A stretch of DNA of 64,000 bases, taken from Thiomicrorhabdus sp. zzn3 (GTDB taxonomy: Bacteria > Pseudomonadota > Gammaproteobacteria > Thiomicrospirales > Thiomicrospiraceae). This document shows, one piece after another, positions 1 through 64,000 of the stretch. The position numbers were made by a program, and so were the translations under genes. The notes beneath the pieces are model-generated. The model had not been told where the DNA came from. It ran no database searches and saw only the letters and a program-made list of their open reading frames with translations. Numbering within the stretch: position 1 is the stretch's first letter; each line of letters opens with the position of its first letter. Location of the stretch: positions 62,808 to 126,807 of the forward strand of contig NZ_JARUQS010000002.1 in assembly GCF_029767755.1 (NCBI RefSeq), read 5' to 3'.

Positions 1-842
1 AGCGCAGTTGATATTGACGATTTTAAGGCCTCTATTAGCGCTTTCTGTGAGTCGTACTGCGGCAGACTCCATAGGCCGCCCCAAATACCTTTCTGAGGGC
101 GCTGTTCCAACCATACCTGCTGTTGCTGATTGAGCATAATCAGCATCGCCGCTTGACGCACCGGCTTCTCCTTTTTGGGTTTGGAAAAAGGGAATTCACC
201 AACCCGTTCTTGCTGCAAGGCCTGGCAACCAGAGGCTACTGGACAGCGAGCGCAATCAGGACGGCTGCGGGTACATAGGGTCGCCCCCAAATCCATAATC
301 GCCTGTGTATAGTCCGCAAAGCGCTGCTGAGGCGTCAACTGATCCGCGACCTTCCACAGGTGATTTTCAACCGTTTTCTCCCCCGGCCAGCCTTCAACGG
401 CAAAATAACGTGACAACACCCGCTTGACATTGCCATCCAAAATTGGAAAACGCTGCTGCAAGGCAATGGAGAGAATCGCCCCGGCCGTCGAACGCCCAAT
501 ACCGGGCAAAGCCACCACTTCATCAAACGACTTAGGAAACTCACCGTCATGCTCCTGCATAATCAGCCGTGCCGCTTTATGCAGATTTCGGCCACGGGCG
601 TAGTAGCCCAATCCGGACCAGTGCGCCAACACCTCATCTTGAGAGGCCTCGGCCAGCTCCAATAAGGTCGGAAAACGCTGCATAAACCGCTGGTAGTAGG
701 GAATGACCGTTTGCACTTGGGTCTGTTGCAACATAATCTCTGAAACCCAGACTCGGTAAGGCGTAATCTGCTGCTGCCAAGGAAGGTCGTGACGACCAAA
801 TTGGTCGAACCAGTGGAGAAGTTTCTCTGAAAATGCGTTCAT
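1..842 (-). CDS. mutY: A/G-specific adenine DNA glycosylase MutY (3' end cut by window)
   Basis: Base-excision repair enzyme that removes adenine mispaired with 8-oxoguanine. The reading frame, read from the minus strand, begins [23 protein letters not shown] and carries the hallmarks of the HhH-GPD family: the helix-hairpin-helix [12 protein letters not shown], a following [13 protein letters not shown] segment with the catalytic Asp, and a four-cysteine [4Fe-4S] loop ([17 protein letters not shown]). About 280 codons are visible, so roughly 70 of the usual 350 residues, most of the C-terminal NUDIX-like domain, lie outside the window. The start codon (842-840) is back to back with the region in front of trmB, so the two genes are divergent and share a short control region. 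Confidence 0.95.
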
Positions 843-913
843 GCCGCCTATTTTAACTGATCAGCTACGCGCGCGAAGCTTAAGAATATCCAAGGAATCG
901 CTAAATAAGATTA

Positions 914-921
914 AGTATAAT
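914..921. promoter_or_regulatory. Possible shared promoter region of mutY and trmB
   Basis: The gap between the two divergent starts holds TATAAT at 916-921 for the plus strand and an overlapping TATACT (914-919) for the minus strand. No good -35 box is visible at the right distance for either. A plus-strand transcript starting about ten bases downstream would begin before the trmB ATG at 958, which supports that start over the in-frame ATG at 841. Confidence 0.35.
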
Positions 922-957
922 ATTAACCTTTCCAATACATTTTTTACTTCTCTGCAG

Positions 958-1677
958 ATGAATCAGCCTAGCGATACTCCTACCCAAGAACTCCATCAAG
1001 AAAGCGAAAAGCGTCGGATCAAAAGCTTTGTCCTGCGACAGGGGCGCCTTTCCGCGTCACAGCAACGTGCCATCGATGAAAACTGGCCTAAATACGGCCT
1101 GACCATCGAACATGGACGACTCAACTTTGCTGAAGTGTTTGGCCGCGAAGCCCCGACCATTGTCGAGATCGGCTTTGGCATGGGGAAAAGTCTGGCAGAA
1201 ATGGCCGAAGCCAATCCGCAACAGAATTATATCGGCATTGAAGTACACCGCCCTGGTGTTGGCGCCCTGCTGAAACTGATCGAAGAAAAAGGCCTGACCA
1301 ACATCCGTATCTTTAATCATGATGCGATTGAGGTACTGGAACAGTGCATTCCCAAAAACAGTTTGGATGGGGTCTATCTGTTTTTTCCGGACCCATGGCA
1401 CAAGAAACGTCATCACAAACGCCGCATTGTCCAGCCGGCGTTTGCCAAAACCATTGCCAGCCACCTAAAACCGGGCGGACACTTTCATATGGCGACCGAC
1501 TGGGAAAATTATGCCGAACACATGATGGAAGTGATGAGCGCCGCGCCGGACTTCCGTAATACCCAAGCGCAAGGCGAATACACTCCGCGTCCGGATTACC
1601 GTCCACTGACCAAATTCGAGCAGCGCGGACAGCGCCTGGGGCATGGTGTCTGGGATCTGATTTTCGAAAAAATCTGA
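958..1677 (+). CDS. trmB: tRNA (guanine-N7)-methyltransferase TrmB
   Basis: Makes m7G46 in the variable loop of tRNAs with S-adenosylmethionine. The SAM-binding motif VEIGFGMG, then IGIEVHRPG, and the family signature [14 protein letters not shown] are all present, and the C-terminus ([11 protein letters not shown]) matches the family. The frame is open from an ATG at 841, but starting at 958 gives 239 residues, the E. coli length, and leaves room for a promoter. A weak point is the lack of a clear Shine-Dalgarno sequence before 958. The stop codon TGA is the first three bases of a perfect 16-bp palindrome (1675-1690). Convergent with the AsmA-family gene. Confidence 0.95.
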
Positions 1678-1690
1678 CCAGGCCTGGTCA
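1675..1690. repeat. CAGGCCTG palindrome at trmB stop codon
   Basis: TGACCAGGCCTGGTCA, a perfect 16-bp palindrome whose first three bases are the trmB stop codon. It is a member of the dispersed CAGGCCTG family of this window and lies between two convergent genes. Confidence 0.85.
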
Positions 1691-1734
1691 GAACAGCCTT
1701 GTCATGGCGAGGCGCTATTCAATAATAGGACGCC

Positions 1735-3978
1735 TTATTTAAGACGGCTTAAATCGACCGTCCAATGCGGCTGATCCAGCGCTCCCTGATACAATAACGG
1801 CAGAATCACCCCCTTCAAAAAGGCAAACGACCTAGGCGGTTTCGTCAAGGTCAAACTGAGCGGTGCCTCTACCTGCAAGCGGTTCAAATCCACTTTGGCT
1901 TGGCCTTTGGCCTGCAAGCCTTGCGCTTTGACTTGAACTTTCTTGGCCAGATAGATGCCATTCGTCCATTTACCCTCCAGAATCAGCCTTTGATAAGGCC
2001 ACTTATCGGTAAACTGCATCCCTTGCCCGCTTAAGGCCCGATCAAGATCGAATCCGTAAAAGTGGCCGTTCCGCATATCGACCAACAGGCTGCCTTGAAG
2101 GTTTTGTCTTAACACCCTACCGTTCGTCCCCAGGGTCTTCAGATCGAATTTTGCGTCATAGAGACCGTCCAGCGGTGACGCCTGCCACGCAGCCGTCGAC
2201 AAAGCTCCAAAGTCCACTTGCTGAATTTTGCCTTGCCAGTGATAGGATGGCGTCTCGCCATTCACGTTCAAGATCAGACTGGATTCCAGCTTACCCTGAT
2301 ACAGCTGGGCATTGAACGGTGCTAAGGTCAAGGTGCCCTGCTCCGCCTGGAGCTGCATGACCACATCCTGGGTATCCACACCCCAAGCCCGTAACGCAGC
2401 CACTTTAACAACACCTTCGGCATTCAACGCCCTTAAAGTCGAAATCGGCACCGCCAGAGGCAGATAGGAATTGTCTCCCGGTGTGTCCGAAACCGAACCT
2501 GAGCTGTCAGTGCGCAAAGCACGATAATCCTCCAGGTTCAGTTGATCGATCGCCAAGTCGAAGTGGTAACGGCTGTCCGTTCCGATTCGCTCTCGTCGCA
2601 TGTTTCCGGTCAGCGTGGAGCGATCCCAACTCAACTGAATGTCATCGAAATTAAGTCGCTGGTTTTTGAGCTCCCAACTGATCTGCCCTTTGACTTCGGT
2701 TAAGGCCTTTTTATTGACAAATTCGGGCACCTGCAACCCCAAGTGCCGCGCCCAGTTCTGCACATTGAATCCATTAACCAGCAGATCGCCATACAGATTG
2801 GCTTGGGCCCCATAGCTACCGGAAAAAGAGGCCGTCATCTGCGATCCAAGGGCATTTAAACGCGCCTTAACCACCTGGATGCGATCCTCTTGCAGATTCA
2901 AATTGAAGCTCTCCCCTTCTGTGACCAAACGCATTTCCGGAACCTTCTGCTCTTCAGGCAACTTAAGCTTCATAACGCCCTGCCAATCATTGACCTGCCA
3001 ACGTTTTAAGCCCTGGCTGATGTCGAGCATCGCCGCCACATCAAATCCGTAGTGTCGCGCTTGCAAAGTATTGTGATAGGCAAAATCAGTACGGATCTTA
3101 AACGGCTCGCCCAGTTTGACGTGAAACGCCAACAAGTTCAGTTCCGAAACCACCGCTTGATGGTTAACCACCGAGTCCTGCAATTCAAAACGACCGTTTT
3201 GAATGACGACACTGTCAAACTGCCAGGCAGGCGCAGATGAATCCAGGGAAGCGGATGGTGGAGAAAGCGTGGAGTTGTCCGACGGAACAGATAAATCTTC
3301 AGCGCTGGGTAGTGGTATTTTCTCCGCATTGGCAACCTCTGGAGCCAGTGCGGCTTTAACCAGATAATGCTCCCAACGCTCTTGAGCCTCTAGACTCTTT
3401 ACCTGTTTGCGCAAATCCGAAGTGTGAATACTTGGAAACACCGTAGTTGCCAGTCTCTGCCAGTTATCCCCATGCGCGTTTCTCAACAGAACCAGATTGG
3501 GCTCAATCAACTCCAGGCCTTTAACCGAAAGACGTTTATGAATAAACAGATCCCACATCGACACTTCCACCTGAATTCGTTTGACGCTGAGCATGTCGTT
3601 CTGGCCAAACGCCTCGGCAAAATCCTCACGGTTTTTCAAAGAGACCTTTTCAAGGCTAAAGGTAAACGGAAACACCGAGACCTCTATCGCCCCTTCAATA
3701 TCGAATTGATGACCGGTGCGTTCCGTGACCTCCTGCTCAATCTGCGGCTTATACTGATTAAAATCAATGAGACTGATCGCGGCCGCAAAGCCCAAAAACA
3801 GTAACAGTGGAAGAATCATCCCAACCATCAAAAGGCGCTTACTCCATCGCCAAATGGAAGAAGACGAGCGCGCAACAGACTCCGTGCCCAGCGCGGACTC
3901 TTTTGTCTCTGTTTCCGCAACGGAGGTTGTCTCAGGAAGGGTTTCCGGCGCTTTTTTCGGTGTCTGTTGTTGTGTCAT
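1735..3978 (-). CDS. AsmA family protein (envelope, 747 aa)
   Basis: Large inner-membrane anchored periplasmic protein of the AsmA/AsmA-like family, which is connected with outer-membrane assembly and lipid transport between the membranes. Residues 1-45 are polar and cytoplasmic, followed by one membrane segment at about 49-71 (LLMVGMILPLLLFLGFAAA). The conserved AsmA opening follows it (FNQYKPQIEQEVTERTGHQF, then VSVFPFTFSLEKVSLKN). The remainder is a long beta-rich region ending in an AsmA C-terminal type domain with low-complexity loops at about 215-240. It is longer than E. coli AsmA (about 617 residues). It lies 43 bases downstream of hemW on the same strand, so co-transcription is likely. 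The exact substrate cannot be read from sequence. Confidence 0.85.
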   Translation of the reverse strand: MTQQQTPKKAPETLPETTSVAETETKESALGTESVARSSSSIWRWSKRLLMVGMILPLLLFLGFAAAISLIDFNQYKPQIEQEVTERTGHQFDIEGAIEVSVFPFTFSLEKVSLKNREDFAEAFGQNDMLSVKRIQVEVSMWDLFIHKRLSVKGLELIEPNLVLLRNAHGDNWQRLATTVFPSIHTSDLRKQVKSLEAQERWEHYLVKAALAPEVANAEKIPLPSAEDLSVPSDNSTLSPPSASLDSSAPAWQFDSVVIQNGRFELQDSVVNHQAVVSELNLLAFHVKLGEPFKIRTDFAYHNTLQARHYGFDVAAMLDISQGLKRWQVNDWQGVMKLKLPEEQKVPEMRLVTEGESFNLNLQEDRIQVVKARLNALGSQMTASFSGSYGAQANLYGDLLVNGFNVQNWARHLGLQVPEFVNKKALTEVKGQISWELKNQRLNFDDIQLSWDRSTLTGNMRRERIGTDSRYHFDLAIDQLNLEDYRALRTDSSGSVSDTPGDNSYLPLAVPISTLRALNAEGVVKVAALRAWGVDTQDVVMQLQAEQGTLTLAPFNAQLYQGKLESSLILNVNGETPSYHWQGKIQQVDFGALSTAAWQASPLDGLYDAKFDLKTLGTNGRVLRQNLQGSLLVDMRNGHFYGFDLDRALSGQGMQFTDKWPYQRLILEGKWTNGIYLAKKVQVKAQGLQAKGQAKVDLNRLQVEAPLSLTLTKPPRSFAFLKGVILPLLYQGALDQPHWTVDLSRLK

Positions 3979-4021
3979 CTTCTATGGACCGTCTATTAAT
4001 GATTGAATACAGGAAAACGCT

Positions 4022-5170
4022 TTATAAAAAGAGTCCGATCACATCGTTGAGATACTGTTTTCCCAACTCGGTTAGCTGCAAATGGTTGTCGCTTATCGTA
4101 ACCCATTGCCGGGTTTGCATGGTGTCCAATTCCGCTTCAATCACATCCAACGGCAATCCCGTGCGCAACGTAAATAGCGAAAGGTCAAAACCGTTCTGCA
4201 GGCGCAGTGCATTGAGCATAAACTCAAAGCGCGCATCCTCATCACTGACTAAGGTTGTGCGCCCGGGTTCCGGCCGTTGCATTTCATTAATGTACGCCCC
4301 CGGTGAGGCCGGCATTTGCGTTCGCCAAACCTGGCCTTGCGGCGGAGAGGTGATCTTGCCGTGGGCTCCGGCGCCCAAACCGATGTAATCACCGAATTCC
4401 CAGTAATTTAAATTATGGTAACAACTCCTGCCCGGCTGAGCATAGGCAGAGACCTCATAATGCTGATAGCCGGCCTCCGCCAAACGTAGCTGGCAGGCCT
4501 GCTGCATCTCCCAAGCCAAATCATCGTCCGGCAGCGGCGGCGGCTGTTTATAGAAAGGAGTATTGGGCTCCAGGGTCAATTGGTAGTGCGATACATGCGT
4601 CGGCCGCAACTCAATGGCGCTGTCAATATCGGCTACCGCCTGTGCCAACGTCTGCTTGGGCAGGGCAAACATCAGGTCCAGATTAAAATTCTTGAATCCG
4701 GCACCTTTCGCCGCTTCCACCGCCCGATACGCCTCATCGGAACTGTGAATCCGGCCGAGTGCTTTGAGCTTTTCGTCGGCAAAACTTTGGATACCGATGG
4801 AGAGCCGGTTAATCCCCGCGTCAAAAAAAGCGGCGAATTTTTCAACATCCACCGTCCCGGGATTGGCTTCCAGGGTAATTTCGATCTCGGGACCGAACCC
4901 CAACAGCGCACGAGCTTGCGATAAAAAACGGTTTAATCCGCTTTGCGAAATCAGGCTGGGGGTACCGCCGCCAAAAAAGATCGATTTAATCGGGCGCCCC
5001 CAGATGAGTGGCAAGGTCTGTTCCAACTGCTTGATCATCGCCTCGATATAGGCCGCCTCATCCACTGTCTGTTTGAGGGTGTGTGAATTGAAATCACAAT
5101 AGGGACATTTCTGCACACACCATGGATAGTGCACATAAAGAGTTAAAGGGATCGGTTGGGTGAAATTCAC
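4022..5170 (-). CDS. hemW: Radical SAM heme chaperone HemW
   Basis: HemW-type radical SAM protein, once annotated as an oxygen-independent coproporphyrinogen oxidase; HemW family members bind heme and are thought to insert it into client proteins. The cluster motif is C18-x3-C22-x2-C25 (YPWCVQKCPYC), which lacks the extra cysteine (CX3CX2CXC) typical of true HemN. FFGGGTPSL, the ELTLEANP-like segment ITLEANPGT, and RLSIGIQSF are the expected family motifs. Length 382 residues is normal. In many gammaproteobacteria this gene directly follows rdgB; here two plus-strand genes separate them. Confidence 0.93.
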   Translation of the reverse strand: MNFTQPIPLTLYVHYPWCVQKCPYCDFNSHTLKQTVDEAAYIEAMIKQLEQTLPLIWGRPIKSIFFGGGTPSLISQSGLNRFLSQARALLGFGPEIEITLEANPGTVDVEKFAAFFDAGINRLSIGIQSFADEKLKALGRIHSSDEAYRAVEAAKGAGFKNFNLDLMFALPKQTLAQAVADIDSAIELRPTHVSHYQLTLEPNTPFYKQPPPLPDDDLAWEMQQACQLRLAEAGYQHYEVSAYAQPGRSCYHNLNYWEFGDYIGLGAGAHGKITSPPQGQVWRTQMPASPGAYINEMQRPEPGRTTLVSDEDARFEFMLNALRLQNGFDLSLFTLRTGLPLDVIEAELDTMQTRQWVTISDNHLQLTELGKQYLNDVIGLFL

Positions 5171-5194
5171 ATTCGCCTCTTTGCTACTTAAACG

Positions 5195-5208
5195 GACCAG
5201 GCCTGCTC
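5195..5208. repeat. CAGGCCTG palindrome upstream of hemW
   Basis: GACCAGGCCTGCTC, a near-perfect copy of the dispersed repeat, just upstream of the hemW start codon. Confidence 0.75.
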
Positions 5209-5448
5209 AATTTTTGGGCCCAATAAAACAACACAAGCTAACGCCGCTTAGGCGTGAGACCTTGCACAACACCACTCTCTCATAACTTAAATCTATTTAA
5301 ATATCATAAAGTTAAATAACGATTTATATTGATATTAGAAATTGCTTAAGCTATTAATAAAAGGGCTTACTTTCAACGGCGAGCGCAAGCATTTTAACCA
5401 TTGCCACATTATAACCCCACCCACCCACTACTCTTAAGGAGGGATATT

Positions 5449-5868
5449 ATGCTTGGTTTACTTACTCGCTTTCTCCAACTGCTGAGCATTCACCTTGCGG
5501 TTATCATTCTGCCCATCAATGCGCATGCTGGAGAAGAAACACTCAGCGGCTCACCCGTAAGAGCCATTTTACTCACCCCGGTTGTAGGCCAGCCAACCCC
5601 GGCTTCACCGCAACCCGTTCGCTTTGAAATCATCCAGGGCCAGGCAAAAGGCTGCCTCGCGTATGGCAACGCTTACCTGAACAATCAACGCAAACGTTAT
5701 GAATACAAACTTAAGCCGGTGAATTGTGTTAAAAACGGCCAAACCGTCACGGTTGGGCAGGTTGTCCGCGGTCAACACAACATAAAAGGCACCATGGCGA
5801 ATAGCGGCATGGGACGCTCTTATTTGATTTCCAATAAAGGCGTCACCGTAACCCTAGCTTATGAATAA
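5449..5868 (+). CDS. Exported protein of unknown function, two cysteines
   Basis: The chosen ATG follows an excellent Shine-Dalgarno sequence (AAGGAGGG, 5437-5444 region); an in-frame TTG at 5401 has none. The product (139 residues) opens with a clear signal peptide, MLGLLTRFLQLLSIHLAVII, with a likely cleavage after AHA. The mature part has only two cysteines (GCLAYGNAY and PVNCVKNG), which could form a disulfide, and ends in a beta-rich stretch. The order of segments (VRAILLTPV, then GCLAYGNAYLNNQRKRYEYK, then NCVKNGQTVTVGQVV) reminds me of the C-terminal region of TraB/VirB10-type secretion proteins, but without the rest of that protein. That resemblance is a weak inference. It stands alone between hemW (divergent) and a beta-CASP nuclease gene. 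Confidence 0.6.
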   Translation: MLGLLTRFLQLLSIHLAVIILPINAHAGEETLSGSPVRAILLTPVVGQPTPASPQPVRFEIIQGQAKGCLAYGNAYLNNQRKRYEYKLKPVNCVKNGQTVTVGQVVRGQHNIKGTMANSGMGRSYLISNKGVTVTLAYE

Positions 5869-5971
5869 TGACCAACGTTACTCTAAAACTCACTCACAAG
5901 CTTGATTTTGCTCAAGCAGTTCACTTGGTCAAAGTGTTAAAGTGACCTTCTATTAAACGAGGTAGTTTAAC

Positions 5972-7384
5972 ATGATGACTCCGATTCAATCTTTCGGTGG
6001 TGCGGAAACGGTAACCGGTTCGTGCCACCTCTTTCAGCTCCGCAAAGGCCCCAATCGTGGCCCAAACATTCTGGTGGATTGCGGCCTGTTTCAAGGGCGC
6101 ATGCAAAAACACAACTATGATGCTTTCGGCTTCGACCCCAAAGAAGTCGACATCGTTCTCCTGACTCATGCCCACCTCGACCATGTCGGCCGCCTGCCAA
6201 AACTGGTTAAAGAGGGATTTGATGGGCGTATCATCACCCTGCGCTCGACAATGGACCTGGCTGAAGTGGTCTTGCTCGACAGCGCCAAAATTGCCGAAGA
6301 AGATTACGCTACTGATCTGAAAAAAGCGCAACGCCGCGGTGAAGAAGATCAAGTGAAAGAACCGCTTTATACGCTTGACGACGTGCATGCGGTGTTTGAT
6401 CTCAACATCCAGTATGCCGAATACAACAAACCGATCCGCTTGACGCCGGACGTTCAGGTCACCTTCCGCAACGCCGGCCACATTTTAGGCTCCGCCACCA
6501 TTCAGATCGACTTCCGCGAAAACGAGGAAGAGAAAACCGTGGTCTTCAGTGGCGACCTGGGCAACCGTAAAGACTTGGTGATGCCCTCTCCACAACCAGT
6601 TGCCAAAGCCGATGCGCTCTATATCGAATCCACCTATGGTGACCGCAATCACCGCTCACTCGAAGCCAGCATGGATGAATTCCGTGAAGTGATCACGCAC
6701 ACTTTGCTCAATCAGGGCAACGTCATGATTCCGTCGTTTGCCATTGAACGCACCCAGGAAATCCTGGTACTGCTCAAACAGATGTACTACGACAACACCC
6801 TGCCGCCCTGTAAAGTCTATGTGGATTCACCGATGGCGATCCGTGCGACCAACATCTACAACCAGTATGCCGAAGATTTGAATCCAAGCGCTCAAGCCAT
6901 GCTGCAACGTGACGGTTCGGTATTTGACTTCCCTTACTTGCACTACAGCCACAAAGCGTCCGATTCGATGCGCATCAACGACGAAGACAGCGGCTGCATT
7001 ATCATTGCCGGCAGCGGCATGTGCAGCGGCGGGCGGATCCTGCATCACTTTAAGCACCGCTTATGGAATCAACGCAACTGTGTCGTTTTTGTCGGCTATC
7101 AGGCCGAAGGCACTTTGGGTAGAAAGCTGGTGGACGGGGCCGATGAAATTCACATCTATCGGGAACAGATCAAAGTCCGCGCCCAGGTCTGCATGATCAA
7201 CGGCTTTTCCGCCCACGCCGACCAGGAAGAGATGCTCAACTGGATGAGTCAGTTTGACCACTTGGAAAAAGTGTTTTTGATCCACGGCGAACGCGACAAA
7301 CAGGAAATCTTTAAGCAAAGTATTGAGCAACGCCTGCACAAAACCGTGCATATTGTTGAACATGGCGAAGAGGTGTGGGTCTAG
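5972..7384 (+). CDS. MBL-fold / beta-CASP RNA-processing exonuclease-like protein
   Basis: Metallo-beta-lactamase fold hydrolase of the RNA-metabolising (CPSF/beta-CASP) class. The zinc-binding motif THAHLDHVGRLP is complete, followed by the later His of AGHILGSA, the Asp of FSGDLGNR, and ESTYGDRNH, which opens the beta-CASP domain. The C-terminal RMMBL segment has GFSAHADQ and VFLIHGERDK. Length 470 residues is normal. The expected role is endo- or exonucleolytic RNA processing in the cytoplasm; the exact substrate is unknown. The first ATG (5972) is used, though a second ATG follows at once. A convergent hairpin terminator separates it from rdgB. Confidence 0.9.
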   Translation: MMTPIQSFGGAETVTGSCHLFQLRKGPNRGPNILVDCGLFQGRMQKHNYDAFGFDPKEVDIVLLTHAHLDHVGRLPKLVKEGFDGRIITLRSTMDLAEVVLLDSAKIAEEDYATDLKKAQRRGEEDQVKEPLYTLDDVHAVFDLNIQYAEYNKPIRLTPDVQVTFRNAGHILGSATIQIDFRENEEEKTVVFSGDLGNRKDLVMPSPQPVAKADALYIESTYGDRNHRSLEASMDEFREVITHTLLNQGNVMIPSFAIERTQEILVLLKQMYYDNTLPPCKVYVDSPMAIRATNIYNQYAEDLNPSAQAMLQRDGSVFDFPYLHYSHKASDSMRINDEDSGCIIIAGSGMCSGGRILHHFKHRLWNQRNCVVFVGYQAEGTLGRKLVDGADEIHIYREQIKVRAQVCMINGFSAHADQEEMLNWMSQFDHLEKVFLIHGERDKQEIFKQSIEQRLHKTVHIVEHGEEVWV

Positions 7385-7410
7385 CACCTCGAATCCATCT
7401 GCTACGAATC

Positions 7411-7452
7411 TGAACAGGCCTTTTGACCAGGCCTGTTCAACCCCCTTTTTTT
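7411..7452. terminator. Hairpin terminator built from the palindrome family
   Basis: TGAACAGGCC (7411-7420) pairs perfectly with GGCCTGTTCA (7430-7439) around a nine-base loop, and a T-rich tract (CCCCCTTTTTTT) follows on the plus strand. The right arm is also a complete CAGGCCTG copy. It lies between the convergent beta-CASP gene and rdgB and would end the plus-strand transcript. Confidence 0.75.
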
Positions 7453-8057
7453 CAAAGCGCTTTAATCTGTTGGACCAACGCCTGCAACGCTTGAGCACGG
7501 TGACTGATATGGTTTTTTTCTTCTTTAGACAGTTCCGCCGCAGTTTTGCCTAACTCTGGCAAATTAAAGATCGGATCATAACCAAAGCCGCCGTCGCCTT
7601 TCGGCTCATAACCGATCTCCCCTTGCCAGCGCCCCAAACCAATCAATGGCGTCGGATCTTCGGCGAACCGGCAAAACGCCATCGCACAGTAATAACTTGC
7701 CTGACGCATGCAGGAAGGCACGTCATCCATGTCTTGCAGCAGCTTCTGCAAATTGGCTTCGTCGCTCGCATTGCCGCCTCCGTCCAGCGCCGCATAACGC
7801 GCCGAATAAATTCCCGGACGGCCGTGCAAGGCATTGACCTCGATGCCGGAATCATCGGCAATCGCCGGCAAACCGGTCTGCTCGCAAGCATAACGTGCCT
7901 TGAGAATGGCGTTTTCCACAAAGGAGAGTCCGGTTTCGTCGGCCTCGCTTGAAAAAAACTCTTTTTGCGGACGGACATTCCAGCCCAGAGGCTGAAGAAT
8001 CTCGCCCATCTCTTTTAGCTTGCCCGGATTGCCCGTCGCCAGAACCAAAGTTTTCAT
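7452..8057 (-). CDS. rdgB: XTP/dITP diphosphatase (house-cleaning NTPase) RdgB
   Basis: Hydrolyses non-canonical purine triphosphates (XTP, dITP, ITP) to monophosphates and so keeps them out of nucleic acids. The N-terminus LVLATGNPGKLKEM, the central ADDSGIEVNALHGRPGIYSA and GDGGFGYDPIF are the three family motifs, and the C-terminus has the usual SHRAQAL. Length 201 residues is normal. It lies 20 bases downstream of rph on the minus strand, the common rph-rdgB pair. Confidence 0.95.
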   Translation of the reverse strand: MKTLVLATGNPGKLKEMGEILQPLGWNVRPQKEFFSSEADETGLSFVENAILKARYACEQTGLPAIADDSGIEVNALHGRPGIYSARYAALDGGGNASDEANLQKLLQDMDDVPSCMRQASYYCAMAFCRFAEDPTPLIGLGRWQGEIGYEPKGDGGFGYDPIFNLPELGKTAAELSKEEKNHISHRAQALQALVQQIKAL

Positions 8058-8077
8058 GACTCAGCCTCCCGTCCGAA

Positions 8078-8806
8078 TTACGCGCTCGCAATCGCCGCTT
8101 TCTGAACCGCAATCAGCTCCTGAATGCCTTTTTGTCCGAGCGCCAACATCGCTTGCATCTCTTGCATCGAGTAAGGCTCCCCTTCAGCCGTGCCCTGCAC
8201 CTCGATGAAACGGCCGTCTTCCGTCATGACCAGATTCATATCCGTGTGCGCGGTCGAGTCTTCGGCATAATCCAGATCCAAAACCGGCAGGCCTTCATAA
8301 ATACCGACCGACACCGAAGCAACATAGTGCAAAATCGGATTCTCTTGCAACAAACCTTGCTCAACCAGCCCTTCAATCGCCATCACCAACGCGACAAACG
8401 CTCCGGTAATCGACGCGGTACGGGTTCCGCCATCGGCCTGAATCACATCACAATCAATAAAAATGCTGCGTTCGCCCAGTTTTTTCAAATCCACTGCGGC
8501 ACGCAGTGAACGCCCGATCAAACGCTGAATCTCCTGAGTACGCCCGCTCTGTTTGCCGGCAGAGGCTTCACGGCGCATACGCGTACCGGTCGAACGCGGC
8601 AACATGCCATATTCTGCAGTCACCCAGCCCTGATTAGCCCCACGTAAAAAAGGCGGGACGCTCTCCTCCACCGACGCGGTGCAAATGACCTGAGTATCGC
8701 CAAACGCCACCAATACCGATCCTTCGGCATGCTTGGTAATGTTTTTGGTGATCTTCACCTCACGCATTTGATCGGCTTGACGGCCGCTGGGTCGAATCGA
8801 ACTCAT
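8078..8806 (-). CDS. rph: Ribonuclease PH
   Basis: Phosphorolytic 3'-5' exoribonuclease that trims tRNA 3' ends. It begins [20 protein letters not shown], then [20 protein letters not shown], with the phosphate-binding [15 protein letters not shown] and the [19 protein letters not shown] motif. 242 residues, close to the E. coli length. First gene of the rph-rdgB pair and divergent from yicC, so 8807-8904 should contain promoters for both. Confidence 0.95.
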
Positions 8807-8904
8807 ACCTGTATCCTTTTTGCTTAACTTTGCTTAATTTCGCTAAAACCGAGTAGAATGAGCGCATTATAAAACATCGCGACTTGCAGCATGGAGGGAA
8901 TCCG

Positions 8905-9771
8905 GTGAAAAGCATGACCGCCTTTGCGCGTAGCCAGTTCACAACCGAATGGGGCAGTTTCAGTTGGGAGATCCGCTCGGTTAACCAGCGCTTTTTGGAA
9001 ATGCACTTTAAACTGCCGGACAATTTCCGCCATCTGGAAATGAAAATCCGCGATCAAATTAAAGCGTCCCTGCATCGCGGCAAAGTCGAAGTCTCCCTAA
9101 AGGTCAATGAAACCCAATCCAATCAAACCTTTGAAGTCAATCAAGCCATCCTTCAGCCTCTGGCGCAAGCGGTCAGCCAGGTACAACACACCTTAATCGA
9201 AGCCACCCAGGTTAACCCGCTGGAAGTCCTCAACTGGCCCGGAGTGCTAGGGCAAAATGAAAATGAGGAAAACCTCCAACAACGTGAAGCAGAACTCATG
9301 GAGGCTCTGCCGTCAACCCTGGCTGCGCTCAATGCTCACCGGGAACGAGAGGGTCAGGCGCTGGCTGAGGTGATTTTACGGCGTTGTGAAGCCATCGAAA
9401 AACAGGTGGGGCTGGCTCAACAGTTACTGCCGGAAATCATCGCCACGCAAACGGAAAAGGTGCGTCAACGTATCGCTACCTTGGTCGAAGAACTCGACGA
9501 AATGCGCGTCCATCAAGAGATCGCCATCCTGGCACAAAAACTCGATGTTCAGGAAGAGCTCGATCGTTTGCGCACTCATCTGGATGAAGTACGCCATGTT
9601 TTAACCTCCAAGGGCGCGGTGGGTCGACGCCTGGATTTTTTAATGCAGGAACTCAACCGCGAAGCAAATACCCTGGGATCAAAATCCGCGGATAGCCGCA
9701 CTTCGCAAATCAGTGTGGAGTTAAAAGTTCTGATCGAACAAATGCGCGAACAAGTACAAAACATCGAATAA
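8905..9771 (+). CDS. yicC: YicC family endoribonuclease
   Basis: YicC/YloC family protein; the E. coli member is an RNA endonuclease linked to small-RNA decay. The GTG start at 8905 gives MKSMTAFARS, the family's typical N-terminus, and follows GGAGGG (8893-8898) at six bases; the frame is open from a TTG at 8884 without such support. The product is 288 residues, the usual size. The middle is rich in charged coiled-coil helix, and the C-terminal DUF1732 part has GRRLDFLMQELNREANTLGSK. In many relatives yicC is next to gmk; here gmk lies about 52 kb away in the same window. Confidence 0.92.
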   Translation: MKSMTAFARSQFTTEWGSFSWEIRSVNQRFLEMHFKLPDNFRHLEMKIRDQIKASLHRGKVEVSLKVNETQSNQTFEVNQAILQPLAQAVSQVQHTLIEATQVNPLEVLNWPGVLGQNENEENLQQREAELMEALPSTLAALNAHREREGQALAEVILRRCEAIEKQVGLAQQLLPEIIATQTEKVRQRIATLVEELDEMRVHQEIAILAQKLDVQEELDRLRTHLDEVRHVLTSKGAVGRRLDFLMQELNREANTLGSKSADSRTSQISVELKVLIEQMREQVQNIE

Positions 9772-9788
9772 CTTTCGCAATAGATATC

Positions 9789-9806
9789 TTGATCAGGCCT
9801 GATTAA
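9789..9806. repeat. CAGGCCTG palindrome downstream of yicC
   Basis: TTGATCAGGCCTGATTAA; symmetric except for one base. It lies about 18 bases after the yicC stop codon and belongs to the dispersed family. Confidence 0.75.
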
Positions 9807-9857
9807 ATAAAATTCAGAGGGGGATAAGGTGACGGTTTGCATCATCGCAAACGTTTC

Positions 9858-9871
9858 TTGATTGAAATCAA
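9858..9871. promoter_or_regulatory. Candidate FNR/Anr-type operator
   Basis: TTGAT-TGAA-ATCAA matches the FNR-box consensus TTGAT-N4-ATCAA at all ten defined positions. It lies about 150 bases upstream of the small membrane protein gene at 10013. TATA-like hexamers occur downstream (TATAGT 9905-9910, TATAAA 9919-9924), so activation from about -55 to -65 is possible. No FNR gene is in the window, so the regulator is inferred. Confidence 0.5.
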
Positions 9872-10012
9872 GCATTTTTATTTGAAATAAGCGGCTGACA
9901 AAAGTATAGTTTGCACTGTATAAAACAGAAGAACCTCTGACCCAGTCAGAAAAATAACAGAAAGCATAGACTTTCACGGTTCCAAAATCATTGTTATCTG
10001 AGGCGCAAAATT

Positions 10013-10228
10013 ATGAATAACTTAATGAAAATGCTAGGTGTTCTGGTTATTTCAGTTGTGATCCCATTGGCTGTATTGCTGGGTATCTGGGCTGACATCC
10101 TGCCACAATCACTGCAAGTTGCTGTCGGCATTATCGGCGTAATTTCAGCAATCGGGTTCATCGTTATCGGTAACCTATATTTGATGTGGAGTGACATCAA
10201 AACCGGTCGCTACAGCAAAAACTCTTAA
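10013..10228 (+). CDS. Small two-helix membrane protein (71 aa)
   Basis: I do not recognise a family. The product has two strong membrane segments, about residues 7-26 (MLGVLVISVVIPLAVLLGIW) and 33-58 (LQVAVGIIGVISAIGFIVIG), a short Asp-containing loop between them and a hydrophilic tail (SDIKTGRYSKNS). It stands alone, with a candidate FNR box about 150 bases upstream and a strong terminator 22 bases after the stop, so it looks like a monocistronic unit, perhaps oxygen-regulated. Real-gene status rests on the length of the frame, the terminator placement and the convincing membrane topology. Confidence 0.7.
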   Translation: MNNLMKMLGVLVISVVIPLAVLLGIWADILPQSLQVAVGIIGVISAIGFIVIGNLYLMWSDIKTGRYSKNS

Positions 10229-10250
10229 GCCATCCCTCGCTTAAGCTTTC

Positions 10251-10276
10251 AAAAACCCAGCTTCGCCTGGGTTTTT
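10251..10276 (+). terminator. Rho-independent terminator
   Basis: AAAAACCCAG, a six-base loop containing TTCG, then CTGGGTTTTT. A clean A-flanked stem with a T run, placed just after the small membrane protein gene. Confidence 0.85.
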
Positions 10277-10400
10277 GTGTTTCTAGCAACCGGATTTTTA
10301 CAGAGAAACTCAATGAAATCCGTATAATAGGCTACAAATAACCATTTTCTAATAAAGAAAATAGCGACGATCCCATTCAACTCCTTCTTGATGAAATCCA

Positions 10401-12824
10401 ATGAGCGAAATCAACGAGCACGACACTAAGCCTTCTGCACCGCACTCCTCTCCAACGAGTTCAAAAAAAGCGCGTCATTTGAAACGCTTGGTCTGGCTCA
10501 GTGCGTTCGCAGGCCTGTTTATCACCCCGCTAACGGTGATGCTGTTCTATGTGTTCACGATCTACCCGACCTTACCCAACGCGGCTTCGCTTAAAGATGT
10601 CACCTACCAAGTCCCATTGAGAATTGTCACTGAAGACGGCAAACTGATCAGTGAAATTGGTACCAAAAAGCGCATCCCACTCGACTATACCGAAATTCCG
10701 GAGCGCATGACCCAAGCGATTATTTCGGCTGAAGATGAAAGCTTCTTTGAACACGGCGGCGTCGACTATAAAGGGCTGGCCCGTGCGGTATTTGAACTGG
10801 TGACCACCGGCAGCAAGCAGTCCGGGGGCTCAACCATTACCATGCAGGTGGCACGTAACTTCTTCTTAAGCAAAGAAAAAACTTATCTGCGCAAATTTAA
10901 TGAGATCATTCTCGCCTACAAAATAGAACATGAACTGAGCAAGCAAGAGATTCTCGCCCTTTACTTGAATAAAATTTTCCTCGGCCACCGTTCCTACGGG
11001 GTCGCGGCGGCTGCGCAAACCTATTATGGCAAACCGATCAACGAGTTGTCACTGGATGAATACGCCATGATCGCCGGGCTGCCTAAAGCGCCTTCCGCTT
11101 ATAACCCAATTGCCAACCCGGAACGCGCCAAGATTCGCCGCAACTATGTTCTGCGCCGCATGCATGAACTCGGCTTTATTACGGATGAAGAACTGCAAGA
11201 CGCCCTGAATGTCGAAGTACATGCTCAACTGGTGGGCGCGCGTATCGATATCGAAGCCGGCTACGTTGCCGAAATGGCTAGAGCATTTGCCGTGGAAAGA
11301 TTCGGGGAAGATGCCCTCAAACAAGGGTTAACCATCGTCACAACCGTGAACAGCCACTTGCAGAACGTGGCGAACTTGGCCGTACGTGATGGTTTACAGG
11401 AATACGAACGCCGACACGGTTACCGTGGTCCGATCCGCCATCTCAGCCCTGCGGAAATGACGGACAATGAAGCCGTTCTGAACATTCTCAATGACACCCC
11501 GAAATTCGGCCACTTAAAAACGGGAGTGGTAACGGCTTTTAAAGGATCAGTCACCCAAGTCATGACCTTAGAGGGTGAACACGTTGAACTGCCGTTTGCC
11601 ACCATGGAATGGGCCGCACCTTATATCGACGTTAACCGTAAAGGCGCCGATCCGAAGGCGCCACAAGACGTACTCAAAGTCGGTGACATCATCTATCTGC
11701 AACACCTGCAAGGCCAGTGGCAATTAGCTCAAGATCCGTTAACGGAAGCGGCTTTAATCTCACTCGATCCTAAAGACGGCCAAGTACGCGCTCTGGTCGG
11801 AGGGTTTGATTTTTTCCGCAGTAAATTCAACCGCGTCGTGCAAGCACGTCGTCAACCGGGTTCTAACTTTAAGCCTTTTTTGTATTCAGCCGCATTGGAT
11901 AAAGGGCTGACAGCCGCCACTACCATCAACGACGCTCCGGTGGTATTCCACGATCGCGCCCTTGAAGATGTATGGCGTCCGGAGAACTATTCCGGCCGTT
12001 TTTATGGCCCAACCCGACTGAGAAAAGCGTTAGCCTACTCGCGTAACCTGGTCTCGATCCGCCTGCTACAACAGATTGGGATCCGCTATACGGTCGACTA
12101 TGTACAACGCTTTGGCTTACCGGCCGAAGAACTGAACAAACACCGCGACCTTTCCCTGGCGCTGGGAAGTGTGCAGCTTACCCCTTGGGAAGTCGCTCGC
12201 GGTTATGCCACCTTCGCCAATACCGGTTACCGCATTACCCCTTACCTGATTAAGGAAGTACGTGATTTTAATGGCGATACCATTTATCGGGCAGAACCGA
12301 AAATTGCCTGTCAGGCACAATGTCTTGAGAACGATCCAAGCAGTGCCCCGCGCGTGCTCAGTCAACAGACCGCCTATATCACCACTTCTTTAATGCAAGA
12401 TGTCATTCGTTATGGCTCCGGAAGACGGGCTAATGTGCTTAAGCGAGAAGACATTGCCGGTAAAACCGGGACCACCAATGATCAAAAAGACGCCTGGTTC
12501 TCTGGCTTTAACCCAGACGTAGTCACTACCGTTTGGGTCGGCTTCGACACGCCATCTACCTTGGGACGCAGCGAAGTAGGTGGACGTGCCGCCCTGCCGA
12601 TCTGGATCGACTATATGCGCGAAGCCTTGGCGCCTTATCCAAATGCGCCGTTTGCCCGTCCAGATGGGCTGGTCAACGTTCCGATTAACCCGGAAACCGG
12701 GGAAGCCGTGCCGGCCGATACGCCAGACGCCTTCTTTGAAGTGTTTAAAGAGGGCAATGCACCTGAAGTGCCGGATGTCACCACCACGCAAATACACAAA
12801 ATTACCGAAGAGCTGTTTGAATAA
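10401..12824 (+). CDS. mrcA: Penicillin-binding protein 1A (class A bifunctional PBP)
   Basis: Polymerises and cross-links peptidoglycan from the periplasmic side of the inner membrane. A cytoplasmic tail is followed by one membrane segment at about 30-54. The glycosyltransferase domain has EDESFFEHGGVDYKGLARA with the catalytic Glu near residue 111 and GGSTITMQVARNFF. An OB-like insert lies in the middle, as in PBP1A. The transpeptidase domain has S488-x-x-K (PGSNFKPFLYS), SRN (YSRNLVS) and K688-TG (GKTGTTNDQKDAWF). Length 807 residues is slightly under E. coli PBP1A. No pilM-pilQ genes lie next to it, unlike in many pseudomonads. Confidence 0.95.
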   Translation: MSEINEHDTKPSAPHSSPTSSKKARHLKRLVWLSAFAGLFITPLTVMLFYVFTIYPTLPNAASLKDVTYQVPLRIVTEDGKLISEIGTKKRIPLDYTEIPERMTQAIISAEDESFFEHGGVDYKGLARAVFELVTTGSKQSGGSTITMQVARNFFLSKEKTYLRKFNEIILAYKIEHELSKQEILALYLNKIFLGHRSYGVAAAAQTYYGKPINELSLDEYAMIAGLPKAPSAYNPIANPERAKIRRNYVLRRMHELGFITDEELQDALNVEVHAQLVGARIDIEAGYVAEMARAFAVERFGEDALKQGLTIVTTVNSHLQNVANLAVRDGLQEYERRHGYRGPIRHLSPAEMTDNEAVLNILNDTPKFGHLKTGVVTAFKGSVTQVMTLEGEHVELPFATMEWAAPYIDVNRKGADPKAPQDVLKVGDIIYLQHLQGQWQLAQDPLTEAALISLDPKDGQVRALVGGFDFFRSKFNRVVQARRQPGSNFKPFLYSAALDKGLTAATTINDAPVVFHDRALEDVWRPENYSGRFYGPTRLRKALAYSRNLVSIRLLQQIGIRYTVDYVQRFGLPAEELNKHRDLSLALGSVQLTPWEVARGYATFANTGYRITPYLIKEVRDFNGDTIYRAEPKIACQAQCLENDPSSAPRVLSQQTAYITTSLMQDVIRYGSGRRANVLKREDIAGKTGTTNDQKDAWFSGFNPDVVTTVWVGFDTPSTLGRSEVGGRAALPIWIDYMREALAPYPNAPFARPDGLVNVPINPETGEAVPADTPDAFFEVFKEGNAPEVPDVTTTQIHKITEELFE

Positions 12825-12838
12825 AACGGCTAAGCACT

Positions 12839-12854
12839 CAACAGGCCTGGTCAA
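12839..12854. repeat. CAGGCCTG palindrome after mrcA
   Basis: CAACAGGCCTGGTCAA, 15 bases after the mrcA stop codon and before the next gene's ribosome binding site. It is flanked on the right by ACCGTTTCTG, a flank shared by other copies. Confidence 0.8.
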
Positions 12855-12887
12855 ACCGTTTCTGTAAACGAGCCCAAGGAGAATAGC

Positions 12888-13784
12888 ATGGATTGGAATG
12901 CATGGTCAGAGACACTATCAACGACTACCGGTCAGCTCCTGCATATTGAATCCGCGCATGCCGTGGGCGGTGGCGATATCCATCAGGCTTTTCAACTGCA
13001 CACCGCAGCCGGTAACTTTTTTCTCAAGGTCAACCGTGCGGATAGCCTGCCGCTATTTGAAACCGAAGCGCATAATTTGCAGGCCATTGCCGACTCCCAA
13101 ACCATTCTCTGCCCGAAACCGATCGGGTTCGGATTGCATCATGGACAGGCCTGGTTGCTGATGGAACACCTGCAACTGAGTTCAAAAGGGGATGACTTTC
13201 AACGCGGTCGCGACCTGGCCTTGATGCATCATCAAATCAACCGTGATCCGCAGCAACAAACCCAACCTTTTGGCTGGTTTGAGGATAACTATATCGGCCA
13301 TACTCTGCAGAAAAACCGTTGGCACAGCGATTGGATCGGATTTTACGGCGAAGAACGTCTGCGCCCGCAACTGGAACTGGCACAACTTCGCGGGGCGAGC
13401 CGAGCTCTATTCGATCGCGGGCAGCAGCTCATCGAAGCCCTGCCGTTTTGGTTTGAGGACTATCAACCGGAAGCTTCCTTGCTGCATGGTGACCTGTGGG
13501 GGGGCAACAGCGCCTTTACCGCCGACGGCGATGCGGTGATTTTTGATCCCGCCTGCTACTATGGTGACCGCGAAACCGATCTGGCGATGACCGAACTGTT
13601 CGGTGGTTTTTCCAACGATTTTTACCGCGGCTACAATGAGGTGTTTCCACTGGATCGCGGTTACGTATCACGCAAACCACTCTACAACCTCTACCATATC
13701 CTCAATCATTTCAATCTGTTTGGCGGCCATTATGCCCAGCAAGCCGCACAGATCATCGACCGCCTACTGGCCAGTCGCAATTAA
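12888..13784 (+). CDS. Fructosamine kinase family protein
   Basis: Member of the fructosamine-3-kinase/ketosamine-kinase family, related to aminoglycoside phosphotransferases. Known members phosphorylate sugar adducts on protein amines and thereby promote deglycation. VGGGDIHQAFQL and FFLKVN (ATP-site lysine) lie at the N-terminus, the catalytic loop is LLHGDLWGGN, and the metal-binding segment is VIFDPACYYGDRETDLAM. Length 298 residues is typical. The ATG follows CAAGGAGAA. It lies 63 bases after mrcA, separated by a palindrome copy, so it may be transcribed on its own. Confidence 0.88.
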   Translation: MDWNAWSETLSTTTGQLLHIESAHAVGGGDIHQAFQLHTAAGNFFLKVNRADSLPLFETEAHNLQAIADSQTILCPKPIGFGLHHGQAWLLMEHLQLSSKGDDFQRGRDLALMHHQINRDPQQQTQPFGWFEDNYIGHTLQKNRWHSDWIGFYGEERLRPQLELAQLRGASRALFDRGQQLIEALPFWFEDYQPEASLLHGDLWGGNSAFTADGDAVIFDPACYYGDRETDLAMTELFGGFSNDFYRGYNEVFPLDRGYVSRKPLYNLYHILNHFNLFGGHYAQQAAQIIDRLLASRN

Positions 13785-13828
13785 CGACTGCGCCCCAAAG
13801 CAGAAAAAAGACGGTAATTCTGAAGGTG

Positions 13829-13955
13829 TGTGAAAACGTAATGTGAACGCCAAAATCGAGGCAAAAATTGGTGAAAAAGCGGGGTTTACCTAAAGTAAAT
13901 GAGCATTTTGAGCCGATTTTTAACAAAGAGTTTGGGGTTCGTAATAGTTTTCACA
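13829..13955. repeat. MITE-like palindromic element, about 127 bp
   Basis: The outer ends (TGTGAAAACGTAATGTGAAC, 13829-13848, and GTTCGTAATAGTTTTCACA, 13937-13955) are inverted repeats of each other with a few mismatches. Inside is a second, nested inverted repeat (AAAAATTGG ... CCGATTTTT) centred on GTTTACCTAAAGTAAAT, itself nearly symmetric. No clear target-site duplication. I found no second copy in this window, so its repeat nature is inferred from the shape alone. Confidence 0.5.
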
Positions 13956-13994
13956 TAGCTTCTATTGCCTGTTTTTATGATTCAGCAGATGCCG

Positions 13995-14000
13995 TATAAT
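13995..14000 (+). promoter_or_regulatory. Probable adk promoter -10 box
   Basis: TATAAT about 110 bases before the adk start codon. The position 17 bases upstream has TTTTTA, a poor -35 match. A GC-rich dyad (GGCGCCGCGGGCGCC region) follows in the leader. Confidence 0.5.
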
Positions 14001-14063
14001 AGCGCCCATTCCATCGGGCGCCGCGGGCGCCAAGCGAAACCGTTTTATTTTCAATGCGTTTGA

Positions 14064-14759
<696 letters not shown>

Positions 14760-14783
14760 GTGCTTCTCAAACCGCGGTCAAAC

Positions 14784-14822
14784 AAAAGCCCGGCGATCGA
14801 TTATGGTCTCCGGGCTTTTTTA
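14784..14822 (+). terminator. Rho-independent terminator of adk
   Basis: AAAAGCCCGG (14784-14793) and CCGGGCTTTT (14810-14819) form a ten-base stem followed by T residues, 24 bases after the adk stop codon. Confidence 0.88.
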
Positions 14823-14970
14823 TTGTTACGGTTTTGTTTTTTGCCCTCCATACCCTGGAATGGCGCTTCAGAGTGATTTAAGGCTTTAGTCAGCGTTTAT
14901 TTGACAACCATTACAGCAAAAAGGGTATGATGAAACTGTCCATTCTGACCCATTCAATGTGGAGGACGAG

Positions 14971-15381
14971 ATGTTTAAGCAACGATTAAACCCCCTTACC
15001 ATCGTGTTAAGTACGCTGCTGGCAGTGTTATTTTTACATGGCTGCACGGTCTATCCAGCCGGCTCCAGTGCTCGTGTATACACACAGACGGATAATGTGC
15101 GTCTCAGCTTAGCGTTCAACGACTACGACCGCTCACGCATCTTTCATTACTATGGCTATCCCCATCGAGGGCGTAAACCCTTGCCTCCCGGACACTATAA
15201 ACGCTTTCAGCGCCACAAACCCCTGCCTCCAGGACTTTACCCGCGCCCGCTTCCAAGAGAACTAGACCGCCACCTAAGCCCATTGCCTTCGGGCTATGTC
15301 CGCGTGATCATCGGTGATGACATCGCAATCATGAATACCCGTACCCGGATTATTTACGATGTCCTGTGGGGCATTCGTTAA
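14971..15381 (+). CDS. Putative lipoprotein with PLPPG repeats (CigR/RcnB-like)
   Basis: Start chosen at the ATG behind GGAGGA (14961-14966); an in-frame GTG at 14959 overlaps that ribosome binding site. A signal peptide with lipobox LHGC at residues about 24-27 predicts a lipid-anchored envelope protein. The mature part has repeated KPLPPG units (KPLPPGHYKR, KPLPPGLYPR, then LSPLPSGYVRV) and ends in IIGDDIAIMNTRTRIIYDV. This layout is like CigR/RcnB-type periplasmic proteins, which have the same proline-glycine repeats before a short beta-domain, but the similarity is judged by eye. Function unknown. Confidence 0.7.
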   Translation: MFKQRLNPLTIVLSTLLAVLFLHGCTVYPAGSSARVYTQTDNVRLSLAFNDYDRSRIFHYYGYPHRGRKPLPPGHYKRFQRHKPLPPGLYPRPLPRELDRHLSPLPSGYVRVIIGDDIAIMNTRTRIIYDVLWGIR

Positions 15382-15400
15382 TTTAACAAGCTTCCATCCT

Positions 15401-15440
15401 CAACAGGCCTAGGCGAATTGAAAACCAACAGGCCTGTTCC
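15401..15440. repeat. Two palindrome copies upstream of TRAP genes
   Basis: A partial copy CAACAGGCCTAGG (15401-15413) is followed 13 bases later by AACAGGCCTGTTCC (15427-15440). They lie between the lipoprotein gene and the TRAP permease genes and may act as the terminator of the former. Confidence 0.7.
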
Positions 15441-15566
15441 GTTTTATTCATCCATTGCCTGATCCGTGCTGAATGGCCACAAAAAGAGGCTAAAAAAACG
15501 GAAGTTCTGCAAAAACCCACACAACACCGTAAAATAAAGGCAAATTCAAGAAATTACGTGCTATCT

Positions 15567-16127
15567 ATGCAATTTGCCAAACCTTTAAACCAATTTATTC
15601 GTTTGCAGGATCGCCTGCAAACCAAACTCGGTCATTGGATCGCCTGGGGCAGTCTTAGTCTCGTGCTACTCATGGCACTGATCGTCGTATTACGCTACGT
15701 TTTCAATATCGGCTCCATTGCTCTACAAGAAACGGCGCTCTATAACCACGCCATTCTGTTCATGCTCGGAATCGCCTACACCTATCAGCAAGATCAGCAT
15801 GTGCGCGTCGATGTGTTCTATGCAAAGGCCTCCCCGCAACGCAAAGCCTGGATTAACCTCATCGGCACTTTGCTTCTGGTATTGCCGAGCATGGGCTTTA
15901 TTCTGTGGAGCGGCTGGGACTACGTGTCTGCCAGCTGGGCGATTTATGAAGGTTCCGCAGAAGCCGGAGGCTTAGGTTACCTCTACCTGATTAAGACCTT
16001 GATTCTGGTGATGGCAAGCTTGGTAATTCTGCAAGCACTGGCAATCGCAGCGCGTTCTTGGCTGATTATTTTTCATCCGGACGACACTCCACTGGAACCG
16101 GCTTCTGAGACGGAGGGCAAACTCTGA
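15567..16127 (+). CDS. TRAP transporter small permease (DctQ type)
   Basis: Small membrane subunit of a tripartite ATP-independent periplasmic transporter. Four membrane helices are visible, roughly residues 26-48, 58-76, 98-118 and 137-160, with the family's YQQDQHVRVDVFY motif in the cytoplasmic loop. The ATG at 15567 is preferred; a GTG three codons upstream is also possible, and neither has a strong ribosome binding site. The stop overlaps the start of the large permease (TGATG). No DctP-type binding-protein gene is adjacent, so the substrate cannot be inferred. Confidence 0.88.
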   Translation: MQFAKPLNQFIRLQDRLQTKLGHWIAWGSLSLVLLMALIVVLRYVFNIGSIALQETALYNHAILFMLGIAYTYQQDQHVRVDVFYAKASPQRKAWINLIGTLLLVLPSMGFILWSGWDYVSASWAIYEGSAEAGGLGYLYLIKTLILVMASLVILQALAIAARSWLIIFHPDDTPLEPASETEGKL

Positions 16128-17494
16128 TGGAATGGCTCTCTCTATTGCTCTTTGCGATTATTTTCATCGCTCTCCTCGCCGGTTTTCCGGTCGCCTTCAC
16201 CCTTGCCGGGGTCTCTCTATTGTTTGCACTGGTTGCCAACGCGTTTGGGGCCTTTGATATGGCCTTTCTGCAAAGTTTGCCCAACCGCATATTCGGCATT
16301 ATGAACAACACCACCCTGCTCGCAGTGCCCCTATTTGTCTATATGGGAATCATGCTCGAGCAGTCCAAAATTGCCGAACAGTTGTTGGGCACCATGGACG
16401 AGGTCATGCGCGGTGTCAAAGGCGGCCTGGGCATTGCTGTGATTCTGGTCGGGATGCTGCTTGCGGCAAGCACGGGAATTGTCGGCGCCACCGTCGTTAC
16501 CATGGGGCTGCTGGCACTGCCAACCATGCTCAAACAGGGTTATTGCCCGAAATTGGCCAGCGGCACCATCTGCGCCTCTGGAACCCTTGGACAGATTATT
16601 CCTCCGTCCATCATCCTCATTCTGTTAGGCGATGTGCTCTCTTCTTCTTACCAGCAAGCTCAACTGCAACAGGGGATTTTCTCTCCGGAAACGCTGTCTG
16701 TTGGTGATCTGTTTATCGGTGCACTCTTCCCCGGGATGCTGTTGGTTGTGCTGTACATGCTCTATATTCTATTTAAGGCCGTCACCCAACCGGACAGTGT
16801 GCCCAACCATACCGGCAAACCACTTGAACCGGGGTTAGCCAAGCGTGTTCTGAACAGTCTGCTACCGCCTTTACTATTAATTGTGCTGGTACTGGGTTCG
16901 ATTCTCGGCGGCTTTGCCACCCCAACCGAGGCCGCTTCCCTGGGGGCTTTGGGCGCAACACTGCTTGCCGCGTTGAAAAACAAACTCACCCTGGATACGC
17001 TCAACACGGTAATGCGCAACACCCTGCAAGTCACCAGCATGATTTTCATGATCTTTATCGGTGCCGCCTTTTTCTCGCTGGTGTTCCGCGGCCTCGGCGG
17101 GGATGACTTGATGCATGAACTGTTATCCGACCTGCCTGGCGGCGTTTTTACCGCCATGTTGATCGTAATGGTCATCATGTTTATTCTCGGCTTCTTCCTC
17201 GACTTTATCGAAATTACCTATGTTGTGGTGCCGGTTGTTGCCCCCGTCCTGTTGATGATGGGGGTCGATCCGATCTGGCTTGGGATCATGATTGCCATTA
17301 ACCTACAGACAGCCTTTTTGACGCCGCCTTTTGGCTTTGCACTGTTCTACCTCCGCGGCGTCGCCCCCCCGCAATTAAGTACTGCAGACCTGTATCGTGG
17401 AACCATTCCATTTATTGCCATTCAACTGTTTGTTTTGGTTTTAATTGCCATTTGGCCAGAGATCGTGACGTGGCTACCCAAAATGGTTTATTAG
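16127..17494 (+). CDS. TRAP transporter large permease (DctM type)
   Basis: Large membrane subunit that carries out sodium- or proton-coupled uptake of an organic acid delivered by a periplasmic binding protein. About 12-13 hydrophobic segments fill 455 residues. Signature pieces are AGFPVAFTLAG near the N-terminus, AASTGIVGATVVTMGLLALPTM, CASGTLGQIIPPSI, and TAFLTPPFGFALFYLRG near the C-terminus. Its start overlaps the small permease stop by one base, so the two are translationally coupled. The third component (DctP) is not in the window. Confidence 0.92.
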   Translation: MEWLSLLLFAIIFIALLAGFPVAFTLAGVSLLFALVANAFGAFDMAFLQSLPNRIFGIMNNTTLLAVPLFVYMGIMLEQSKIAEQLLGTMDEVMRGVKGGLGIAVILVGMLLAASTGIVGATVVTMGLLALPTMLKQGYCPKLASGTICASGTLGQIIPPSIILILLGDVLSSSYQQAQLQQGIFSPETLSVGDLFIGALFPGMLLVVLYMLYILFKAVTQPDSVPNHTGKPLEPGLAKRVLNSLLPPLLLIVLVLGSILGGFATPTEAASLGALGATLLAALKNKLTLDTLNTVMRNTLQVTSMIFMIFIGAAFFSLVFRGLGGDDLMHELLSDLPGGVFTAMLIVMVIMFILGFFLDFIEITYVVVPVVAPVLLMMGVDPIWLGIMIAINLQTAFLTPPFGFALFYLRGVAPPQLSTADLYRGTIPFIAIQLFVLVLIAIWPEIVTWLPKMVY

Positions 17495-17626
17495 TCCTTA
17501 AATAGGCAGATCAACAGAATTTGTGCGAAAAAGCCGCTAAATAAGGCGTTTTTAGCGAGATAGCGATTGGCAACGCGGCCGATCTTAGTTAGAATCGAAG
17601 AAATAGCATTTTTTGGCGGCCAATGG

Positions 17627-19771
17627 ATGAATTCAGCTCGACTCCATTCACAACTTGAAGCCTCTGTCACTCAGCTGCGCGAAGAGAAGGAGAGCAAACT
17701 CGAAATCATCTGCGCATTCCATGAAGCAGTGATCGTTTTCAAGCCTGACCTGACGCCGCAAATCATCAACCAGCAAGCGAAAGAACTGTTAAAGCACTAC
17801 CCCCAAGATTCCGACCTGATTGAACAGCCACTGTTCTTTCGCAATAAAAAAGCGACCATTAAATTCGACCTTAAACAGTGGTTGAATGATCAGATCACTC
17901 CGAGCATCCCGGTCACGCCAGCTTCTGATCCCCAAGAATATTTGGTGTGGATTCGCGACCCGATGACGCTGAAAACCACGCCGCTACAACTCTCTGCCAA
18001 AGCCTTGTGGACGGAAAAGGGACTGCTCAAAAACGTACTGCTGGTAATCTATGACCGCTCAATCCATGCGCAGGCCGACGAACACAAGCGCCTAATGGAA
18101 GCCGCATTTAATAGCTATGACGGTCAGTTCATTACCAACGAGAAAGGTTACATCACACACCCCAACGCCGCCTTCTGTGCCTTAACCGGATTGGAGGTCG
18201 AGCGCTTAAAAAGCATGACACTGACGAGTTGGCTCGACCAGCAGGTCACGTTAAAAACCACGACTAACGAGGTCTTACAAACGTTGCTACAGACCCGTCA
18301 CTGGAGTGGCGAGGTTGAACTGCATCCCATGCCCAACACCACTTTTTATGCGGTGTTAAGTATCTCGATGCTCGCCGATGAGCATTTCAACATCGAGCAT
18401 TATGTCGTTACCATCCAGAACATCACCGACATTCATGAAGCACAATTGGCCATTGAGCAAATGGCTTACTACGATGACCTCACCGGTTTGGCGAATCGCC
18501 GCCTGGCTTTTGAGCATCTCGACCTGGCCCTGAAGCACCACAAGCGTCATCGGACCTATGCCGCACTGTTCTTCATCAACCTGGATCGCTTCAAAAGCAT
18601 TAACGATGCCTTTGGCCGCAGTACCGGAGATGCCCTGCTGAAACAAGTCGCCGGCACGCTTAAACAGATGCTTCGAGCGGAGGATACGGTTGCTCGGGTC
18701 GGTGGAGATGAATTTCTGATACTGACTCAAGACAAAGCCACATCTCACAACCAAGCCACCCAAAACGCCTACCATCTGGCCAATAAAATCTCCAAACATC
18801 TCAACCGCAACTTCCACATTCACGAAACCACACTGAGCAACCGCGTCTGCATCGGCATCACCATCTTCCCGTTTCAAGAAAACGATACCGCCGAAGATCT
18901 GATGATGTATGCCGACCTGGCCATGTCGGCAGCCAAACGCCGCAGCAATCAAAAAATCTACTTCTACGAGCCCTCGCTGTCCGAAGTGGTGATCGAACGT
19001 CGCACTTTGGAACATGCCCTGACTACCGCGGATCTTGACCAGGAATTCCATCTCTATTATCAGCCTCAAGTCGGTTATCCCAACCACACAATCGGGGCCG
19101 AAACGCTATTACGCTGGCACCACCCCGAGCTCGGCTTTATTCCCCCTGACAAATTCATTCCCATTGCCGAAGAGGGACGGCAAATTCTGCGCTTGGGGCA
19201 CTGGACTTTGCAAAAGGCTTTTGCACAAGCGAAGCAGTGGGCCGCAATCAATCCGCAATTCAACCTGTCGATCAATATCAGTCCGATTCAGTTTTACGAA
19301 GCGGACTTCATTCAGCAAACGCTGCAAATCATGCGCGACACCGGTGTCAACCCAAGAAACATCACCTTGGAGCTGACCGAAGGGGTATTGATTTCGGATA
19401 TTCAATATGCTCTCAAAACCATCGAGAAACTTTCGCGCTTGGGCTTCCGCACCTCGATTGACGATTTCGGTACGGGCTATTCGTCACTAAGTTATTTGCA
19501 GAAGCTGCCGATTCATGAGCTGAAGATTGATAAAAGCTTTATCGCCAATGTCCCGCAAAGCAGTGATGACATTGCCATCGTCGAGTCGATCATCAGCCTG
19601 GCGCGAACCAAAGGCCTGCTGATTGTTGCCGAAGGTGTGGAAAAGCAGGAACAAGCCGACTTTTTACACCGCCAATCAACCGACATTTTGATTCAAGGTT
19701 ATCTGTTTGGCCAACCGTGCAGTGCAGAGCAATTTGAAGAACAGCATCTACGAAGCAAAGAGACGGCCTAA
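17627..19771 (+). CDS. PAS-GGDEF-EAL protein with intact GGDEF
   Basis: c-di-GMP enzyme or sensor of 714 residues. The start at 17627 aligns with its tandem paralogue; an earlier TTG at 17567 is unsupported. N-terminal regions hold two PAS-like folds (about 1-140 and 155-280), then GGDEF with RVGGDEF at about 359 and an intact inhibitory-site RAED five residues before it. The EAL domain starts with AETLLRWHHP, so EAL is ETL, keeping the catalytic Glu. It also keeps NISP, ELTEG, DDFGTGYSS, KIDKSF and AEGVE. Both cyclase and phosphodiesterase activity are therefore plausible. No membrane segments, so cytoplasmic. Confidence 0.93.
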   Translation: MNSARLHSQLEASVTQLREEKESKLEIICAFHEAVIVFKPDLTPQIINQQAKELLKHYPQDSDLIEQPLFFRNKKATIKFDLKQWLNDQITPSIPVTPASDPQEYLVWIRDPMTLKTTPLQLSAKALWTEKGLLKNVLLVIYDRSIHAQADEHKRLMEAAFNSYDGQFITNEKGYITHPNAAFCALTGLEVERLKSMTLTSWLDQQVTLKTTTNEVLQTLLQTRHWSGEVELHPMPNTTFYAVLSISMLADEHFNIEHYVVTIQNITDIHEAQLAIEQMAYYDDLTGLANRRLAFEHLDLALKHHKRHRTYAALFFINLDRFKSINDAFGRSTGDALLKQVAGTLKQMLRAEDTVARVGGDEFLILTQDKATSHNQATQNAYHLANKISKHLNRNFHIHETTLSNRVCIGITIFPFQENDTAEDLMMYADLAMSAAKRRSNQKIYFYEPSLSEVVIERRTLEHALTTADLDQEFHLYYQPQVGYPNHTIGAETLLRWHHPELGFIPPDKFIPIAEEGRQILRLGHWTLQKAFAQAKQWAAINPQFNLSINISPIQFYEADFIQQTLQIMRDTGVNPRNITLELTEGVLISDIQYALKTIEKLSRLGFRTSIDDFGTGYSSLSYLQKLPIHELKIDKSFIANVPQSSDDIAIVESIISLARTKGLLIVAEGVEKQEQADFLHRQSTDILIQGYLFGQPCSAEQFEEQHLRSKETA

Positions 19772-19912
19772 GTCGCATAGGCAATGCGCTTAAATAATTT
19801 AATTTAGGAATAAGAAATGGTGATGAAATTCCAATAACCGTCGCTCCAACTTGGTTTATCATGCACTTAGCAGTTACTCGTCATTGGCAAAATTTCACCC
19901 ATAGCATTCGTA

Positions 19913-22060
19913 ATGAAAACGCCCCAGCATAATACAGAGATTACCACCCTCATTGCTCAGTTAAATGAAGCACACAGCCTGCAGCGTCAGCAAATCGCTG
20001 ACGCGTTTCAAGAAGGCGTCGCTCTGTTTTCAACCGACCTTCAAGCGCGGCTGATCAACCAGCGAATGCAAGATTTTCTGTGCAATGATCAAAATGAACA
20101 GGCCTGTCTGTTCAATCGCATCACACTCTATACTCACAAGCGCGACACACGATCATTTGACCTCAAAACTTGGCTTGAAAGCAGCTTACTGTCACCAACT
20201 GTACGCACCTGTGAGCAGGTACTTTGGTTAAAAGGCTCTGCAACAGACGACCCCCCTAGCAAATTGACGCCGGTCCAGATCAAGGCTTATCCCATTGTCA
20301 CCGCCGGCAACGAGATCGAAAACCTTTTACTGCACATAAAAGATTTAACCCTGGAAATCCAAGCTCAAGCTCAACTGCGTCTTATGGAAGCCAGTTATGC
20401 CGGGCAATTCATTACCAATGCTCAAGGGCAGATCACACAACCCAACTACGCCTTTTGTGCCTACACCGGGCTCAAGCCTGAAGTTCTCGCCTCCATGACC
20501 TATATCGACTGGCTCAAACAGCAGGTCGGACTGCGAGTGCCTTTCGGCAGCGTCATGCAGGCCTTGCTGGATGACGGTTTCTGGAGCGGCGAAGTGGAAA
20601 TCAGCGCCTCTTCGGATGCACAGTTCCATGCGGTACTCAGCTTGTCGATGCTCACCGATGAAAACCGCAATATTGAACACTTTATCGGGGTCATTCAAGA
20701 CATTACCGACATTCAGGAAGCGCGTTCCCAAATTGAACGTCTCGCTTATTATGACCGTTTAACCGGCTTGGCCAACCGGACACTTTTGACCAATCACATC
20801 GAAGCCACTCTGGAAAATGCCCCTTACAGTCAAAATTATTCCGCTTTGATTTTGATTGACCTGGACGGCTTTAAAATTCTCAATGACACCCTAGGACAAA
20901 ACATTGGCGACCAGCTACTTATCCGTGTCTCACAAAAGCTTAACCAGATCAAAGCACCTAACGACCTGGCGGCCCGTTTGGACGGCGACGATTTTGCCCT
21001 GCTGATGAAAGAGCTCAGCCAAGACAGTCAAGAGGCTTTGGAACGGGCACTGGCCAGCGCTTACCACATTCAAGAAATTCTGGATGATCGCTATCAAATT
21101 CGTAACCGTTCACTGCACTGTTCCGCCAGCATCGGCGTCTATCTATTCTCCAAAGAGTGCGAATGCAGTGAATCCGACCAGATCATCGGCTATGCCAACC
21201 TGGCGATGCATGAAGCCAAAGCCCTGGGAGGCAACCAGGTTTGCCTGTTTGAACAGCGCCTGTGTGAAGTGGCCAAGCAACGTCTGGAAATGGTTCAGGC
21301 CTTGAATCACTCCGAACTGGATGATGAATTCCAACTTAACTTCCAGGCTCAAATCGATTCAACCGGCCGCGCGGTGTCCGCAGAAACATTGTTGCGCTGG
21401 CATCATCCAACGCTGGGGATGGTGCCTCCCAACGACTTTATCCCTATTGCGGAAGAGGGCCGCCAAATCATTAAAATTGGCCTATGGGTGATGCATAAAG
21501 CCTTTATTCAAGCCAAGGCATGGAACAAACAGTATGGCGGCGAAACACCGGTACGTGTTTCCATCAATATCAGTCCCATCCAATTTCACGAACAGAGCTT
21601 TGTGGAACTGGTAATCGGTCTGGTCAAATTTACCCAAGTGGATCCAAACACCATTACCTTGGAGCTGACAGAGAGTGTCTTGATCCGCAATACCCAACTG
21701 GCGCTGCAAAAAATTCAGCATTTGGTGAGTCTCGGTTTCCAAATCTCCATCGACGACTTCGGTACAGGCTATTCTTCGCTCAGCTATCTCCAGCGTTTGC
21801 CGTTACACGAACTGAAAATTGACCAGGCCTTTATCCGCCATGTACCCGAGAACCCGGATGATGTCGCCATTGTCGAATCGATTATCAAGCTGGCGCAAAC
21901 CAAACGTCTCAATGTGGTTGCGGAAGGCGTCGAAACCCAGCAACAAGCCGATTTCTTACGCGAACTGTCGCAGGACGTTTGCATTCAAGGCTATCTATAC
22001 AGCCGCCCCGTCCCGGCCGCCGAGTTTGAAGAGCAGTTTTTAAAACCGGCAGATTACTAG
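19913..22060 (+). CDS. PAS-GGDEF-EAL paralogue with degenerate GGDEF
   Basis: 715 residues, colinear with the preceding gene along its whole length (for example AFQEGVALF here against AFHEAVIVF, and near-identical EAL cores). The cyclase motif is RLDGDDF instead of GGDEF and the inhibitory RxxD is lost (APND), so cyclase activity is unlikely; the domain may instead bind GTP. The EAL domain again has AETLLRWHHP and retains NISP, ELTES, DDFGTGYSS, KIDQAF and AEGVE, so phosphodiesterase activity is likely. Arose by tandem duplication. The stop lies four bases before the next GGDEF gene. Confidence 0.93.
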   Translation: MKTPQHNTEITTLIAQLNEAHSLQRQQIADAFQEGVALFSTDLQARLINQRMQDFLCNDQNEQACLFNRITLYTHKRDTRSFDLKTWLESSLLSPTVRTCEQVLWLKGSATDDPPSKLTPVQIKAYPIVTAGNEIENLLLHIKDLTLEIQAQAQLRLMEASYAGQFITNAQGQITQPNYAFCAYTGLKPEVLASMTYIDWLKQQVGLRVPFGSVMQALLDDGFWSGEVEISASSDAQFHAVLSLSMLTDENRNIEHFIGVIQDITDIQEARSQIERLAYYDRLTGLANRTLLTNHIEATLENAPYSQNYSALILIDLDGFKILNDTLGQNIGDQLLIRVSQKLNQIKAPNDLAARLDGDDFALLMKELSQDSQEALERALASAYHIQEILDDRYQIRNRSLHCSASIGVYLFSKECECSESDQIIGYANLAMHEAKALGGNQVCLFEQRLCEVAKQRLEMVQALNHSELDDEFQLNFQAQIDSTGRAVSAETLLRWHHPTLGMVPPNDFIPIAEEGRQIIKIGLWVMHKAFIQAKAWNKQYGGETPVRVSINISPIQFHEQSFVELVIGLVKFTQVDPNTITLELTESVLIRNTQLALQKIQHLVSLGFQISIDDFGTGYSSLSYLQRLPLHELKIDQAFIRHVPENPDDVAIVESIIKLAQTKRLNVVAEGVETQQQADFLRELSQDVCIQGYLYSRPVPAAEFEEQFLKPADY

Positions 22061-22064
22061 ACTG

Positions 22065-22973
22065 ATGGGCCTGTCAACCGACCAATTGATTATGGTGCTG
22101 AACGCCTTGCCCGATCCGGTTTTTGTACTCACGGAAGATGGCTATTACGCCGGACTTTATGGTCATTCCGATCCAGCCTACTATCACGACGGACATCAAC
22201 TGGTAGGCCGTTCGTTATATGATGTGCTGCCCACTGAAGTAGCCGAGTGGATTATGCAGCAGGTAGCCTTATCTCTCGAGCAACAACGGCTCATTAAAGT
22301 GGAGTACCCTCTTTCAGCCGAACAGGTTAAAGGACTGGAAGATCAGGTTGGGCCCGAAGGGATGCTTTGGTTCGAAGGCCATATTCAACCTTTTCCAGAA
22401 CGCATCAACGGCAAACGCGCCGTGATTTGGGTTGCACGCAATATCACCGAACGCAAACACTTAGCTGAAGAGCTTCTCCATGCCAGCCAAATTGACCCTT
22501 TAACCGGCGCATACAACCGGCGAAAACTCATCGAGGTCATGGAACAACATTTTGTCCAATTTAAGCGCTACGGCCACCCTTTGTCATTTATCCTCTTCGA
22601 TATTGACCATTTTAAACAGATCAATGATCAACTCGGCCACTTAACCGGCGATGAAATTTTATGCTGTTTGTGTGAGGTAACCCAGGAACTGCTGCGACAA
22701 AGTGATCTTTTAGCCCGCTTTGGCGGGGAAGAGTTTGTTATTCTGCTTCCTAGCACACCGGCCGACCAAGCTTACATGACCGCCGAGCGGATTCGTACGA
22801 CTCTCGAACACGAAGTTGCTCGTCGCTTGGGAGCTAAAAAGAGCATTACTGTCAGCTTGGGTATCAGCGAACTCAAGCCAGAAGACAGCCACTACGAACA
22901 GTTAATGCAACGTGCTGACCACGCACTTTACCAAGCCAAGCGCAACGGCCGGAACCAAAGCATCCAACGTTAA
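22065..22973 (+). CDS. PAS-GGDEF diguanylate cyclase
   Basis: 302-residue cytoplasmic protein: an N-terminal PAS fold (about 5-130, ending WVARNITERKHLAEEL) and a GGDEF domain (IDPLTGAYNRRKL to the end). The active-site motif is RFGGEEF at about 220, with an intact inhibitory-site RQSD five residues before it, so it should make c-di-GMP and be feedback inhibited. The start codon follows the previous stop after four bases, so the three c-di-GMP genes can be one transcript in which a cyclase is coupled with two EAL proteins. Confidence 0.93.
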   Translation: MGLSTDQLIMVLNALPDPVFVLTEDGYYAGLYGHSDPAYYHDGHQLVGRSLYDVLPTEVAEWIMQQVALSLEQQRLIKVEYPLSAEQVKGLEDQVGPEGMLWFEGHIQPFPERINGKRAVIWVARNITERKHLAEELLHASQIDPLTGAYNRRKLIEVMEQHFVQFKRYGHPLSFILFDIDHFKQINDQLGHLTGDEILCCLCEVTQELLRQSDLLARFGGEEFVILLPSTPADQAYMTAERIRTTLEHEVARRLGAKKSITVSLGISELKPEDSHYEQLMQRADHALYQAKRNGRNQSIQR

Positions 22974-23025
22974 AACGCGCTTGCCAAGCCCGCACTCCTT
23001 CGACACCCATAAATTTTATTAATTT

Positions 23026-23054
23026 TTGCAATAAATTTAATTATTTAGTATAAT
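23026..23054 (+). promoter_or_regulatory. Sigma-70 promoter of the DEAD-box helicase gene
   Basis: TTGCAA (23026-23031), a 17-base A/T-rich spacer and a perfect TATAAT (23049-23054). The predicted transcript starts near 23061, about 365 bases before the start codon. Confidence 0.75.
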
Positions 23055-23089
23055 CCGCGCTTCGCTTCATCAGCAGTGCCAAAAAAATA

Positions 23090-23104
23090 AACAGGCCTGT
23101 TCAA
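23090..23104. repeat. CAGGCCTG palindrome in helicase leader
   Basis: AACAGGCCTGTTCAA, about 30 bases after the predicted transcription start, so it would be transcribed as a hairpin at the 5' end of the leader. Confidence 0.75.
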
Positions 23105-23427
23105 CCAAAGCGAACACCATGAGCCATTTGCCCGCATTGTAATTCGCGTTAATTCACGCCTTTCGAGCTCCGTATCTACGACTCGACCTGACTGTTTTCT
23201 GCCGCAAAAGCGCTCACTATTTAATGACATTTTGCCCCAGAATAACTCGAGAGACGCCTGAAATTTCAGGCTTAAGCACGCGCCAACCTGCTGCGCGGCA
23301 TCCTAGTGATGATGACGCCGTCTGATTCAGACTGCGAACTCCTGTCTTCCTTGTATTTTGTATTCCAGGGCAAAGCTATCCGAATATGCAAAAGCAGACC
23401 CGGATCCCACAAAATTAAGGAACTTGC

Positions 23428-25167
23428 ATGAGCACTGAACTGACATTTAACCAACTGAACCTTAGACCGGAAATCGTCCAGGCGATTACCGAAATCGGTT
23501 ATGAAACTCCCTCCCCGATCCAGGCCAAAGCCATCCCGACGCTTTTAGAAGGCGGCGATATTCTGGGGATGGCGCAAACCGGTACCGGTAAAACCGCAGC
23601 GTTTGCCCTGCCAATCTTGAGCCGCATCGATCTCAAACAAAAAAACCCACAAGTCTTGGTATTGGCACCGACACGCGAACTGGCCATTCAGGTTGCTGAA
23701 GCGTTTCAAAGTTTTGCACACCACCTTAAAGGCTTCCACGTTCTGCCGATTTACGGCGGTTCCGATTACGGCCCACAGATCCGTGCATTGAAACGCGGCG
23801 TGCATGTCGTTGTCGGCACACCTGGGCGCGTGATGGATCATATCCGTAAAGGGACCTTGCAACTCAACGAGCTTAAAACCTTGGTATTGGATGAAGCGGA
23901 CGAGATGCTGCGCATGGGCTTCATTGACGATGTTGAGTGGGTATTGAAACATACGCCTGAAACCCGTCAAATCGCGCTGTTCTCGGCAACGATGCCTAAA
24001 GAAGTACACCGTATTGCCACGGACTACCTGCAAGATCCGACTGAAGTCATCATCAAGCAAAAAAGCAACACCGCGACCACCATCGACCAGAAATACTGGC
24101 TGGTCAGCGGACTGCATAAACTGGATGCCCTGACACGCATTTTGGAGCACGAACCGACCGATGCGGTGATTATTTTTGTGCGCACCAAAAATTCCACAGT
24201 GGAACTGGCCGAAAAACTTGAAGCACGCGGATACGCGGCGGCGGCACTCAATGGAGACATTGCGCAAAACCACCGTGAGCGTATTGTGGATCATCTAAAA
24301 GAAGGTAAGCTCGACATTCTGGTCGCGACGGACGTTGTTGCACGTGGTTTGGACGTACCGCGTATCAGCCACGTTGTAAACTACGACATTCCGACCGACA
24401 ACGAATCTTATGTACACCGTATCGGGCGTACCGGGCGTGCCGGGCGCAGCGGTACCGCGATTCTATTCGTGGCACCTCGCGAGCGCCGTTTACTGCGTTC
24501 CATTGAGCGTTCTACCAATAAGCAGATCCCGATGATGGAACTGCCTTCGGCCAAAGACATTAACGAATCACGCGTCACTCGCTTTAAAGAGCGTCTGATC
24601 GAAGCGGCCCAGCAAGACGATATCCAGTTCTATGAAGAGATGATCGCGCAGATCGAAAACGAGAAAAACATTCCGGCCATAGAATTGGCGGCCGGTCTGG
24701 CGCGATTACTGCAAGGTGATGTGCCATTTTTCCTTGATGAAAAACCCATTAAACAGGCCCGTCAAGATAAGTTCCGTGACGGCGAACCCCGCCAGCGCTC
24801 AGAGCGTTCTGAACGTCCACGCCGTCAGCAACGCACGCCGGATGAAGGCATGGAGCGCTACCGTATTGAAGTGGGACGCCAGCACGGAGTTAAACCGGGC
24901 AATATTGTCGGCTGTATCGCTAACGAAGCGGGAATTGAAAGTGAGTTCATTCGCCAACTGAGTATTGAAGACACATACAGCATGGTTGACCTGCCGGCCG
25001 ATATGCCTAAGGACATCTTCAACGACCTGAAAAAGTCTTGGGTATGTGGCCAACAGCTGAATATCTCGCGTGTTAAAACCATCGGCAAACCTGGCCGCAA
25101 GCCTTTAAGCCGTAAAAAATCGGCTTCCTCCAAAGACAAAGGCAAACCGCGTCGCATGACCCGATAA
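23428..25167 (+). CDS. deaD: DEAD-box ATP-dependent RNA helicase (DeaD/CsdA type)
   Basis: Unwinds RNA in ribosome assembly and mRNA decay, classically important in the cold. All helicase motifs are visible: Q motif region FNQLNLRPEIVQAI, AQTGTGKT, PTRELAIQV, GTPGRVMDHI, DEAD within VLDEADEML, SAT, and HRIGRTGRAGR. The C-terminal part (from about residue 475) is a DbpA-like RNA-binding domain (RYRIEVGRQHGVKPGNIVGCI) followed by a basic tail. 579 residues, near E. coli DeaD. The ATG follows TTAAGGAAC. It has its own promoter with a long leader and a palindromic terminator. Confidence 0.95.
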   Translation: MSTELTFNQLNLRPEIVQAITEIGYETPSPIQAKAIPTLLEGGDILGMAQTGTGKTAAFALPILSRIDLKQKNPQVLVLAPTRELAIQVAEAFQSFAHHLKGFHVLPIYGGSDYGPQIRALKRGVHVVVGTPGRVMDHIRKGTLQLNELKTLVLDEADEMLRMGFIDDVEWVLKHTPETRQIALFSATMPKEVHRIATDYLQDPTEVIIKQKSNTATTIDQKYWLVSGLHKLDALTRILEHEPTDAVIIFVRTKNSTVELAEKLEARGYAAAALNGDIAQNHRERIVDHLKEGKLDILVATDVVARGLDVPRISHVVNYDIPTDNESYVHRIGRTGRAGRSGTAILFVAPRERRLLRSIERSTNKQIPMMELPSAKDINESRVTRFKERLIEAAQQDDIQFYEEMIAQIENEKNIPAIELAAGLARLLQGDVPFFLDEKPIKQARQDKFRDGEPRQRSERSERPRRQQRTPDEGMERYRIEVGRQHGVKPGNIVGCIANEAGIESEFIRQLSIEDTYSMVDLPADMPKDIFNDLKKSWVCGQQLNISRVKTIGKPGRKPLSRKKSASSKDKGKPRRMTR

Positions 25168-25193
25168 CGCTTAACAAACGCCATTTCAAAACC

Positions 25194-25234
25194 GAACAGG
25201 CCTGGTCAGAAGTCTTTTTTGACCAGGCCTGTTC
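25194..25234 (+). terminator. Terminator-like hairpin made of two palindrome copies
   Basis: GAACAGGCCTGGTC (25194-25207) and GACCAGGCCTGTTC (25221-25234) are exact reverse complements around a 13-base T-rich loop, giving a perfect 14-bp stem. Each arm is also a CAGGCCTG copy. It lies 26 bases after the helicase stop codon. There is no long T run after the stem, so termination is inferred from position. Confidence 0.7.
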
Positions 25235-25396
25235 AGTTTCTGCCCGCCTAAAAAGGCCACTACCAGCGATCAATATTAAAAGGGTCAATACGCTTTCAAT
25301 TTATTTTTAATAATGTTTAAAAAACAATCATATATAATCATTTAATGTATCAAGCGCAATGACCGATCTTCCTAAATGAGCGTGTGCTAGCGAAAA

Positions 25397-26359
25397 ATGA
25401 AGACCCTTCACAGCAATCACCCCCTCCCCCTTCGTAGACAAGAGGGCTTTATGGTGCTTATGATCTTAATGATGTTGGCACTAGGAACCGCTGCATGGTT
25501 CGGATCCTTGGGACAAATTCGCGCCAACTCCATGAAAATCGAGAGCGAAGATCGCAACCTGATGGAGTTGCAATCGATTAAAGACCGCATGCTTGCCTAT
25601 GCGATACTCCATCCGGAAATCTACTCTGATGAATCCATCACCCCCGGCGTCGGTTATTTCCCTTGCCCGGATATTAACGGGGACGGCCTATCCGACGGCC
25701 CTTGCGGCTACACCTCTGGCATCAACCAGCTTTTCGTCATCGGCCGGGTTCCGGAACGTATCTCCAACCACTTTTTTTCATTTATTGATTCCGACCTGGA
25801 TCCATCACTGTATTGGATGGCGGTCGACAGCCGACTGGTGAACGATCATGGTTTCTTCCAGTTCACCACGGCTAAACGCTTCGCGCCGGTCAACACCAAT
25901 TTGGATACCGAAGTCAAAGACCAAAGTAACAATGATGTCGCGCCGCTGCTCGTTGACGGCAAAGACGAAATCGTCATGGCCCTGTTTTATGCAGGCCCTC
26001 CACTTAGCGGACAGTCACGTACGAGCAACAGCATCACCGATTATTTGGAACAACCTGCCATCAACAACGGCTATAACATTAACTTTCAGTCGGTCGGCGC
26101 CAACAACGACGTCTTTAATGATTATGTGATCACCATCACCCGTGGCGAATGGGAAGCCGCCCTTTTGTCTCGAATCAGCCAGGATGTTTCGCCCCAGGAC
26201 GGCACTCCCGATTTATGCAATTCGGTGACAGATGGCATTGAACACTGGTTCAATGACTGTTCCTACATCAACCCTGTAAGCAGACCGGTATTTACCTGCG
26301 ATGGTACGACCTTTGACAACCTTGCCGGCCAGGGCTGGCGGACTCTGGTCTGCCCATAA
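25397..26359 (+). CDS. Prepilin-like protein with DxNxDG loop (first of four)
   Basis: 320 residues. A short basic leader ends at G17 and is followed by FMVLMILMMLALGTAAWF, the hydrophobic N-terminal helix of type IV pilin/pseudopilin. The usual Glu at mature position 5 is replaced by Met, as in tip-type minor pseudopilins (GspK/PilX group), so this may cap the fibre. Residues 89-97 are PCPDINGDG, a cysteine next to a calcium-loop-like DxNxDG, followed by another Cys (DGPCGY). The C-terminal part is unfamiliar, with more cysteines near the end. It starts a tight four-gene set with 11-, 12- and minus-4-base junctions. No prepilin peptidase or assembly ATPase lies nearby. Confidence 0.8.
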   Translation: MKTLHSNHPLPLRRQEGFMVLMILMMLALGTAAWFGSLGQIRANSMKIESEDRNLMELQSIKDRMLAYAILHPEIYSDESITPGVGYFPCPDINGDGLSDGPCGYTSGINQLFVIGRVPERISNHFFSFIDSDLDPSLYWMAVDSRLVNDHGFFQFTTAKRFAPVNTNLDTEVKDQSNNDVAPLLVDGKDEIVMALFYAGPPLSGQSRTSNSITDYLEQPAINNGYNINFQSVGANNDVFNDYVITITRGEWEAALLSRISQDVSPQDGTPDLCNSVTDGIEHWFNDCSYINPVSRPVFTCDGTTFDNLAGQGWRTLVCP

Positions 26360-26370
26360 ATGAGAATATT

Positions 26371-27144
26371 ATGAAACGCTTAGGTCACATTATTCATCGA
26401 AAAGAGTCCGGCTTCTCATTATTGGAAATGATGATCGCTTTGGTCATTCTGGGCATTTTAACGACAGAGCTGGTCAGAACCAACGCCCTCTCCAGAGACT
26501 ACCAAAACCTCCGGGAAAACAGCGCACATGTCAGCGTCGCCAAGACGCTGCTATTAAGCTTTTTACAGACCAATGGTTATCTGCCCTGTCCAGACACCGA
26601 TAACGACGGCTGGGAGAATCGCTCTGGCGATCAATGCAGCGCCGATTCCGGAAAACTGCCACATTTGATGTTGGGAGTCTCACGACAGGATGCATGGAAT
26701 GAAAGCCTTTTTTACAAGGTCAATACAGAAACCACCTCTGCAAATATCAGCAGTGCCAACTTTTCCGCCAGCTACTTTGCCTCTGACTCCGCACCGGTGT
26801 TTACCTTTGCCACACCGCCAACCGGCGTAACCGGAGGCTCAGGCAATCTTACAGTCTGTTCCGAATCAGCCACGACAAGCTGTAGCGGCGCCACCTCGAG
26901 TGACCATCTATTGGAAAGTGCGGCCATTGCCGTCATTGTCAGCTTTGGTAAAAACAGCGCTCAGACCTGGGGATATATCCATTCCGGCAGCCTCAACGCA
27001 CTCAACAGTGTCGAGACAGAAAATGCCGATGACGATGCCTATTTTTGGCAGTCCTCCATGGATCAAGCAGATGACTCTCTAGCCTGGATCACGGGCTATG
27101 AAAGTAAATACGCATTAATGAAGTCGGAAAGAGGCCTGCATTAA
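26371..27144 (+). CDS. Prepilin-like protein (second of four)
   Basis: 257 residues. A textbook type III signal: basic leader, G14 then FSLLEMMIALVILGIL with Glu at mature position 5. Next come PCPDTDNDG (72-80), a cysteine beside a DxDxDG loop, and GDQCSADSGKLP, then SRQDAWNESLFYKV, which corresponds to the 'DaWGn-l-Y' block seen in the third and fourth genes. A Ser/Thr-rich region with two further cysteines follows (TVCSESATTSCSG). Likely a minor pilin of the same fibre. Start follows the previous stop by 11 bases. Confidence 0.85.
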   Translation: MKRLGHIIHRKESGFSLLEMMIALVILGILTTELVRTNALSRDYQNLRENSAHVSVAKTLLLSFLQTNGYLPCPDTDNDGWENRSGDQCSADSGKLPHLMLGVSRQDAWNESLFYKVNTETTSANISSANFSASYFASDSAPVFTFATPPTGVTGGSGNLTVCSESATTSCSGATSSDHLLESAAIAVIVSFGKNSAQTWGYIHSGSLNALNSVETENADDDAYFWQSSMDQADDSLAWITGYESKYALMKSERGLH

Positions 27145-27156
27145 AGGACACGCGCA

Positions 27157-28659
27157 ATGAAACCAGTTAACTCAAATTTTTATTCAAACGGCTTCTCTCT
27201 TTTAGAATTAGTCATTGTGCTCGCCATCGCAAGCATTATCGGCACCGGTTCCATGGTCGTTTATTCGGAATTTCACGATCATGCCAAATGGCAAGAAAGC
27301 CAGGGTAAATTGGCCGTGGTTAAGAAGGCGATCATTAAATTTACCCAAAAAAATAAATTTGTGCCCTGCCCAGATGCCAATCAGGACGGGTTTGAATCCA
27401 GAACGGCCACCAGAGGGCGAATCCCCGCCGTTCCAGCCACTCCCGCTATTCCTGCAGTCCCAGGCACCGCCAGCCGACCGACCATTCCAGCCATTCCGGC
27501 CGTGCCCGCACAACCGGCGATTCCCAACATTCCGGTGAATACCTGTACTGCGGATACCGGTACCGTTCCCTATGAAACCATCGGCTTGAGCCGCGCATCG
27601 GTGGAAGACAGCTGGGGGAATTTAATCGTCTATGCGGTGGATCAGGGAGTCACCGATCCTGATTTGATGCTGGATTGTCCGCAACAGACATCCTGCTTTT
27701 TCAATCGCGACCCGATTCCGGCGCTGCCAGCCAATCGCGTCTACCCTGGCAGTGCCCTACCGGCATTTGATGCCTCCACGCTGCCTACGGAATCCCTGCT
27801 AGGAAGCAACAACCTGCGCATCTGTTCCAGTTCGGCCTGTTCTGACGTCGTGGCAGACGGCCAGGTAGTGATCCTGGTCGCCAGAAACCAGAACGGTCAC
27901 AGCAATAACGGCTTAGAGGCCGACGAAAATGAGAACATTGATGGCGACCGCAACTTCGTCGTCACCCGTTACGCCAAGTCTCCCTATTACGATGATTCCG
28001 TACTGGGCATTGGGGCTTACGAACTGAAACTGCCAAACGGCATGGAAACCTACGAAGTTGTCAACACCTCGTCAACCACCACCACTAATCCGATGAAAAG
28101 CGGGGAAAACGTCACCGGTGGCGGGGCCGATAAAAGCATCGGCAATATCGGGGATAACAACCCCTATAGTAACAATGTACAAACAGCGGTCTTTGACCAG
28201 ACCGTAAGCTTTGGTGCAGAGTACGCCGGCAAGACCGTCGTCATGAATTTGGACACCAAAGCCTATGGCACCTGGGATCAGCCTTCCAGGTGGGATCCTA
28301 ACCTAACCAGCGACAAGGCCTTTATTTCGGCCAATGGTGACATCTTAGAAACCCTGACGTACGATGCCACCCAAAACGATCAGGACGGTTACTATAGCTA
28401 CTACGATCCGGCACGAGCGGGTGAAGAAGGCGTCCCGAACCGGACTGAAAAGTATTGGGACGACTCCCATGAAGTTGTGTTTCAGCTGGATGAAAGCGGT
28501 GATGCCAATCTCCAATTTGCCGTTGCCACCACCGGAACCGATGAACAGGTGGACTTCACCAACATTCAGTTGGTCATTTACGATACACCACCTCTCATAC
28601 CGAGCTTTCCAAGTGTTCACCCCATTGACGGCATTGAGCAAACACAAGGATTAGAATGA
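27157..28659 (+). CDS. Large prepilin-like protein with Pro-rich insert and beta-sandwich tail (third of four)
   Basis: 500 residues. Signal: G12 then FSLLELVIVLAIASIIG with Glu at mature position 5. PCPDANQDG lies at 70-78. Residues about 88-127 are an Ala/Ile/Val/Pro repeat (PAVPATPAIPAVPG and similar), an extended spacer inserted exactly between the calcium-like loop and the next Cys. The block VEDSWGNLIVYAVDQG follows. From about residue 320 a separate beta-rich domain begins (FDQTVSFGAEYAGKTVVMN ... VVFQLDESGDANLQFAV), which resembles the sandwich modules of large RTX adhesins by eye. This suggests a surface-exposed minor pilin with a binding head. Its stop overlaps the next start. Confidence 0.85.
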   Translation: MKPVNSNFYSNGFSLLELVIVLAIASIIGTGSMVVYSEFHDHAKWQESQGKLAVVKKAIIKFTQKNKFVPCPDANQDGFESRTATRGRIPAVPATPAIPAVPGTASRPTIPAIPAVPAQPAIPNIPVNTCTADTGTVPYETIGLSRASVEDSWGNLIVYAVDQGVTDPDLMLDCPQQTSCFFNRDPIPALPANRVYPGSALPAFDASTLPTESLLGSNNLRICSSSACSDVVADGQVVILVARNQNGHSNNGLEADENENIDGDRNFVVTRYAKSPYYDDSVLGIGAYELKLPNGMETYEVVNTSSTTTTNPMKSGENVTGGGADKSIGNIGDNNPYSNNVQTAVFDQTVSFGAEYAGKTVVMNLDTKAYGTWDQPSRWDPNLTSDKAFISANGDILETLTYDATQNDQDGYYSYYDPARAGEEGVPNRTEKYWDDSHEVVFQLDESGDANLQFAVATTGTDEQVDFTNIQLVIYDTPPLIPSFPSVHPIDGIEQTQGLE

Positions 28660-30074
28660 TGCGCACAACAAAACGGCGACCACGCTCATCAACCCAAGAA
28701 TCCGGTTTTACTCTGGTTGAGTTAACCATTGTCATGCTGATTGTCGGGATTGCCCTGGTTGGCTTGTTAACCAATACCGGCACGGTTCGACACGTACAAA
28801 AAATCAAAGAAACAGAAACCTCACTGAACAAAATCAAACAAGAGCTGCTCAGTTACGGCCGGGTTCACAAGTTTTTGCCCTGCCCGGATAGTGATCATGA
28901 CGGTCGCGAAAACCGTGTCGGCCAATGCTCTGTCAGTGTCGGGACCGTACCTTATCTGGATTTAGGCATCCAGCGAGAAGAGAGTTTAGATGAATGGGGA
29001 AACCCTTTTCGTTACGCTATCAATACCGACGCGACCGACAGCAGCTTAATTTGCGACAAGCGCAGTTCTGCCAGTTTTTTCTGTGATCAGGGCGCCAATA
29101 TCACCCCGTGGTTCACCTTGACCGATACGCCCCCCACCGCGGCCGACCGAGGCAGCGGCAATTACTATATCTGCAACGCCAATACCACGACCTGTAATGC
29201 GGCAACCGTCGCCAACAGTGCCAATATTGAGCTCAATACCGCAAGTGTCGTGCTGGTCGCTTATAACCAAGACGGCTTCGCAGCCCTGAACAACTGTGCC
29301 AGCCAAAACGCGGCATCGCAAGAAAATTGCGACATCGACCTATATTATCATCGCGCCGTCGCGTCCAATCAGGGCGACCAGTTTTTTGACGACATCATCA
29401 TTCCCATCAGCGGTTATGAAATTAAATCTTATATTTTGTCGCAAATGCTCACCTGGGACAGCTTCTCTTCCTCCAGTACCTCTTCCGGACTGACGCCAAC
29501 CTATGAGGACTTTGACATTACCGCCGATGACACCGTTCCCGTCTCCAATGAGGAGGCATCTCCGGATGTGATCCTGGTTAATCGCAATGTCGAAACCGAC
29601 CTCAACTTGGGAGGCGGAGACGATTACTTAGCGATTGGCCATGATTTGGAAACCGGCGCCGACATCGATACCGGATACGGTAATGATCAACTGTATATTG
29701 TTGCCGAAGCACGTGGCAACATCGATTTAAGCCGCGGGGATGACCGCTTTGTACTCGGCACTGACTTACAGGCAAATCTTGATGCCGGTTGGGGCAACGA
29801 CAAAGTGTGGATACAAGGCAACGTGCTTTCCGGCTCCAATCTGAACATGAACAAAGACGATGATGTTGTATGGCTCGGCGATAGCGCCGACAGCTCAAGC
29901 GGTCAAATCAATGATGATATCGACGGCGGCTCGGGCTACGACATTTTGGTGCTCGAAAACACCACTAAAAGCGAATGGGACAGCAGTATCAGCCTGCAAA
30001 ACCGGGTGGATAATTTTGAACTGGTTATTTTCAAAGCGGATGAATCCGGCGTTCGAGAGTATATTGAACGATAG
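28656..30074 (+). CDS. Prepilin-like protein fused to RTX-type repeats (fourth of four)
   Basis: 472 residues; the ATG overlaps the previous stop (ATGA), so it is translationally coupled. Signal: G17 then FTLVELTIVMLIVGIALVG with Glu at mature position 5. PCPDSDHDG lies at 75-83, then LDEWGNPFRYAI. From about 318 to 430 there is a run of imperfect nonapeptides ending in acidic Gly-Asp motifs: GGGDDYLAIG, GYGNDQLYI, SRGDDRFVLG, GWGNDKVWI, NKDDDVVWLG, GGSGYDILVL. These resemble the calcium-binding GGxGxDxLx repeats of RTX toxins and adhesins, though several have lost glycines. A pilin stalk with an RTX-like head is unusual. Function in adhesion is inference. Confidence 0.85.
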   Translation: MMRTTKRRPRSSTQESGFTLVELTIVMLIVGIALVGLLTNTGTVRHVQKIKETETSLNKIKQELLSYGRVHKFLPCPDSDHDGRENRVGQCSVSVGTVPYLDLGIQREESLDEWGNPFRYAINTDATDSSLICDKRSSASFFCDQGANITPWFTLTDTPPTAADRGSGNYYICNANTTTCNAATVANSANIELNTASVVLVAYNQDGFAALNNCASQNAASQENCDIDLYYHRAVASNQGDQFFDDIIIPISGYEIKSYILSQMLTWDSFSSSSTSSGLTPTYEDFDITADDTVPVSNEEASPDVILVNRNVETDLNLGGGDDYLAIGHDLETGADIDTGYGNDQLYIVAEARGNIDLSRGDDRFVLGTDLQANLDAGWGNDKVWIQGNVLSGSNLNMNKDDDVVWLGDSADSSSGQINDDIDGGSGYDILVLENTTKSEWDSSISLQNRVDNFELVIFKADESGVREYIER

Positions 30075-30162
30075 CTCTACTCTGATTTGCCAACACAAGC
30101 CGGTTGCTCTATTATCAAAAAGAGGGGATTACCCTTTATTATTTCAACGATGAGGTGACATC

Positions 30163-30483
30163 ATGAAACGCTCCGCTCTTGCTTTAACCCTACTATTCAG
30201 CTCTCCGTTTATTTTTTACGCCTCTGCTTCTGTTGCCGAGCCGCCTAATAAAGCGGAACGGAAAGCCCAAAAGCAACCAACTCCGAATTACGGTCAGATT
30301 CGCAGTGAAGAAGCGCACAAACAACGAGATATGAAAAAAGAACGCCAGGAAATCGAGGGCAATCGAGACAAAACCCAACTGGAACGTGAACGCGAACGAG
30401 AAAGTCAGCGCTACCGAGAAGAACAAACTCGAGAGTTGCAGAAACATCGTGAAGAAATGTTACGCGAACGACGCCAAAACTAA
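30163..30483 (+). CDS. Small exported, highly charged coiled-coil protein
   Basis: 106 residues; no family recognised. A signal peptide (MKRSALALTLLFSSPFIFYA, cleavage likely near SVAEP) precedes an extremely charged helix rich in Arg, Glu, Lys and Gln (for example QLERERERESQRYREEQTRE), with no cysteines and almost no hydrophobic residues. It may be a single extended periplasmic helix. The ATG has a good ribosome binding site (GAGGTGA). It follows the prepilin set by 88 bases on the same strand and ends 25 bases from the convergent GIY-YIG gene. Function unknown. Confidence 0.65.
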   Translation: MKRSALALTLLFSSPFIFYASASVAEPPNKAERKAQKQPTPNYGQIRSEEAHKQRDMKKERQEIEGNRDKTQLERERERESQRYREEQTRELQKHREEMLRERRQN

Positions 30484-30508
30484 GCGGCTTCGCTTTTGTG
30501 CCATTCCT

Positions 30509-30811
30509 CTAAAGCGAGTTATTTATTGAGACCAACCTCTCTTTTGCCGCTTTTGGGAGCTGTTTCAGATGATATTCGCGCTTAAGTGCCGCTTGGCGGT
30601 TTTCAGCCCGCTCTTGATAAACCAATTGACACGGGCGGCGGGATTGGGTGTAACGGGCACCTCCTGTGATTTCGCCGTTGTGTTGACGTAATCGCTTATC
30701 CAATTGAGTGGTGATGCCGCAATAAAGGGATTGATCTGAACAGCGCAGCAGGTAAACCCACCAGGCCTGTTCCGTTTTTTCAGCCGCCTGGCAATCAGAC
30801 TTGGTCGCCAT
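30509..30811 (-). CDS. GIY-YIG nuclease superfamily protein (UPF0213 type)
   Basis: 100 residues forming one GIY-YIG domain: WVYLLRCSDQSLYCGITTQL corresponds to the GIY...YIG strands, followed by the Arg of RLRQHN and the conserved GGARYTQSRRP and ALKREYHLKQLPK. YhbQ/UPF0213-type proteins of this size are single-domain putative DNA endonucleases of unclear role. The 5' part of the gene (30760-30772) contains a copy of the dispersed palindrome within coding sequence. Monocistronic, convergent with the charged exported protein. Confidence 0.88.
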   Translation of the reverse strand: MATKSDCQAAEKTEQAWWVYLLRCSDQSLYCGITTQLDKRLRQHNGEITGGARYTQSRRPCQLVYQERAENRQAALKREYHLKQLPKAAKERLVSINNSL

Positions 30812-30965
30812 AGTAACGTCGGTTACATCAGCACGTGTAGTGCATGTTAGGTTGCCGCTTATCTTTTGACAAGTTCAAGACACGCTTCGCACGCAATAGA
30901 AGCCGATTGCGAAGAAGCATAACACCGAAGTTGGCAATGAGAAGCGCAAGATATACGTGCATGAT

Positions 30966-31457
30966 TTAATCCGCCGTTGCTCTAACCCAATGGCCGGATT
31001 TTCCACCTTTCTTTTCCAGCAGCTGTACCTGATCGATAATCATGCCTTTATCAACCGCTTTACACATATCGTACAAGGTCAAGGCGGCGGCGCTGGCGGC
31101 GGTTAACGCCTCCATCTCCACGCCGGTCTGCCCGACCAATTTGCAGATCGCAACGATCTCGACATGGCTGTTTTCCATATTTGGCGTCAGTTCCACCTTC
31201 ACCGAGGTCAGCATCAACGGGTGGCACATGGGAATAATGTCCGGGGTCTTTTTGGCGGCCATGATGCCGGCAATACGCGCAGTCGCCATGACATCCCCCT
31301 TCTTATGCTTGCCTTCGACAATCATCCGCAGGGTTTCTGGTTTCATGCGGATCACCGCCATAGCACGCGCTTCACGTTCGGTATGCGCTTTTTCACTGAC
31401 GTCGACCATGCGCGCCTGACCTTTTTCGTCCAAATGGGTTAAGCTGTTTTCACTCAT
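30966..31457 (-). CDS. moaC: Cyclic pyranopterin monophosphate synthase MoaC
   Basis: Acts with MoaA in the first step of molybdenum cofactor synthesis, turning the GTP-derived intermediate into cPMP. The sequence has [48 protein letters not shown], and [31 protein letters not shown], all standard. Starting at MSENSLTHL gives 163 residues and aligns with the E. coli start; a longer frame from 31484 is possible but would almost touch the moeA stop. Last gene of the minus-strand cofactor set. Confidence 0.95.
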
Positions 31458-31488
31458 CGAATTGCTCACTTTCTCTCTGTTCATGCAA

Positions 31489-32700
31489 TTAAATCATGTC
31501 ATTAAAGGAGTAAAAGGCCACCAAATCGCCTTTTTGAATGGTGCTGTCTTCCGGAATCACCGCAAAACCGTCCGCCCAAACGGTCGAGTTCAGTACCCCG
31601 GAGCTTTGGTTGTGATACAGCTCCAATTTCATTTGCGCCGACTCTTTGTCCGAAATCAGACGCGCCCGTGCAAATTCACGACGGAAGCCGGGTTTAAGCC
31701 AGTCAAAATCGGCCTGCGCCCAGATCGGTTTAAGACAGATGTTCTCCACCCCTTGCATACGCAGCAGATACGGACGCGCAAACAAGCTAAAAGTGGCGAA
31801 AGCCGACACCGGGTTGCCCGGCAGACCGATAAACGGCGTCCCCTGAATATCGCCGTAAGCCAACGGTTTGCCCGGCTTCATTTTGACCTTCCACATATCC
31901 AGAGAACCTAACTGATCAATCGCCGGTTTGATGTGGTCTTCTTCACCCACGGAAACACCGCCGGTGGTCATCACCACGTCCGCAACCGAAGCGGCTTGCT
32001 TCATCGCCTCGACGGTGGCTTCCAAGGTGTCTTCAACGTGGCCCAGATCAATCAACTCAAAACCCAGTTGCGGCACGGCACCCGCCAAAACATAACGGTT
32101 GGCATTAAAGATTTTACCCGGCTGCGGCGCTTCGCCTGGTTCCAAAAGTTCATCCCCGGTGGTAAAGGTGGCGATCTTAAGACGCTGAAATACCGTCACT
32201 TCGCCAATACCAATCGAGGTAATCAATCCGAGATCTTGAGCACGTAAACGATGACCCGCCTCAAGAATGGTTTCTCCAACACGGATATCATCACCGGTTC
32301 TGCGGATATTCTGACCCGCTTTAGGCTCTGTGGCATTGATTTTCACCTTGTCACCGACCATTTCGGTTTCTTCCTGCATCACCACCGCATTGGCATTTTC
32401 AGGAATCGGTGCCCCGGTAAAAATGCGCGCAACCGTTCCGCACGCCAATGGTTGCGGATGACTGCCTGCCGGAATGCGCTGACTGACGGCAAAAGTATCT
32501 TCATGAGTCAGATCGTAAAGATGCAGCGCGTAGCCATCCATTTGACTGTTATCATGCGGCGGCACATTGACCGAAGACACAATCGGCTCGGCCAAAACTC
32601 TGCCCAGCGCTTCAGCCACAGGCACGGTTTCCGTTTTATGGGTGATTTTAGCCTTGGAGACCAAATAGGAGACAGCTTCATCAAAGGTTTTCATTCCCAT
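31489..32700 (-). CDS. moeA: Molybdopterin molybdenumtransferase MoeA
   Basis: Inserts molybdate into adenylated molybdopterin. Four-domain MoeA layout in 403 residues: [16 protein letters not shown] near residue 60, then [20 protein letters not shown], the catalytic-domain motif [27 protein letters not shown] and [13 protein letters not shown], and a C-terminal beta domain. Separated from moaE upstream by a strong minus-strand terminator, so moeA-moaC probably have their own promoter in about 32701-32770. Confidence 0.95.
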
Positions 32701-32769
32701 CCTCGACAGTCATGTTTGGTTATACAGATGTTTAATGTTATCGCGTTTTATTGTTTGCTTTCTACAAAA

Positions 32770-32796
32770 CAAAAAAATCCCCGCTAAGGGCGGGGA
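32770..32796 (-). terminator. Rho-independent terminator after moaE
   Basis: On the minus strand TCCCCGC and GCGGGGA form a seven-base GC-rich stem with a five-base loop, followed by eight T residues (A run at 32770-32777 on the plus strand). It separates moaA-moaD-moaE from moeA-moaC. Confidence 0.85.
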
Positions 32797-32858
32797 AATG
32801 ACAGATTCAGTTACAAAAATAGTAGAAAGAAGGTTTAAATGCAAAACTCTATACTGGG

Positions 32859-33344
32859 TTATTTCCAGCGTTTTTCGGCTTCCTGATCGCTAAGACGCGC
32901 ATCGACCCAACGCTCTTCACCATTTGGAAAAGTCTCTTTTTTCCAGAACGGCGCATTAGTTTTCAGGTAATCCATAATAAAGTGTGCCGCGTAAAAGGCG
33001 TTTTCACGATGGCGGCTGCTCACCGCCACCAGGACAATTTGATCAGTCGGATACATTTTGCCGATGCGGTGAATGATCACGCTCGATTCCAATTCCCAAC
33101 GCTGATGGGCTTCCTGGCGGATATTTTCCAACGCCTTTTCGGTCATCCCCGGATAATGCTCCAGCTCCAGAACCGCCACATCATCGCCCTCGTTAATATC
33201 GCGCACCGTACCGACAAACGAGACCACCGCACCGACATCGGTATGACCTTCACGCAGTTTGGCGACTTCGGTCGACAGATCAAAATCTTCTTCCTGAACT
33301 CTTATATTCGGGTACTTCAGGCTCTGTTGAGTTTCTGGCGCCAT
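32859..33344 (-). CDS. moaE: Molybdopterin synthase catalytic subunit MoaE
   Basis: Large subunit of molybdopterin synthase, which adds two sulfurs to cPMP using the MoaD thiocarboxylate. Conserved pieces: GAVVSFVGTVRD, LELEHYPGMTEKAL, VIIHRIGKMYPTDQIVLVAV, SRHRENAFYAAHFIMDYLK and the catalytic-lysine segment APFWKKETFPNGEERWVDA. 161 residues. Starts seven bases after the moaD stop, in the same transcript. Confidence 0.95.
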   Translation of the reverse strand: MAPETQQSLKYPNIRVQEEDFDLSTEVAKLREGHTDVGAVVSFVGTVRDINEGDDVAVLELEHYPGMTEKALENIRQEAHQRWELESSVIIHRIGKMYPTDQIVLVAVSSRHRENAFYAAHFIMDYLKTNAPFWKKETFPNGEERWVDARLSDQEAEKRWK

Positions 33345-33351
33345 AAAAAAC

Positions 33352-33600
33352 TTAACCTCCGGTCACCGGCGGAAAGAACGCCACTTCATCTCCGGCTTTA
33401 ATCTCGGTTTGACGATTGGCGACGTCGTGGTTGACGGCAATCTGCAAATTCTGATTATCCAACAAGGCCTGCTTCCAGTTTTCGCCACGCTCCGCCAATT
33501 CAGCAATCAAGGATTCAACCGTGGTATGCGATGCCGGAAGCTGTTCACTGGCCTTGCCTAACATTTCACGAAAACTGGCAAAATAAAGTACGTTAACCAT
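33352..33600 (-). CDS. moaD: Molybdopterin synthase sulfur carrier subunit MoaD
   Basis: Ubiquitin-fold sulfur carrier; its C-terminal Gly-Gly becomes the thiocarboxylate donor. The end of the protein, DEVAFFPPVTGG, is the family signature, and the N-terminus MVNVLYFASFREMLG matches. The ATG at 33600 follows TGAGGA at a good distance; the frame is open seven codons further without support. 82 residues. Directly upstream of moaE. Confidence 0.94.
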   Translation of the reverse strand: MVNVLYFASFREMLGKASEQLPASHTTVESLIAELAERGENWKQALLDNQNLQIAVNHDVANRQTEIKAGDEVAFFPPVTGG

Positions 33601-33663
33601 CTTATGTTCCTCAAACTCCATTTTTAGAGCAATGATTAATTTTTTGCTTTGTTCATTTAAAAA

Positions 33664-33681
33664 CTGAACAGGCCTGTTCAG
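33664..33681. repeat. Perfect 18-bp CAGGCCTG palindrome between moaA and moaD
   Basis: CTGAACAGGCCTGTTCAG, fully symmetric, the longest single perfect copy seen here. It lies in the 96-base gap between moaA and moaD and could weaken or stop transcription between them. Confidence 0.85.
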
Positions 33682-33696
33682 CGTTACGTTCGGCGT

Positions 33697-34698
33697 TTAA
33701 CCGCCCAACTGCACCATTTGTCTAAATTCGATGTTGTGCACGTTCTCATTAAAGAAGTGACGTTCCGGCTTTTTCAACATGGCATCGACAATCAGCTGCT
33801 CCAATTCCGCATCACTGATGCCGTCACGCAACGGCGTTCTTAAGTCCACCGAATCTTCCTGCCCCAAACACAGCGCCAATACCCCACGGGCGGTCAAACG
33901 CACACGATTACAAGTCTCACAGAAGTGCTGAGACACCGCGGAAATCACCCCGATTCGTGTCTGCGTACCGGCAATGACAAAGTTTCGCGACGGTCCGTCG
34001 TGTGTCTTACCGGAAGAAGGGATCAGATCCGCACCCACATGATGACGAACACGTTTTAAAATCTTTTCCGCTGCATAATGCTGATCCATCATGCTCACGC
34101 CCGCTGGGCCGATCGGCATGGTTTCGATAAAGCGTACTTCAACGCCTTTTTCCAAACCATAATCGACCATGGCTTCAATTTCATCGTCGTTGGTGCCTTT
34201 CATCACCACCATGTTGAATTTAACCGGATTCAGACCCACTTCCAGCGCTTTATCCACCCCTGCCAAAACTTTTTCCAAATCCCCGCCGCGGGTGATTTTG
34301 TTAAAGCGCTGCGGTCTTAAAGAGTCGATGGAAATATTGACCCGGCTTACTCCAGCCGCTTTCAAAGCTTCGGCCTCGCGCGCCAAATGGTGGGCGTTAG
34401 TAGACAAGGCAATATCTTCCAGGCCTTCATACTGACTGATCTGGCCAACCAAAGAAGCCAGGTCTTTACGCACCAAAGGTTCACCGCCGGTCAGGCGCAC
34501 CTTAGCCACGCCCAGATTGACAAACGCCTTAATAATACGCGCCAGCTCATCGTAAGAAAGATATTCGGCATGATGCCCTTCAGGGTGCACGCCTTGCTCC
34601 GGCATGCAATACCCACAGCGATAATTACAGCGGTCTGTTACCGAAACGCGCACATACTCAATCTTACGGTTAAACGGATCAATCAGTTCTTTTTTCAT
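33697..34698 (-). CDS. moaA: GTP 3',8-cyclase MoaA (radical SAM)
   Basis: Starts molybdenum cofactor synthesis by cyclising GTP. N-terminal radical SAM cluster C24-x3-C28-x2-C31 (DRCNYRCGYCMP), SAM-binding VRLTGGEPLVRKDL, and the C-terminal second cluster HFCETCNRVRLTARGVLALC with its CxxC-x13-C pattern. The protein ends in the conserved Gly-Gly (VQLGG) needed for activity. 333 residues. First gene of the minus-strand moa set, upstream of moaD and moaE. Confidence 0.96.
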   Translation of the reverse strand: MKKELIDPFNRKIEYVRVSVTDRCNYRCGYCMPEQGVHPEGHHAEYLSYDELARIIKAFVNLGVAKVRLTGGEPLVRKDLASLVGQISQYEGLEDIALSTNAHHLAREAEALKAAGVSRVNISIDSLRPQRFNKITRGGDLEKVLAGVDKALEVGLNPVKFNMVVMKGTNDDEIEAMVDYGLEKGVEVRFIETMPIGPAGVSMMDQHYAAEKILKRVRHHVGADLIPSSGKTHDGPSRNFVIAGTQTRIGVISAVSQHFCETCNRVRLTARGVLALCLGQEDSVDLRTPLRDGISDAELEQLIVDAMLKKPERHFFNENVHNIEFRQMVQLGG

Positions 34699-34908
34699 AA
34701 AGCTTCAAATCGTTGTTTTTTCTGTTCGAAACGTTATGTCCGAACGGGAATAACGAATTTTACACAAAAAAGTGAAGAATACAATCTCCGCCATTTAATT
34801 TTCATTGTCACAGCCTAGCGATTTTTTGATTAGGAAGCCCCAAAACACTCAACAAAGTCCTCGGCCAAGATCATTTTCAAAAAAATTTAAATAGATTTTA
34901 AAATAGAT

Positions 34909-34937
34909 TTGACAGAGTCCTATCTGATCCCTATAAT
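34909..34937 (+). promoter_or_regulatory. Consensus sigma-70 promoter of tRNA operon
   Basis: TTGACA (34909-34914), a 17-base spacer and TATAAT (34932-34937), all perfect consensus, 18 bases before tRNA-Phe. A/T-rich DNA upstream (AAAAAAATTTAAATAGATTT) could act as an UP element. Confidence 0.9.
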
Positions 34938-34954
34938 ACGCCGAATCTGATTCA

Positions 34955-35030
34955 GGCCTGATAGCTCAGTCGGTAGAGCAAGGGATTGAAAATCCCTGTG
35001 TCCCTGGTTCGATTCCAGGTCAGGCCACCA
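34955..35030 (+). tRNA. tRNA-Phe (GAA)
   Basis: 76 bases with encoded CCA. Acceptor stem GGCCTGA / TCAGGCC, D-loop AGCTCAGTCGGTAGAGC, anticodon stem-loop AGGGA-TTGAAAA-TCCCT with GAA, and GGTTCGATTCC in the T arm. The CAGGCCTG at its 5' edge is a product of the acceptor stem, probably by chance. Confidence 0.97.
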
Positions 35031-35036
35031 TATATT

Positions 35037-35120
<84 letters not shown>

Positions 35121-35157
35121 TTTTTATGTGAGGACCACCCCCCTCACATTGCCCCCC

Positions 35158-35183
35158 AAAACCGGCTTTATGCCGGTTTTTTT
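35158..35183 (+). terminator. Rho-independent terminator of the tRNA operon
   Basis: AAACCGGC and GCCGGTTT pair around a TTTAT loop and are followed by TTTTA, about 40 bases after tRNA-Leu. Confidence 0.85.
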
Positions 35184-35493
35184 ATATCTAAAATTTGCCC
35201 AGCCAGTCCTTTTAACCACTTTTCCTGCCTACGCTTCATGCACCTTAGATTCGCAAATAGCACCTGTTATTAAATAGTGCAGATGCACAAACCTATGGCA
35301 CAAATCCGTAACTTTCCATCTAAAATAAAACATTAACAAAACATTATTATTACGAATTTTAAAAAAATTAATACGTCATCAACCCTTCAAACATCAATCT
35401 AGATTAATCATATAAAACATATAGATAACAAAAAATAACTTAGCCTTAACCGCCTTGCCCATACCCCCATAATCCAAAAACACGATCCAAACA

Positions 35494-35510
35494 TGGCACT
35501 ATAAATGCTT
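35494..35510 (+). promoter_or_regulatory. Candidate sigma-54 promoter
   Basis: TGGCAC-TATAA-ATGCTT: the -24 GG (35495-35496) and -12 GC (35507-35508) are exactly ten bases apart, and only one base differs from TGGCAC-N5-TTGC. Transcription would start near 35520, about 30 bases before the ATG of the secreted repeat protein. Confidence 0.55.
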
Positions 35511-35551
35511 TTAATCGGCATTTGCATCATTTCTATACAAAAGGTTTCAAT

Positions 35552-36442
35552 ATGAATCTAAGCTCACGCCTTTCGATAGGGTTATTGGTTGTTAGCTGCC
35601 TGCTTCCAAGCCTGGGTTCAGCCAACCCAACGCCAAATGACGTCTATCAGCAAGTGGATGACATGTATAACCAGATTATGGCTGTGCGCCAGCATGAAAA
35701 ACTCGAGTCAGCGCCAAAGTCTCCGTCACTGCAAACCAATAAGAGACCTGTCCATGTCTACGCCAAGGCGATTGAATTAAACGAGAAAATCATTCGACTT
35801 CAAAGCAAATACGGAATCACAGGGGCTGCACCCAAAACCATTCCGGTAAGAGCCATTACCCCTCTTGAGGTTTTTAATCTGGTTAAAGAGCTAAACCAGG
35901 AGATATCCAAAGTCACCCAAGCCAATGGCCTGGAGTACACTCCGGCTCCAACAGCGACCAATAAAACACCATCCAACTCTTACGAGAAATTGATGGCGGT
36001 CTCTATGGCAATGGACGGCCTGATTGATCCCATTGATCCCAATCAGGTGTTTCGTAACAGCCAAATCATTGATGGCGAAATCGACTTGATTGCCAAAGCC
36101 ATGAACATTGAATTCATTGATCGAACAGTGCCTCTAGATAAAACAGCCACCCCCTTTGATTCAACGATAGAAGGATTTATGAATCTGTATCGTCTTGCCA
36201 AACTACAGCGCAAGCTAGGAATGCCTGCGGTCCGCGTGGCCGATTTTCCTATCGAAAAAATCACACCGTCCCAGGTTTATGATATGACCAACAATATTCT
36301 TGCAGAGCTGGTACGCATCAAAGTCAAACTCGGCATTACCGAGCCCGCGCCTTCTCCTGAACTCCTCAAGGGCAAGAAACCCTATGAAGTTAACCAGCTG
36401 ATGATCAAAGTTGGTCGCAAAATCGATGCCTTAGCAGAATAA
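35552..36442 (+). CDS. Secreted repeat protein linked to a chemoreceptor
   Basis: 296 residues; no family recognised. Signal peptide [20 protein letters not shown] with cleavage after GSA. The mature protein is built of about seven to eight imperfect helical units of roughly 30-40 residues, each opening with a Pro followed by V-Y/F ([54 protein letters not shown]) and several closing in a Gly-Ile ... Ala-Pro turn ([16 protein letters not shown]). The ATG at 35552 follows AAAGGT. It ends ten bases before the chemoreceptor gene, so the two are co-transcribed, and a periplasmic ligand-binding or receptor-partner role is plausible but unproven. Confidence 0.8.
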
Positions 36443-36452
36443 GGAATTTACC

Positions 36453-38906
36453 ATGTCTGAAACCAAGAAATTCTCCGGCGCCATCTCCAATCTTAAAATG
36501 TCCACCAAACTGTCTATTGGGCCGTTTATTATCATCGCCTTAATGCTCGTTATCGGTGGAATCACCTATTTCAATGCAAGCAACATTTCTGATGCCTCTA
36601 ACACCGTTAAGGAAACCTCCATACCGGTCGCCAATCTTTCCACCGACCTGGTTAAAAACACCCAGCAAGCCCAGATACTGATCAACCGCTACCTTTTGAG
36701 TCATGACGAACAATATGCTAAAGAACTGCGACTCTTGAAAGAGCGTGCGGAATGGCTGCAAGACGAACTCAAACTCTACCCTTTGGGCAAACAAGAATCG
36801 GAGTTGCTAACCACTATCAAAGAAACCAACCAGGCCTACTTTGGACTGGCTATTAACAAAATTCTTCCTAAAGCCACCAACTCTCTGGAAAAACTTAACG
36901 AAATCACCAAAGATTTGGCCCCTAACGCCATGACGACACTGGAACTCATCAGTCAAACCAATACGGATGAAACCTTAGGCGAACAGACCACCTTTGCCAT
37001 CCAGGCCTTAAACACCGTCCAGCAGTACACGCTGCGCTATTTCAGCTCTGGTGATGAAAAGGATTTTGATCGCATCAGCCTGGAAATCAGCGACCTAAAA
37101 GAGGCCCTTAAATTCATGCAAGGCAATGAAGTTCTGCAGGACGGAGAGATAAGCCTAATCAAAGAAGTGTTTGTCGCTACCAACAAAATTAACCGCGCAC
37201 TATTTAGACTCAAAATGGATCTAAACACCCTAAGATCCATGACCGAAGAGACTCTGGTAGAGATCACGGCTCAGTTAATCGACGCGTCACAACGATTACA
37301 AGATACCGTATGGAGCGGAACTCGCCGCGATGCACAGCAGATTCAAAGCAGTGCCGACATGCTGATCCAAAGCACCTCTGCCGCTACCCTGGCAAGCCTG
37401 CTGTTCTCGATCCTCATCGTGCTCTACATCGCCAGAAAGGTCAAAGCACCGATTGAGCATCTCAAAAACACCATTATGGATGTCCACCAAAAAGGGGACT
37501 TTTCGCAAAGAACCAATATTGCATCAACCGATGAAATCGGCCAAATGGCCAGCGCATTTGACGATATGATCAGTGTACAGCACCAAGCAATTGAAGAGAT
37601 CAAATCCGTTATGGGCCATTTGGCCAACGGTGAATTTGACCACCAAGTCACAACCGACTTGGTGGGCGATTTTGATGACATGAAGAGCAATATCAATCGC
37701 ACCGTCAATCAGATCAATGCTATTTTTAAGGAGTTAAATCACGTCAATCACTCACTGTCTGCCGGTAATTTTTCCCAACAGATTCAACTTGAACTGCAGG
37801 GCGAGTTTGCTCGGGCAGCAGACTCCGTAAACCGCACCGTCAAACTGCTCAATGAATTTGTCAGCGAAACCAATGGCGTCATGCAAGCGGTAAGCCAAGG
37901 CGAACTAAATAATCGCATTTGCGTCGATTTACCTGGACAGCTGGACGAGATGAAACAAGCGATCAATACCACTATTGATACCATCGCCGCTTCCATTGAT
38001 GACATCAGCCGAGTCACTCAAGCACAGGCAGAAGGCGACTTAACGGTGCGCATTAACGGCAACTACCAAGGCCGTTTCGCCGAACTGACCGAAAACGTAA
38101 ACCGCTCGATAACAGGCCTTTCCAAAACCGTTGGATACATCCAAGAATCGACCAACACGGTGTCTTTAATGATTACCCAGGTTAACGAAGGCAGCGACAG
38201 CTTGTCCGGCCGAACCCAACAGCAGGCGGCCAGCCTGGAAGAAACCGCCAGCGCACTGGAAGAGATCACCGCAACCATTCGCTCCAATACGGAAGCGGCC
38301 CAAGATGCCAATCAGATGTCTCACGCCGCGAGAGAAAAATCTCAGAAAAGCATTGAGGTGGTCCAGCGTGCTAGGGACTCTATGGCGCAAATCACTCAGT
38401 CCAGCCATGAAATCTCGGAAATCACCTCCCTGATTGACAGCATCGCTTTCCAAACCAACCTGCTGGCGCTTAACGCAGCAGTGGAAGCTGCAAGAGCGGG
38501 AGAACATGGCCGAGGCTTTGCCGTCGTAGCCGGTGAAGTTCGTAATTTGGCACAGAAATCGGCTCAGGCCGCCAGCACCATCAAAACGCTGATTGAAAAC
38601 AGTGTGATTCAAGTTGAAGCGGGTGAAAAACAAGTAGAAGAAACCAGCCAATCTCTTGAGGAAATCAACCAGGCTATTTATGAGGTAGCCAACATGATCG
38701 AACAGATTGCCAAAGGCTCCATGGAACAACAGCAGGGCATTGAACAGGTCAACATGGCGGTTACCAGCATTGATGAAATTACCCAGCAAAATGCCGCACT
38801 TGCTGAAGAAACCTCCTCGGCATCCACCCAAATGCTGAACGAGTCCACCACCATGAAAGAGGCCATGACCTTCTTCAAGGTATCCAGCACTAAAAAGTTA
38901 ACCTAG
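36453..38906 (+). CDS. Methyl-accepting chemotaxis protein
   Basis: 817-residue chemoreceptor. Membrane helices lie at about 21-40 and 308-329 and enclose a mainly helical periplasmic sensor of about 265 residues (four-helix-bundle type by appearance). A HAMP domain follows ([15 protein letters not shown] ... [12 protein letters not shown]), then further HAMP-like units to about residue 555, more than the usual single HAMP. The signalling tip has the family core [20 protein letters not shown] and [16 protein letters not shown] at about 662-700. Glu/Gln-rich stretches ([19 protein letters not shown]) are likely methylation helices. No C-terminal CheR-tether pentapeptide. Downstream of, and probably co-expressed with, the secreted repeat protein. 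Confidence 0.94.
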
Positions 38907-39020
38907 AGCGCTTCATGCCAAATTCATAAAATTGGTGCAACAAGCACCTTTAAAAATAAAATTAAAATCATAAAGAAATTCAATATTTAACTATGTAATT
39001 AATAAAAAATATTTAATAAT

Positions 39021-39061
39021 TAAAGGAATAATTATTGCTTTATAAATTAATTATTCCTTTA
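39021..39061. promoter_or_regulatory. Perfect 14-bp inverted repeat in front of amt-GGDEF
   Basis: TAAAGGAATAATTA (39021-39034) and TAATTATTCCTTTA (39048-39061) are exact reverse complements around 13 bases, ending 13 bases before the ATG at 39075. It could be an operator or a leader hairpin close to the ribosome binding site. Confidence 0.55.
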
Positions 39062-39074
39062 TGTAGGTTCAAAA

Positions 39075-40910
39075 ATGAGCGATCAAGCGGTTGATATTTT
39101 ATGGGTTTTAATCAGTGCCGTACTGGTTGCCATGATGCAGCCAGGATTCACAGCGCTTGAAGCAGGCGCGACCCGAACCAAAAACTCCATTTCCACCGCC
39201 ATTAAAAATGTCAGTGATTTTTTAATCGCGTTTACCATCTTTGTTTCATTTGGTGCCAGCATTATGCTCGGATCTACTCTGAGCGGCTTTTTCGGCTGGA
39301 GTCCGCTTTTTTTCTATGAAAACAGTTTCTCAGATCTTACTTTGACCCTGTTCCACGCCATGTTTGCCTCTACAGCGGTAACCATCATTTCCGGAGCCAT
39401 TGCCGAAAGAACCAAATACACTTCTTACCTCATTATTGCTGTCATTGTTTCCATCTTTATCTATCCGGTTCAAGCGCACTGGATATGGAACAGTGACGGC
39501 TGGCTCGCGCAACTGGGCTTTATTGATTTTGCAGGTTCAACCGTGGTGCACTCTGTAGGCGGATGGGCGGCTTTAGCGGCCATTCTTATCATCGGCCCCC
39601 GCCTGGGCCGCTTTGAAACCAACGGCGATGGTTTTGACCACTCTAACCTGGCTTACAGTGCACTCGGGGTTTTCCTCATCTGGATTGGCTGGATCGGTTT
39701 TAATGGCGGCAGCGTGCTCGCGCTTAATCAGCAGACACTACTGGTGGTGTTAAACACCTTACTGGCTGGTTCTATTGCAGGCATTACCGGGTTGATATTC
39801 AGCCGTTTATACACCGGCTACTACCAAGTCATAGACATTATTAACGGCATCCTAGCAGGCCTGGTCGCCATTACCGCCTCCGCGCACCTAGCCAGCCCCA
39901 TTTCAGCTATTTTTATTGGCATACTCGGTTATTTCGCCTATTTTTTTGGTAAAAAACTATTAGTGCGCTGGCGCATTGACGATGCACTTGAAGCCGTTCC
40001 TGTCCACCTGTTCGCCGGAATTGCCGGCACTCTGGCCGTCCCCTGGTTAATTGCCGAAGGGGATTTTTATGAACAGCTTAAAGTACAGATCATCGGCATC
40101 GCCGCCGTCGGACTGCTCTCTTTTATCACCACCTATATTTTGCTCAAAATCATCAACCGATTTTATTCTCTGCGTGTTTCCGAAACCGGAGAGATTCTCG
40201 GCTTGAATATGAGCGAGCATAAAGCCTCAACCGCCATGTTTGATTTGGCCAAAGCCATGAACAAACAGGCCCAAGATCAGGACTTTTCCAAAAAAATTCT
40301 GGTGGACCCCTATTCGGATGCCTCTTTGATCGCAACCTACTACAACCACGTCACCGAGGCTTTTAATCAACTCAGTGCGGAAAAAGAAGCTCTGATTGAG
40401 GAAAGCATCTATATTGCCAATTATGACCAGCTCACCGGACTGGCTAAACGCCGCCTGCTTGTCAGTGAACTGTCACGATCCATCGATCGCCTTCACCGGC
40501 AACATCAAACCAACGCCATTCTGTTTCTTGACTTGGACGGATTCAAACCCGTCAATGACCAATATGGGCACGACGCGGGTGATTTCTTATTGAAAGAGAT
40601 TGCCGCACGGATTCAATCGGTGACTCGAAAAACCGATTTGGCCTCACGATTTGGTGGCGATGAATTTGTCATCCTGCTCGACAACATTCAAACCGAAACC
40701 TATGCGGCCGAAGTCGCGGATAAACTCATCAACATCATCCGTCAACCGGTCATGCTGCCGCAAAACATCGAGTGCTCGGTCAATGCCTCTATTGGTCTGA
40801 AAATTTTTGATCAGTCCACCACCCTGTCGATTGACAATATCCTCAACCAGGCAGACAAAGCAATGTATGAAGCCAAGCGCAGAGGCAAAGGTCAATGGGT
40901 CGTCGCTTAA
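39075..40910 (+). CDS. Ammonium transporter-like sensor fused to GGDEF cyclase
   Basis: 611 residues. The first ~390 residues are an Amt/Mep/Rh channel with about 11 membrane helices. Key Amt features are kept: FHAMFASTAVTI (first Phe gate), W in HWIWNSDGWL, the Asp of FIDFAGSTVVH, and the pore histidines H159 and H311 (VPVHLFAGIAG). A linker helix (about 395-445) leads to a GGDEF domain starting YDQLTGLAKRRLL, with RFGGDEF near 525 and an intact inhibitory RKTD. So ammonium binding or flux could set c-di-GMP output. Amt proteins fused to signalling domains are known; no glnK gene is adjacent. Preceded by a perfect inverted repeat. Confidence 0.94.
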   Translation: MSDQAVDILWVLISAVLVAMMQPGFTALEAGATRTKNSISTAIKNVSDFLIAFTIFVSFGASIMLGSTLSGFFGWSPLFFYENSFSDLTLTLFHAMFASTAVTIISGAIAERTKYTSYLIIAVIVSIFIYPVQAHWIWNSDGWLAQLGFIDFAGSTVVHSVGGWAALAAILIIGPRLGRFETNGDGFDHSNLAYSALGVFLIWIGWIGFNGGSVLALNQQTLLVVLNTLLAGSIAGITGLIFSRLYTGYYQVIDIINGILAGLVAITASAHLASPISAIFIGILGYFAYFFGKKLLVRWRIDDALEAVPVHLFAGIAGTLAVPWLIAEGDFYEQLKVQIIGIAAVGLLSFITTYILLKIINRFYSLRVSETGEILGLNMSEHKASTAMFDLAKAMNKQAQDQDFSKKILVDPYSDASLIATYYNHVTEAFNQLSAEKEALIEESIYIANYDQLTGLAKRRLLVSELSRSIDRLHRQHQTNAILFLDLDGFKPVNDQYGHDAGDFLLKEIAARIQSVTRKTDLASRFGGDEFVILLDNIQTETYAAEVADKLINIIRQPVMLPQNIECSVNASIGLKIFDQSTTLSIDNILNQADKAMYEAKRRGKGQWVVA

Positions 40911-41090
40911 CCAAATAACTATATTTAGGTGTCAGATCAGGCCCTCTCACGCCACTTGCCTCCCTTCAAACAACCAACAACGGCCTGTTATCGCACCCTG
41001 TTTCGGCGCTATTGCCCAGAGTATGGTATGCTTTGGTCTTTCTAACGGCAGACAGCCATCAATCTGCCACAGGAAGACCAATTGCTTTGA

Positions 41091-41564
41091 ATGGAACAGA
41101 ATATGCGCTCATTTCTTCGCCGTACCATCACCCCCCTCTCCCTACTCAATGTCATCTTCTTGGCAGGATGTCTGGGCATTACCCAACCGACCGAAGAGAT
41201 GGTCGAAAACGGAGTCACCCAGCACTTTAATCAACAATATGCCGGTCTGTTCACCGTGCTCAGCGCCAATAAAGAAAACGGCTACAAGCAGAATGACACC
41301 CACTATGTTGCAGAAATGCGTGTCATTGCACGTGCCGACCGTAGCTTGGCGGAATACTCCGAACAGCTGCTCAAAGACCCAAGCCTAAATCCCTTTGAAA
41401 AGATGGCCCACGGCATGAACCTCACGCTATTAAAGATGACTCTGCCTGAATTTGAAGTTGGGGATCAATTGGAATTTAAACGCAACTATCTGTTTATAAA
41501 AACCGATAATGGTTGGCTACTGAAAAAAGAGTTAACCGAAAACGATCTTTCTGAAACACTTTAG
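41091..41564 (+). CDS. Putative lipoprotein of unknown function
   Basis: 157 residues from the first ATG; the ATG at 41103 (MRSFLRRT) gives a more typical signal peptide, and neither has a strong ribosome binding site. The lipobox is LAGC (FLAGCLGI), so the mature protein of about 130 residues should be lipid-anchored. The rest is helical-acidic with a final beta-like segment (LEFKRNYLFIKTDNGWLLKK), reminiscent of small export-associated or stress lipoproteins, but I recognise no family. It stands between the Amt fusion and luxS. Confidence 0.65.
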   Translation: MEQNMRSFLRRTITPLSLLNVIFLAGCLGITQPTEEMVENGVTQHFNQQYAGLFTVLSANKENGYKQNDTHYVAEMRVIARADRSLAEYSEQLLKDPSLNPFEKMAHGMNLTLLKMTLPEFEVGDQLEFKRNYLFIKTDNGWLLKKELTENDLSETL

Positions 41565-41657
41565 CGGTGTGCCGTGCTGCAGGCTGCCATAACAACAGCA
41601 TCCCAAGCTGCCGCTCTTCATCGCTTTAACACCAAAAAAACATAAAGGAATGAGATT

Positions 41658-42179
41658 ATGCCTTTACTAGACAGCTTTACTGTTGACCACACTATCATGA
41701 ACGCGCCAGCCGTCCGCGTGGCCAAAACCATGCAATCGCCTTCTGGTGACACGATCACCGTATTTGATTTACGATTTAACAAACCCAACGAATCCATGAT
41801 GGGCGAAAAAGGCATTCACACTTTGGAGCACCTGTTTGCCGGTTTTATGCGCGACCATCTAAACAGCGACGATGTCGAGATTATTGATATCTCACCAATG
41901 GGCTGCCGTACCGGTTTCTATATGAGCCTACTGGGCGCGCCAAGCGAAGAACGCGTGGCACAGGCCTGGTTAGAATCGATGCAGGACGTTCTCAAGGTCA
42001 AACGCATGGAAGACATTCCGGAGCTGAACGAATATCAGTGCGGCACTTATGTGATGCACTCACTCGAAGAGGCCAAAGAGATTGCCCAAGGCATTATTGA
42101 CCACGGCATCGGCGTCAACAAAAATGAAGATCTGGCCATGAGCGAAGAAGCCTTACGCGCATTAGGCAATACAATCTAA
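41658..42179 (+). CDS. luxS: S-ribosylhomocysteine lyase LuxS
   Basis: Converts S-ribosylhomocysteine to homocysteine and the autoinducer-2 precursor DPD. Metal ligands H54 and H58 lie in the HTLEH motif and C128 in YQCGTYVM; the catalytic Cys is C83 (SPMGCRTGF). 173 residues, normal. ATG preceded by AAAGGAATGAG. Directly followed by mtnN, the enzyme that makes its substrate, so the pair forms a complete activated-methyl salvage step. Confidence 0.97.
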
Positions 42180-42200
42180 CGCCCTAGGACGAAGCAAACG

Positions 42201-42905
42201 ATGAAAATTGCTATTATCGGCGCAATGGAGGAAGAGGTTTCCCTGTTACGCGATCGGCTCGACAACCTGCAAACCCAGGTTCACGCAGGCTTTGAATACT
42301 ATGTGGGTCAAATCGAAGGCACGGACGTGGTACTCCTGCGTTCCGGGATCGGCAAAGTCAACGCCGCGATCAGCAGCACCCTGCTGCTGCAAGTCTACCA
42401 GCCGGATTATGTGATCAACACTGGCTCAGCCGGTGGGTTTCATACCGATCTGAATGTCGGCGACATCGTCATTAGCAGCTCGGTTTGCCATCATGACGTT
42501 GATGTCACCCCTTTCGGCTATGATTTGGGACAAGTCCCGGGCATGCCAGCTTGTTTTCTTCCGGACGAAACGCTGGTTGAAGCGGCACAGCACAGCATTG
42601 AAGCCTTGGATGAGGTGGTACATATGCATGGTTTGATTGCCACTGGCGATCGTTTTATGCACCAGCCGGAAGATGTGGCCAATACACGTAACAACTTCCC
42701 TGAGATGATCGCCTGCGAAATGGAAGCGGCCTCCATTGCTCAAGTCTGCCACACGTTTGACACGCCGTTTGTCATTATCCGCTCACTGTCGGATATTGCC
42801 GGCAAGGAAAATGCGGTGACGTTTGAAAAGTATCTGGAGCAGGCCGCTACCCACTCTGCCAAGGTCATTTTGGAAATGCTCCGCCAACTGCAAAAAATGG
42901 ATTAA
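42201..42905 (+). CDS. mtnN: 5'-methylthioadenosine/S-adenosylhomocysteine nucleosidase
   Basis: Cleaves adenine from SAH, MTA and 5'-deoxyadenosine (the last made by radical SAM enzymes such as HemW and MoaA in this window). MKIAIIGAMEEEVSLLRDRL, SGIGKVNAAISSTLLL, NTGSAGGFH, then VACEMEAASIAQ-type MIACEMEAASIAQVC and IRSLSDIAGKEN are all family motifs. 234 residues. It follows luxS by 21 bases and is ended by a strong terminator. Confidence 0.96.
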   Translation: MKIAIIGAMEEEVSLLRDRLDNLQTQVHAGFEYYVGQIEGTDVVLLRSGIGKVNAAISSTLLLQVYQPDYVINTGSAGGFHTDLNVGDIVISSSVCHHDVDVTPFGYDLGQVPGMPACFLPDETLVEAAQHSIEALDEVVHMHGLIATGDRFMHQPEDVANTRNNFPEMIACEMEAASIAQVCHTFDTPFVIIRSLSDIAGKENAVTFEKYLEQAATHSAKVILEMLRQLQKMD

Positions 42906-42931
42906 AACCCATTACGGCCGTGCCACGACAC

Positions 42932-42963
42932 AAAAGCCCCGTTTATCAGCGGGGCTTTTTTAT
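42932..42963 (+). terminator. Rho-independent terminator of luxS-mtnN
   Basis: AAAAGCCCCG (42932-42941) and CGGGGCTTTT (42950-42959) form a ten-base stem around eight bases, followed by TTTTAT; 27 bases after the mtnN stop. Confidence 0.9.
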
Positions 42964-43011
42964 TGATCGTAGACGCTTTGTCAGCGCTTTATTTCGTCAT
43001 TAAACACGCAT

Positions 43012-44547
43012 TTAAGCGCCCAGGCGATGGCGCACCATCAAATGCTGGTTAAAGCGCTCTGCCGATTGCGGTTTTGACCAAACTTCACCTTGGCCCATTA
43101 AACACCCCCAGCCATGCAATTGTTGAATCTGATCGGCATTTTGTACCCCGCTGGCAATCACGCACAGATCCAAACTTTTGGCCATGTGAATCAGCCCCTG
43201 CAACCAGGCCTGCCCACTTTTGCTTTGCATCGACTCCAGCATCCAGTGACGATCCAGCTTAACTTCATTCAACTTCAACGTTGACAGCAGGGCCAAATCC
43301 AGCGGATAGGCGCCGACATCGGTCAAAGTCAGTTGATAACCCGCGTCACCCAACGCAATCAGTGTCTGCTTGAGCTTACCATCCACATTCTGCATTGAAG
43401 CCATAGAAAACTCTAACTGCAACTGTTCACGACACACCTGATATTGACGCAAACGCTGCTCCAAAAACGCCGGCAAATCCTGGTGCAACCACAAGCTGTC
43501 CAACACCGGGACTGAAACGACCCACTCCTGATCTGTGGTTTGCCACTGTTTTAAATAATACAACGCCGTGTCAATTAACCAAATTGCAAACGACGGGGCT
43601 TGGCCACTTTTCACCAGAATATCCTGCCAACTTTCCAGATACGGGTTTTCCAACGCTTCATGCAACCAGCGCGCGCTTAAACTGGCACCGACAATTTTCC
43701 CGGATTTAAGCTCAATTTGCGGCTCAAAACAGGCTTCAATCTCTCCAGATTCAATGGCTTTGGCCAACTGCTCTTGAAGTCGAGACGAAGGAACTGCAAC
43801 ATCGAATTCAATTTCATTATAAAAACGGAAAGTACGACGACCGTTAGACTTGGAAACATAAAGCGCAGAATCGGAATGCTCCATCAATTCCGACGCGGTT
43901 TTGCCTTCCTGAGGATAACGCGCCACACCAATACTGGTTGAAACCCGAGCTTCGCTCTGACCAATCCAATAGGGACGACTGACTTCATCAATAATGCGCT
44001 GGCAGATATTGGCGATATCCTCGCGACTATCTAAATCCGTCAACAAAATGACGAATTCATCTCCGCCGCGCCGGCTGACAATATCCCCTTCCCGGACAGA
44101 TGAAACCAGACGCGCGCCTACATTCTGCAGCAACTCATCTCCCGCCTGATGGCCCAGGCTGTCATTGACCGCTTTAAAGCCGTCCAGATCCAAAAACAGC
44201 AGACTGAACACACCGCTGTTTTTCTGCGCGTTTTCCAATACCGTTTCTAAGGTTTCGCTGAAATAGGCGCGATTAGGCAGATGCGTCAACGGATCAAAGT
44301 TGGCTTGACGAAACAGGTCACGCGTACGCTGCTGAACCTGTGCTTCAACCATTTCTTCGATGTCGTTTGGCATATCAACGCTTTGCGAAAAACGTTTCTG
44401 AAAACCGTCCAACACCGTTTTGACTCGCGTCCGGTTCTCCGCGGCCCGGCGCTGAGCCATTTTCTTATTGCGCTTGCGTTCGCCCTCAAGCAACAAACCA
44501 ACCGCACTATCTGTCTGCGCGCGCTCAGATTTATGAAGATCTAACAT
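43012..44547 (-). CDS. GGDEF protein with degenerate EAL domain
   Basis: 511 residues, cytoplasmic. An N-terminal helical region with basic stretches (about 1-80) precedes GGDEF. The motif RRGGDEF at 161-165 and an inhibitory-site REGD before it are intact, so cyclase activity is expected. The C-terminal ~250 residues have the fold pattern of an EAL domain but ASL in place of EAL, TDVGAYP in place of DDFGTGY and VKLDRHW in place of the KID segment. Nearly all catalytic positions are lost, so this half probably binds c-di-GMP or a protein rather than cleaving c-di-GMP. Convergent with mtnN. Confidence 0.9.
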   Translation of the reverse strand: MLDLHKSERAQTDSAVGLLLEGERKRNKKMAQRRAAENRTRVKTVLDGFQKRFSQSVDMPNDIEEMVEAQVQQRTRDLFRQANFDPLTHLPNRAYFSETLETVLENAQKNSGVFSLLFLDLDGFKAVNDSLGHQAGDELLQNVGARLVSSVREGDIVSRRGGDEFVILLTDLDSREDIANICQRIIDEVSRPYWIGQSEARVSTSIGVARYPQEGKTASELMEHSDSALYVSKSNGRRTFRFYNEIEFDVAVPSSRLQEQLAKAIESGEIEACFEPQIELKSGKIVGASLSARWLHEALENPYLESWQDILVKSGQAPSFAIWLIDTALYYLKQWQTTDQEWVVSVPVLDSLWLHQDLPAFLEQRLRQYQVCREQLQLEFSMASMQNVDGKLKQTLIALGDAGYQLTLTDVGAYPLDLALLSTLKLNEVKLDRHWMLESMQSKSGQAWLQGLIHMAKSLDLCVIASGVQNADQIQQLHGWGCLMGQGEVWSKPQSAERFNQHLMVRHRLGA

Positions 44548-44713
44548 GGTTTTCCCCTTGCGGACCGACTGCGAAGACTCTTTGCTCTATTTGCCGTATA
44601 ATTTTGTTAATTTATTCGATTAGAGACACGACAGAGCTTACTAAAGAGAGATTTTTCAGTCAGTTAGCCGTCAAAATTTATTCATTTAAAGTTCTATAAG
44701 CAAAGGAGATGCC

Positions 44714-45895
44714 ATGTCTAGCATCGGTACGCCATTTTCCCCTACTGCCACTCGCGTCTTGCTGTGCGGTGCGGGTGAACTCGGTAAAGAAGTCGCCATC
44801 GAACTACAGCGTTATGGCGTAGAAGTCATTGCGGTTGATCGATATGCCAACGCCCCGGCTATGCAGGTTGCGGACCGCTCTCACGTGATTGACATGCTGG
44901 ATGGCAAAGCCTTGCGTGACGTGATTGAAGCCGAAAAACCCCATTATGTGGTACCGGAAATTGAAGCCATCGCCACCGACACATTAGCCGAGATGGAACA
45001 GGAAGGGGTGACCGTCATTCCCACCGCACGCGCGACCCAGTTGACCATGAACCGCGAAGGCATTCGCCGCTTAGCGGCTGAAGAACTGGGGCTGCCGACC
45101 TCTCCTTACCGTTTTGCCGATAGCCAGGCGGAGTTTGAACAAGCCATCACAGAAGTCGGCATGCCCTGTGTCGTCAAACCGATTATGAGCTCCTCTGGCA
45201 AAGGACAGAGTGTCATAAAATCGGCAGACGATATTGAGCAGGCCTGGTCTTATGCACAGGAAGGTGGCCGTGCCGGCAAGGGGCGCGTGATTGTCGAAGG
45301 TTTTGTCGATTTCGATTACGAAATCACCCTGCTAACGGTACGACATATTCATGGCACCAGTTTCTGCGAACCGATTGGGCACTATCAGGAAGACGGCGAT
45401 TACCGCCAATCCTGGCAACCACACCCGATGACACCGGTGGCGCTGCAAAAATCTCAGGACATTGCACAAAAAATCACCGACGCTCTGGGCGGTTTCGGAT
45501 TATTCGGCGTCGAACTCTTTATTAAAGGGGACGAAGTCTACTTCAGCGAAGTCTCTCCTCGTCCGCATGATACCGGCCTGGTTACCTTGATGTCACAGGA
45601 TCTCTCGGAGTTTGCATTGCACGCTCGTGCCATCCTTGGCTTGCCGATTCCTAACATTCAACAACACGGTCCTTCAGCCTCCAGCGTGATTTTGCCAACC
45701 GGTACCTCTACCCAAACGGCCTTCTCCAACCTTGAAAACGCTTTGGCCGAGCCCGACACGCAAATTCGCTTGTTTGGAAAGCCCGACATAGATGGCCGCC
45801 GCCGCATGGGCGTGGCAATTGCGCGCGCGGCAACCATTGAAGATGCGATTGAAAAAGCGAAAAAAGTGGCTAATGCCGTGGTTGTCACCTTCTAA
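44714..45895 (+). CDS. purT: Formate-dependent phosphoribosylglycinamide formyltransferase PurT
   Basis: Purine synthesis step 3 using formate and ATP instead of 10-formyl-THF. ATP-grasp protein: [20 protein letters not shown] at the N-terminus, [30 protein letters not shown] (ATP loop), [24 protein letters not shown] and [13 protein letters not shown]. 393 residues, the usual size. Strong ribosome binding site (AAAGGAGATGCC before ATG). A perfect 13-bp hairpin follows the stop codon. Confidence 0.96.
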
Positions 45896-45903
45896 GTGAT
45901 GAG

Positions 45904-45932
45904 TATGGCGAAGCCGTGACGGCTTCGCCATA
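45904..45932. terminator. Perfect 13-bp hairpin after purT
   Basis: TATGGCGAAGCCG (45904-45916), TGA, CGGCTTCGCCATA (45920-45932). Exact inverted repeat with a three-base loop eight bases after the purT stop. There is no T tract, so its role as a terminator or mRNA 3' end stabiliser is inferred. Confidence 0.55.
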
Positions 45933-46189
45933 TCAAAATATTGACATGAGAAACGCCTGCATGGACTGAGTTCCCGCCTCTCTCCTGTCGAGCATCCTGT
46001 CTCATTAACAAACATAAACTCCCACAAAATCAATTAATTAAGCACCCCCCTCTTTTTCCTTCCCTGACAACCCAAGATTCATCCTACTTCTTGGCACGCT
46101 CTCTGCTGTACGGCAAGAAACGACATAACTTTAACGTTAAATAGGCATTTTTTGCCGATTGCATTAAAAAACACACAAGGGAACGCATC

Positions 46190-46621
46190 ATGACGACAAA
46201 TAACTATGAATCGAAAGCGCAAGCTCCGCTGCTGCAAGAATATCAACGCAATCAGGAAATGGAGCAGCACCTGGCCGAAAATCCTCGCAAAACGGTACTG
46301 CTGCTGCTTCAAGGCGCGGTAGACAAGGGCAATCTGGCAAAAATCTGCCACCAAAGCAATGCCTTAGTGGAAAAAGGGTTTCATTTGGGGCGCATGACCA
46401 CCATTCTAGATGCCCTGCGTGACCGCCTGAAATTCACCCAGGACACGCCTCTGGCTTATGACCTGGAGGAGCTTTACCGTTATGCAGACCAATGCATTCA
46501 AGAAGCGGTATTTGAAAAAGAGACATTTTACTTGGAAAGCGCGGTTGAAATTTTGACGGAACTGCGTGATGCTTGGATGCAAATGATGCAGCAAACCGGA
46601 CAGCTTCCGGAACAGGCTTAA
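46190..46621 (+). CDS. FliS-like flagellar export chaperone (isolated)
   Basis: 143 residues, predicted all-helical. The opening EYQRNQEMEQHLAENPRKTVLLLLQGAVD matches the FliS pattern (YQ...nPhkli..Ly.ga), and KICHQSNALVEKGFHLGRMTTILDALRDRL, DLEELYRYADQCIQEA and LTELRDAWMQM follow the rest of the family to its conserved ELRDAW end. FliS binds the flagellin C-terminus before export. No flagellar gene is near, so this may be a second, diverged copy or an adaptor for another substrate. Good ribosome binding site (AAGGGAAC) and its own terminator. Confidence 0.7.
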   Translation: MTTNNYESKAQAPLLQEYQRNQEMEQHLAENPRKTVLLLLQGAVDKGNLAKICHQSNALVEKGFHLGRMTTILDALRDRLKFTQDTPLAYDLEELYRYADQCIQEAVFEKETFYLESAVEILTELRDAWMQMMQQTGQLPEQA

Positions 46622-46646
46622 CTTTTTATCTCTCCTTTTTGATTTA

Positions 46647-46675
46647 GCCGGTTGCCTATGCAACCGGCTTTTTTA
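46647..46675 (+). terminator. Rho-independent terminator after FliS-like gene
   Basis: GCCGGTTG (46647-46654), loop CCTATG, CAACCGGC (46661-46668), then TTTTTTATTT. Confidence 0.9.
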
Positions 46676-46818
46676 TTTACACTTTCCGCTAACTTGCTTT
46701 GAGCGCTTCACTCAAAGCCATCAGGCCTCGTTACAGCCCTTTACGCCGCCTTAAACAAAGACACAAACCCTTTCAATATCAATAGGTTAATAAAATCATT
46801 AAGAAATAATTAATATTT

Positions 46819-46845
46819 TTAGCACTCACTTGCATAGAGTGCTAA
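46819..46845. promoter_or_regulatory. CIRCE operator (HrcA site) upstream of rpoH
   Basis: TTAGCACTC, exactly nine bases, GAGTGCTAA: a perfect match to the CIRCE consensus, the binding site of the heat-shock repressor HrcA. It covers the likely -35 element of the rpoH promoter. Confidence 0.92.
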
Positions 46846-46859
46846 AAATTTGTTATATT
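46830..46859 (+). promoter_or_regulatory. Probable rpoH promoter overlapping CIRCE
   Basis: TTGCAT (46830-46835) inside the CIRCE spacer, an 18-base spacer and TATATT (46854-46859). Transcription would start near 46866, leaving a short leader of about 30 bases, unlike the long structured thermosensor region of E. coli rpoH, which reaches into the coding sequence. Confidence 0.6.
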
Positions 46860-46896
46860 GCAGTTATCGAAATGACGTTTATGGAGGAAATCAAAG

Positions 46897-47793
46897 ATGA
46901 ACGCTCTGGTTTCAAACTCACAAACTCAACCACGTGCAGTGGCAGCCCATTTACCGGCAGCAGGTGCTTTTTCGCATGAATTAACACCAGGACAAAACCT
47001 GGACAGTTATTTGCGTACCATTCAAAGCATTGACAAGCTCAGTGCCGAAGAGGAACGCGAGTTAGCTGAAAAATTGTACTACCACAAAGACTTGGATGCG
47101 GCTCGTCAGCTGATTCTGTCTTCACTGCGCTATGTCGTGCCGGTTGCCCGCTCATACAGCGGTTACGGCCTGCCACTGGGTGACATCATTCAGGAAGGTA
47201 ACATTGGCCTGATGAAAGCGGTAAAACGCTTTAATCCGGAAGAAAACGTGCGCCTGATGACCTTTGCAGTTCACTGGATTCGCGCCGAGATCAACGAATA
47301 CGTCATCAAAAACTGGCGTATCGTTAAAACCGCGACCACGAAAGCGCAACGTAAACTGTTCTTTAAACTGCGCAGTACCAAAAAGTCACTGGAGTGGTTT
47401 GGCGACAAAGATGCCGACGCGGTCGCCCAAGAACTCGGCGTGACTCGCCAGGACGTACTGGAAATGGAAAGCCGACTGTACGGCAAAGACATTTCCGTAG
47501 ATCAACCTGCGGATGAGGACGATCACACGACCTTCCCGGTACTGATCAGCGAAAATGCCGATCCGGAAACCGCCCTGGTGCAAGAAAACCAGGCGGAATA
47601 TGAAATGGCACGCATGCAAGCGGCGCTGCAAACACTGGATGCGCGTAGCCGTGATATCTTGCAAAAACGCTGGTTAAGCGATAAAAAAGTCGGGTTGAAA
47701 GAACTTTCGGCAGAATATGGCGTTTCAATGGAGCGTATTCGTCAGGTTGAAAAACAAGCCTTGAACAAACTGAAAAACTTGTTAGTCGCTTAA
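46897..47793 (+). CDS. rpoH: RNA polymerase heat-shock sigma factor RpoH (sigma-32)
   Basis: Directs transcription of heat-shock genes. 298 residues with region 1.2-2 (LDSYLRTIQSIDKLSAEEER; YSGYGLPLGDIIQEGNIGLM; FAVHWIRAEINEYVIKNWRIV), the RpoH box QRKLFFKLR that distinguishes sigma-32, region 3, and region 4 helix-turn-helix (GLKELSAEYGVSMERIRQVEKQALNKL). ATG preceded by GGAGG at nine bases. Upstream is a perfect CIRCE element, so the HrcA and sigma-32 circuits are linked here. No ftsX/ftsE genes precede it, unlike in E. coli. A palindrome-derived terminator follows. Confidence 0.97.
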   Translation: MNALVSNSQTQPRAVAAHLPAAGAFSHELTPGQNLDSYLRTIQSIDKLSAEEERELAEKLYYHKDLDAARQLILSSLRYVVPVARSYSGYGLPLGDIIQEGNIGLMKAVKRFNPEENVRLMTFAVHWIRAEINEYVIKNWRIVKTATTKAQRKLFFKLRSTKKSLEWFGDKDADAVAQELGVTRQDVLEMESRLYGKDISVDQPADEDDHTTFPVLISENADPETALVQENQAEYEMARMQAALQTLDARSRDILQKRWLSDKKVGLKELSAEYGVSMERIRQVEKQALNKLKNLLVA

Positions 47794-47830
47794 TACACAA
47801 ATTTTATGGCTTTTCTGCCTTCTTAAACTC

Positions 47831-47874
47831 AACAGGCCTGTTCAGATTCGTTAGAATTTGAACAGGCTTTTTTA
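47831..47874 (+). terminator. rpoH terminator using half of a palindrome copy
   Basis: AACAGGCCTGTTCA (47831-47844) is a full palindrome copy. Its right half starts a longer hairpin: GCCTGTTCAGATTC (47836-47849), GTTA, GAATTTGAACAGGC (47854-47867), 14 pairs with one G-U, followed by TTTTTTATTT. Confidence 0.85.
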
Positions 47875-47898
47875 TTTACGCGATCATGGACTCAAACC

Positions 47899-48651
47899 AT
47901 GCCCTACCCTTCCAGAGAACCTCTAGAGGAACGTATCACTCATCCGGATTCAGCGATAGCACAACCGGCTTCAAACCGTAGCAAGGACTTGCGTTTCACA
48001 GTGCGCGAAACCTTTGTGATCGCAATACTCATGGCCTCTATGGCCGGCTACATTAACAGCGCCATGCTCATCGAGTTCGGCCTGCCCGTCAGCCAAATGA
48101 CCGGGGTCGCCTCGCAACTCAGTGACGTGCTGGCACACCTCGACGCTTCCGAACTGCTGATACCATTAATGATTCTCGGCGGCTTTATCTTCGGTGCATT
48201 TATGTCCGGCTTCATGATCGGCAGAGCCCACTACCAAACCACCGCCAGCTACGGGCACGCCCTTCTGTTAAACAGCGCCATTCTCGCCAGCGCAACCGCA
48301 CTGAGCTTTCTGCAGTCGGAACTTTCATTACTGCTCAGCGCCATCGCCTGCGGGTTGCAAAATGCCCTGGTGGCCAGCTATCGCGGCCTGCAAATGCGCA
48401 CCACCCACATGACCGGCATTGTCACCGATCTCGGCGTGCACCTGGCTCATCGCCTGCAAAGTCGCGAACCTTGGCCTTGGCAAGCCAGTCTGTTGGTGGT
48501 GCTCTTGGTCAGCTTTATTCTCGGTGGCATTTTCGGGATCTTTGCCTATCGCGCTTTTCCAAACTGGTCTCTGCTGTTACCCGCCGTCTTATCAGGCCTG
48601 CTCGGTTTGCTTTACCTGCATTATTTCTATCGCTCCGGTAAACAAGCTTAA
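47899..48651 (+). CDS. YoaK/DUF1275 family membrane protein
   Basis: 250 residues with about six membrane helices after a polar N-terminal tail of ~35 residues. The DUF1275 pattern is clear: ASMAGYINSAMLIEFGLPVSQMTGVASQLSD, GGFIFGAFMSGFMIG, CGLQNALVASYRGLQMRTTHMTGIVTDLGVHL. The family's transport function is not established. Codons near the C-terminus contain a CAGGCCTG copy (48592-48604). It stands alone between rpoH and ovoA. Confidence 0.88.
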   Translation: MPYPSREPLEERITHPDSAIAQPASNRSKDLRFTVRETFVIAILMASMAGYINSAMLIEFGLPVSQMTGVASQLSDVLAHLDASELLIPLMILGGFIFGAFMSGFMIGRAHYQTTASYGHALLLNSAILASATALSFLQSELSLLLSAIACGLQNALVASYRGLQMRTTHMTGIVTDLGVHLAHRLQSREPWPWQASLLVVLLVSFILGGIFGIFAYRAFPNWSLLLPAVLSGLLGLLYLHYFYRSGKQA

Positions 48652-48771
48652 ACAACTCGACAAGAGTTGTCGTTTTAACGAACAACACTAGCCTAGCGGA
48701 TAGGTCGTTGTTTGCCGACGATTTTATTAGTATGATCGTAGCAAGCGTTTTTTGATTATCGGGAGCCTCTC

Positions 48772-50988
48772 ATGCAGGATCATGCCACGGACGTTGCATC
48801 AACGCCCACCTCCTTGCCACCTCACGCTTCAGAAGCATCCAAGCGTCTGAGCCGAGACGATCTGATTACCCAGTCCCCAATTCTCAACGACGGCGATGTC
48901 GAAACTAAGCGTGCCGAAATCAAACGCTACTTTAATCTGACTTACGACGCCTATGAAGCGCTGTTCGATACCCTAAAAACCGATTCCGCTTTCTACGAAC
49001 GGCCCTGCTCCCTGCGCCACCCGCTGATTTTTTACTTTGGCCATACCGCCACTTTTTTCACCAATAAGCTAGTGCTGGCTAAACTGCTGCCCAAACGCAT
49101 TAACCCAAAAATCGAATCCCTGTGCGCCATCGGGGTTGATGAAATGTCCTGGGATGACCTCAATGATGCCCACTACGATTGGCCCAGTGTCGATGAAGTT
49201 CGCATTTACCGTCGTCATGTCCGAGCAGCGGTTAACGATCTGATCGACAGTATGAAATTCACCTTGCCGATCGACTGGAACAGTCCGATTTGGCCAGTGA
49301 TGATGGGCATCGAACACGAGCGCATCCATTTGGAAACCTCCTCGGTGCTTATCCGCCAACTGCCATTGAGTTCAGTGCAGCCGCATCCGCTGTTTCCAAT
49401 TTGCCCACACTCAGGCAAAGCGCCAGAAAACCGCCTTATCGATGTGCCAGCCGGAGCAGTCGATATCAACCACCAAGACCCGGCTGAAACTTATGGCTGG
49501 GATAACGAATACGGTGAACACCACGCTGAGATCGCCTCTTTTAAGGCCGCACAATACCTGGTTTCGAATAAAGAGTATCTGGCCTTTGTCGAAGCCGGTG
49601 GTTATCAAACCGATGCATTCTGGAGTGAAGAGGGCAACCGCTGGCGCGAATTCACCCCCGATAAACACCCCACTTTCTGGGTACAAAAAACCGATTTGAA
49701 TGGCGAGCCAGAGTGGTGGCTGCGCTGCATGACTCAAGAGATTCCGATGCCGTGGAACTGGCCGGTGGAAGTCAATTTCCTCGAAGCCGAAGCCTTCTGC
49801 AAATGGAAAGCCAAGCTCAGCGGCCAAGCGATTCGCCTTCCGAGCGAAGACGAATACCTGCGTCTGCGCGATCACACCCATGCGCTGGCGTTACAGGATC
49901 AGGCGAATATCAATCTGCAGGAATATGCCTCTTCCACGCCGGTGGATCAGCATCCGCACGGTGACTTCTTTGATGTGGTCGGCAATGTCTGGCAATGGAC
50001 GCAAACGCCGATCTATCCGTTTGACGGATTTAAAGTGCACCCTCTGTATGACGACTTCACCATGCCGACCTTTGACAATAAACACAATATTTTCAAGGGC
50101 GGCTGCTGGATCTCGACCGGAAACGAAATAAACGGTCATTCGCGTTATGCGTTCCGCCGTCACTTCTTCCAGCACGCCGGTTTCCGCTACATTGAATCGG
50201 CCGCACCGGTACAAACCGAATTCTCGACCTATGAAACCGATGAAGCGGCCGCGCAATACTGCGAATTCCATTACGGCGAGCGCTATTTTGATGTGGACAA
50301 CTTTCCACAGGCCTATGCCAACCTCGCCATTGAGCAGATGCACTCCGATCCGACCTTCAGCGGACGCAGCGACCTCAAAGCATTGGAAATCGGCTGCTCG
50401 GTCGGTCGTGGCTGCTTTGAGCTGGCCCGCCATTTCGCAGCTGTGACCGGGCTCGACTTTTCGGCACGCTTTATTCAGATTGCCGAGCGTATGAAACAAC
50501 AGGGATCAATTCGTTACACCATTCCGCAGGAAGGCGAGATTATGGCGTTTAAAGCGCAATCACTCGACAAACTCGGACTGGGAACCGTAGCCGAAAAGTG
50601 CCAATTTATGCAACAGGATGCCACCAACCTCAAGCCGCATTTTACCGGCTACGACCTGATTATTGCCGCCAATGTCATTGACCGCCTCTACGATCCGGGC
50701 AAATTTCTAGGCATGATCCACGAACGCCTTAACCAGGGAGGCCTGCTGATTCTGACCTCCCCCAATAGCTGGGACAGCGCCTTTACCGAACCGTCGCGCT
50801 GGCTGGGTGGCTACAAGGATGCGCACAGCGGAGAAAACGTCACCACGTTGGAGGGCTTGCATGCCTTGCTCGATGCTGAATTCGAATCGGTTGGCCAACC
50901 AATGGACCTGCCGTTTGTGATTCGCGAAACCGCACGCAAATTCCAGCACAGCGTGGCCGAAGTCACGGTGTGGAAAAAGCGTGGATAA
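48772..50988 (+). CDS. ovoA: 5-histidylcysteine sulfoxide synthase / methyltransferase OvoA
   Basis: First and last enzyme of ovothiol A synthesis: a mononuclear iron sulfoxide synthase joins Cys to His, and the C-terminal domain methylates 5-thiohistidine. Domains in order: DinB-like (about 45-200) with metal-ligand histidines including HERIHLETS; formylglycine-generating-enzyme-like fold (about 215-475; GNVWQWTQTPIYPFDGF, FKGGCWIST, RYAFRRHFF); SAM methyltransferase (about 520-738; LEIGCSVGRGCFELARHF). Length 738 is typical for full-length bacterial OvoA. Followed after 30 bases by a PLP-dependent lyase that fits the missing middle step. Confidence 0.93.
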   Translation: MQDHATDVASTPTSLPPHASEASKRLSRDDLITQSPILNDGDVETKRAEIKRYFNLTYDAYEALFDTLKTDSAFYERPCSLRHPLIFYFGHTATFFTNKLVLAKLLPKRINPKIESLCAIGVDEMSWDDLNDAHYDWPSVDEVRIYRRHVRAAVNDLIDSMKFTLPIDWNSPIWPVMMGIEHERIHLETSSVLIRQLPLSSVQPHPLFPICPHSGKAPENRLIDVPAGAVDINHQDPAETYGWDNEYGEHHAEIASFKAAQYLVSNKEYLAFVEAGGYQTDAFWSEEGNRWREFTPDKHPTFWVQKTDLNGEPEWWLRCMTQEIPMPWNWPVEVNFLEAEAFCKWKAKLSGQAIRLPSEDEYLRLRDHTHALALQDQANINLQEYASSTPVDQHPHGDFFDVVGNVWQWTQTPIYPFDGFKVHPLYDDFTMPTFDNKHNIFKGGCWISTGNEINGHSRYAFRRHFFQHAGFRYIESAAPVQTEFSTYETDEAAAQYCEFHYGERYFDVDNFPQAYANLAIEQMHSDPTFSGRSDLKALEIGCSVGRGCFELARHFAAVTGLDFSARFIQIAERMKQQGSIRYTIPQEGEIMAFKAQSLDKLGLGTVAEKCQFMQQDATNLKPHFTGYDLIIAANVIDRLYDPGKFLGMIHERLNQGGLLILTSPNSWDSAFTEPSRWLGGYKDAHSGENVTTLEGLHALLDAEFESVGQPMDLPFVIRETARKFQHSVAEVTVWKKRG

Positions 50989-51018
50989 CTTCCCGTCACA
51001 CTAAGTAAGGGGGTCGTC

Positions 51019-52203
51019 ATGCCCGACAGTTCAAGTGTTTTTAGCCAAGCCTTATCACGCCAGGGCACTAACGCAGAGAAATACGAACTGCGCAAAACCC
51101 TGTTCGGACGCGATGACGTCTTGCCGATGTGGGTGGCGGATATGGATCTGCCCACCCCCGACTTCATTCTCGACGCCCTCAAACAGCGGCTGGAGCACCC
51201 GATTTTGGGGTATACGGTCACGCCGGACTCCGTCTATCAGGCGATCATTGACTGGCAGGCGCAGCACGGCTACAAAGTGGAGAAATCGCAGATCGTCTTT
51301 ACCCACAATGTCGCCAACGGTTTCTTTATGGCGGTGTCCGCCTTTACCCATCCGAGCGACGCGGTGCTGGTTCAGCCGCCGGTGTATCCGCCCTTTTTAA
51401 GCGCTCCGCCGCTGAACGTTCGCAAGGTCGTGGAAGCGCCCTTGGTGCTGATCAACAACCGCTATCAGATCGACTTTGCCGCCTTTGAACGCGCCATTGT
51501 CGATCATTCGGTCAAGCTGTTCCTGTTGTGCAATCCGCAGAACCCTTCCGGCCGGGTATGGCAGCGTGACGAACTGCAACGGCTTGCGGAGATCTGCCTG
51601 CGCCACGAAGTCATTATGGTCTCCGACGAAATTCATTCCGATCTCGTCTATTCCGGACACCGACACACACCGTTGGCGAGTTTATCCACAGCTATTGCAC
51701 AGGCCACCGTCACCCTGAGTTCGCCGGGCAAAACCTTCAATCTCGGCGGGCTGCAGATCGGTTACGCGCTGATCGCCAACCCCGAACTCAAAGCCGCTTA
51801 TCTCAAAGTGTGCAATGCGGTCTCCATCCACGAACTCAACCTGTTTGCCATGCACGCCTTACGGGCGGCCTACAGCGAACAGGGAAAAGCATGGCGCGAT
51901 CGTCTTTTAAAACATTTCTCCAACAATATTGACCGTCTGCAAACATTTTTTTACGAACACCTGCCTGACGTTAAAGTCATGCGCCCGGAGGCCTCTTATC
52001 TGGTCTGGCTCGATTTCCGCCAGCGCTTTAGCGATCATGCCCGCCTCAAAGAGTGGCTTATCGATCATGCCAAACTGGGACTCAGTGACGGACAAACCTT
52101 TGGCGGAGAAAGCCAAGTCGGCGACGGTTTTATGCGCATCAATCTGGCGGTTTCGGAAGACTCTCTGGAAACGGCGCTGCAACAGATCAAACAGGCGCTT
52201 TAA
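51019..52203 (+). CDS. ovoB: PatB/MalY-type C-S lyase, probable OvoB
   Basis: Fold-type I PLP enzyme, 394 residues: VLPMWVADMDLPTPDFI at the N-terminus, CNPQNPSGRVW, VSDEIHSDLVYSG and the PLP lysine in SSPGKTFNLGGLQIGYA. Generic annotation would be cystathionine beta-lyase. Because it directly follows ovoA with a strong ribosome binding site (AAGGGGG), the better call is the sulfoxide lyase OvoB, which cleaves the OvoA product to 5-thiohistidine, pyruvate and a sulfenic acid fragment. This assignment rests on context; sequence alone cannot exclude a general C-S lyase. Confidence 0.75.
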   Translation: MPDSSSVFSQALSRQGTNAEKYELRKTLFGRDDVLPMWVADMDLPTPDFILDALKQRLEHPILGYTVTPDSVYQAIIDWQAQHGYKVEKSQIVFTHNVANGFFMAVSAFTHPSDAVLVQPPVYPPFLSAPPLNVRKVVEAPLVLINNRYQIDFAAFERAIVDHSVKLFLLCNPQNPSGRVWQRDELQRLAEICLRHEVIMVSDEIHSDLVYSGHRHTPLASLSTAIAQATVTLSSPGKTFNLGGLQIGYALIANPELKAAYLKVCNAVSIHELNLFAMHALRAAYSEQGKAWRDRLLKHFSNNIDRLQTFFYEHLPDVKVMRPEASYLVWLDFRQRFSDHARLKEWLIDHAKLGLSDGQTFGGESQVGDGFMRINLAVSEDSLETALQQIKQAL

Positions 52204-52238
52204 GGCCAGAAATACAAATCCAAAACGGATATGAAACT

Positions 52239-52254
52239 CAACAGGCCTGGTGAG
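52239..52254. repeat. CAGGCCTG palindrome after ovoB
   Basis: CAACAGGCCTGGTGAG, 36 bases after the ovoB stop, just before the convergent tRNA-Arg. Left flank GAAACT matches other copies (AAACT at the rpoH and barrel-gene copies). Confidence 0.75.
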
Positions 52255-52263
52255 AAAATGAAA

Positions 52264-52338
52264 TGGCGCGGCCACCAGGACTCGAACCTGGAACTGCCCC
52301 TTAGGAGGGGGCCGTTATATCCCTTTAACTATAGCCGC
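52264..52338 (-). tRNA. tRNA-Arg (CCT)
   Basis: Read on the minus strand: GCGGCTA acceptor, D arm TAGTTAAAGGGATATAAC, anticodon stem-loop CCCC-CTCCTAA-GGGG with anticodon CCT, T arm GGTTCGAGTCC and encoded CCA. About 75 bases; closely follows the pattern of E. coli tRNA-Arg(CCU). Confidence 0.95.
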
Positions 52339-52394
52339 GCAGAGGATAGGTTGCAAACCCAAGCGCGCCCATTTTAACAGTTTTTGCAGCGGAG

Positions 52395-53015
52395 TTAAGG
52401 CGTCGCGACCAACAGGTTCAACGCCAAAATGACAAACAGTCCGCTTGTCAGTCTGTTTAAACGCTTTTGCGCAACTTCCGAACACAGCCACTTGCCCAGC
52501 CAGGATGCAAGCAACGCAATCGTAGAAAAAACAACCAGGGTGGTCACAATCACCAAAAAACCCAACAACATCGTCTGTGACCAGACCGCTTGTTGACTAC
52601 TTGAAATGAACTGCGGTAAAAACGCGAGGAAAAACAGCGTCACTTTAGGGTTAGTCAAGTTCATCCACACCCCTCTAAGGTAAAGTGTTCTTGGCGCTAA
52701 CACCTCAACCTCGCGAGAAACCTTCAATTGAGCGGCGTGAAACAGCTGCCAAGCCAAATAGAGGAGATAAGCCGCTCCGAGTATTTTCAACACGGTAAAG
52801 CCCCAGACAGAAGTTTGCAACAGTGTGGCGATCCCTAAGGTCACGGCCGCCGTATGTCCAACCAAGCCCGTGCATAAGCCCAAAGTCACATAGATCCCAG
52901 CTGATGCACCGTGTTGCGCAGACTGGTTTAATACATAGAGATTATCAGGCCCTGGAACGAGGCAGATGACCGCCGTCGCTAGCATAAAGGCCATTAACAC
53001 TTCAATCGAGATCAC
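52395..53015 (-). CDS. LysE/RhtB family amino-acid exporter
   Basis: 206 residues with about six membrane helices. Family signature near the N-terminus: AVICLVPGPDNLYVLNQSAQHG, then GLCTGLVGHTAAVTLG, and GVWMNLTNPKVTLFFLAFLPQF in the middle. Members export amino acids or homoserine lactone-like metabolites; the substrate cannot be read from sequence. Downstream, on the same strand, is tRNA-Arg. Divergent from the CPxCG protein gene. Confidence 0.9.
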   Translation of the reverse strand: MISIEVLMAFMLATAVICLVPGPDNLYVLNQSAQHGASAGIYVTLGLCTGLVGHTAAVTLGIATLLQTSVWGFTVLKILGAAYLLYLAWQLFHAAQLKVSREVEVLAPRTLYLRGVWMNLTNPKVTLFFLAFLPQFISSSQQAVWSQTMLLGFLVIVTTLVVFSTIALLASWLGKWLCSEVAQKRLNRLTSGLFVILALNLLVATP

Positions 53016-53070
53016 GCATTCATCCTCTGTGCATGGCGTGCATCAGTTTATCAGAAAAGGAAATCGGTCT

Positions 53071-53259
53071 ATGCTCCAAGATCACCGCGTACAATGCCCT
53101 TATTGCTGGGAGAGCATCGAGATTCTTGTCGATGCCAGTGAAACGGAACAAGACACTATTGAAGACTGCAGCGTCTGCTGCCGTCCGATTCATTTGCGTA
53201 TTCATGTCAGCGAAAACGGCGAAACCACCATTGAAGCGTTGCATGAAGACGAGGTGTGA
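53071..53259 (+). CDS. CPXCG motif-containing cysteine-rich protein
   Basis: 63 residues from the ATG behind AAAAGGA; an open frame begins earlier but would overlap the divergent exporter. Two cysteine pairs (CPYCWESIEILVD and CSVCCRPIH) suggest a zinc ribbon or knuckle. This matches the small CPXCG family found widely in gammaproteobacteria, here with W replacing the usual G after the first pair (CPYCW). Function unknown; it precedes an aldo/keto reductase gene by about 40 bases, possibly in one transcript. Confidence 0.85.
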   Translation: MLQDHRVQCPYCWESIEILVDASETEQDTIEDCSVCCRPIHLRIHVSENGETTIEALHEDEV

Positions 53260-53298
53260 GTTAGCCTGCAATTTTAAAACAGAGACTAAGGAAGCGTA

Positions 53299-54342
53299 AT
53301 GATCTACAACCGCTTGGGACATTCCGATATTGAAGTCAGCCGCATCTGCCTCGGCACCATGACCTGGGGCGAACAGAACAGCCAGCAGGAAGCGTTTGCG
53401 CAGATGGATATGGCGCTCGATTACGGGGTCAATTTTTGGGATACCGCCGAACTCTATGCGGTGCCGCCGCGCGCCGAAACCTATGGCGCCACCGAAACCA
53501 TCATCGGCAATTGGCTCGCTAAAAGCGGACGCCGTGCGGACATCGTCCTCGCCTCCAAAATCGCCGGACCCGGGGAGTTTGTACGCCATATCCGCGGCGG
53601 TGAAGGGCGCTTTAACCGTGAACAGATTCAGCAAGCGCTGGAGGGGTCTCTCAAACGTCTGCAAACCGACTACCTGGATCTCTATCAGCTGCACTGGCCG
53701 GAACGCAGCACCAATTACTTCGGCAAACTCGGCTTTGTCCCGCCGTCACAGCCCGAAGACACCACCGATTTTGAAGAGACGCTGGAAGTGCTCAGCGAAC
53801 TGGTCAAAGCGGGAAAAATCCGCCAGATCGGCCTCTCCAACGAAACCCCGTGGGCGACCATGAAATACCTGCAGATTGCCGAGACTAAAGGACTGCAAAA
53901 AATCGTCACGGTGCAAAACCCTTACAATCTGTTAAATCGCAGTTACGAAGTCGGCATGGCGGAGATTGCCTATCAAGAAGGCGTGCAACTGCTCGCCTAC
54001 TCGCCGCTCGGGTTCGGCGTCCTATCCGGCAAGTACCTTAACGGCCAACGTCCCGACAAGGCGCGAATTACCTTGTATCCGCACTATGACCGCTATCTGG
54101 GTGAAAACGCGGTCAAGGCCACTCAAGCCTATGCCGACTTGGCGAAAGATCACGGTTTAAGCCCGGCGCAGTTGGCTTTAGCCTTTATCAACAACCGCCC
54201 GTTTGTCGCCGCCAATATCATTGGCGCCACCACGCTGGAACAGCTCAAAGAGAACATCGAATCGATTGAGGTAACGCTCAGCGAAGAGGTGCTGCAGGAG
54301 ATTGAACGGATTCACACCCAATACACGATTCCGGCGCCGTAA
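53299..54342 (+). CDS. tas: NADP(H)-dependent aldo/keto reductase, Tas family
   Basis: 347-residue TIM-barrel oxidoreductase. Starts MIYNRLGHSDIEVSRICLGT; catalytic tetrad pieces FWDTAELYAVPPRAETYG (Asp, Tyr), VLASKIAGPG (Lys) and LYQLHWPERSTNYFG (His); cofactor-binding SPLGFGVLSGKYL and ANIIGATTLEQLKENI near the end. PPRAETYG and HWPERSTNYFGKLG are characteristic of the Tas branch. Physiological substrate unknown. Convergent with the mutarotase gene, 13 bases apart. Confidence 0.9.
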   Translation: MIYNRLGHSDIEVSRICLGTMTWGEQNSQQEAFAQMDMALDYGVNFWDTAELYAVPPRAETYGATETIIGNWLAKSGRRADIVLASKIAGPGEFVRHIRGGEGRFNREQIQQALEGSLKRLQTDYLDLYQLHWPERSTNYFGKLGFVPPSQPEDTTDFEETLEVLSELVKAGKIRQIGLSNETPWATMKYLQIAETKGLQKIVTVQNPYNLLNRSYEVGMAEIAYQEGVQLLAYSPLGFGVLSGKYLNGQRPDKARITLYPHYDRYLGENAVKATQAYADLAKDHGLSPAQLALAFINNRPFVAANIIGATTLEQLKENIESIEVTLSEEVLQEIERIHTQYTIPAP

Positions 54343-54355
54343 CGTCTGGCAATGC

Positions 54356-55282
54356 TTAGCGCGATTCCAGCGAATAGATGACGGTTAGGGTGTGCTTCTC
54401 GCCACTTGGAATGGTCACTGCATTATCCAGCACGTTACCGCTCTCCACACAGGCAAAGTCCGGCCAGGCCTCTTCGGGAATGTCGTCAAAGCCTTTGACG
54501 ATTTCCGGGCCGGGATTCCACACCACGCTCGACTCGGAATGGTGCTTTTCAATGCGAATTTTACGCTGATAACCTGCATCATCGATCTCAACCGGGCCAT
54601 TCTGATTGAGATACACCGAATCGCGCGGTGGCTGCAGTGACAGAATGTCATTTTGAATCTCGGCAGGCCGGGTCTCATCCAGCTTATCCAGATGGGTACT
54701 GCCTTGCAGCCCGGAAATACGCAAGCCTGGCGCCTGGGATACATTGAAATAGGTATGCAAAGCTTCGGTAATCGACAGATCGTAATCGTTAGAGTTGATC
54801 GTAGTCAGTGACAGCGCCAACGTTTCGCCGATCTCAATCGTCAGTTTGAGAGAAAAATGATGCGGCCACAGCGACAATGATTGCTCATCGGCTTCGCAGC
54901 TCAGAATCACTTCGGTAATGCCGTTATCCAGCTTGACCACGCGATCGAGCTGCCACACACGATTGCGCACAAAGCCGTGTGCCGGAAGCCCGGATTCAGA
55001 GGCTTTGCCAAACCATGGCCAACACACCGGAATACCGCCACGCACCGCCTTCTGCCCGTCATATCGAGCCGTCGGACTGACCCACAGCAGATCCTGTGAC
55101 GGTGTTTCACGTGAAACGGATTTGGGCGTAAAGCTCAACACACAGGCTCCATGCGGAGTAATCACCGCCTTGGCAAATTCATTGTCCACCTCAATCAGCA
55201 TCAGATGGTCGCGCATGGAAAAACGCACGCCTTCAGTGTGAAACTGCTGGACCGCTTGCTCATAGAGACGCTGCATAGGCAC
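54356..55282 (-). CDS. D-hexose-6-phosphate mutarotase (YeaD-like)
   Basis: Interconverts the alpha and beta anomers of glucose-6-phosphate and related sugars. 308 residues of galactose-mutarotase fold: HGACVLSFTP, then LLWVSPTARYDGQKAVRGGIPVCWPWFG, AHGFVRNRVWQL, the catalytic region ALHTYFNVSQAPG, and the catalytic Glu near FACVESGNVLDNAVTI. The start ATG is supported by a purine-rich AGGAGT. No glycolysis genes are adjacent. Confidence 0.9.
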   Translation of the reverse strand: MPMQRLYEQAVQQFHTEGVRFSMRDHLMLIEVDNEFAKAVITPHGACVLSFTPKSVSRETPSQDLLWVSPTARYDGQKAVRGGIPVCWPWFGKASESGLPAHGFVRNRVWQLDRVVKLDNGITEVILSCEADEQSLSLWPHHFSLKLTIEIGETLALSLTTINSNDYDLSITEALHTYFNVSQAPGLRISGLQGSTHLDKLDETRPAEIQNDILSLQPPRDSVYLNQNGPVEIDDAGYQRKIRIEKHHSESSVVWNPGPEIVKGFDDIPEEAWPDFACVESGNVLDNAVTIPSGEKHTLTVIYSLESR

Positions 55283-55310
55283 TCCTTACTCTCAACACAA
55301 TCAAAAACCG

Positions 55311-55359
55311 GTCAGGCCTGGATCACCCCGCCAACTGAGAAGAGATCAGGCCTGCTCAG
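55311..55359. repeat. Two palindrome copies between aroB and mutarotase
   Basis: GTCAGGCCTGGATC (55311-55324) and GATCAGGCCTGCTCAG (55344-55359) face each other and can pair imperfectly. They lie after aroB and before the mutarotase start on the minus strand, where an aroB terminator is expected. Confidence 0.7.
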
Positions 55360-55401
55360 TTTGGTTTCTGCCTTTTGTACACGCAGAAGCAGTCTCAGCT
55401 A

Positions 55402-56487
55402 CTAACAACGGTACTCCGTCAGCGTTCGCTCCAACAAAGCCTTATCATAGTCGCCGGTGACATAGGCCTCGCCAATGGATTTCAGCAATACCAGGCGAAT
55501 GGTGCCTGCCTGCACCTTTTTATCACCGGCCATCAAGTCCAGATATGTTTGGTTGGACATCTCCTGCTGATTCGGCGGACACACCGGCAATTTGGCACGT
55601 TCAAAAATCGCTTGAATACGATCAAAATCGGCTTGGTTAATATTGCCCATCAACTTGGACATATAGACCGCCTGCATGGTACCGGCACTGACCCCTTCGC
55701 CGTGCAGCCATACCCCATAGCCCATGCCCGCTTCAATCGCATGGCCGAAGGTATGCCCCAAATTGAACAATGCGCGCATACCGGACTCTTTTTCATCCAA
55801 GGCGACAATCCGCGCCTTGTTGGCGCAGGAACGCTCGATCGCTTCCGCCAGGGCTTGCGGATCGCGTGCCAGCAGCTTTTCCAAATGAGCTTCCAGCCAC
55901 TCGAAAAACGGATAATCGCCGATCAGACCGTATTTGATCACCTCGGCCATCCCCGCCGACAGTTCGCGATCTTCCAAGGTGTCCAGTGTTTTGGTGTCGA
56001 TGATGACGCACTGCGGCTGATGGAAGGCGCCGATCATATTCTTGCCCTGCGGATGGTTCACGCCGGTTTTCCCGCCCACGGAGGAATCCACCTGCGCCAG
56101 CAAGGTGGTCGGAATCTGAATGAAGTTGACTCCGCGCTGGAAGGCCGCCGCGGCAAAGCCGGTCATATCGCCGATAACGCCGCCGCCGAGTGCCACCAGT
56201 GTGCATTTGCGGTCAAAACGTTTGCCGATCAACGCATCAAACACCTGGTTCAACACTTCCAGATTCTTGTACTGTTCGCCATCCGGCAGCACCACCGCTT
56301 CCACTTCGAAATCGGCGAATGCCTGCTTGCATTGCTCCAGATACAGCGGCGCCACGGTGGTATTGGTCACAATCAGCACCTGGGTGCCTTTTACATAAGG
56401 CTTCACCAGTTCGGCTTGGCCCAGCAAATTTTCGCCAATAAAAATCGGATAACTTCTATCCCCTAATTCCACCGTTAATGTTTTCAC
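55402..56487 (-). CDS. aroB: 3-dehydroquinate synthase AroB
   Basis: Second step of the shikimate pathway (DAHP to dehydroquinate; NAD and metal dependent). Motifs: [56 protein letters not shown], and the metal ligands in [12 protein letters not shown] and HGEGVSAG. The GTG start at 56487 gives 361 residues and begins [15 protein letters not shown], matching relatives; the frame is open to a TTG at 56529 only two bases past the aroK stop. Downstream of aroK, as in E. coli. Confidence 0.95.
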
Positions 56488-56531
56488 TCGTGTCTCTCTT
56501 GCTTGCTTTTTGATTAGTTCAGGTCTCAAAT

Positions 56532-57056
56532 TTAAACGACGTTTTCATCGCTCAGCTTATCCAAAATGGTTTTGACCACGCGATGCACCGGTACCTGCTG
56601 GGTTTCAATCACCAGATCCGCCATTTCCAGATACCAGGGTTCGCGCTTGACCATCAGATCGCGCAATACTTTTTCCGGATTCGCCTGCTGTAACAGCGGA
56701 CGGTTACGATCGTGACGGGTGCGCTGAATCAATGCTTCCACCGGTGATTTCAAATAGACGACAAAGCCGCGACTGCGCAAATGCTTGCGGTTTTCTTCCC
56801 GTTCGACCACACCGCCGCCGGTGGCGAGAATAATCTGAGGTCGTTGCGACAATTCATCGATCACCGTCTCTTCACGGTCACGAAAACCGGATTCGCCTTC
56901 AATGTCGAAAATCATCGGAATCGTGGCACCGGTGCGCGCTTCAATCTCGTGGTCGCTGTCAACGAACTCATACTGCAGCCTTTCCGCTAAAGCGCGGCCT
57001 ACCGTCGATTTTCCCGCCCCCATTGGGCCGATTAAAAAAATACTTTCTTTATGCAT
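56532..57056 (-). CDS. aroK: Shikimate kinase AroK
   Basis: Phosphorylates shikimate with ATP. P-loop [15 protein letters not shown], shikimate-binding [11 protein letters not shown] and FRDREE, GGGVV ([12 protein letters not shown]) and the lid [11 protein letters not shown] are all in place. 174 residues. First gene of aroK-aroB. No pilQ upstream, though many gammaproteobacteria have one. Confidence 0.95.
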
Positions 57057-57259
57057 AGAGGCATTGTAATGGATTTAGGGGGGGAGCTCCATTCAAAGAT
57101 GCGTCTTACAAGCTAAAAACTTAACCCAAAAATCGCCTGTTTTCCTATTGTTAGAAACGATAGTAAGCATTACACTAACCAACAGAATTAAGTAGGATTA
57201 CTCAACCCGTTTGAGACCCTTAATTCCCCCTTCACCTTGGTTAAACGGGAGCCACAATT

Positions 57260-57970
57260 ATGCCGATTGTCGAAGCGCGTCAGATCAGCAAAACCTATCG
57301 CAGCGGCGACATCCATGTCGAAGCGATTCATCCCATTGATTTTTCCATCGACACCGGCGCCTTTGTCGCCTTTGTCGGCCCCTCCGGCAGCGGCAAAAGC
57401 ACCCTGCTGAATATGATCGGAGGCCTGGACAAACCCTCCGCCGGGCAACTTAAAGTGGACGGCATCGACATAGCGGCGTTGGACCGTAAACAGGCCGCGC
57501 AATTCCGTGGCGACACCATCGGCTTTATTTTTCAGGACTTCAATCTGATTCCGGTGCTGACCGTCGCGGAAAACATCGAATACCCGCTGCTGATGGTGCA
57601 AAACTGGTCCGTGCAGACACGTAAAGAACGCGTAAACACCTTGATGGAGGCGGTCGGCATCAGCGAACAGGCACACAAATTTCCCCACCAGCTCTCCGGT
57701 GGGCAGAAGCAACGCGTCGCGGTGGCGCGTGCCTTGGCTTCCAAAGCCAAATTGATTCTCGCCGACGAGCCCACCGCCAACCTGGATCACCAGACCGCTC
57801 TGCGCATCATCGATTTGATGAAACAGATGCGCGACGAGTTTGATACCACCTTTATCTTCTCCACCCACGATCCAAAAATCATGGATGCGGCGGAATGTCT
57901 TTATACACTCGAAGACGGCTGCTTGACGGCTCAACCCAACCCGGCTACCGCCAAGGAGGGCCAGTCATGA
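57260..57970 (+). CDS. ABC transporter ATP-binding protein (LolD/MacB type)
   Basis: 236-residue ATPase of the LolD/MacB/FtsE group, which acts with FtsX-fold permeases in mechanotransmission or lipoprotein extrusion rather than solute uptake. Walker [11 protein letters not shown]-loop [12 protein letters not shown], signature [15 protein letters not shown], Walker [14 protein letters not shown]-loop [10 protein letters not shown]. Its stop overlaps the start of the permease (ATGA). First of four genes that look like one operon; the other three are the permease, a LolA-like carrier and an outer-membrane barrel. Confidence 0.92.
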
Positions 57971-59220
57971 AAATCCTGCGTATTGCCGCACGCAATCTGC
58001 TGCGCTATCGCCGCCGCACCCTGCTGACCACGCTGCTGATTACCCTCGGCGTAATGGCCATGCTGCTGTTTGTCAGCACCTCCGGTTCCTTCAAGGCGAT
58101 GATGGTCGGGCAGATCACCGATTCGATGATGGGCCATCTGCAAATCCACAAAAAAGGTTATGTCTCCTCGATCGACAGCCTGCCGCTGACGATGAATATG
58201 AAACCGAAAATGGTGGAAAAAGCCGCAGAACAGCTTGCGCAGATGCCGCAGGTGGAGGCTTGGTCAGAACGCGTCAAATTCGGCGCCATGTTCAGCAACT
58301 TTGCCGAAACCACCAGCATCCGGGTCAACGGCGTCGATCCGCAGCGCGAAATCCAGGCCTGTCCGGAACTGCCGAATCGATTGTTGAGCCAACTCGATTC
58401 CAAGGCCGGCGCCCCGTTTTTAGAGCGCGGCCAATTGATCATTCCCGAACTGATCGCCAAAGGCTTGAAGGTCAACGTCGGTGACCCGGTGGTACTGGTC
58501 GCTACCAACCGCGACGGTTCGGTCAACGGTATTAACTTTGTGGTCAGTGGCATTCTCGAAGGCCTCTCCGGCCCAGGCGGACGCGACGGTTACCTGCATA
58601 TTGACGACGCCCGCGAACTGCTGCGCCTGGAAGACAACGAAATCAGTGAAATCGCCGTGCGTCTCAAATCGCCGGAACAACAGCCGGTCGCCATGCAAAC
58701 CTTGCAAAAAACCTTGGGCAGCCTGACCAACCAGCAGGGCAAACCGGCGTTTGAAATCCACGGCTGGGACAAACTTTCGCCGTTTGCCAATATCGCCAAA
58801 ATGATCGACCTGATGACCCTGTTTATCAATGTCATGCTGGTGGCGATCGTGTTGATCAGCGTCATGAACGTCATGATTATGGCGGTCTACGAACGTGTGC
58901 GCGAGATCGGCACGCTGGCGGCCATGGGCACGCAGCCCAATACCATTCTCAAACTCTTTGTCACCGAGGGTCTGCTGCTCGGCCTGGTCGGTGCCCTGCT
59001 CGGCATTCTGTTGAGCATCGCCACTGTTCTGGTTCTGCAGCAGGCACAGATCAGTTTCGATTTCGGCCGCCAGAGCGGCTTGATTCTGCATCCCGAGCTG
59101 ACACTGTCCGACCTGATGTGGGCCTCGCTGATGGTGATCAGTGCCGCGGTACTGGCGAGTTTGCAACCGGCCTGGAAGGCGTCGCGCCTCAATCCGGTCG
59201 ACGCCTTGCGCCAGGTTTGA
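57967..59220 (+). CDS. FtsX/MacB-type ABC permease
   Basis: 417 residues from the ATG behind AAGGAGGG (an in-frame start further upstream lies inside the ATPase gene and is unlikely). One membrane helix at about 18-38, a periplasmic domain of about 250 residues, then three helices in the last third (IDLMTLFINVMLVAIVLISV, LLLGLVGALLGILLS, LMWASLMVISAAVLAS), the MacB/LolC/LolE topology. VYERVREIGTLAAMGTQPN is the coupling-helix signature. One permease gene means a homodimer, unlike LolCE. The TGA stop starts a palindrome copy (59218-59233). Confidence 0.92.
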   Translation: MKILRIAARNLLRYRRRTLLTTLLITLGVMAMLLFVSTSGSFKAMMVGQITDSMMGHLQIHKKGYVSSIDSLPLTMNMKPKMVEKAAEQLAQMPQVEAWSERVKFGAMFSNFAETTSIRVNGVDPQREIQACPELPNRLLSQLDSKAGAPFLERGQLIIPELIAKGLKVNVGDPVVLVATNRDGSVNGINFVVSGILEGLSGPGGRDGYLHIDDARELLRLEDNEISEIAVRLKSPEQQPVAMQTLQKTLGSLTNQQGKPAFEIHGWDKLSPFANIAKMIDLMTLFINVMLVAIVLISVMNVMIMAVYERVREIGTLAAMGTQPNTILKLFVTEGLLLGLVGALLGILLSIATVLVLQQAQISFDFGRQSGLILHPELTLSDLMWASLMVISAAVLASLQPAWKASRLNPVDALRQV

Positions 59221-59233
59221 ACAGGCCTGCTCA
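59218..59233. repeat. CAGGCCTG palindrome at permease stop codon
   Basis: TGAACAGGCCTGCTCA; its first three bases are the permease stop codon, as at trmB. It lies within the operon, before the LolA-like gene. Confidence 0.8.
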
Positions 59234-59267
59234 CTTTTAAGAACCGGCAACCGATCGAGGAAACCTT

Positions 59268-60014
59268 ATGAGACGCATCACGCTTTTGTTTTTAAGTTCA
59301 TTATTGACCTTTTCCGTCTGGGCTCAGCAAAGCCCGCTTCCCGATGCGGATGCCTTACTGACCCAGGTGGACCGCAATCTGCAGCCCGAATCCTACGAAA
59401 TGTACCGCAAACTGATCAATATCGAGCCGGATGGGGATCGTAAGGAGTTTGTGCTCTACACCGCCAAAAAAGGCAAAGAAAAGGTGGTGGCGCTGTTTCT
59501 CGATCCGGCCAGCGAACGCGGCCGCAGCAGTCTGCGCGTGGGCGACAATATGTGGCTGTACATTCCCAATGTCGGCAAACCGTTGCGGATCACCAGCCTG
59601 CAGTCGGTGGTCGGCGGGGTGTTCAATAACTCCGACATTCTGCAACTCGATTACAGCACCGAATACCAGGCCGAAACCATTGAAAAAGACAACAATCTGT
59701 ACAAACTGTCTCTCAAGGCCAAAAACCGCAGCGTCGCCTATGACCGCTTGATCATGTGGGTTGATCCCGAGCACACCATCCCGCTGAAAATCGAAGCCTA
59801 CTCCGCCAGCGGCATGCTGATCAAGACCCTCACTTACAGCAAAATCAAAGAGTTCGGCAACGGCTATGTGCGCCCGGCGATGCTGACCACCGACAGCCCG
59901 CTCTATAAAGGGTATCAGTCGGTGATGCTGTTTGACGGCATTCGTCCGCGCCAGTTTGCCGACGAAGTCTTTACCCTAGACTATATGAGCCGTATCGGCG
60001 AACTGCGCGACTAA
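59268..60014 (+). CDS. LolA-like outer membrane lipoprotein-sorting protein
   Basis: 248 residues with a signal peptide (MRRITLLFLSSLLTFSVWAQ). The mature part follows the COG2834 (LolA-related) pattern: MYRKLINIEPDGDRKEFVLYTAKKGKEKVVALFLDPASERGRSSL, MWLYIPNVGKPLRIT, RLIMWVDPEHTIPLKIEAYSASG, and a final short segment DEVFTLDYMSRI. The open beta-barrel fold of this group carries lipids or lipoproteins across the periplasm. Here it sits between an ABC permease and an outer-membrane barrel, as expected of a shuttle. ATG supported by GAGGAAA. Confidence 0.85.
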   Translation: MRRITLLFLSSLLTFSVWAQQSPLPDADALLTQVDRNLQPESYEMYRKLINIEPDGDRKEFVLYTAKKGKEKVVALFLDPASERGRSSLRVGDNMWLYIPNVGKPLRITSLQSVVGGVFNNSDILQLDYSTEYQAETIEKDNNLYKLSLKAKNRSVAYDRLIMWVDPEHTIPLKIEAYSASGMLIKTLTYSKIKEFGNGYVRPAMLTTDSPLYKGYQSVMLFDGIRPRQFADEVFTLDYMSRIGELRD

Positions 60015-60031
60015 CCGCGGGTTTGGAATCC

Positions 60032-61390
60032 ATGCTTTTTTTCGTATTCCGTAAACACCGCCATCATTCACGCCCTAAACCTTGGTTTTGGACAGGCCTG
60101 CTCGGTTTCTGCATGGCTTTGAATGCCGCAGCCGAGGAAAATTTCAGTTTTGATCTCAGCGCCTACCAGAAAAAGCCCTATGAACTGAACGGACGCATGG
60201 ATCTCATGGCCACTCAGATTCAGGTCAATGGCGGTTCGGCCTACAGCCATCTCGCCTTTAAAGGGGATTCCGCTGAAGACTTTATCCGTTATAACGGCGA
60301 ATTGGAACTGGAAGGACTCTATCGCTGGGAGCAAAGCTCAGTGCACGCCCGCACTCTGTCGCAATGGCAGGATGACGTCTTTAAGCAAACCACGGAACAT
60401 ACCTTGCAGGAAGCCTACTGGCATACGCAAGCCAGCGAGCGCTGGCAGTTCGAGCTCGGCAAGCGCGCGGTCAAATGGGGCAAAGGCTATGCGTGGAATC
60501 CGGTCGGTTTTGTCGAACGCCCCAAAAACCCCGATGAGCCGGAACAGAACCGCGAAGGCTTTGTCCTTGCCGGCACCACCTATACCCGCAGTTTTTCCGC
60601 TCCAAGCCAAGCGACTGAAAACTCAACAGGCCTGCTCAAAACCGTTTCCGCCTCCTTGTATGTACTGCCGGTCAACGAGAATCTGAACGAAGAACTCGCC
60701 CTCTCACAGCAGGATATTGACAATGCGCTGCAATGGACCGCAAAACTCTATGCGCTGGTCGGTCAGACCGACCTCGAATTTTATCTGCATCAGAGCAGTG
60801 ACGGCATCCGCGATACCGGTTTGAGTTTTGCCAGCAATCTGGCGAGTAACCTGGAAATTCACGGTGACTTCGCCTGGCTCGATCCACGCAACAGGCTGAC
60901 CATAGATGCGGATTCCGGCACGCTTGAAAGTGAACAAAGGGGGCGCTTTCAGGGTCTGATCGGCCTGCGTTATCTCAGCCCTAACGACACCACCTGGATT
61001 GCCGAATGGCTCTATAGCCCGCAAAATCCGAGTGAAACCGAACTGAACACCTTTTATCAATTCGCCAAAGCCGAACCGAATACGCCTGAATTCCAGCTTG
61101 CCCAACTGGCCAAGAGCGCCTACAGCCAAACTCCACCCGGAGAACACGCTCTCTATCTGCGCATCAGCCAGAAGGACTTCTGGGATCAGGTCTATCTCAA
61201 TGCCGCCTTGACCGGATTCTACAACCCGCTGGATCACAGCTATTCGCTGACGCCGGAACTGAGCTATAGCGGCTATAAAAATCTCGAGCTGCGCCTGCGT
61301 AGCAGCTGGTTGCAAGGGGCGCAGAACTCGGAATGGGGTGAAAAACTCAGTGGCTTCAAAACCGAGTTGCGCGCACGCCTGTTTTTCTGA
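60032..61390 (+). CDS. Outer-membrane beta-barrel protein of ABC/LolA-like operon
   Basis: 452 residues from the ATG at 60032. Signal peptide region KPWFWTGLLGFCMALNAAAEE with cleavage near AAA. The rest is alternating beta-strand with many aromatic residues and a final Phe (RARLFF), typical of outer-membrane barrels. QFELGKRAVKWGKGYAWNPVGF resembles the conserved segment of DUF1302-type barrels. No family certain. Two copies of the dispersed palindrome lie inside the coding frame (60091-60104 in the signal peptide, 60624-60639 in the barrel). It begins 17 bases after the LolA-like stop. Probably the outer-membrane partner of the transporter. Confidence 0.82.
   Translation: MLFFVFRKHRHHSRPKPWFWTGLLGFCMALNAAAEENFSFDLSAYQKKPYELNGRMDLMATQIQVNGGSAYSHLAFKGDSAEDFIRYNGELELEGLYRWEQSSVHARTLSQWQDDVFKQTTEHTLQEAYWHTQASERWQFELGKRAVKWGKGYAWNPVGFVERPKNPDEPEQNREGFVLAGTTYTRSFSAPSQATENSTGLLKTVSASLYVLPVNENLNEELALSQQDIDNALQWTAKLYALVGQTDLEFYLHQSSDGIRDTGLSFASNLASNLEIHGDFAWLDPRNRLTIDADSGTLESEQRGRFQGLIGLRYLSPNDTTWIAEWLYSPQNPSETELNTFYQFAKAEPNTPEFQLAQLAKSAYSQTPPGEHALYLRISQKDFWDQVYLNAALTGFYNPLDHSYSLTPELSYSGYKNLELRLRSSWLQGAQNSEWGEKLSGFKTELRARLFF
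60621..60650. repeat. Extended palindrome copy inside coding sequence
   Basis: ACTCAACAGGCCTGCTCAAA (60621-60640) followed by ACCGTTTCCG. The same flanks (AAACT/ACTCA left, ACCGTTTC right) surround intergenic copies at 12839 and 47831, so a whole repeat unit has been kept in frame, encoding ENSTGLLKTVS. Confidence 0.65.
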
Positions 61391-61531
61391 TAAACGGCAA
61401 TCCATTCTCAGCTGTTTTTAACAGAGTCCGGCGAAATTCCATCTGCCCCGATTTCTCTGTTAAAATAGCCGACTACGAACGAAATTGTGCGCAAAATCAT
61501 TGGCGCCGTGCCAGTTTGAATTGGAGACTTT

Positions 61532-62149
61532 ATGAGCGGATCGCTTTACATTATTTCAGCCCCTTCCGGTGCAGGCAAAACCTCGCTGGTAAGTAAACTC
61601 ATAGAGATGGACAGTCATATTACCGTCTCCATCTCCTCCACCACCCGTCCAATGCGCCCCGGTGAGGAAAACGGCGTCAACTACCACTTTTTGACGGTTG
61701 ATGAGTTCCAGGAAAAAATCAAACAGGATGATTTTCTGGAACACGCCCAAGTGTTTGACAACTTTTACGGTACCTCCAAAAGTAGCGTCGAAGCCCAGTT
61801 GAACGCGGGTAAAGACGTGATTCTGGAAATTGACTGGCAGGGCGCACAACAGGTACGTAAACTGATCCCGGAAGCCATTTCAATTTTTATTCTGCCGCCT
61901 TCGCTGGACGAATTGCAGCGCCGCCTGAATGGCCGCGGCACCGACAGCGAAGAGGTGATTGCTCGCCGCATGCGGGATGCCGTCAATGAGATGTCTCACT
62001 ACGACGAGTTTGACTATATCGTCATCAATAACCATTTTGATACCGCACTGAAACAGTTGCACAGCATTTTCAGCGCAGGCCGTCTGACCAAGGCCAAACA
62101 GATCGCTCAGCATAAAAACCTGATTGATGGCCTGATTATGAACCACTAA
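61532..62149 (+). CDS. gmk: Guanylate kinase
   Basis: Phosphorylates GMP to GDP. P-loop [15 protein letters not shown]-binding [22 protein letters not shown] and [13 protein letters not shown], then [13 protein letters not shown] and [21 protein letters not shown]. 205 residues. Upstream about 140 bases of intergenic DNA should hold its promoter. Usually near rpoZ or yicC; here it precedes the Kdo-modifying pair instead. Confidence 0.96.
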
Positions 62150-62174
62150 TTTTTAGAAACGCGTTTTATTTTGA

Positions 62175-64000
<1,826 letters not shown>

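What the first reader, a model, noticed from the sequence alone, without database searches (positions are those of the whole stretch)
57260..61390. Operon coding an ABC ATPase, single MacB/Lol-type permease, LolA-like carrier and outer-membrane barrel
The first two overlap, and the gaps to the third and fourth are 47 and 17 bases. Together they give an inner-membrane extractor, a periplasmic shuttle and an outer-membrane acceptor: a full trans-envelope route for a lipid or lipoprotein. It differs from canonical LolABCDE in having a single permease and a barrel instead of the LolB lipoprotein.
Basis: partly seen in the sequence, partly recalled or inferred. Interest (0 to 1): 0.62.

Follow-up and report, generated by a model that had tools for sequence, protein, structure and literature searches.

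The report
LolA-type lipid export cassette
Four neighbouring genes, kept together in bacteria of several phyla, look like a complete ATP-driven route that pulls a greasy molecule out of the inner membrane and hands it through the periplasm to a dedicated outer-membrane pore; what it carries is not known.

Summary
Window 57260-61390 encodes an ABC ATPase, one LolC/E-fold permease (start 57967), a PF17131 LolA-like protein and an outer-membrane beta-barrel that matches no Pfam or NCBIfam family. The order is conserved: in 8 of 8 family genomes that hold the barrel (8 of 62 searched) and in 59 of 61 loci with enough flank among 80 named relatives. The barrel model (pLDDT 90.5) is OprD/AlgE-like with about 18 strands; the permease model is closest to LolE (Z 29.3). 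The cassette is gained and lost as a unit: at 22 of 29 close gmk loci in the genus the aroK-gmk gap is empty. The genome has its own LolF, LolD-like ATPase and LolA elsewhere, so this is a parallel system. 'Single permease' is not distinctive, since that Lol set also has one. Best reading: export of a hydrophobic non-protein ligand. Lipoproteins are less likely; no subunit contact was tested and the substrate is unknown. Closest published systems: Borrelia BBJ23-29 and AmeABCD. A new variant of a known kind.

The parts
57260..57970 (+). ABC ATPase (LolD/MacB/DevA-like nucleotide-binding subunit)
   Evidence: PF00005 128.1 bits; best NCBIfam LolD 214.3 bits, below its cut-off of 307.75
57967..59220 (+). 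Type VII (MacB/LolC/E-fold) permease, one copy, presumably a homodimer
   Evidence: MacB_PCD + FtsX; lolCE model 131.4 bits, below cut-off 362.45; model m2ac2ecc752d5 pLDDT 85.2, LolCDE chain E Z 29.3
58495..58530 (+). Permease residues 177-188 (LVATNRDGSVNG): strongly conserved hairpin at the place of the LolC/LolF Hook
   Evidence: A179, N181, G184, V186, N187 invariant in 52 sequences; strands 174-180 and 186-197 in the model
59268..60014 (+). PF17131 LolA-like periplasmic carrier with signal peptide (signal by eye)
   Evidence: 149.7 bits; related to solved structure 3buu, E 1.2e-34 with profile A7
60032..61390 (+). Outer-membrane beta-barrel, about 18 strands, N-terminal signal helix
   Evidence: AlphaFold2 pLDDT 90.5, pTM 0.83; OprD/Occ entries Z 21.7-23.9, AlgE entries Z 20.7-22.0; no Pfam/NCBIfam family
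60467..60559 (+). Barrel residues 146-176 (AVKWGKGYAWNPVGFVERPKNP...NREG): long loop between strands 5 and 6, the best conserved long segment
   Evidence: mean conservation 0.79 over 69 sequences; position from the model
57057..57259 (.). Gap between aroK and the cassette; with 61391-61531 (to gmk) it marks the place that is empty in relatives
   Evidence: in 22 of 29 close gmk loci of the genus aroK lies 136-302 bases from gmk with no cassette

Best explanation
A dedicated trans-envelope exporter for a hydrophobic, non-protein ligand. [quoted passage not shown] The PF17131 protein docks on the permease's periplasmic domain (probably through the conserved 177-188 hairpin at the Hook position), takes the ligand into its hydrophobic half-barrel, and carries it to the periplasmic face of the barrel. 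The OprD/AlgE-like barrel releases it to the outer leaflet or the medium. Shown: genes, predicted folds, operon layout, conserved order, gain and loss as a unit, a separate Lol set. Inferred: homodimer, direction, docking, carrier-to-barrel hand-over, nature of the ligand.
For: Same four genes in order in 8 of 8 family genomes with the barrel; all four in 59 of 61 named loci with room. Starts overlap the gene before in LolA/barrel 45 of 79 and ATPase/permease 55 of 66 loci (script-chosen starts). Permease fold LolCDE chain E Z 29.3, MacB Z 20.7; carrier related to 3buu; barrel porin-like. LolF, LolD-like ORF and LolA elsewhere in the genome. Of six more distant loci with the same order, two lie beside lipid or polyketide-type enzymes (L185 SDRs and a flavin oxidase; L187 polyketide dehydratase + phosphopantetheinyl transferase, and a Male-sterility/thioester-reductase-like protein further on). 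Analogues: AmeABCD apolar export (PMC6394551, passages), aryl polyene LolA-like + RND (PMC8253772, passages), Borrelia BBJ23-29 (PMC13078400, abstract and sections 8 and 12).
Against: No contact between the subunits was tested. In the close family no biosynthetic gene recurs beside the cassette (ORF families in 4 or more loci), so the ligand is guessed from two distant relatives and from analogues; L189-L191 show no such enzymes in the stretches seen, and L188 was not examined. OprD-like barrels usually pass polar solutes and AlgE exports a polysaccharide (recalled). Two of 61 loci lack part of the set (L085 no barrel, L119 no ATPase or permease).
Confidence: 0.6

Rival explanations
1. A second, specialised lipoprotein route: the permease extracts particular lipoproteins, the PF17131 protein carries them, and the barrel inserts or surface-exposes them.
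For: Permease and ATPase are nearest to LolCE/LolD models and to LolE structures; the Borrelia authors name lipoproteins as possible cargo of their cluster.
Against: LolF, a LolD-like ORF and LolA are present elsewhere. Permease and ATPase are far below the curated Lol cut-offs. None of the recurrent neighbours looked like a lipoprotein (by eye, no lipobox search was run). The barrel model is porin-like.
Confidence: 0.17
2. A detoxification pump for foreign apolar compounds (solvents, hydrocarbons), as AmeABCD is for monoterpenes, rather than an exporter of a self-made lipid.
For: AmeABCD has a DUF1302 barrel and a LolA-superfamily DUF1329 protein and raises monoterpene tolerance (PMC6394551, passages). 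In four loci of the genus (L017, L018, L019, L051) the cassette lies near SMR-like and membrane-fusion-like ORFs (names by eye).
Against: High conservation of the carrier across phyla (mean column identity 72%) suggests one fixed ligand. AmeABCD uses an RND pump, not an ABC.
Confidence: 0.15
3. A retrograde or uptake route (outer membrane to inner membrane), like Mla.
For: The barrel resembles uptake porins of the OprD family.
Against: Type VII transporters are associated with export (PMC13078400 section 8; fold). The four cassette proteins show no MCE-domain or MlaA family.
Confidence: 0.05
4. The barrel is an independent porin that merely shares the operon.
For: Its fold is a general porin fold; one carrier locus, L085, has no barrel.
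Against: In the family it was not found without the other three (8 of 8); 79 of 80 carrier loci hold it; distances between barrel, permease and carrier correlate at r 0.76-0.82 over 48 sequences, without a species-tree control.
Confidence: 0.03

Closest known systems
Borrelia BBJ23-BBJ29 cluster (PMC13078400)
   Same: ABC ATPase, single LolE-like permease, LolA-like carrier and outer-membrane barrel in one cluster; [quoted passage not shown] Distant relatives L189-L191 also have a small ORF just before the ATPase that looks TPR-like by eye (no Pfam hit for L189; L185's is 26.4 bits against a cut-off of 35), as Borrelia has two TPR proteins.
   Different: The Borrelia barrel is an Omp85-family domain; here the model is OprD/AlgE-like. 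Two TPR genes there, none in the window cassette. Sequence kinship of the two clusters was not tested.
AmeABCD of Castellaniella defragrans (PMC6394551)
   Same: LolA-superfamily periplasmic protein and outer-membrane barrel (DUF1302) encoded with an inner-membrane pump; apolar ligand export.
   Different: RND (HAE3) pump instead of ABC; extra periplasmic AmeC; our barrel does not match DUF1302 in Pfam.
Canonical Lol (LolCDE or LolDF, LolA, LolB)
   Same: Permease fold, ATPase and LolA-fold carrier logic.
   Different: Permease and ATPase are below the curated Lol cut-offs, the carrier falls in PF17131 instead of PF03548, a barrel is present, and the same genome has a Lol set apart.
PF17131 loci with a DUF1302-type barrel (label mine)
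   Same: PF17131-like carrier, ABC ATPase, MacB-type permeases and a barrel; 7 of 19 distant loci hit a DUF1302 profile made here from 5 sequences.
   Different: Two permeases in 6 of those 7, DUF1302 barrel, carrier on the opposite strand in L177. Whether the locus of NE2245 (3buu) is of this type was not examined.

Membership tests
Canonical Lol system | Permease over the NCBIfam lolCE cut-off (362.45 bits) | tested here: not met
   131.4 bits; the genome's own permease at C1:1115492 scores 508.8
Canonical Lol system | ATPase over the LolD cut-off (307.75 bits) | tested here: not met
   214.3 bits
Canonical Lol system | Carrier in Pfam LolA PF03548 | tested here: not met
   no PF03548 hit up to E 1, PF17131 instead; PF03548 rings only at C1:661493 in the genome
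Canonical Lol system | LolC/LolE fold of the permease | tested here: met
   LolCDE chain E Z 29.3, rmsd 5.0, 370 aligned
Canonical Lol system | Hook that recruits LolA | tested here: inconclusive
   A hairpin sits there and is strongly conserved, but is about 5 residues shorter than in the genome's LolF (by eye) and in LolE
Canonical Lol system | Lipoprotein cargo | not testable with these tools
   needs experiment
Pfam LolA_like PF17131 | Over gathering score 30 | tested here: met
   149.7 bits
MacAB-TolC pump | ATPase and permease fused, with MacA adaptor and TolC alongside | tested here: not met
   separate genes, no adaptor or TolC among the four cassette proteins
DUF1302 (PF06980) barrels | Match to PF06980 | tested here: not met
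   no PF06980 hit up to E 1; PF06980 finds nothing in this genome at E 0.001
DUF1302 (PF06980) barrels | Distant homology by profile comparison | tested here: inconclusive
   hhalign probability 13.5%, E 0.0021 for one comparison with 5 DUF1302 sequences
Omp85 barrels (as BBJ25) | 16-strand Omp85 fold | tested here: inconclusive
   best matches are OprD/Occ, chitoporin, AlgE; Omp85 not among the 50 listed, which excludes nothing
OprD/AlgE-like barrels | Barrel fold | tested here: met
   OpdG Z 23.9, rmsd 3.2, 308 aligned; AlgE Z 20.7-22.0; sequence identity about 10%, so kinship is not shown

The most novel reading that the evidence does not exclude
[quoted passage not shown] Hints: many of the named carriers belong to sulfur-cycling lineages, such as Thiomicrorhabdus, Sedimenticola, tubeworm symbionts, Desulfocapsa and Desulfofustis (names, physiology recalled; many other records are unnamed bins); a TsoY/SLAC1-type membrane protein sits inside 5 of 80 loci and a NifX-like ORF with a signal-like start inside 19 of 80. 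The only count made is weak: SoxB over cut-off in 5 of 6 tight-system genomes against 148 of 369 (p 0.04, no correction for kinship).
Probability: 0.06. Interest if true: 0.85.

Novelty: new variant of a known kind. Interest (0 to 1): 0.5.

Why it matters
How bacteria move greasy molecules across the periplasm to the cell surface is known for only a few systems. This is a compact route with its own predicted outer-membrane exit, gained and lost as a unit, strongly conserved across phyla, and with a barrel family that Pfam and NCBIfam do not model. Because a separate Lol set is present, the cassette should be removable without touching general lipoprotein sorting (inference), which makes mechanism and ligand directly testable. 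It also warns against taking the label 'outer membrane lipoprotein-sorting protein' of PF17131 as a function.

Tried and rejected
Rejected: 'a barrel instead of LolB' as something special to this operon, because PF03550 finds no LolB over cut-off in any of 62 family genomes, with or without the cassette (six genomes gave sub-threshold hits up to E 10). The barrel has no match in the plasmid collection (only the barrel was searched). No relative of the carrier in viral contigs. Barrel against solved structures by sequence: nothing significant. Sulfur link by SoxB: weak. Papers on 'TsoY': none on the protein among the 20 listed of 1,239. Searches for a prior description (one search listed 20 of 194, the others all they found; listings seen, and abstracts, passages or sections only where cited) brought up the Borrelia cluster and AmeABCD, not this cassette; only open-licence PMC papers are held. 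The promoter/terminator scan gave nothing beyond its shuffles. Omp85 and FadL folds were not among the 50 listed matches, which excludes nothing. Complex prediction of carrier with permease or barrel was not possible: the folding tool takes single chains, and both jobs went to monomers.

Rows dropped: of 80 named loci, barrel alignment A4 uses 68 plus the window, permease A6 51 plus the window, carrier A7 53 plus the window, the tree 47 plus the window; truncated, masked, frameshifted or near-duplicate ones were left out. Two of the 80 (L051, L066) are contigs of family genomes G029 and G057, so the two counts are not fully independent. Start codons in those loci were picked by script. Of 20 distant stretches one short contig (L169) was not analysed; the listing of their ORFs was cut, so L188 was not read. 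The neighbour clustering left out the window, L016, L020, L021 and ORFs under 100 aa.
Full report
What is there. Four genes on the + strand, between aroK (56532-57056, - strand) and gmk (61532-62149; names of the two by eye): ABC ATPase 57260-57970, permease 57967-59220, LolA-like 59268-60014, barrel 60032-61390. Pfam gives ABC_tran, MacB_PCD + FtsX, and LolA_like PF17131; the fourth protein has no family over cut-off in Pfam or NCBIfam.

Genome. The genome (G000, 2.37 Mb) shares its genus group with G029, whose 184,723-base contig has the length of the Thiomicrorhabdus marina contig of L051, so the window is most likely Thiomicrorhabdus (inference). It has a Lol set elsewhere: one permease over the lolCE cut-off (508.8 bits; of 5 matches in the genome the only one over it), directly before a 228-aa ORF that looks like LolD (by eye), and LolA PF03548 between FtsK-like and RarA-like ORFs (by eye). 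With one permease this is a LolF arrangement. LolB PF03550 is over cut-off in 0 of 62 family genomes. So the operon is a second, parallel system, and neither the single permease nor the missing LolB distinguishes it.

Conservation. In the family the barrel occurs in 8 of 62 genomes. A carrier match at E 0.001 occurs in 22 of 62, but a close one (67-100% identity) only in the same 8; the rest are at 22-29%. All 8 have the four genes in the same order (window plus L015-L021). A pattern scan of the GTDB genome collection with the carrier alignment found 263 relatives, of which the best 80 were kept. By record title these are Gammaproteobacteria, Desulfobacterota and a few others (Acidobacteriota, Krumholzibacteriia, Fermentibacteria, Electryonea); many are metagenome bins and titles may be wrong. 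A barrel matching profile A1 lies downstream in 79 of 80, cut short by a contig end in some. Of 61 loci with room on both sides (2,300 bases before and 1,500 after the carrier) 59 have all four; the exceptions are L085 (no barrel) and L119 (no ATPase or permease; its carrier frame begins in what looks like an ATPase remnant). In a class-wide sample 44 of 369 genomes have a carrier-like match at E 1e-12; 6, the window's own among them, score above 400 bits and the next scores 131.6, so the close family is sharply bounded.

Gain and loss. Matches to the flanking aroB, aroK, gmk and DegT-like genes are found beside the cassette in the window, L015 and L016, and not in the 9.5-12 kb held of L017-L021. 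Of 32 genomes of the genus group 29 gave a close gmk with a locus: in 22 aroK lies 136-302 bases from gmk with no cassette, 3 (the window's, G028, G032) hold the cassette there, 1 has aroK further off and 3 showed no aroK in the stretch held. Four genomes that carry the cassette elsewhere (G027, G029, G043, G051) are among the 22. In a permease + carrier tree, Thiomicrospira UBA5634 (L066) groups with Sedimenticola (L063, 100/100) and not with Thiomicrorhabdus marina and the window (100/99). The set therefore comes and goes as a unit; transfer is likely, not proven.

Structures. Barrel: 69-sequence model, pLDDT 90.5, pTM 0.83, with 20 strand segments that I merge into 18 transmembrane strands by topology (the merging is mine). 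Best solved matches: OprD/Occ entries (Z 21.7-23.9), chitoporin (22.5), AlgE (20.7-22.0), Wzi (19.9), LamB and maltoporin (18.8-19.6); Foldseek ranks AlgE first. The most conserved long segment, residues 146-176 (mean 0.79), is a loop between strands 5 and 6 that might enter the lumen (inference). Permease: 52-sequence model, pLDDT 85.2, pTM 0.73; LolCDE chain E Z 29.3, LolC 27.6, MacB 20.7. At the position of the LolC Hook there is a short hairpin, LVATNRDGSVNG, with A179, N181, G184, V186 and N187 invariant in 52 sequences. The genome's LolF has a longer, proline-rich stretch there (by eye). The importance of the Hook is from PMC10865981 (passages). Carrier: related to 3buu (E 1.2e-34), 3bk5, 4z48 and 9tp6. 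Mean column identity is 72% for 54 carriers, 62% for 52 permeases and 51% for 69 barrels.

Extra genes. Five of 80 loci carry a TsoY-family (SLAC1-like) membrane protein between carrier and barrel (two of five tested by profile). Nineteen of 80 carry a small ORF with a signal-like start (by eye) and NifX-like similarity before the carrier (two of 19 tested by Pfam, PF02579). Their roles are unknown. No other neighbour family recurred in a way that names a ligand.

Wider family. Of 19 more distant class loci examined, six (L185, L187-L191) have the same order ATPase, permease, carrier, barrel, the barrels matching profile A4 at E 2e-17 to 3e-4. L189-L191 continue with a histidine kinase and a LytTR regulator (L189 by Pfam; L190, L191 by eye). 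L185 lies beside short-chain dehydrogenases and a flavin oxidase; L187 beside a polyketide dehydratase/phosphopantetheinyl transferase protein, with a Male-sterility (thioester-reductase-like) protein further on. Seven of 19 have instead a barrel that hits a DUF1302 profile made here from five sequences, six of the seven with two permeases; in L177 the carrier is on the opposite strand. The other six showed neither barrel. The DUF1302 link of our barrel is only suggestive (hhalign 13.5%, E 0.0021).

Reading. Fold and order indicate an outward route of the LolDF/MacB type ending in its own barrel. A non-protein ligand is favoured by the separate Lol set, the low Lol scores, the absence of an evident lipoprotein among recurrent neighbours (by eye), the lipid or polyketide-type enzymes beside two of six distant relatives, and analogues: AmeABCD, aryl polyene genes with LolA-like and RND proteins, Borrelia BBJ23-29. 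Against: no contact was tested, no neighbour in the close family names the ligand, four of the six distant relatives gave no biosynthetic hint (one of them unread), and OprD-like barrels mostly pass polar solutes (recalled). A sulfur link was tested once and is weak: SoxB over cut-off in 5 of 6 tight-system genomes and 148 of 369 overall, hypergeometric p 0.04, uncorrected for kinship; G395, 75% complete, is the miss.

Novelty. The parts are known kinds and similar assemblies are in print; this ABC + PF17131 + OprD/AlgE-like barrel cassette was not found described in the searches listed under Tried and rejected. I rate it a new variant of a known kind, interest 0.5.

Noticed in passing
L098:6586-6999, L078, L068 and 16 other loci: NifX-like (PF02579 in the two tested) ORF with a signal-like start before the carrier in 19 of 80 loci.
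   Followed up: partly
L072, L082, L092, L096, L121: TsoY/SLAC1-type membrane protein inserted between carrier and barrel.
   Followed up: partly
L135:373-2619: An ORF that the carrier query hits weakly (E 1.9e-4) directly before a DUF1302 barrel, in family genome G012, which lacks the cassette.
   Followed up: partly
L177: DUF1302-type locus with an extra N-terminal part on the barrel, two permeases and the carrier on the opposite strand; neighbours look like an acyltransferase, a TauD-type and an AMP-ligase ORF (names by eye).
   Followed up: no
L189, L190, L191: Distant version of the four-gene order followed by a LytS-type kinase and a LytTR regulator and preceded by a small ORF that looks TPR-like by eye.
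   Followed up: partly
L110:2600-2960: Carrier frame preceded in frame by what looks like a remnant of the NifX-like gene.
   Followed up: no
window 34955-35120 and 52264-52338: tRNA-Phe, tRNA-Leu and tRNA-Arg genes.
   Followed up: no
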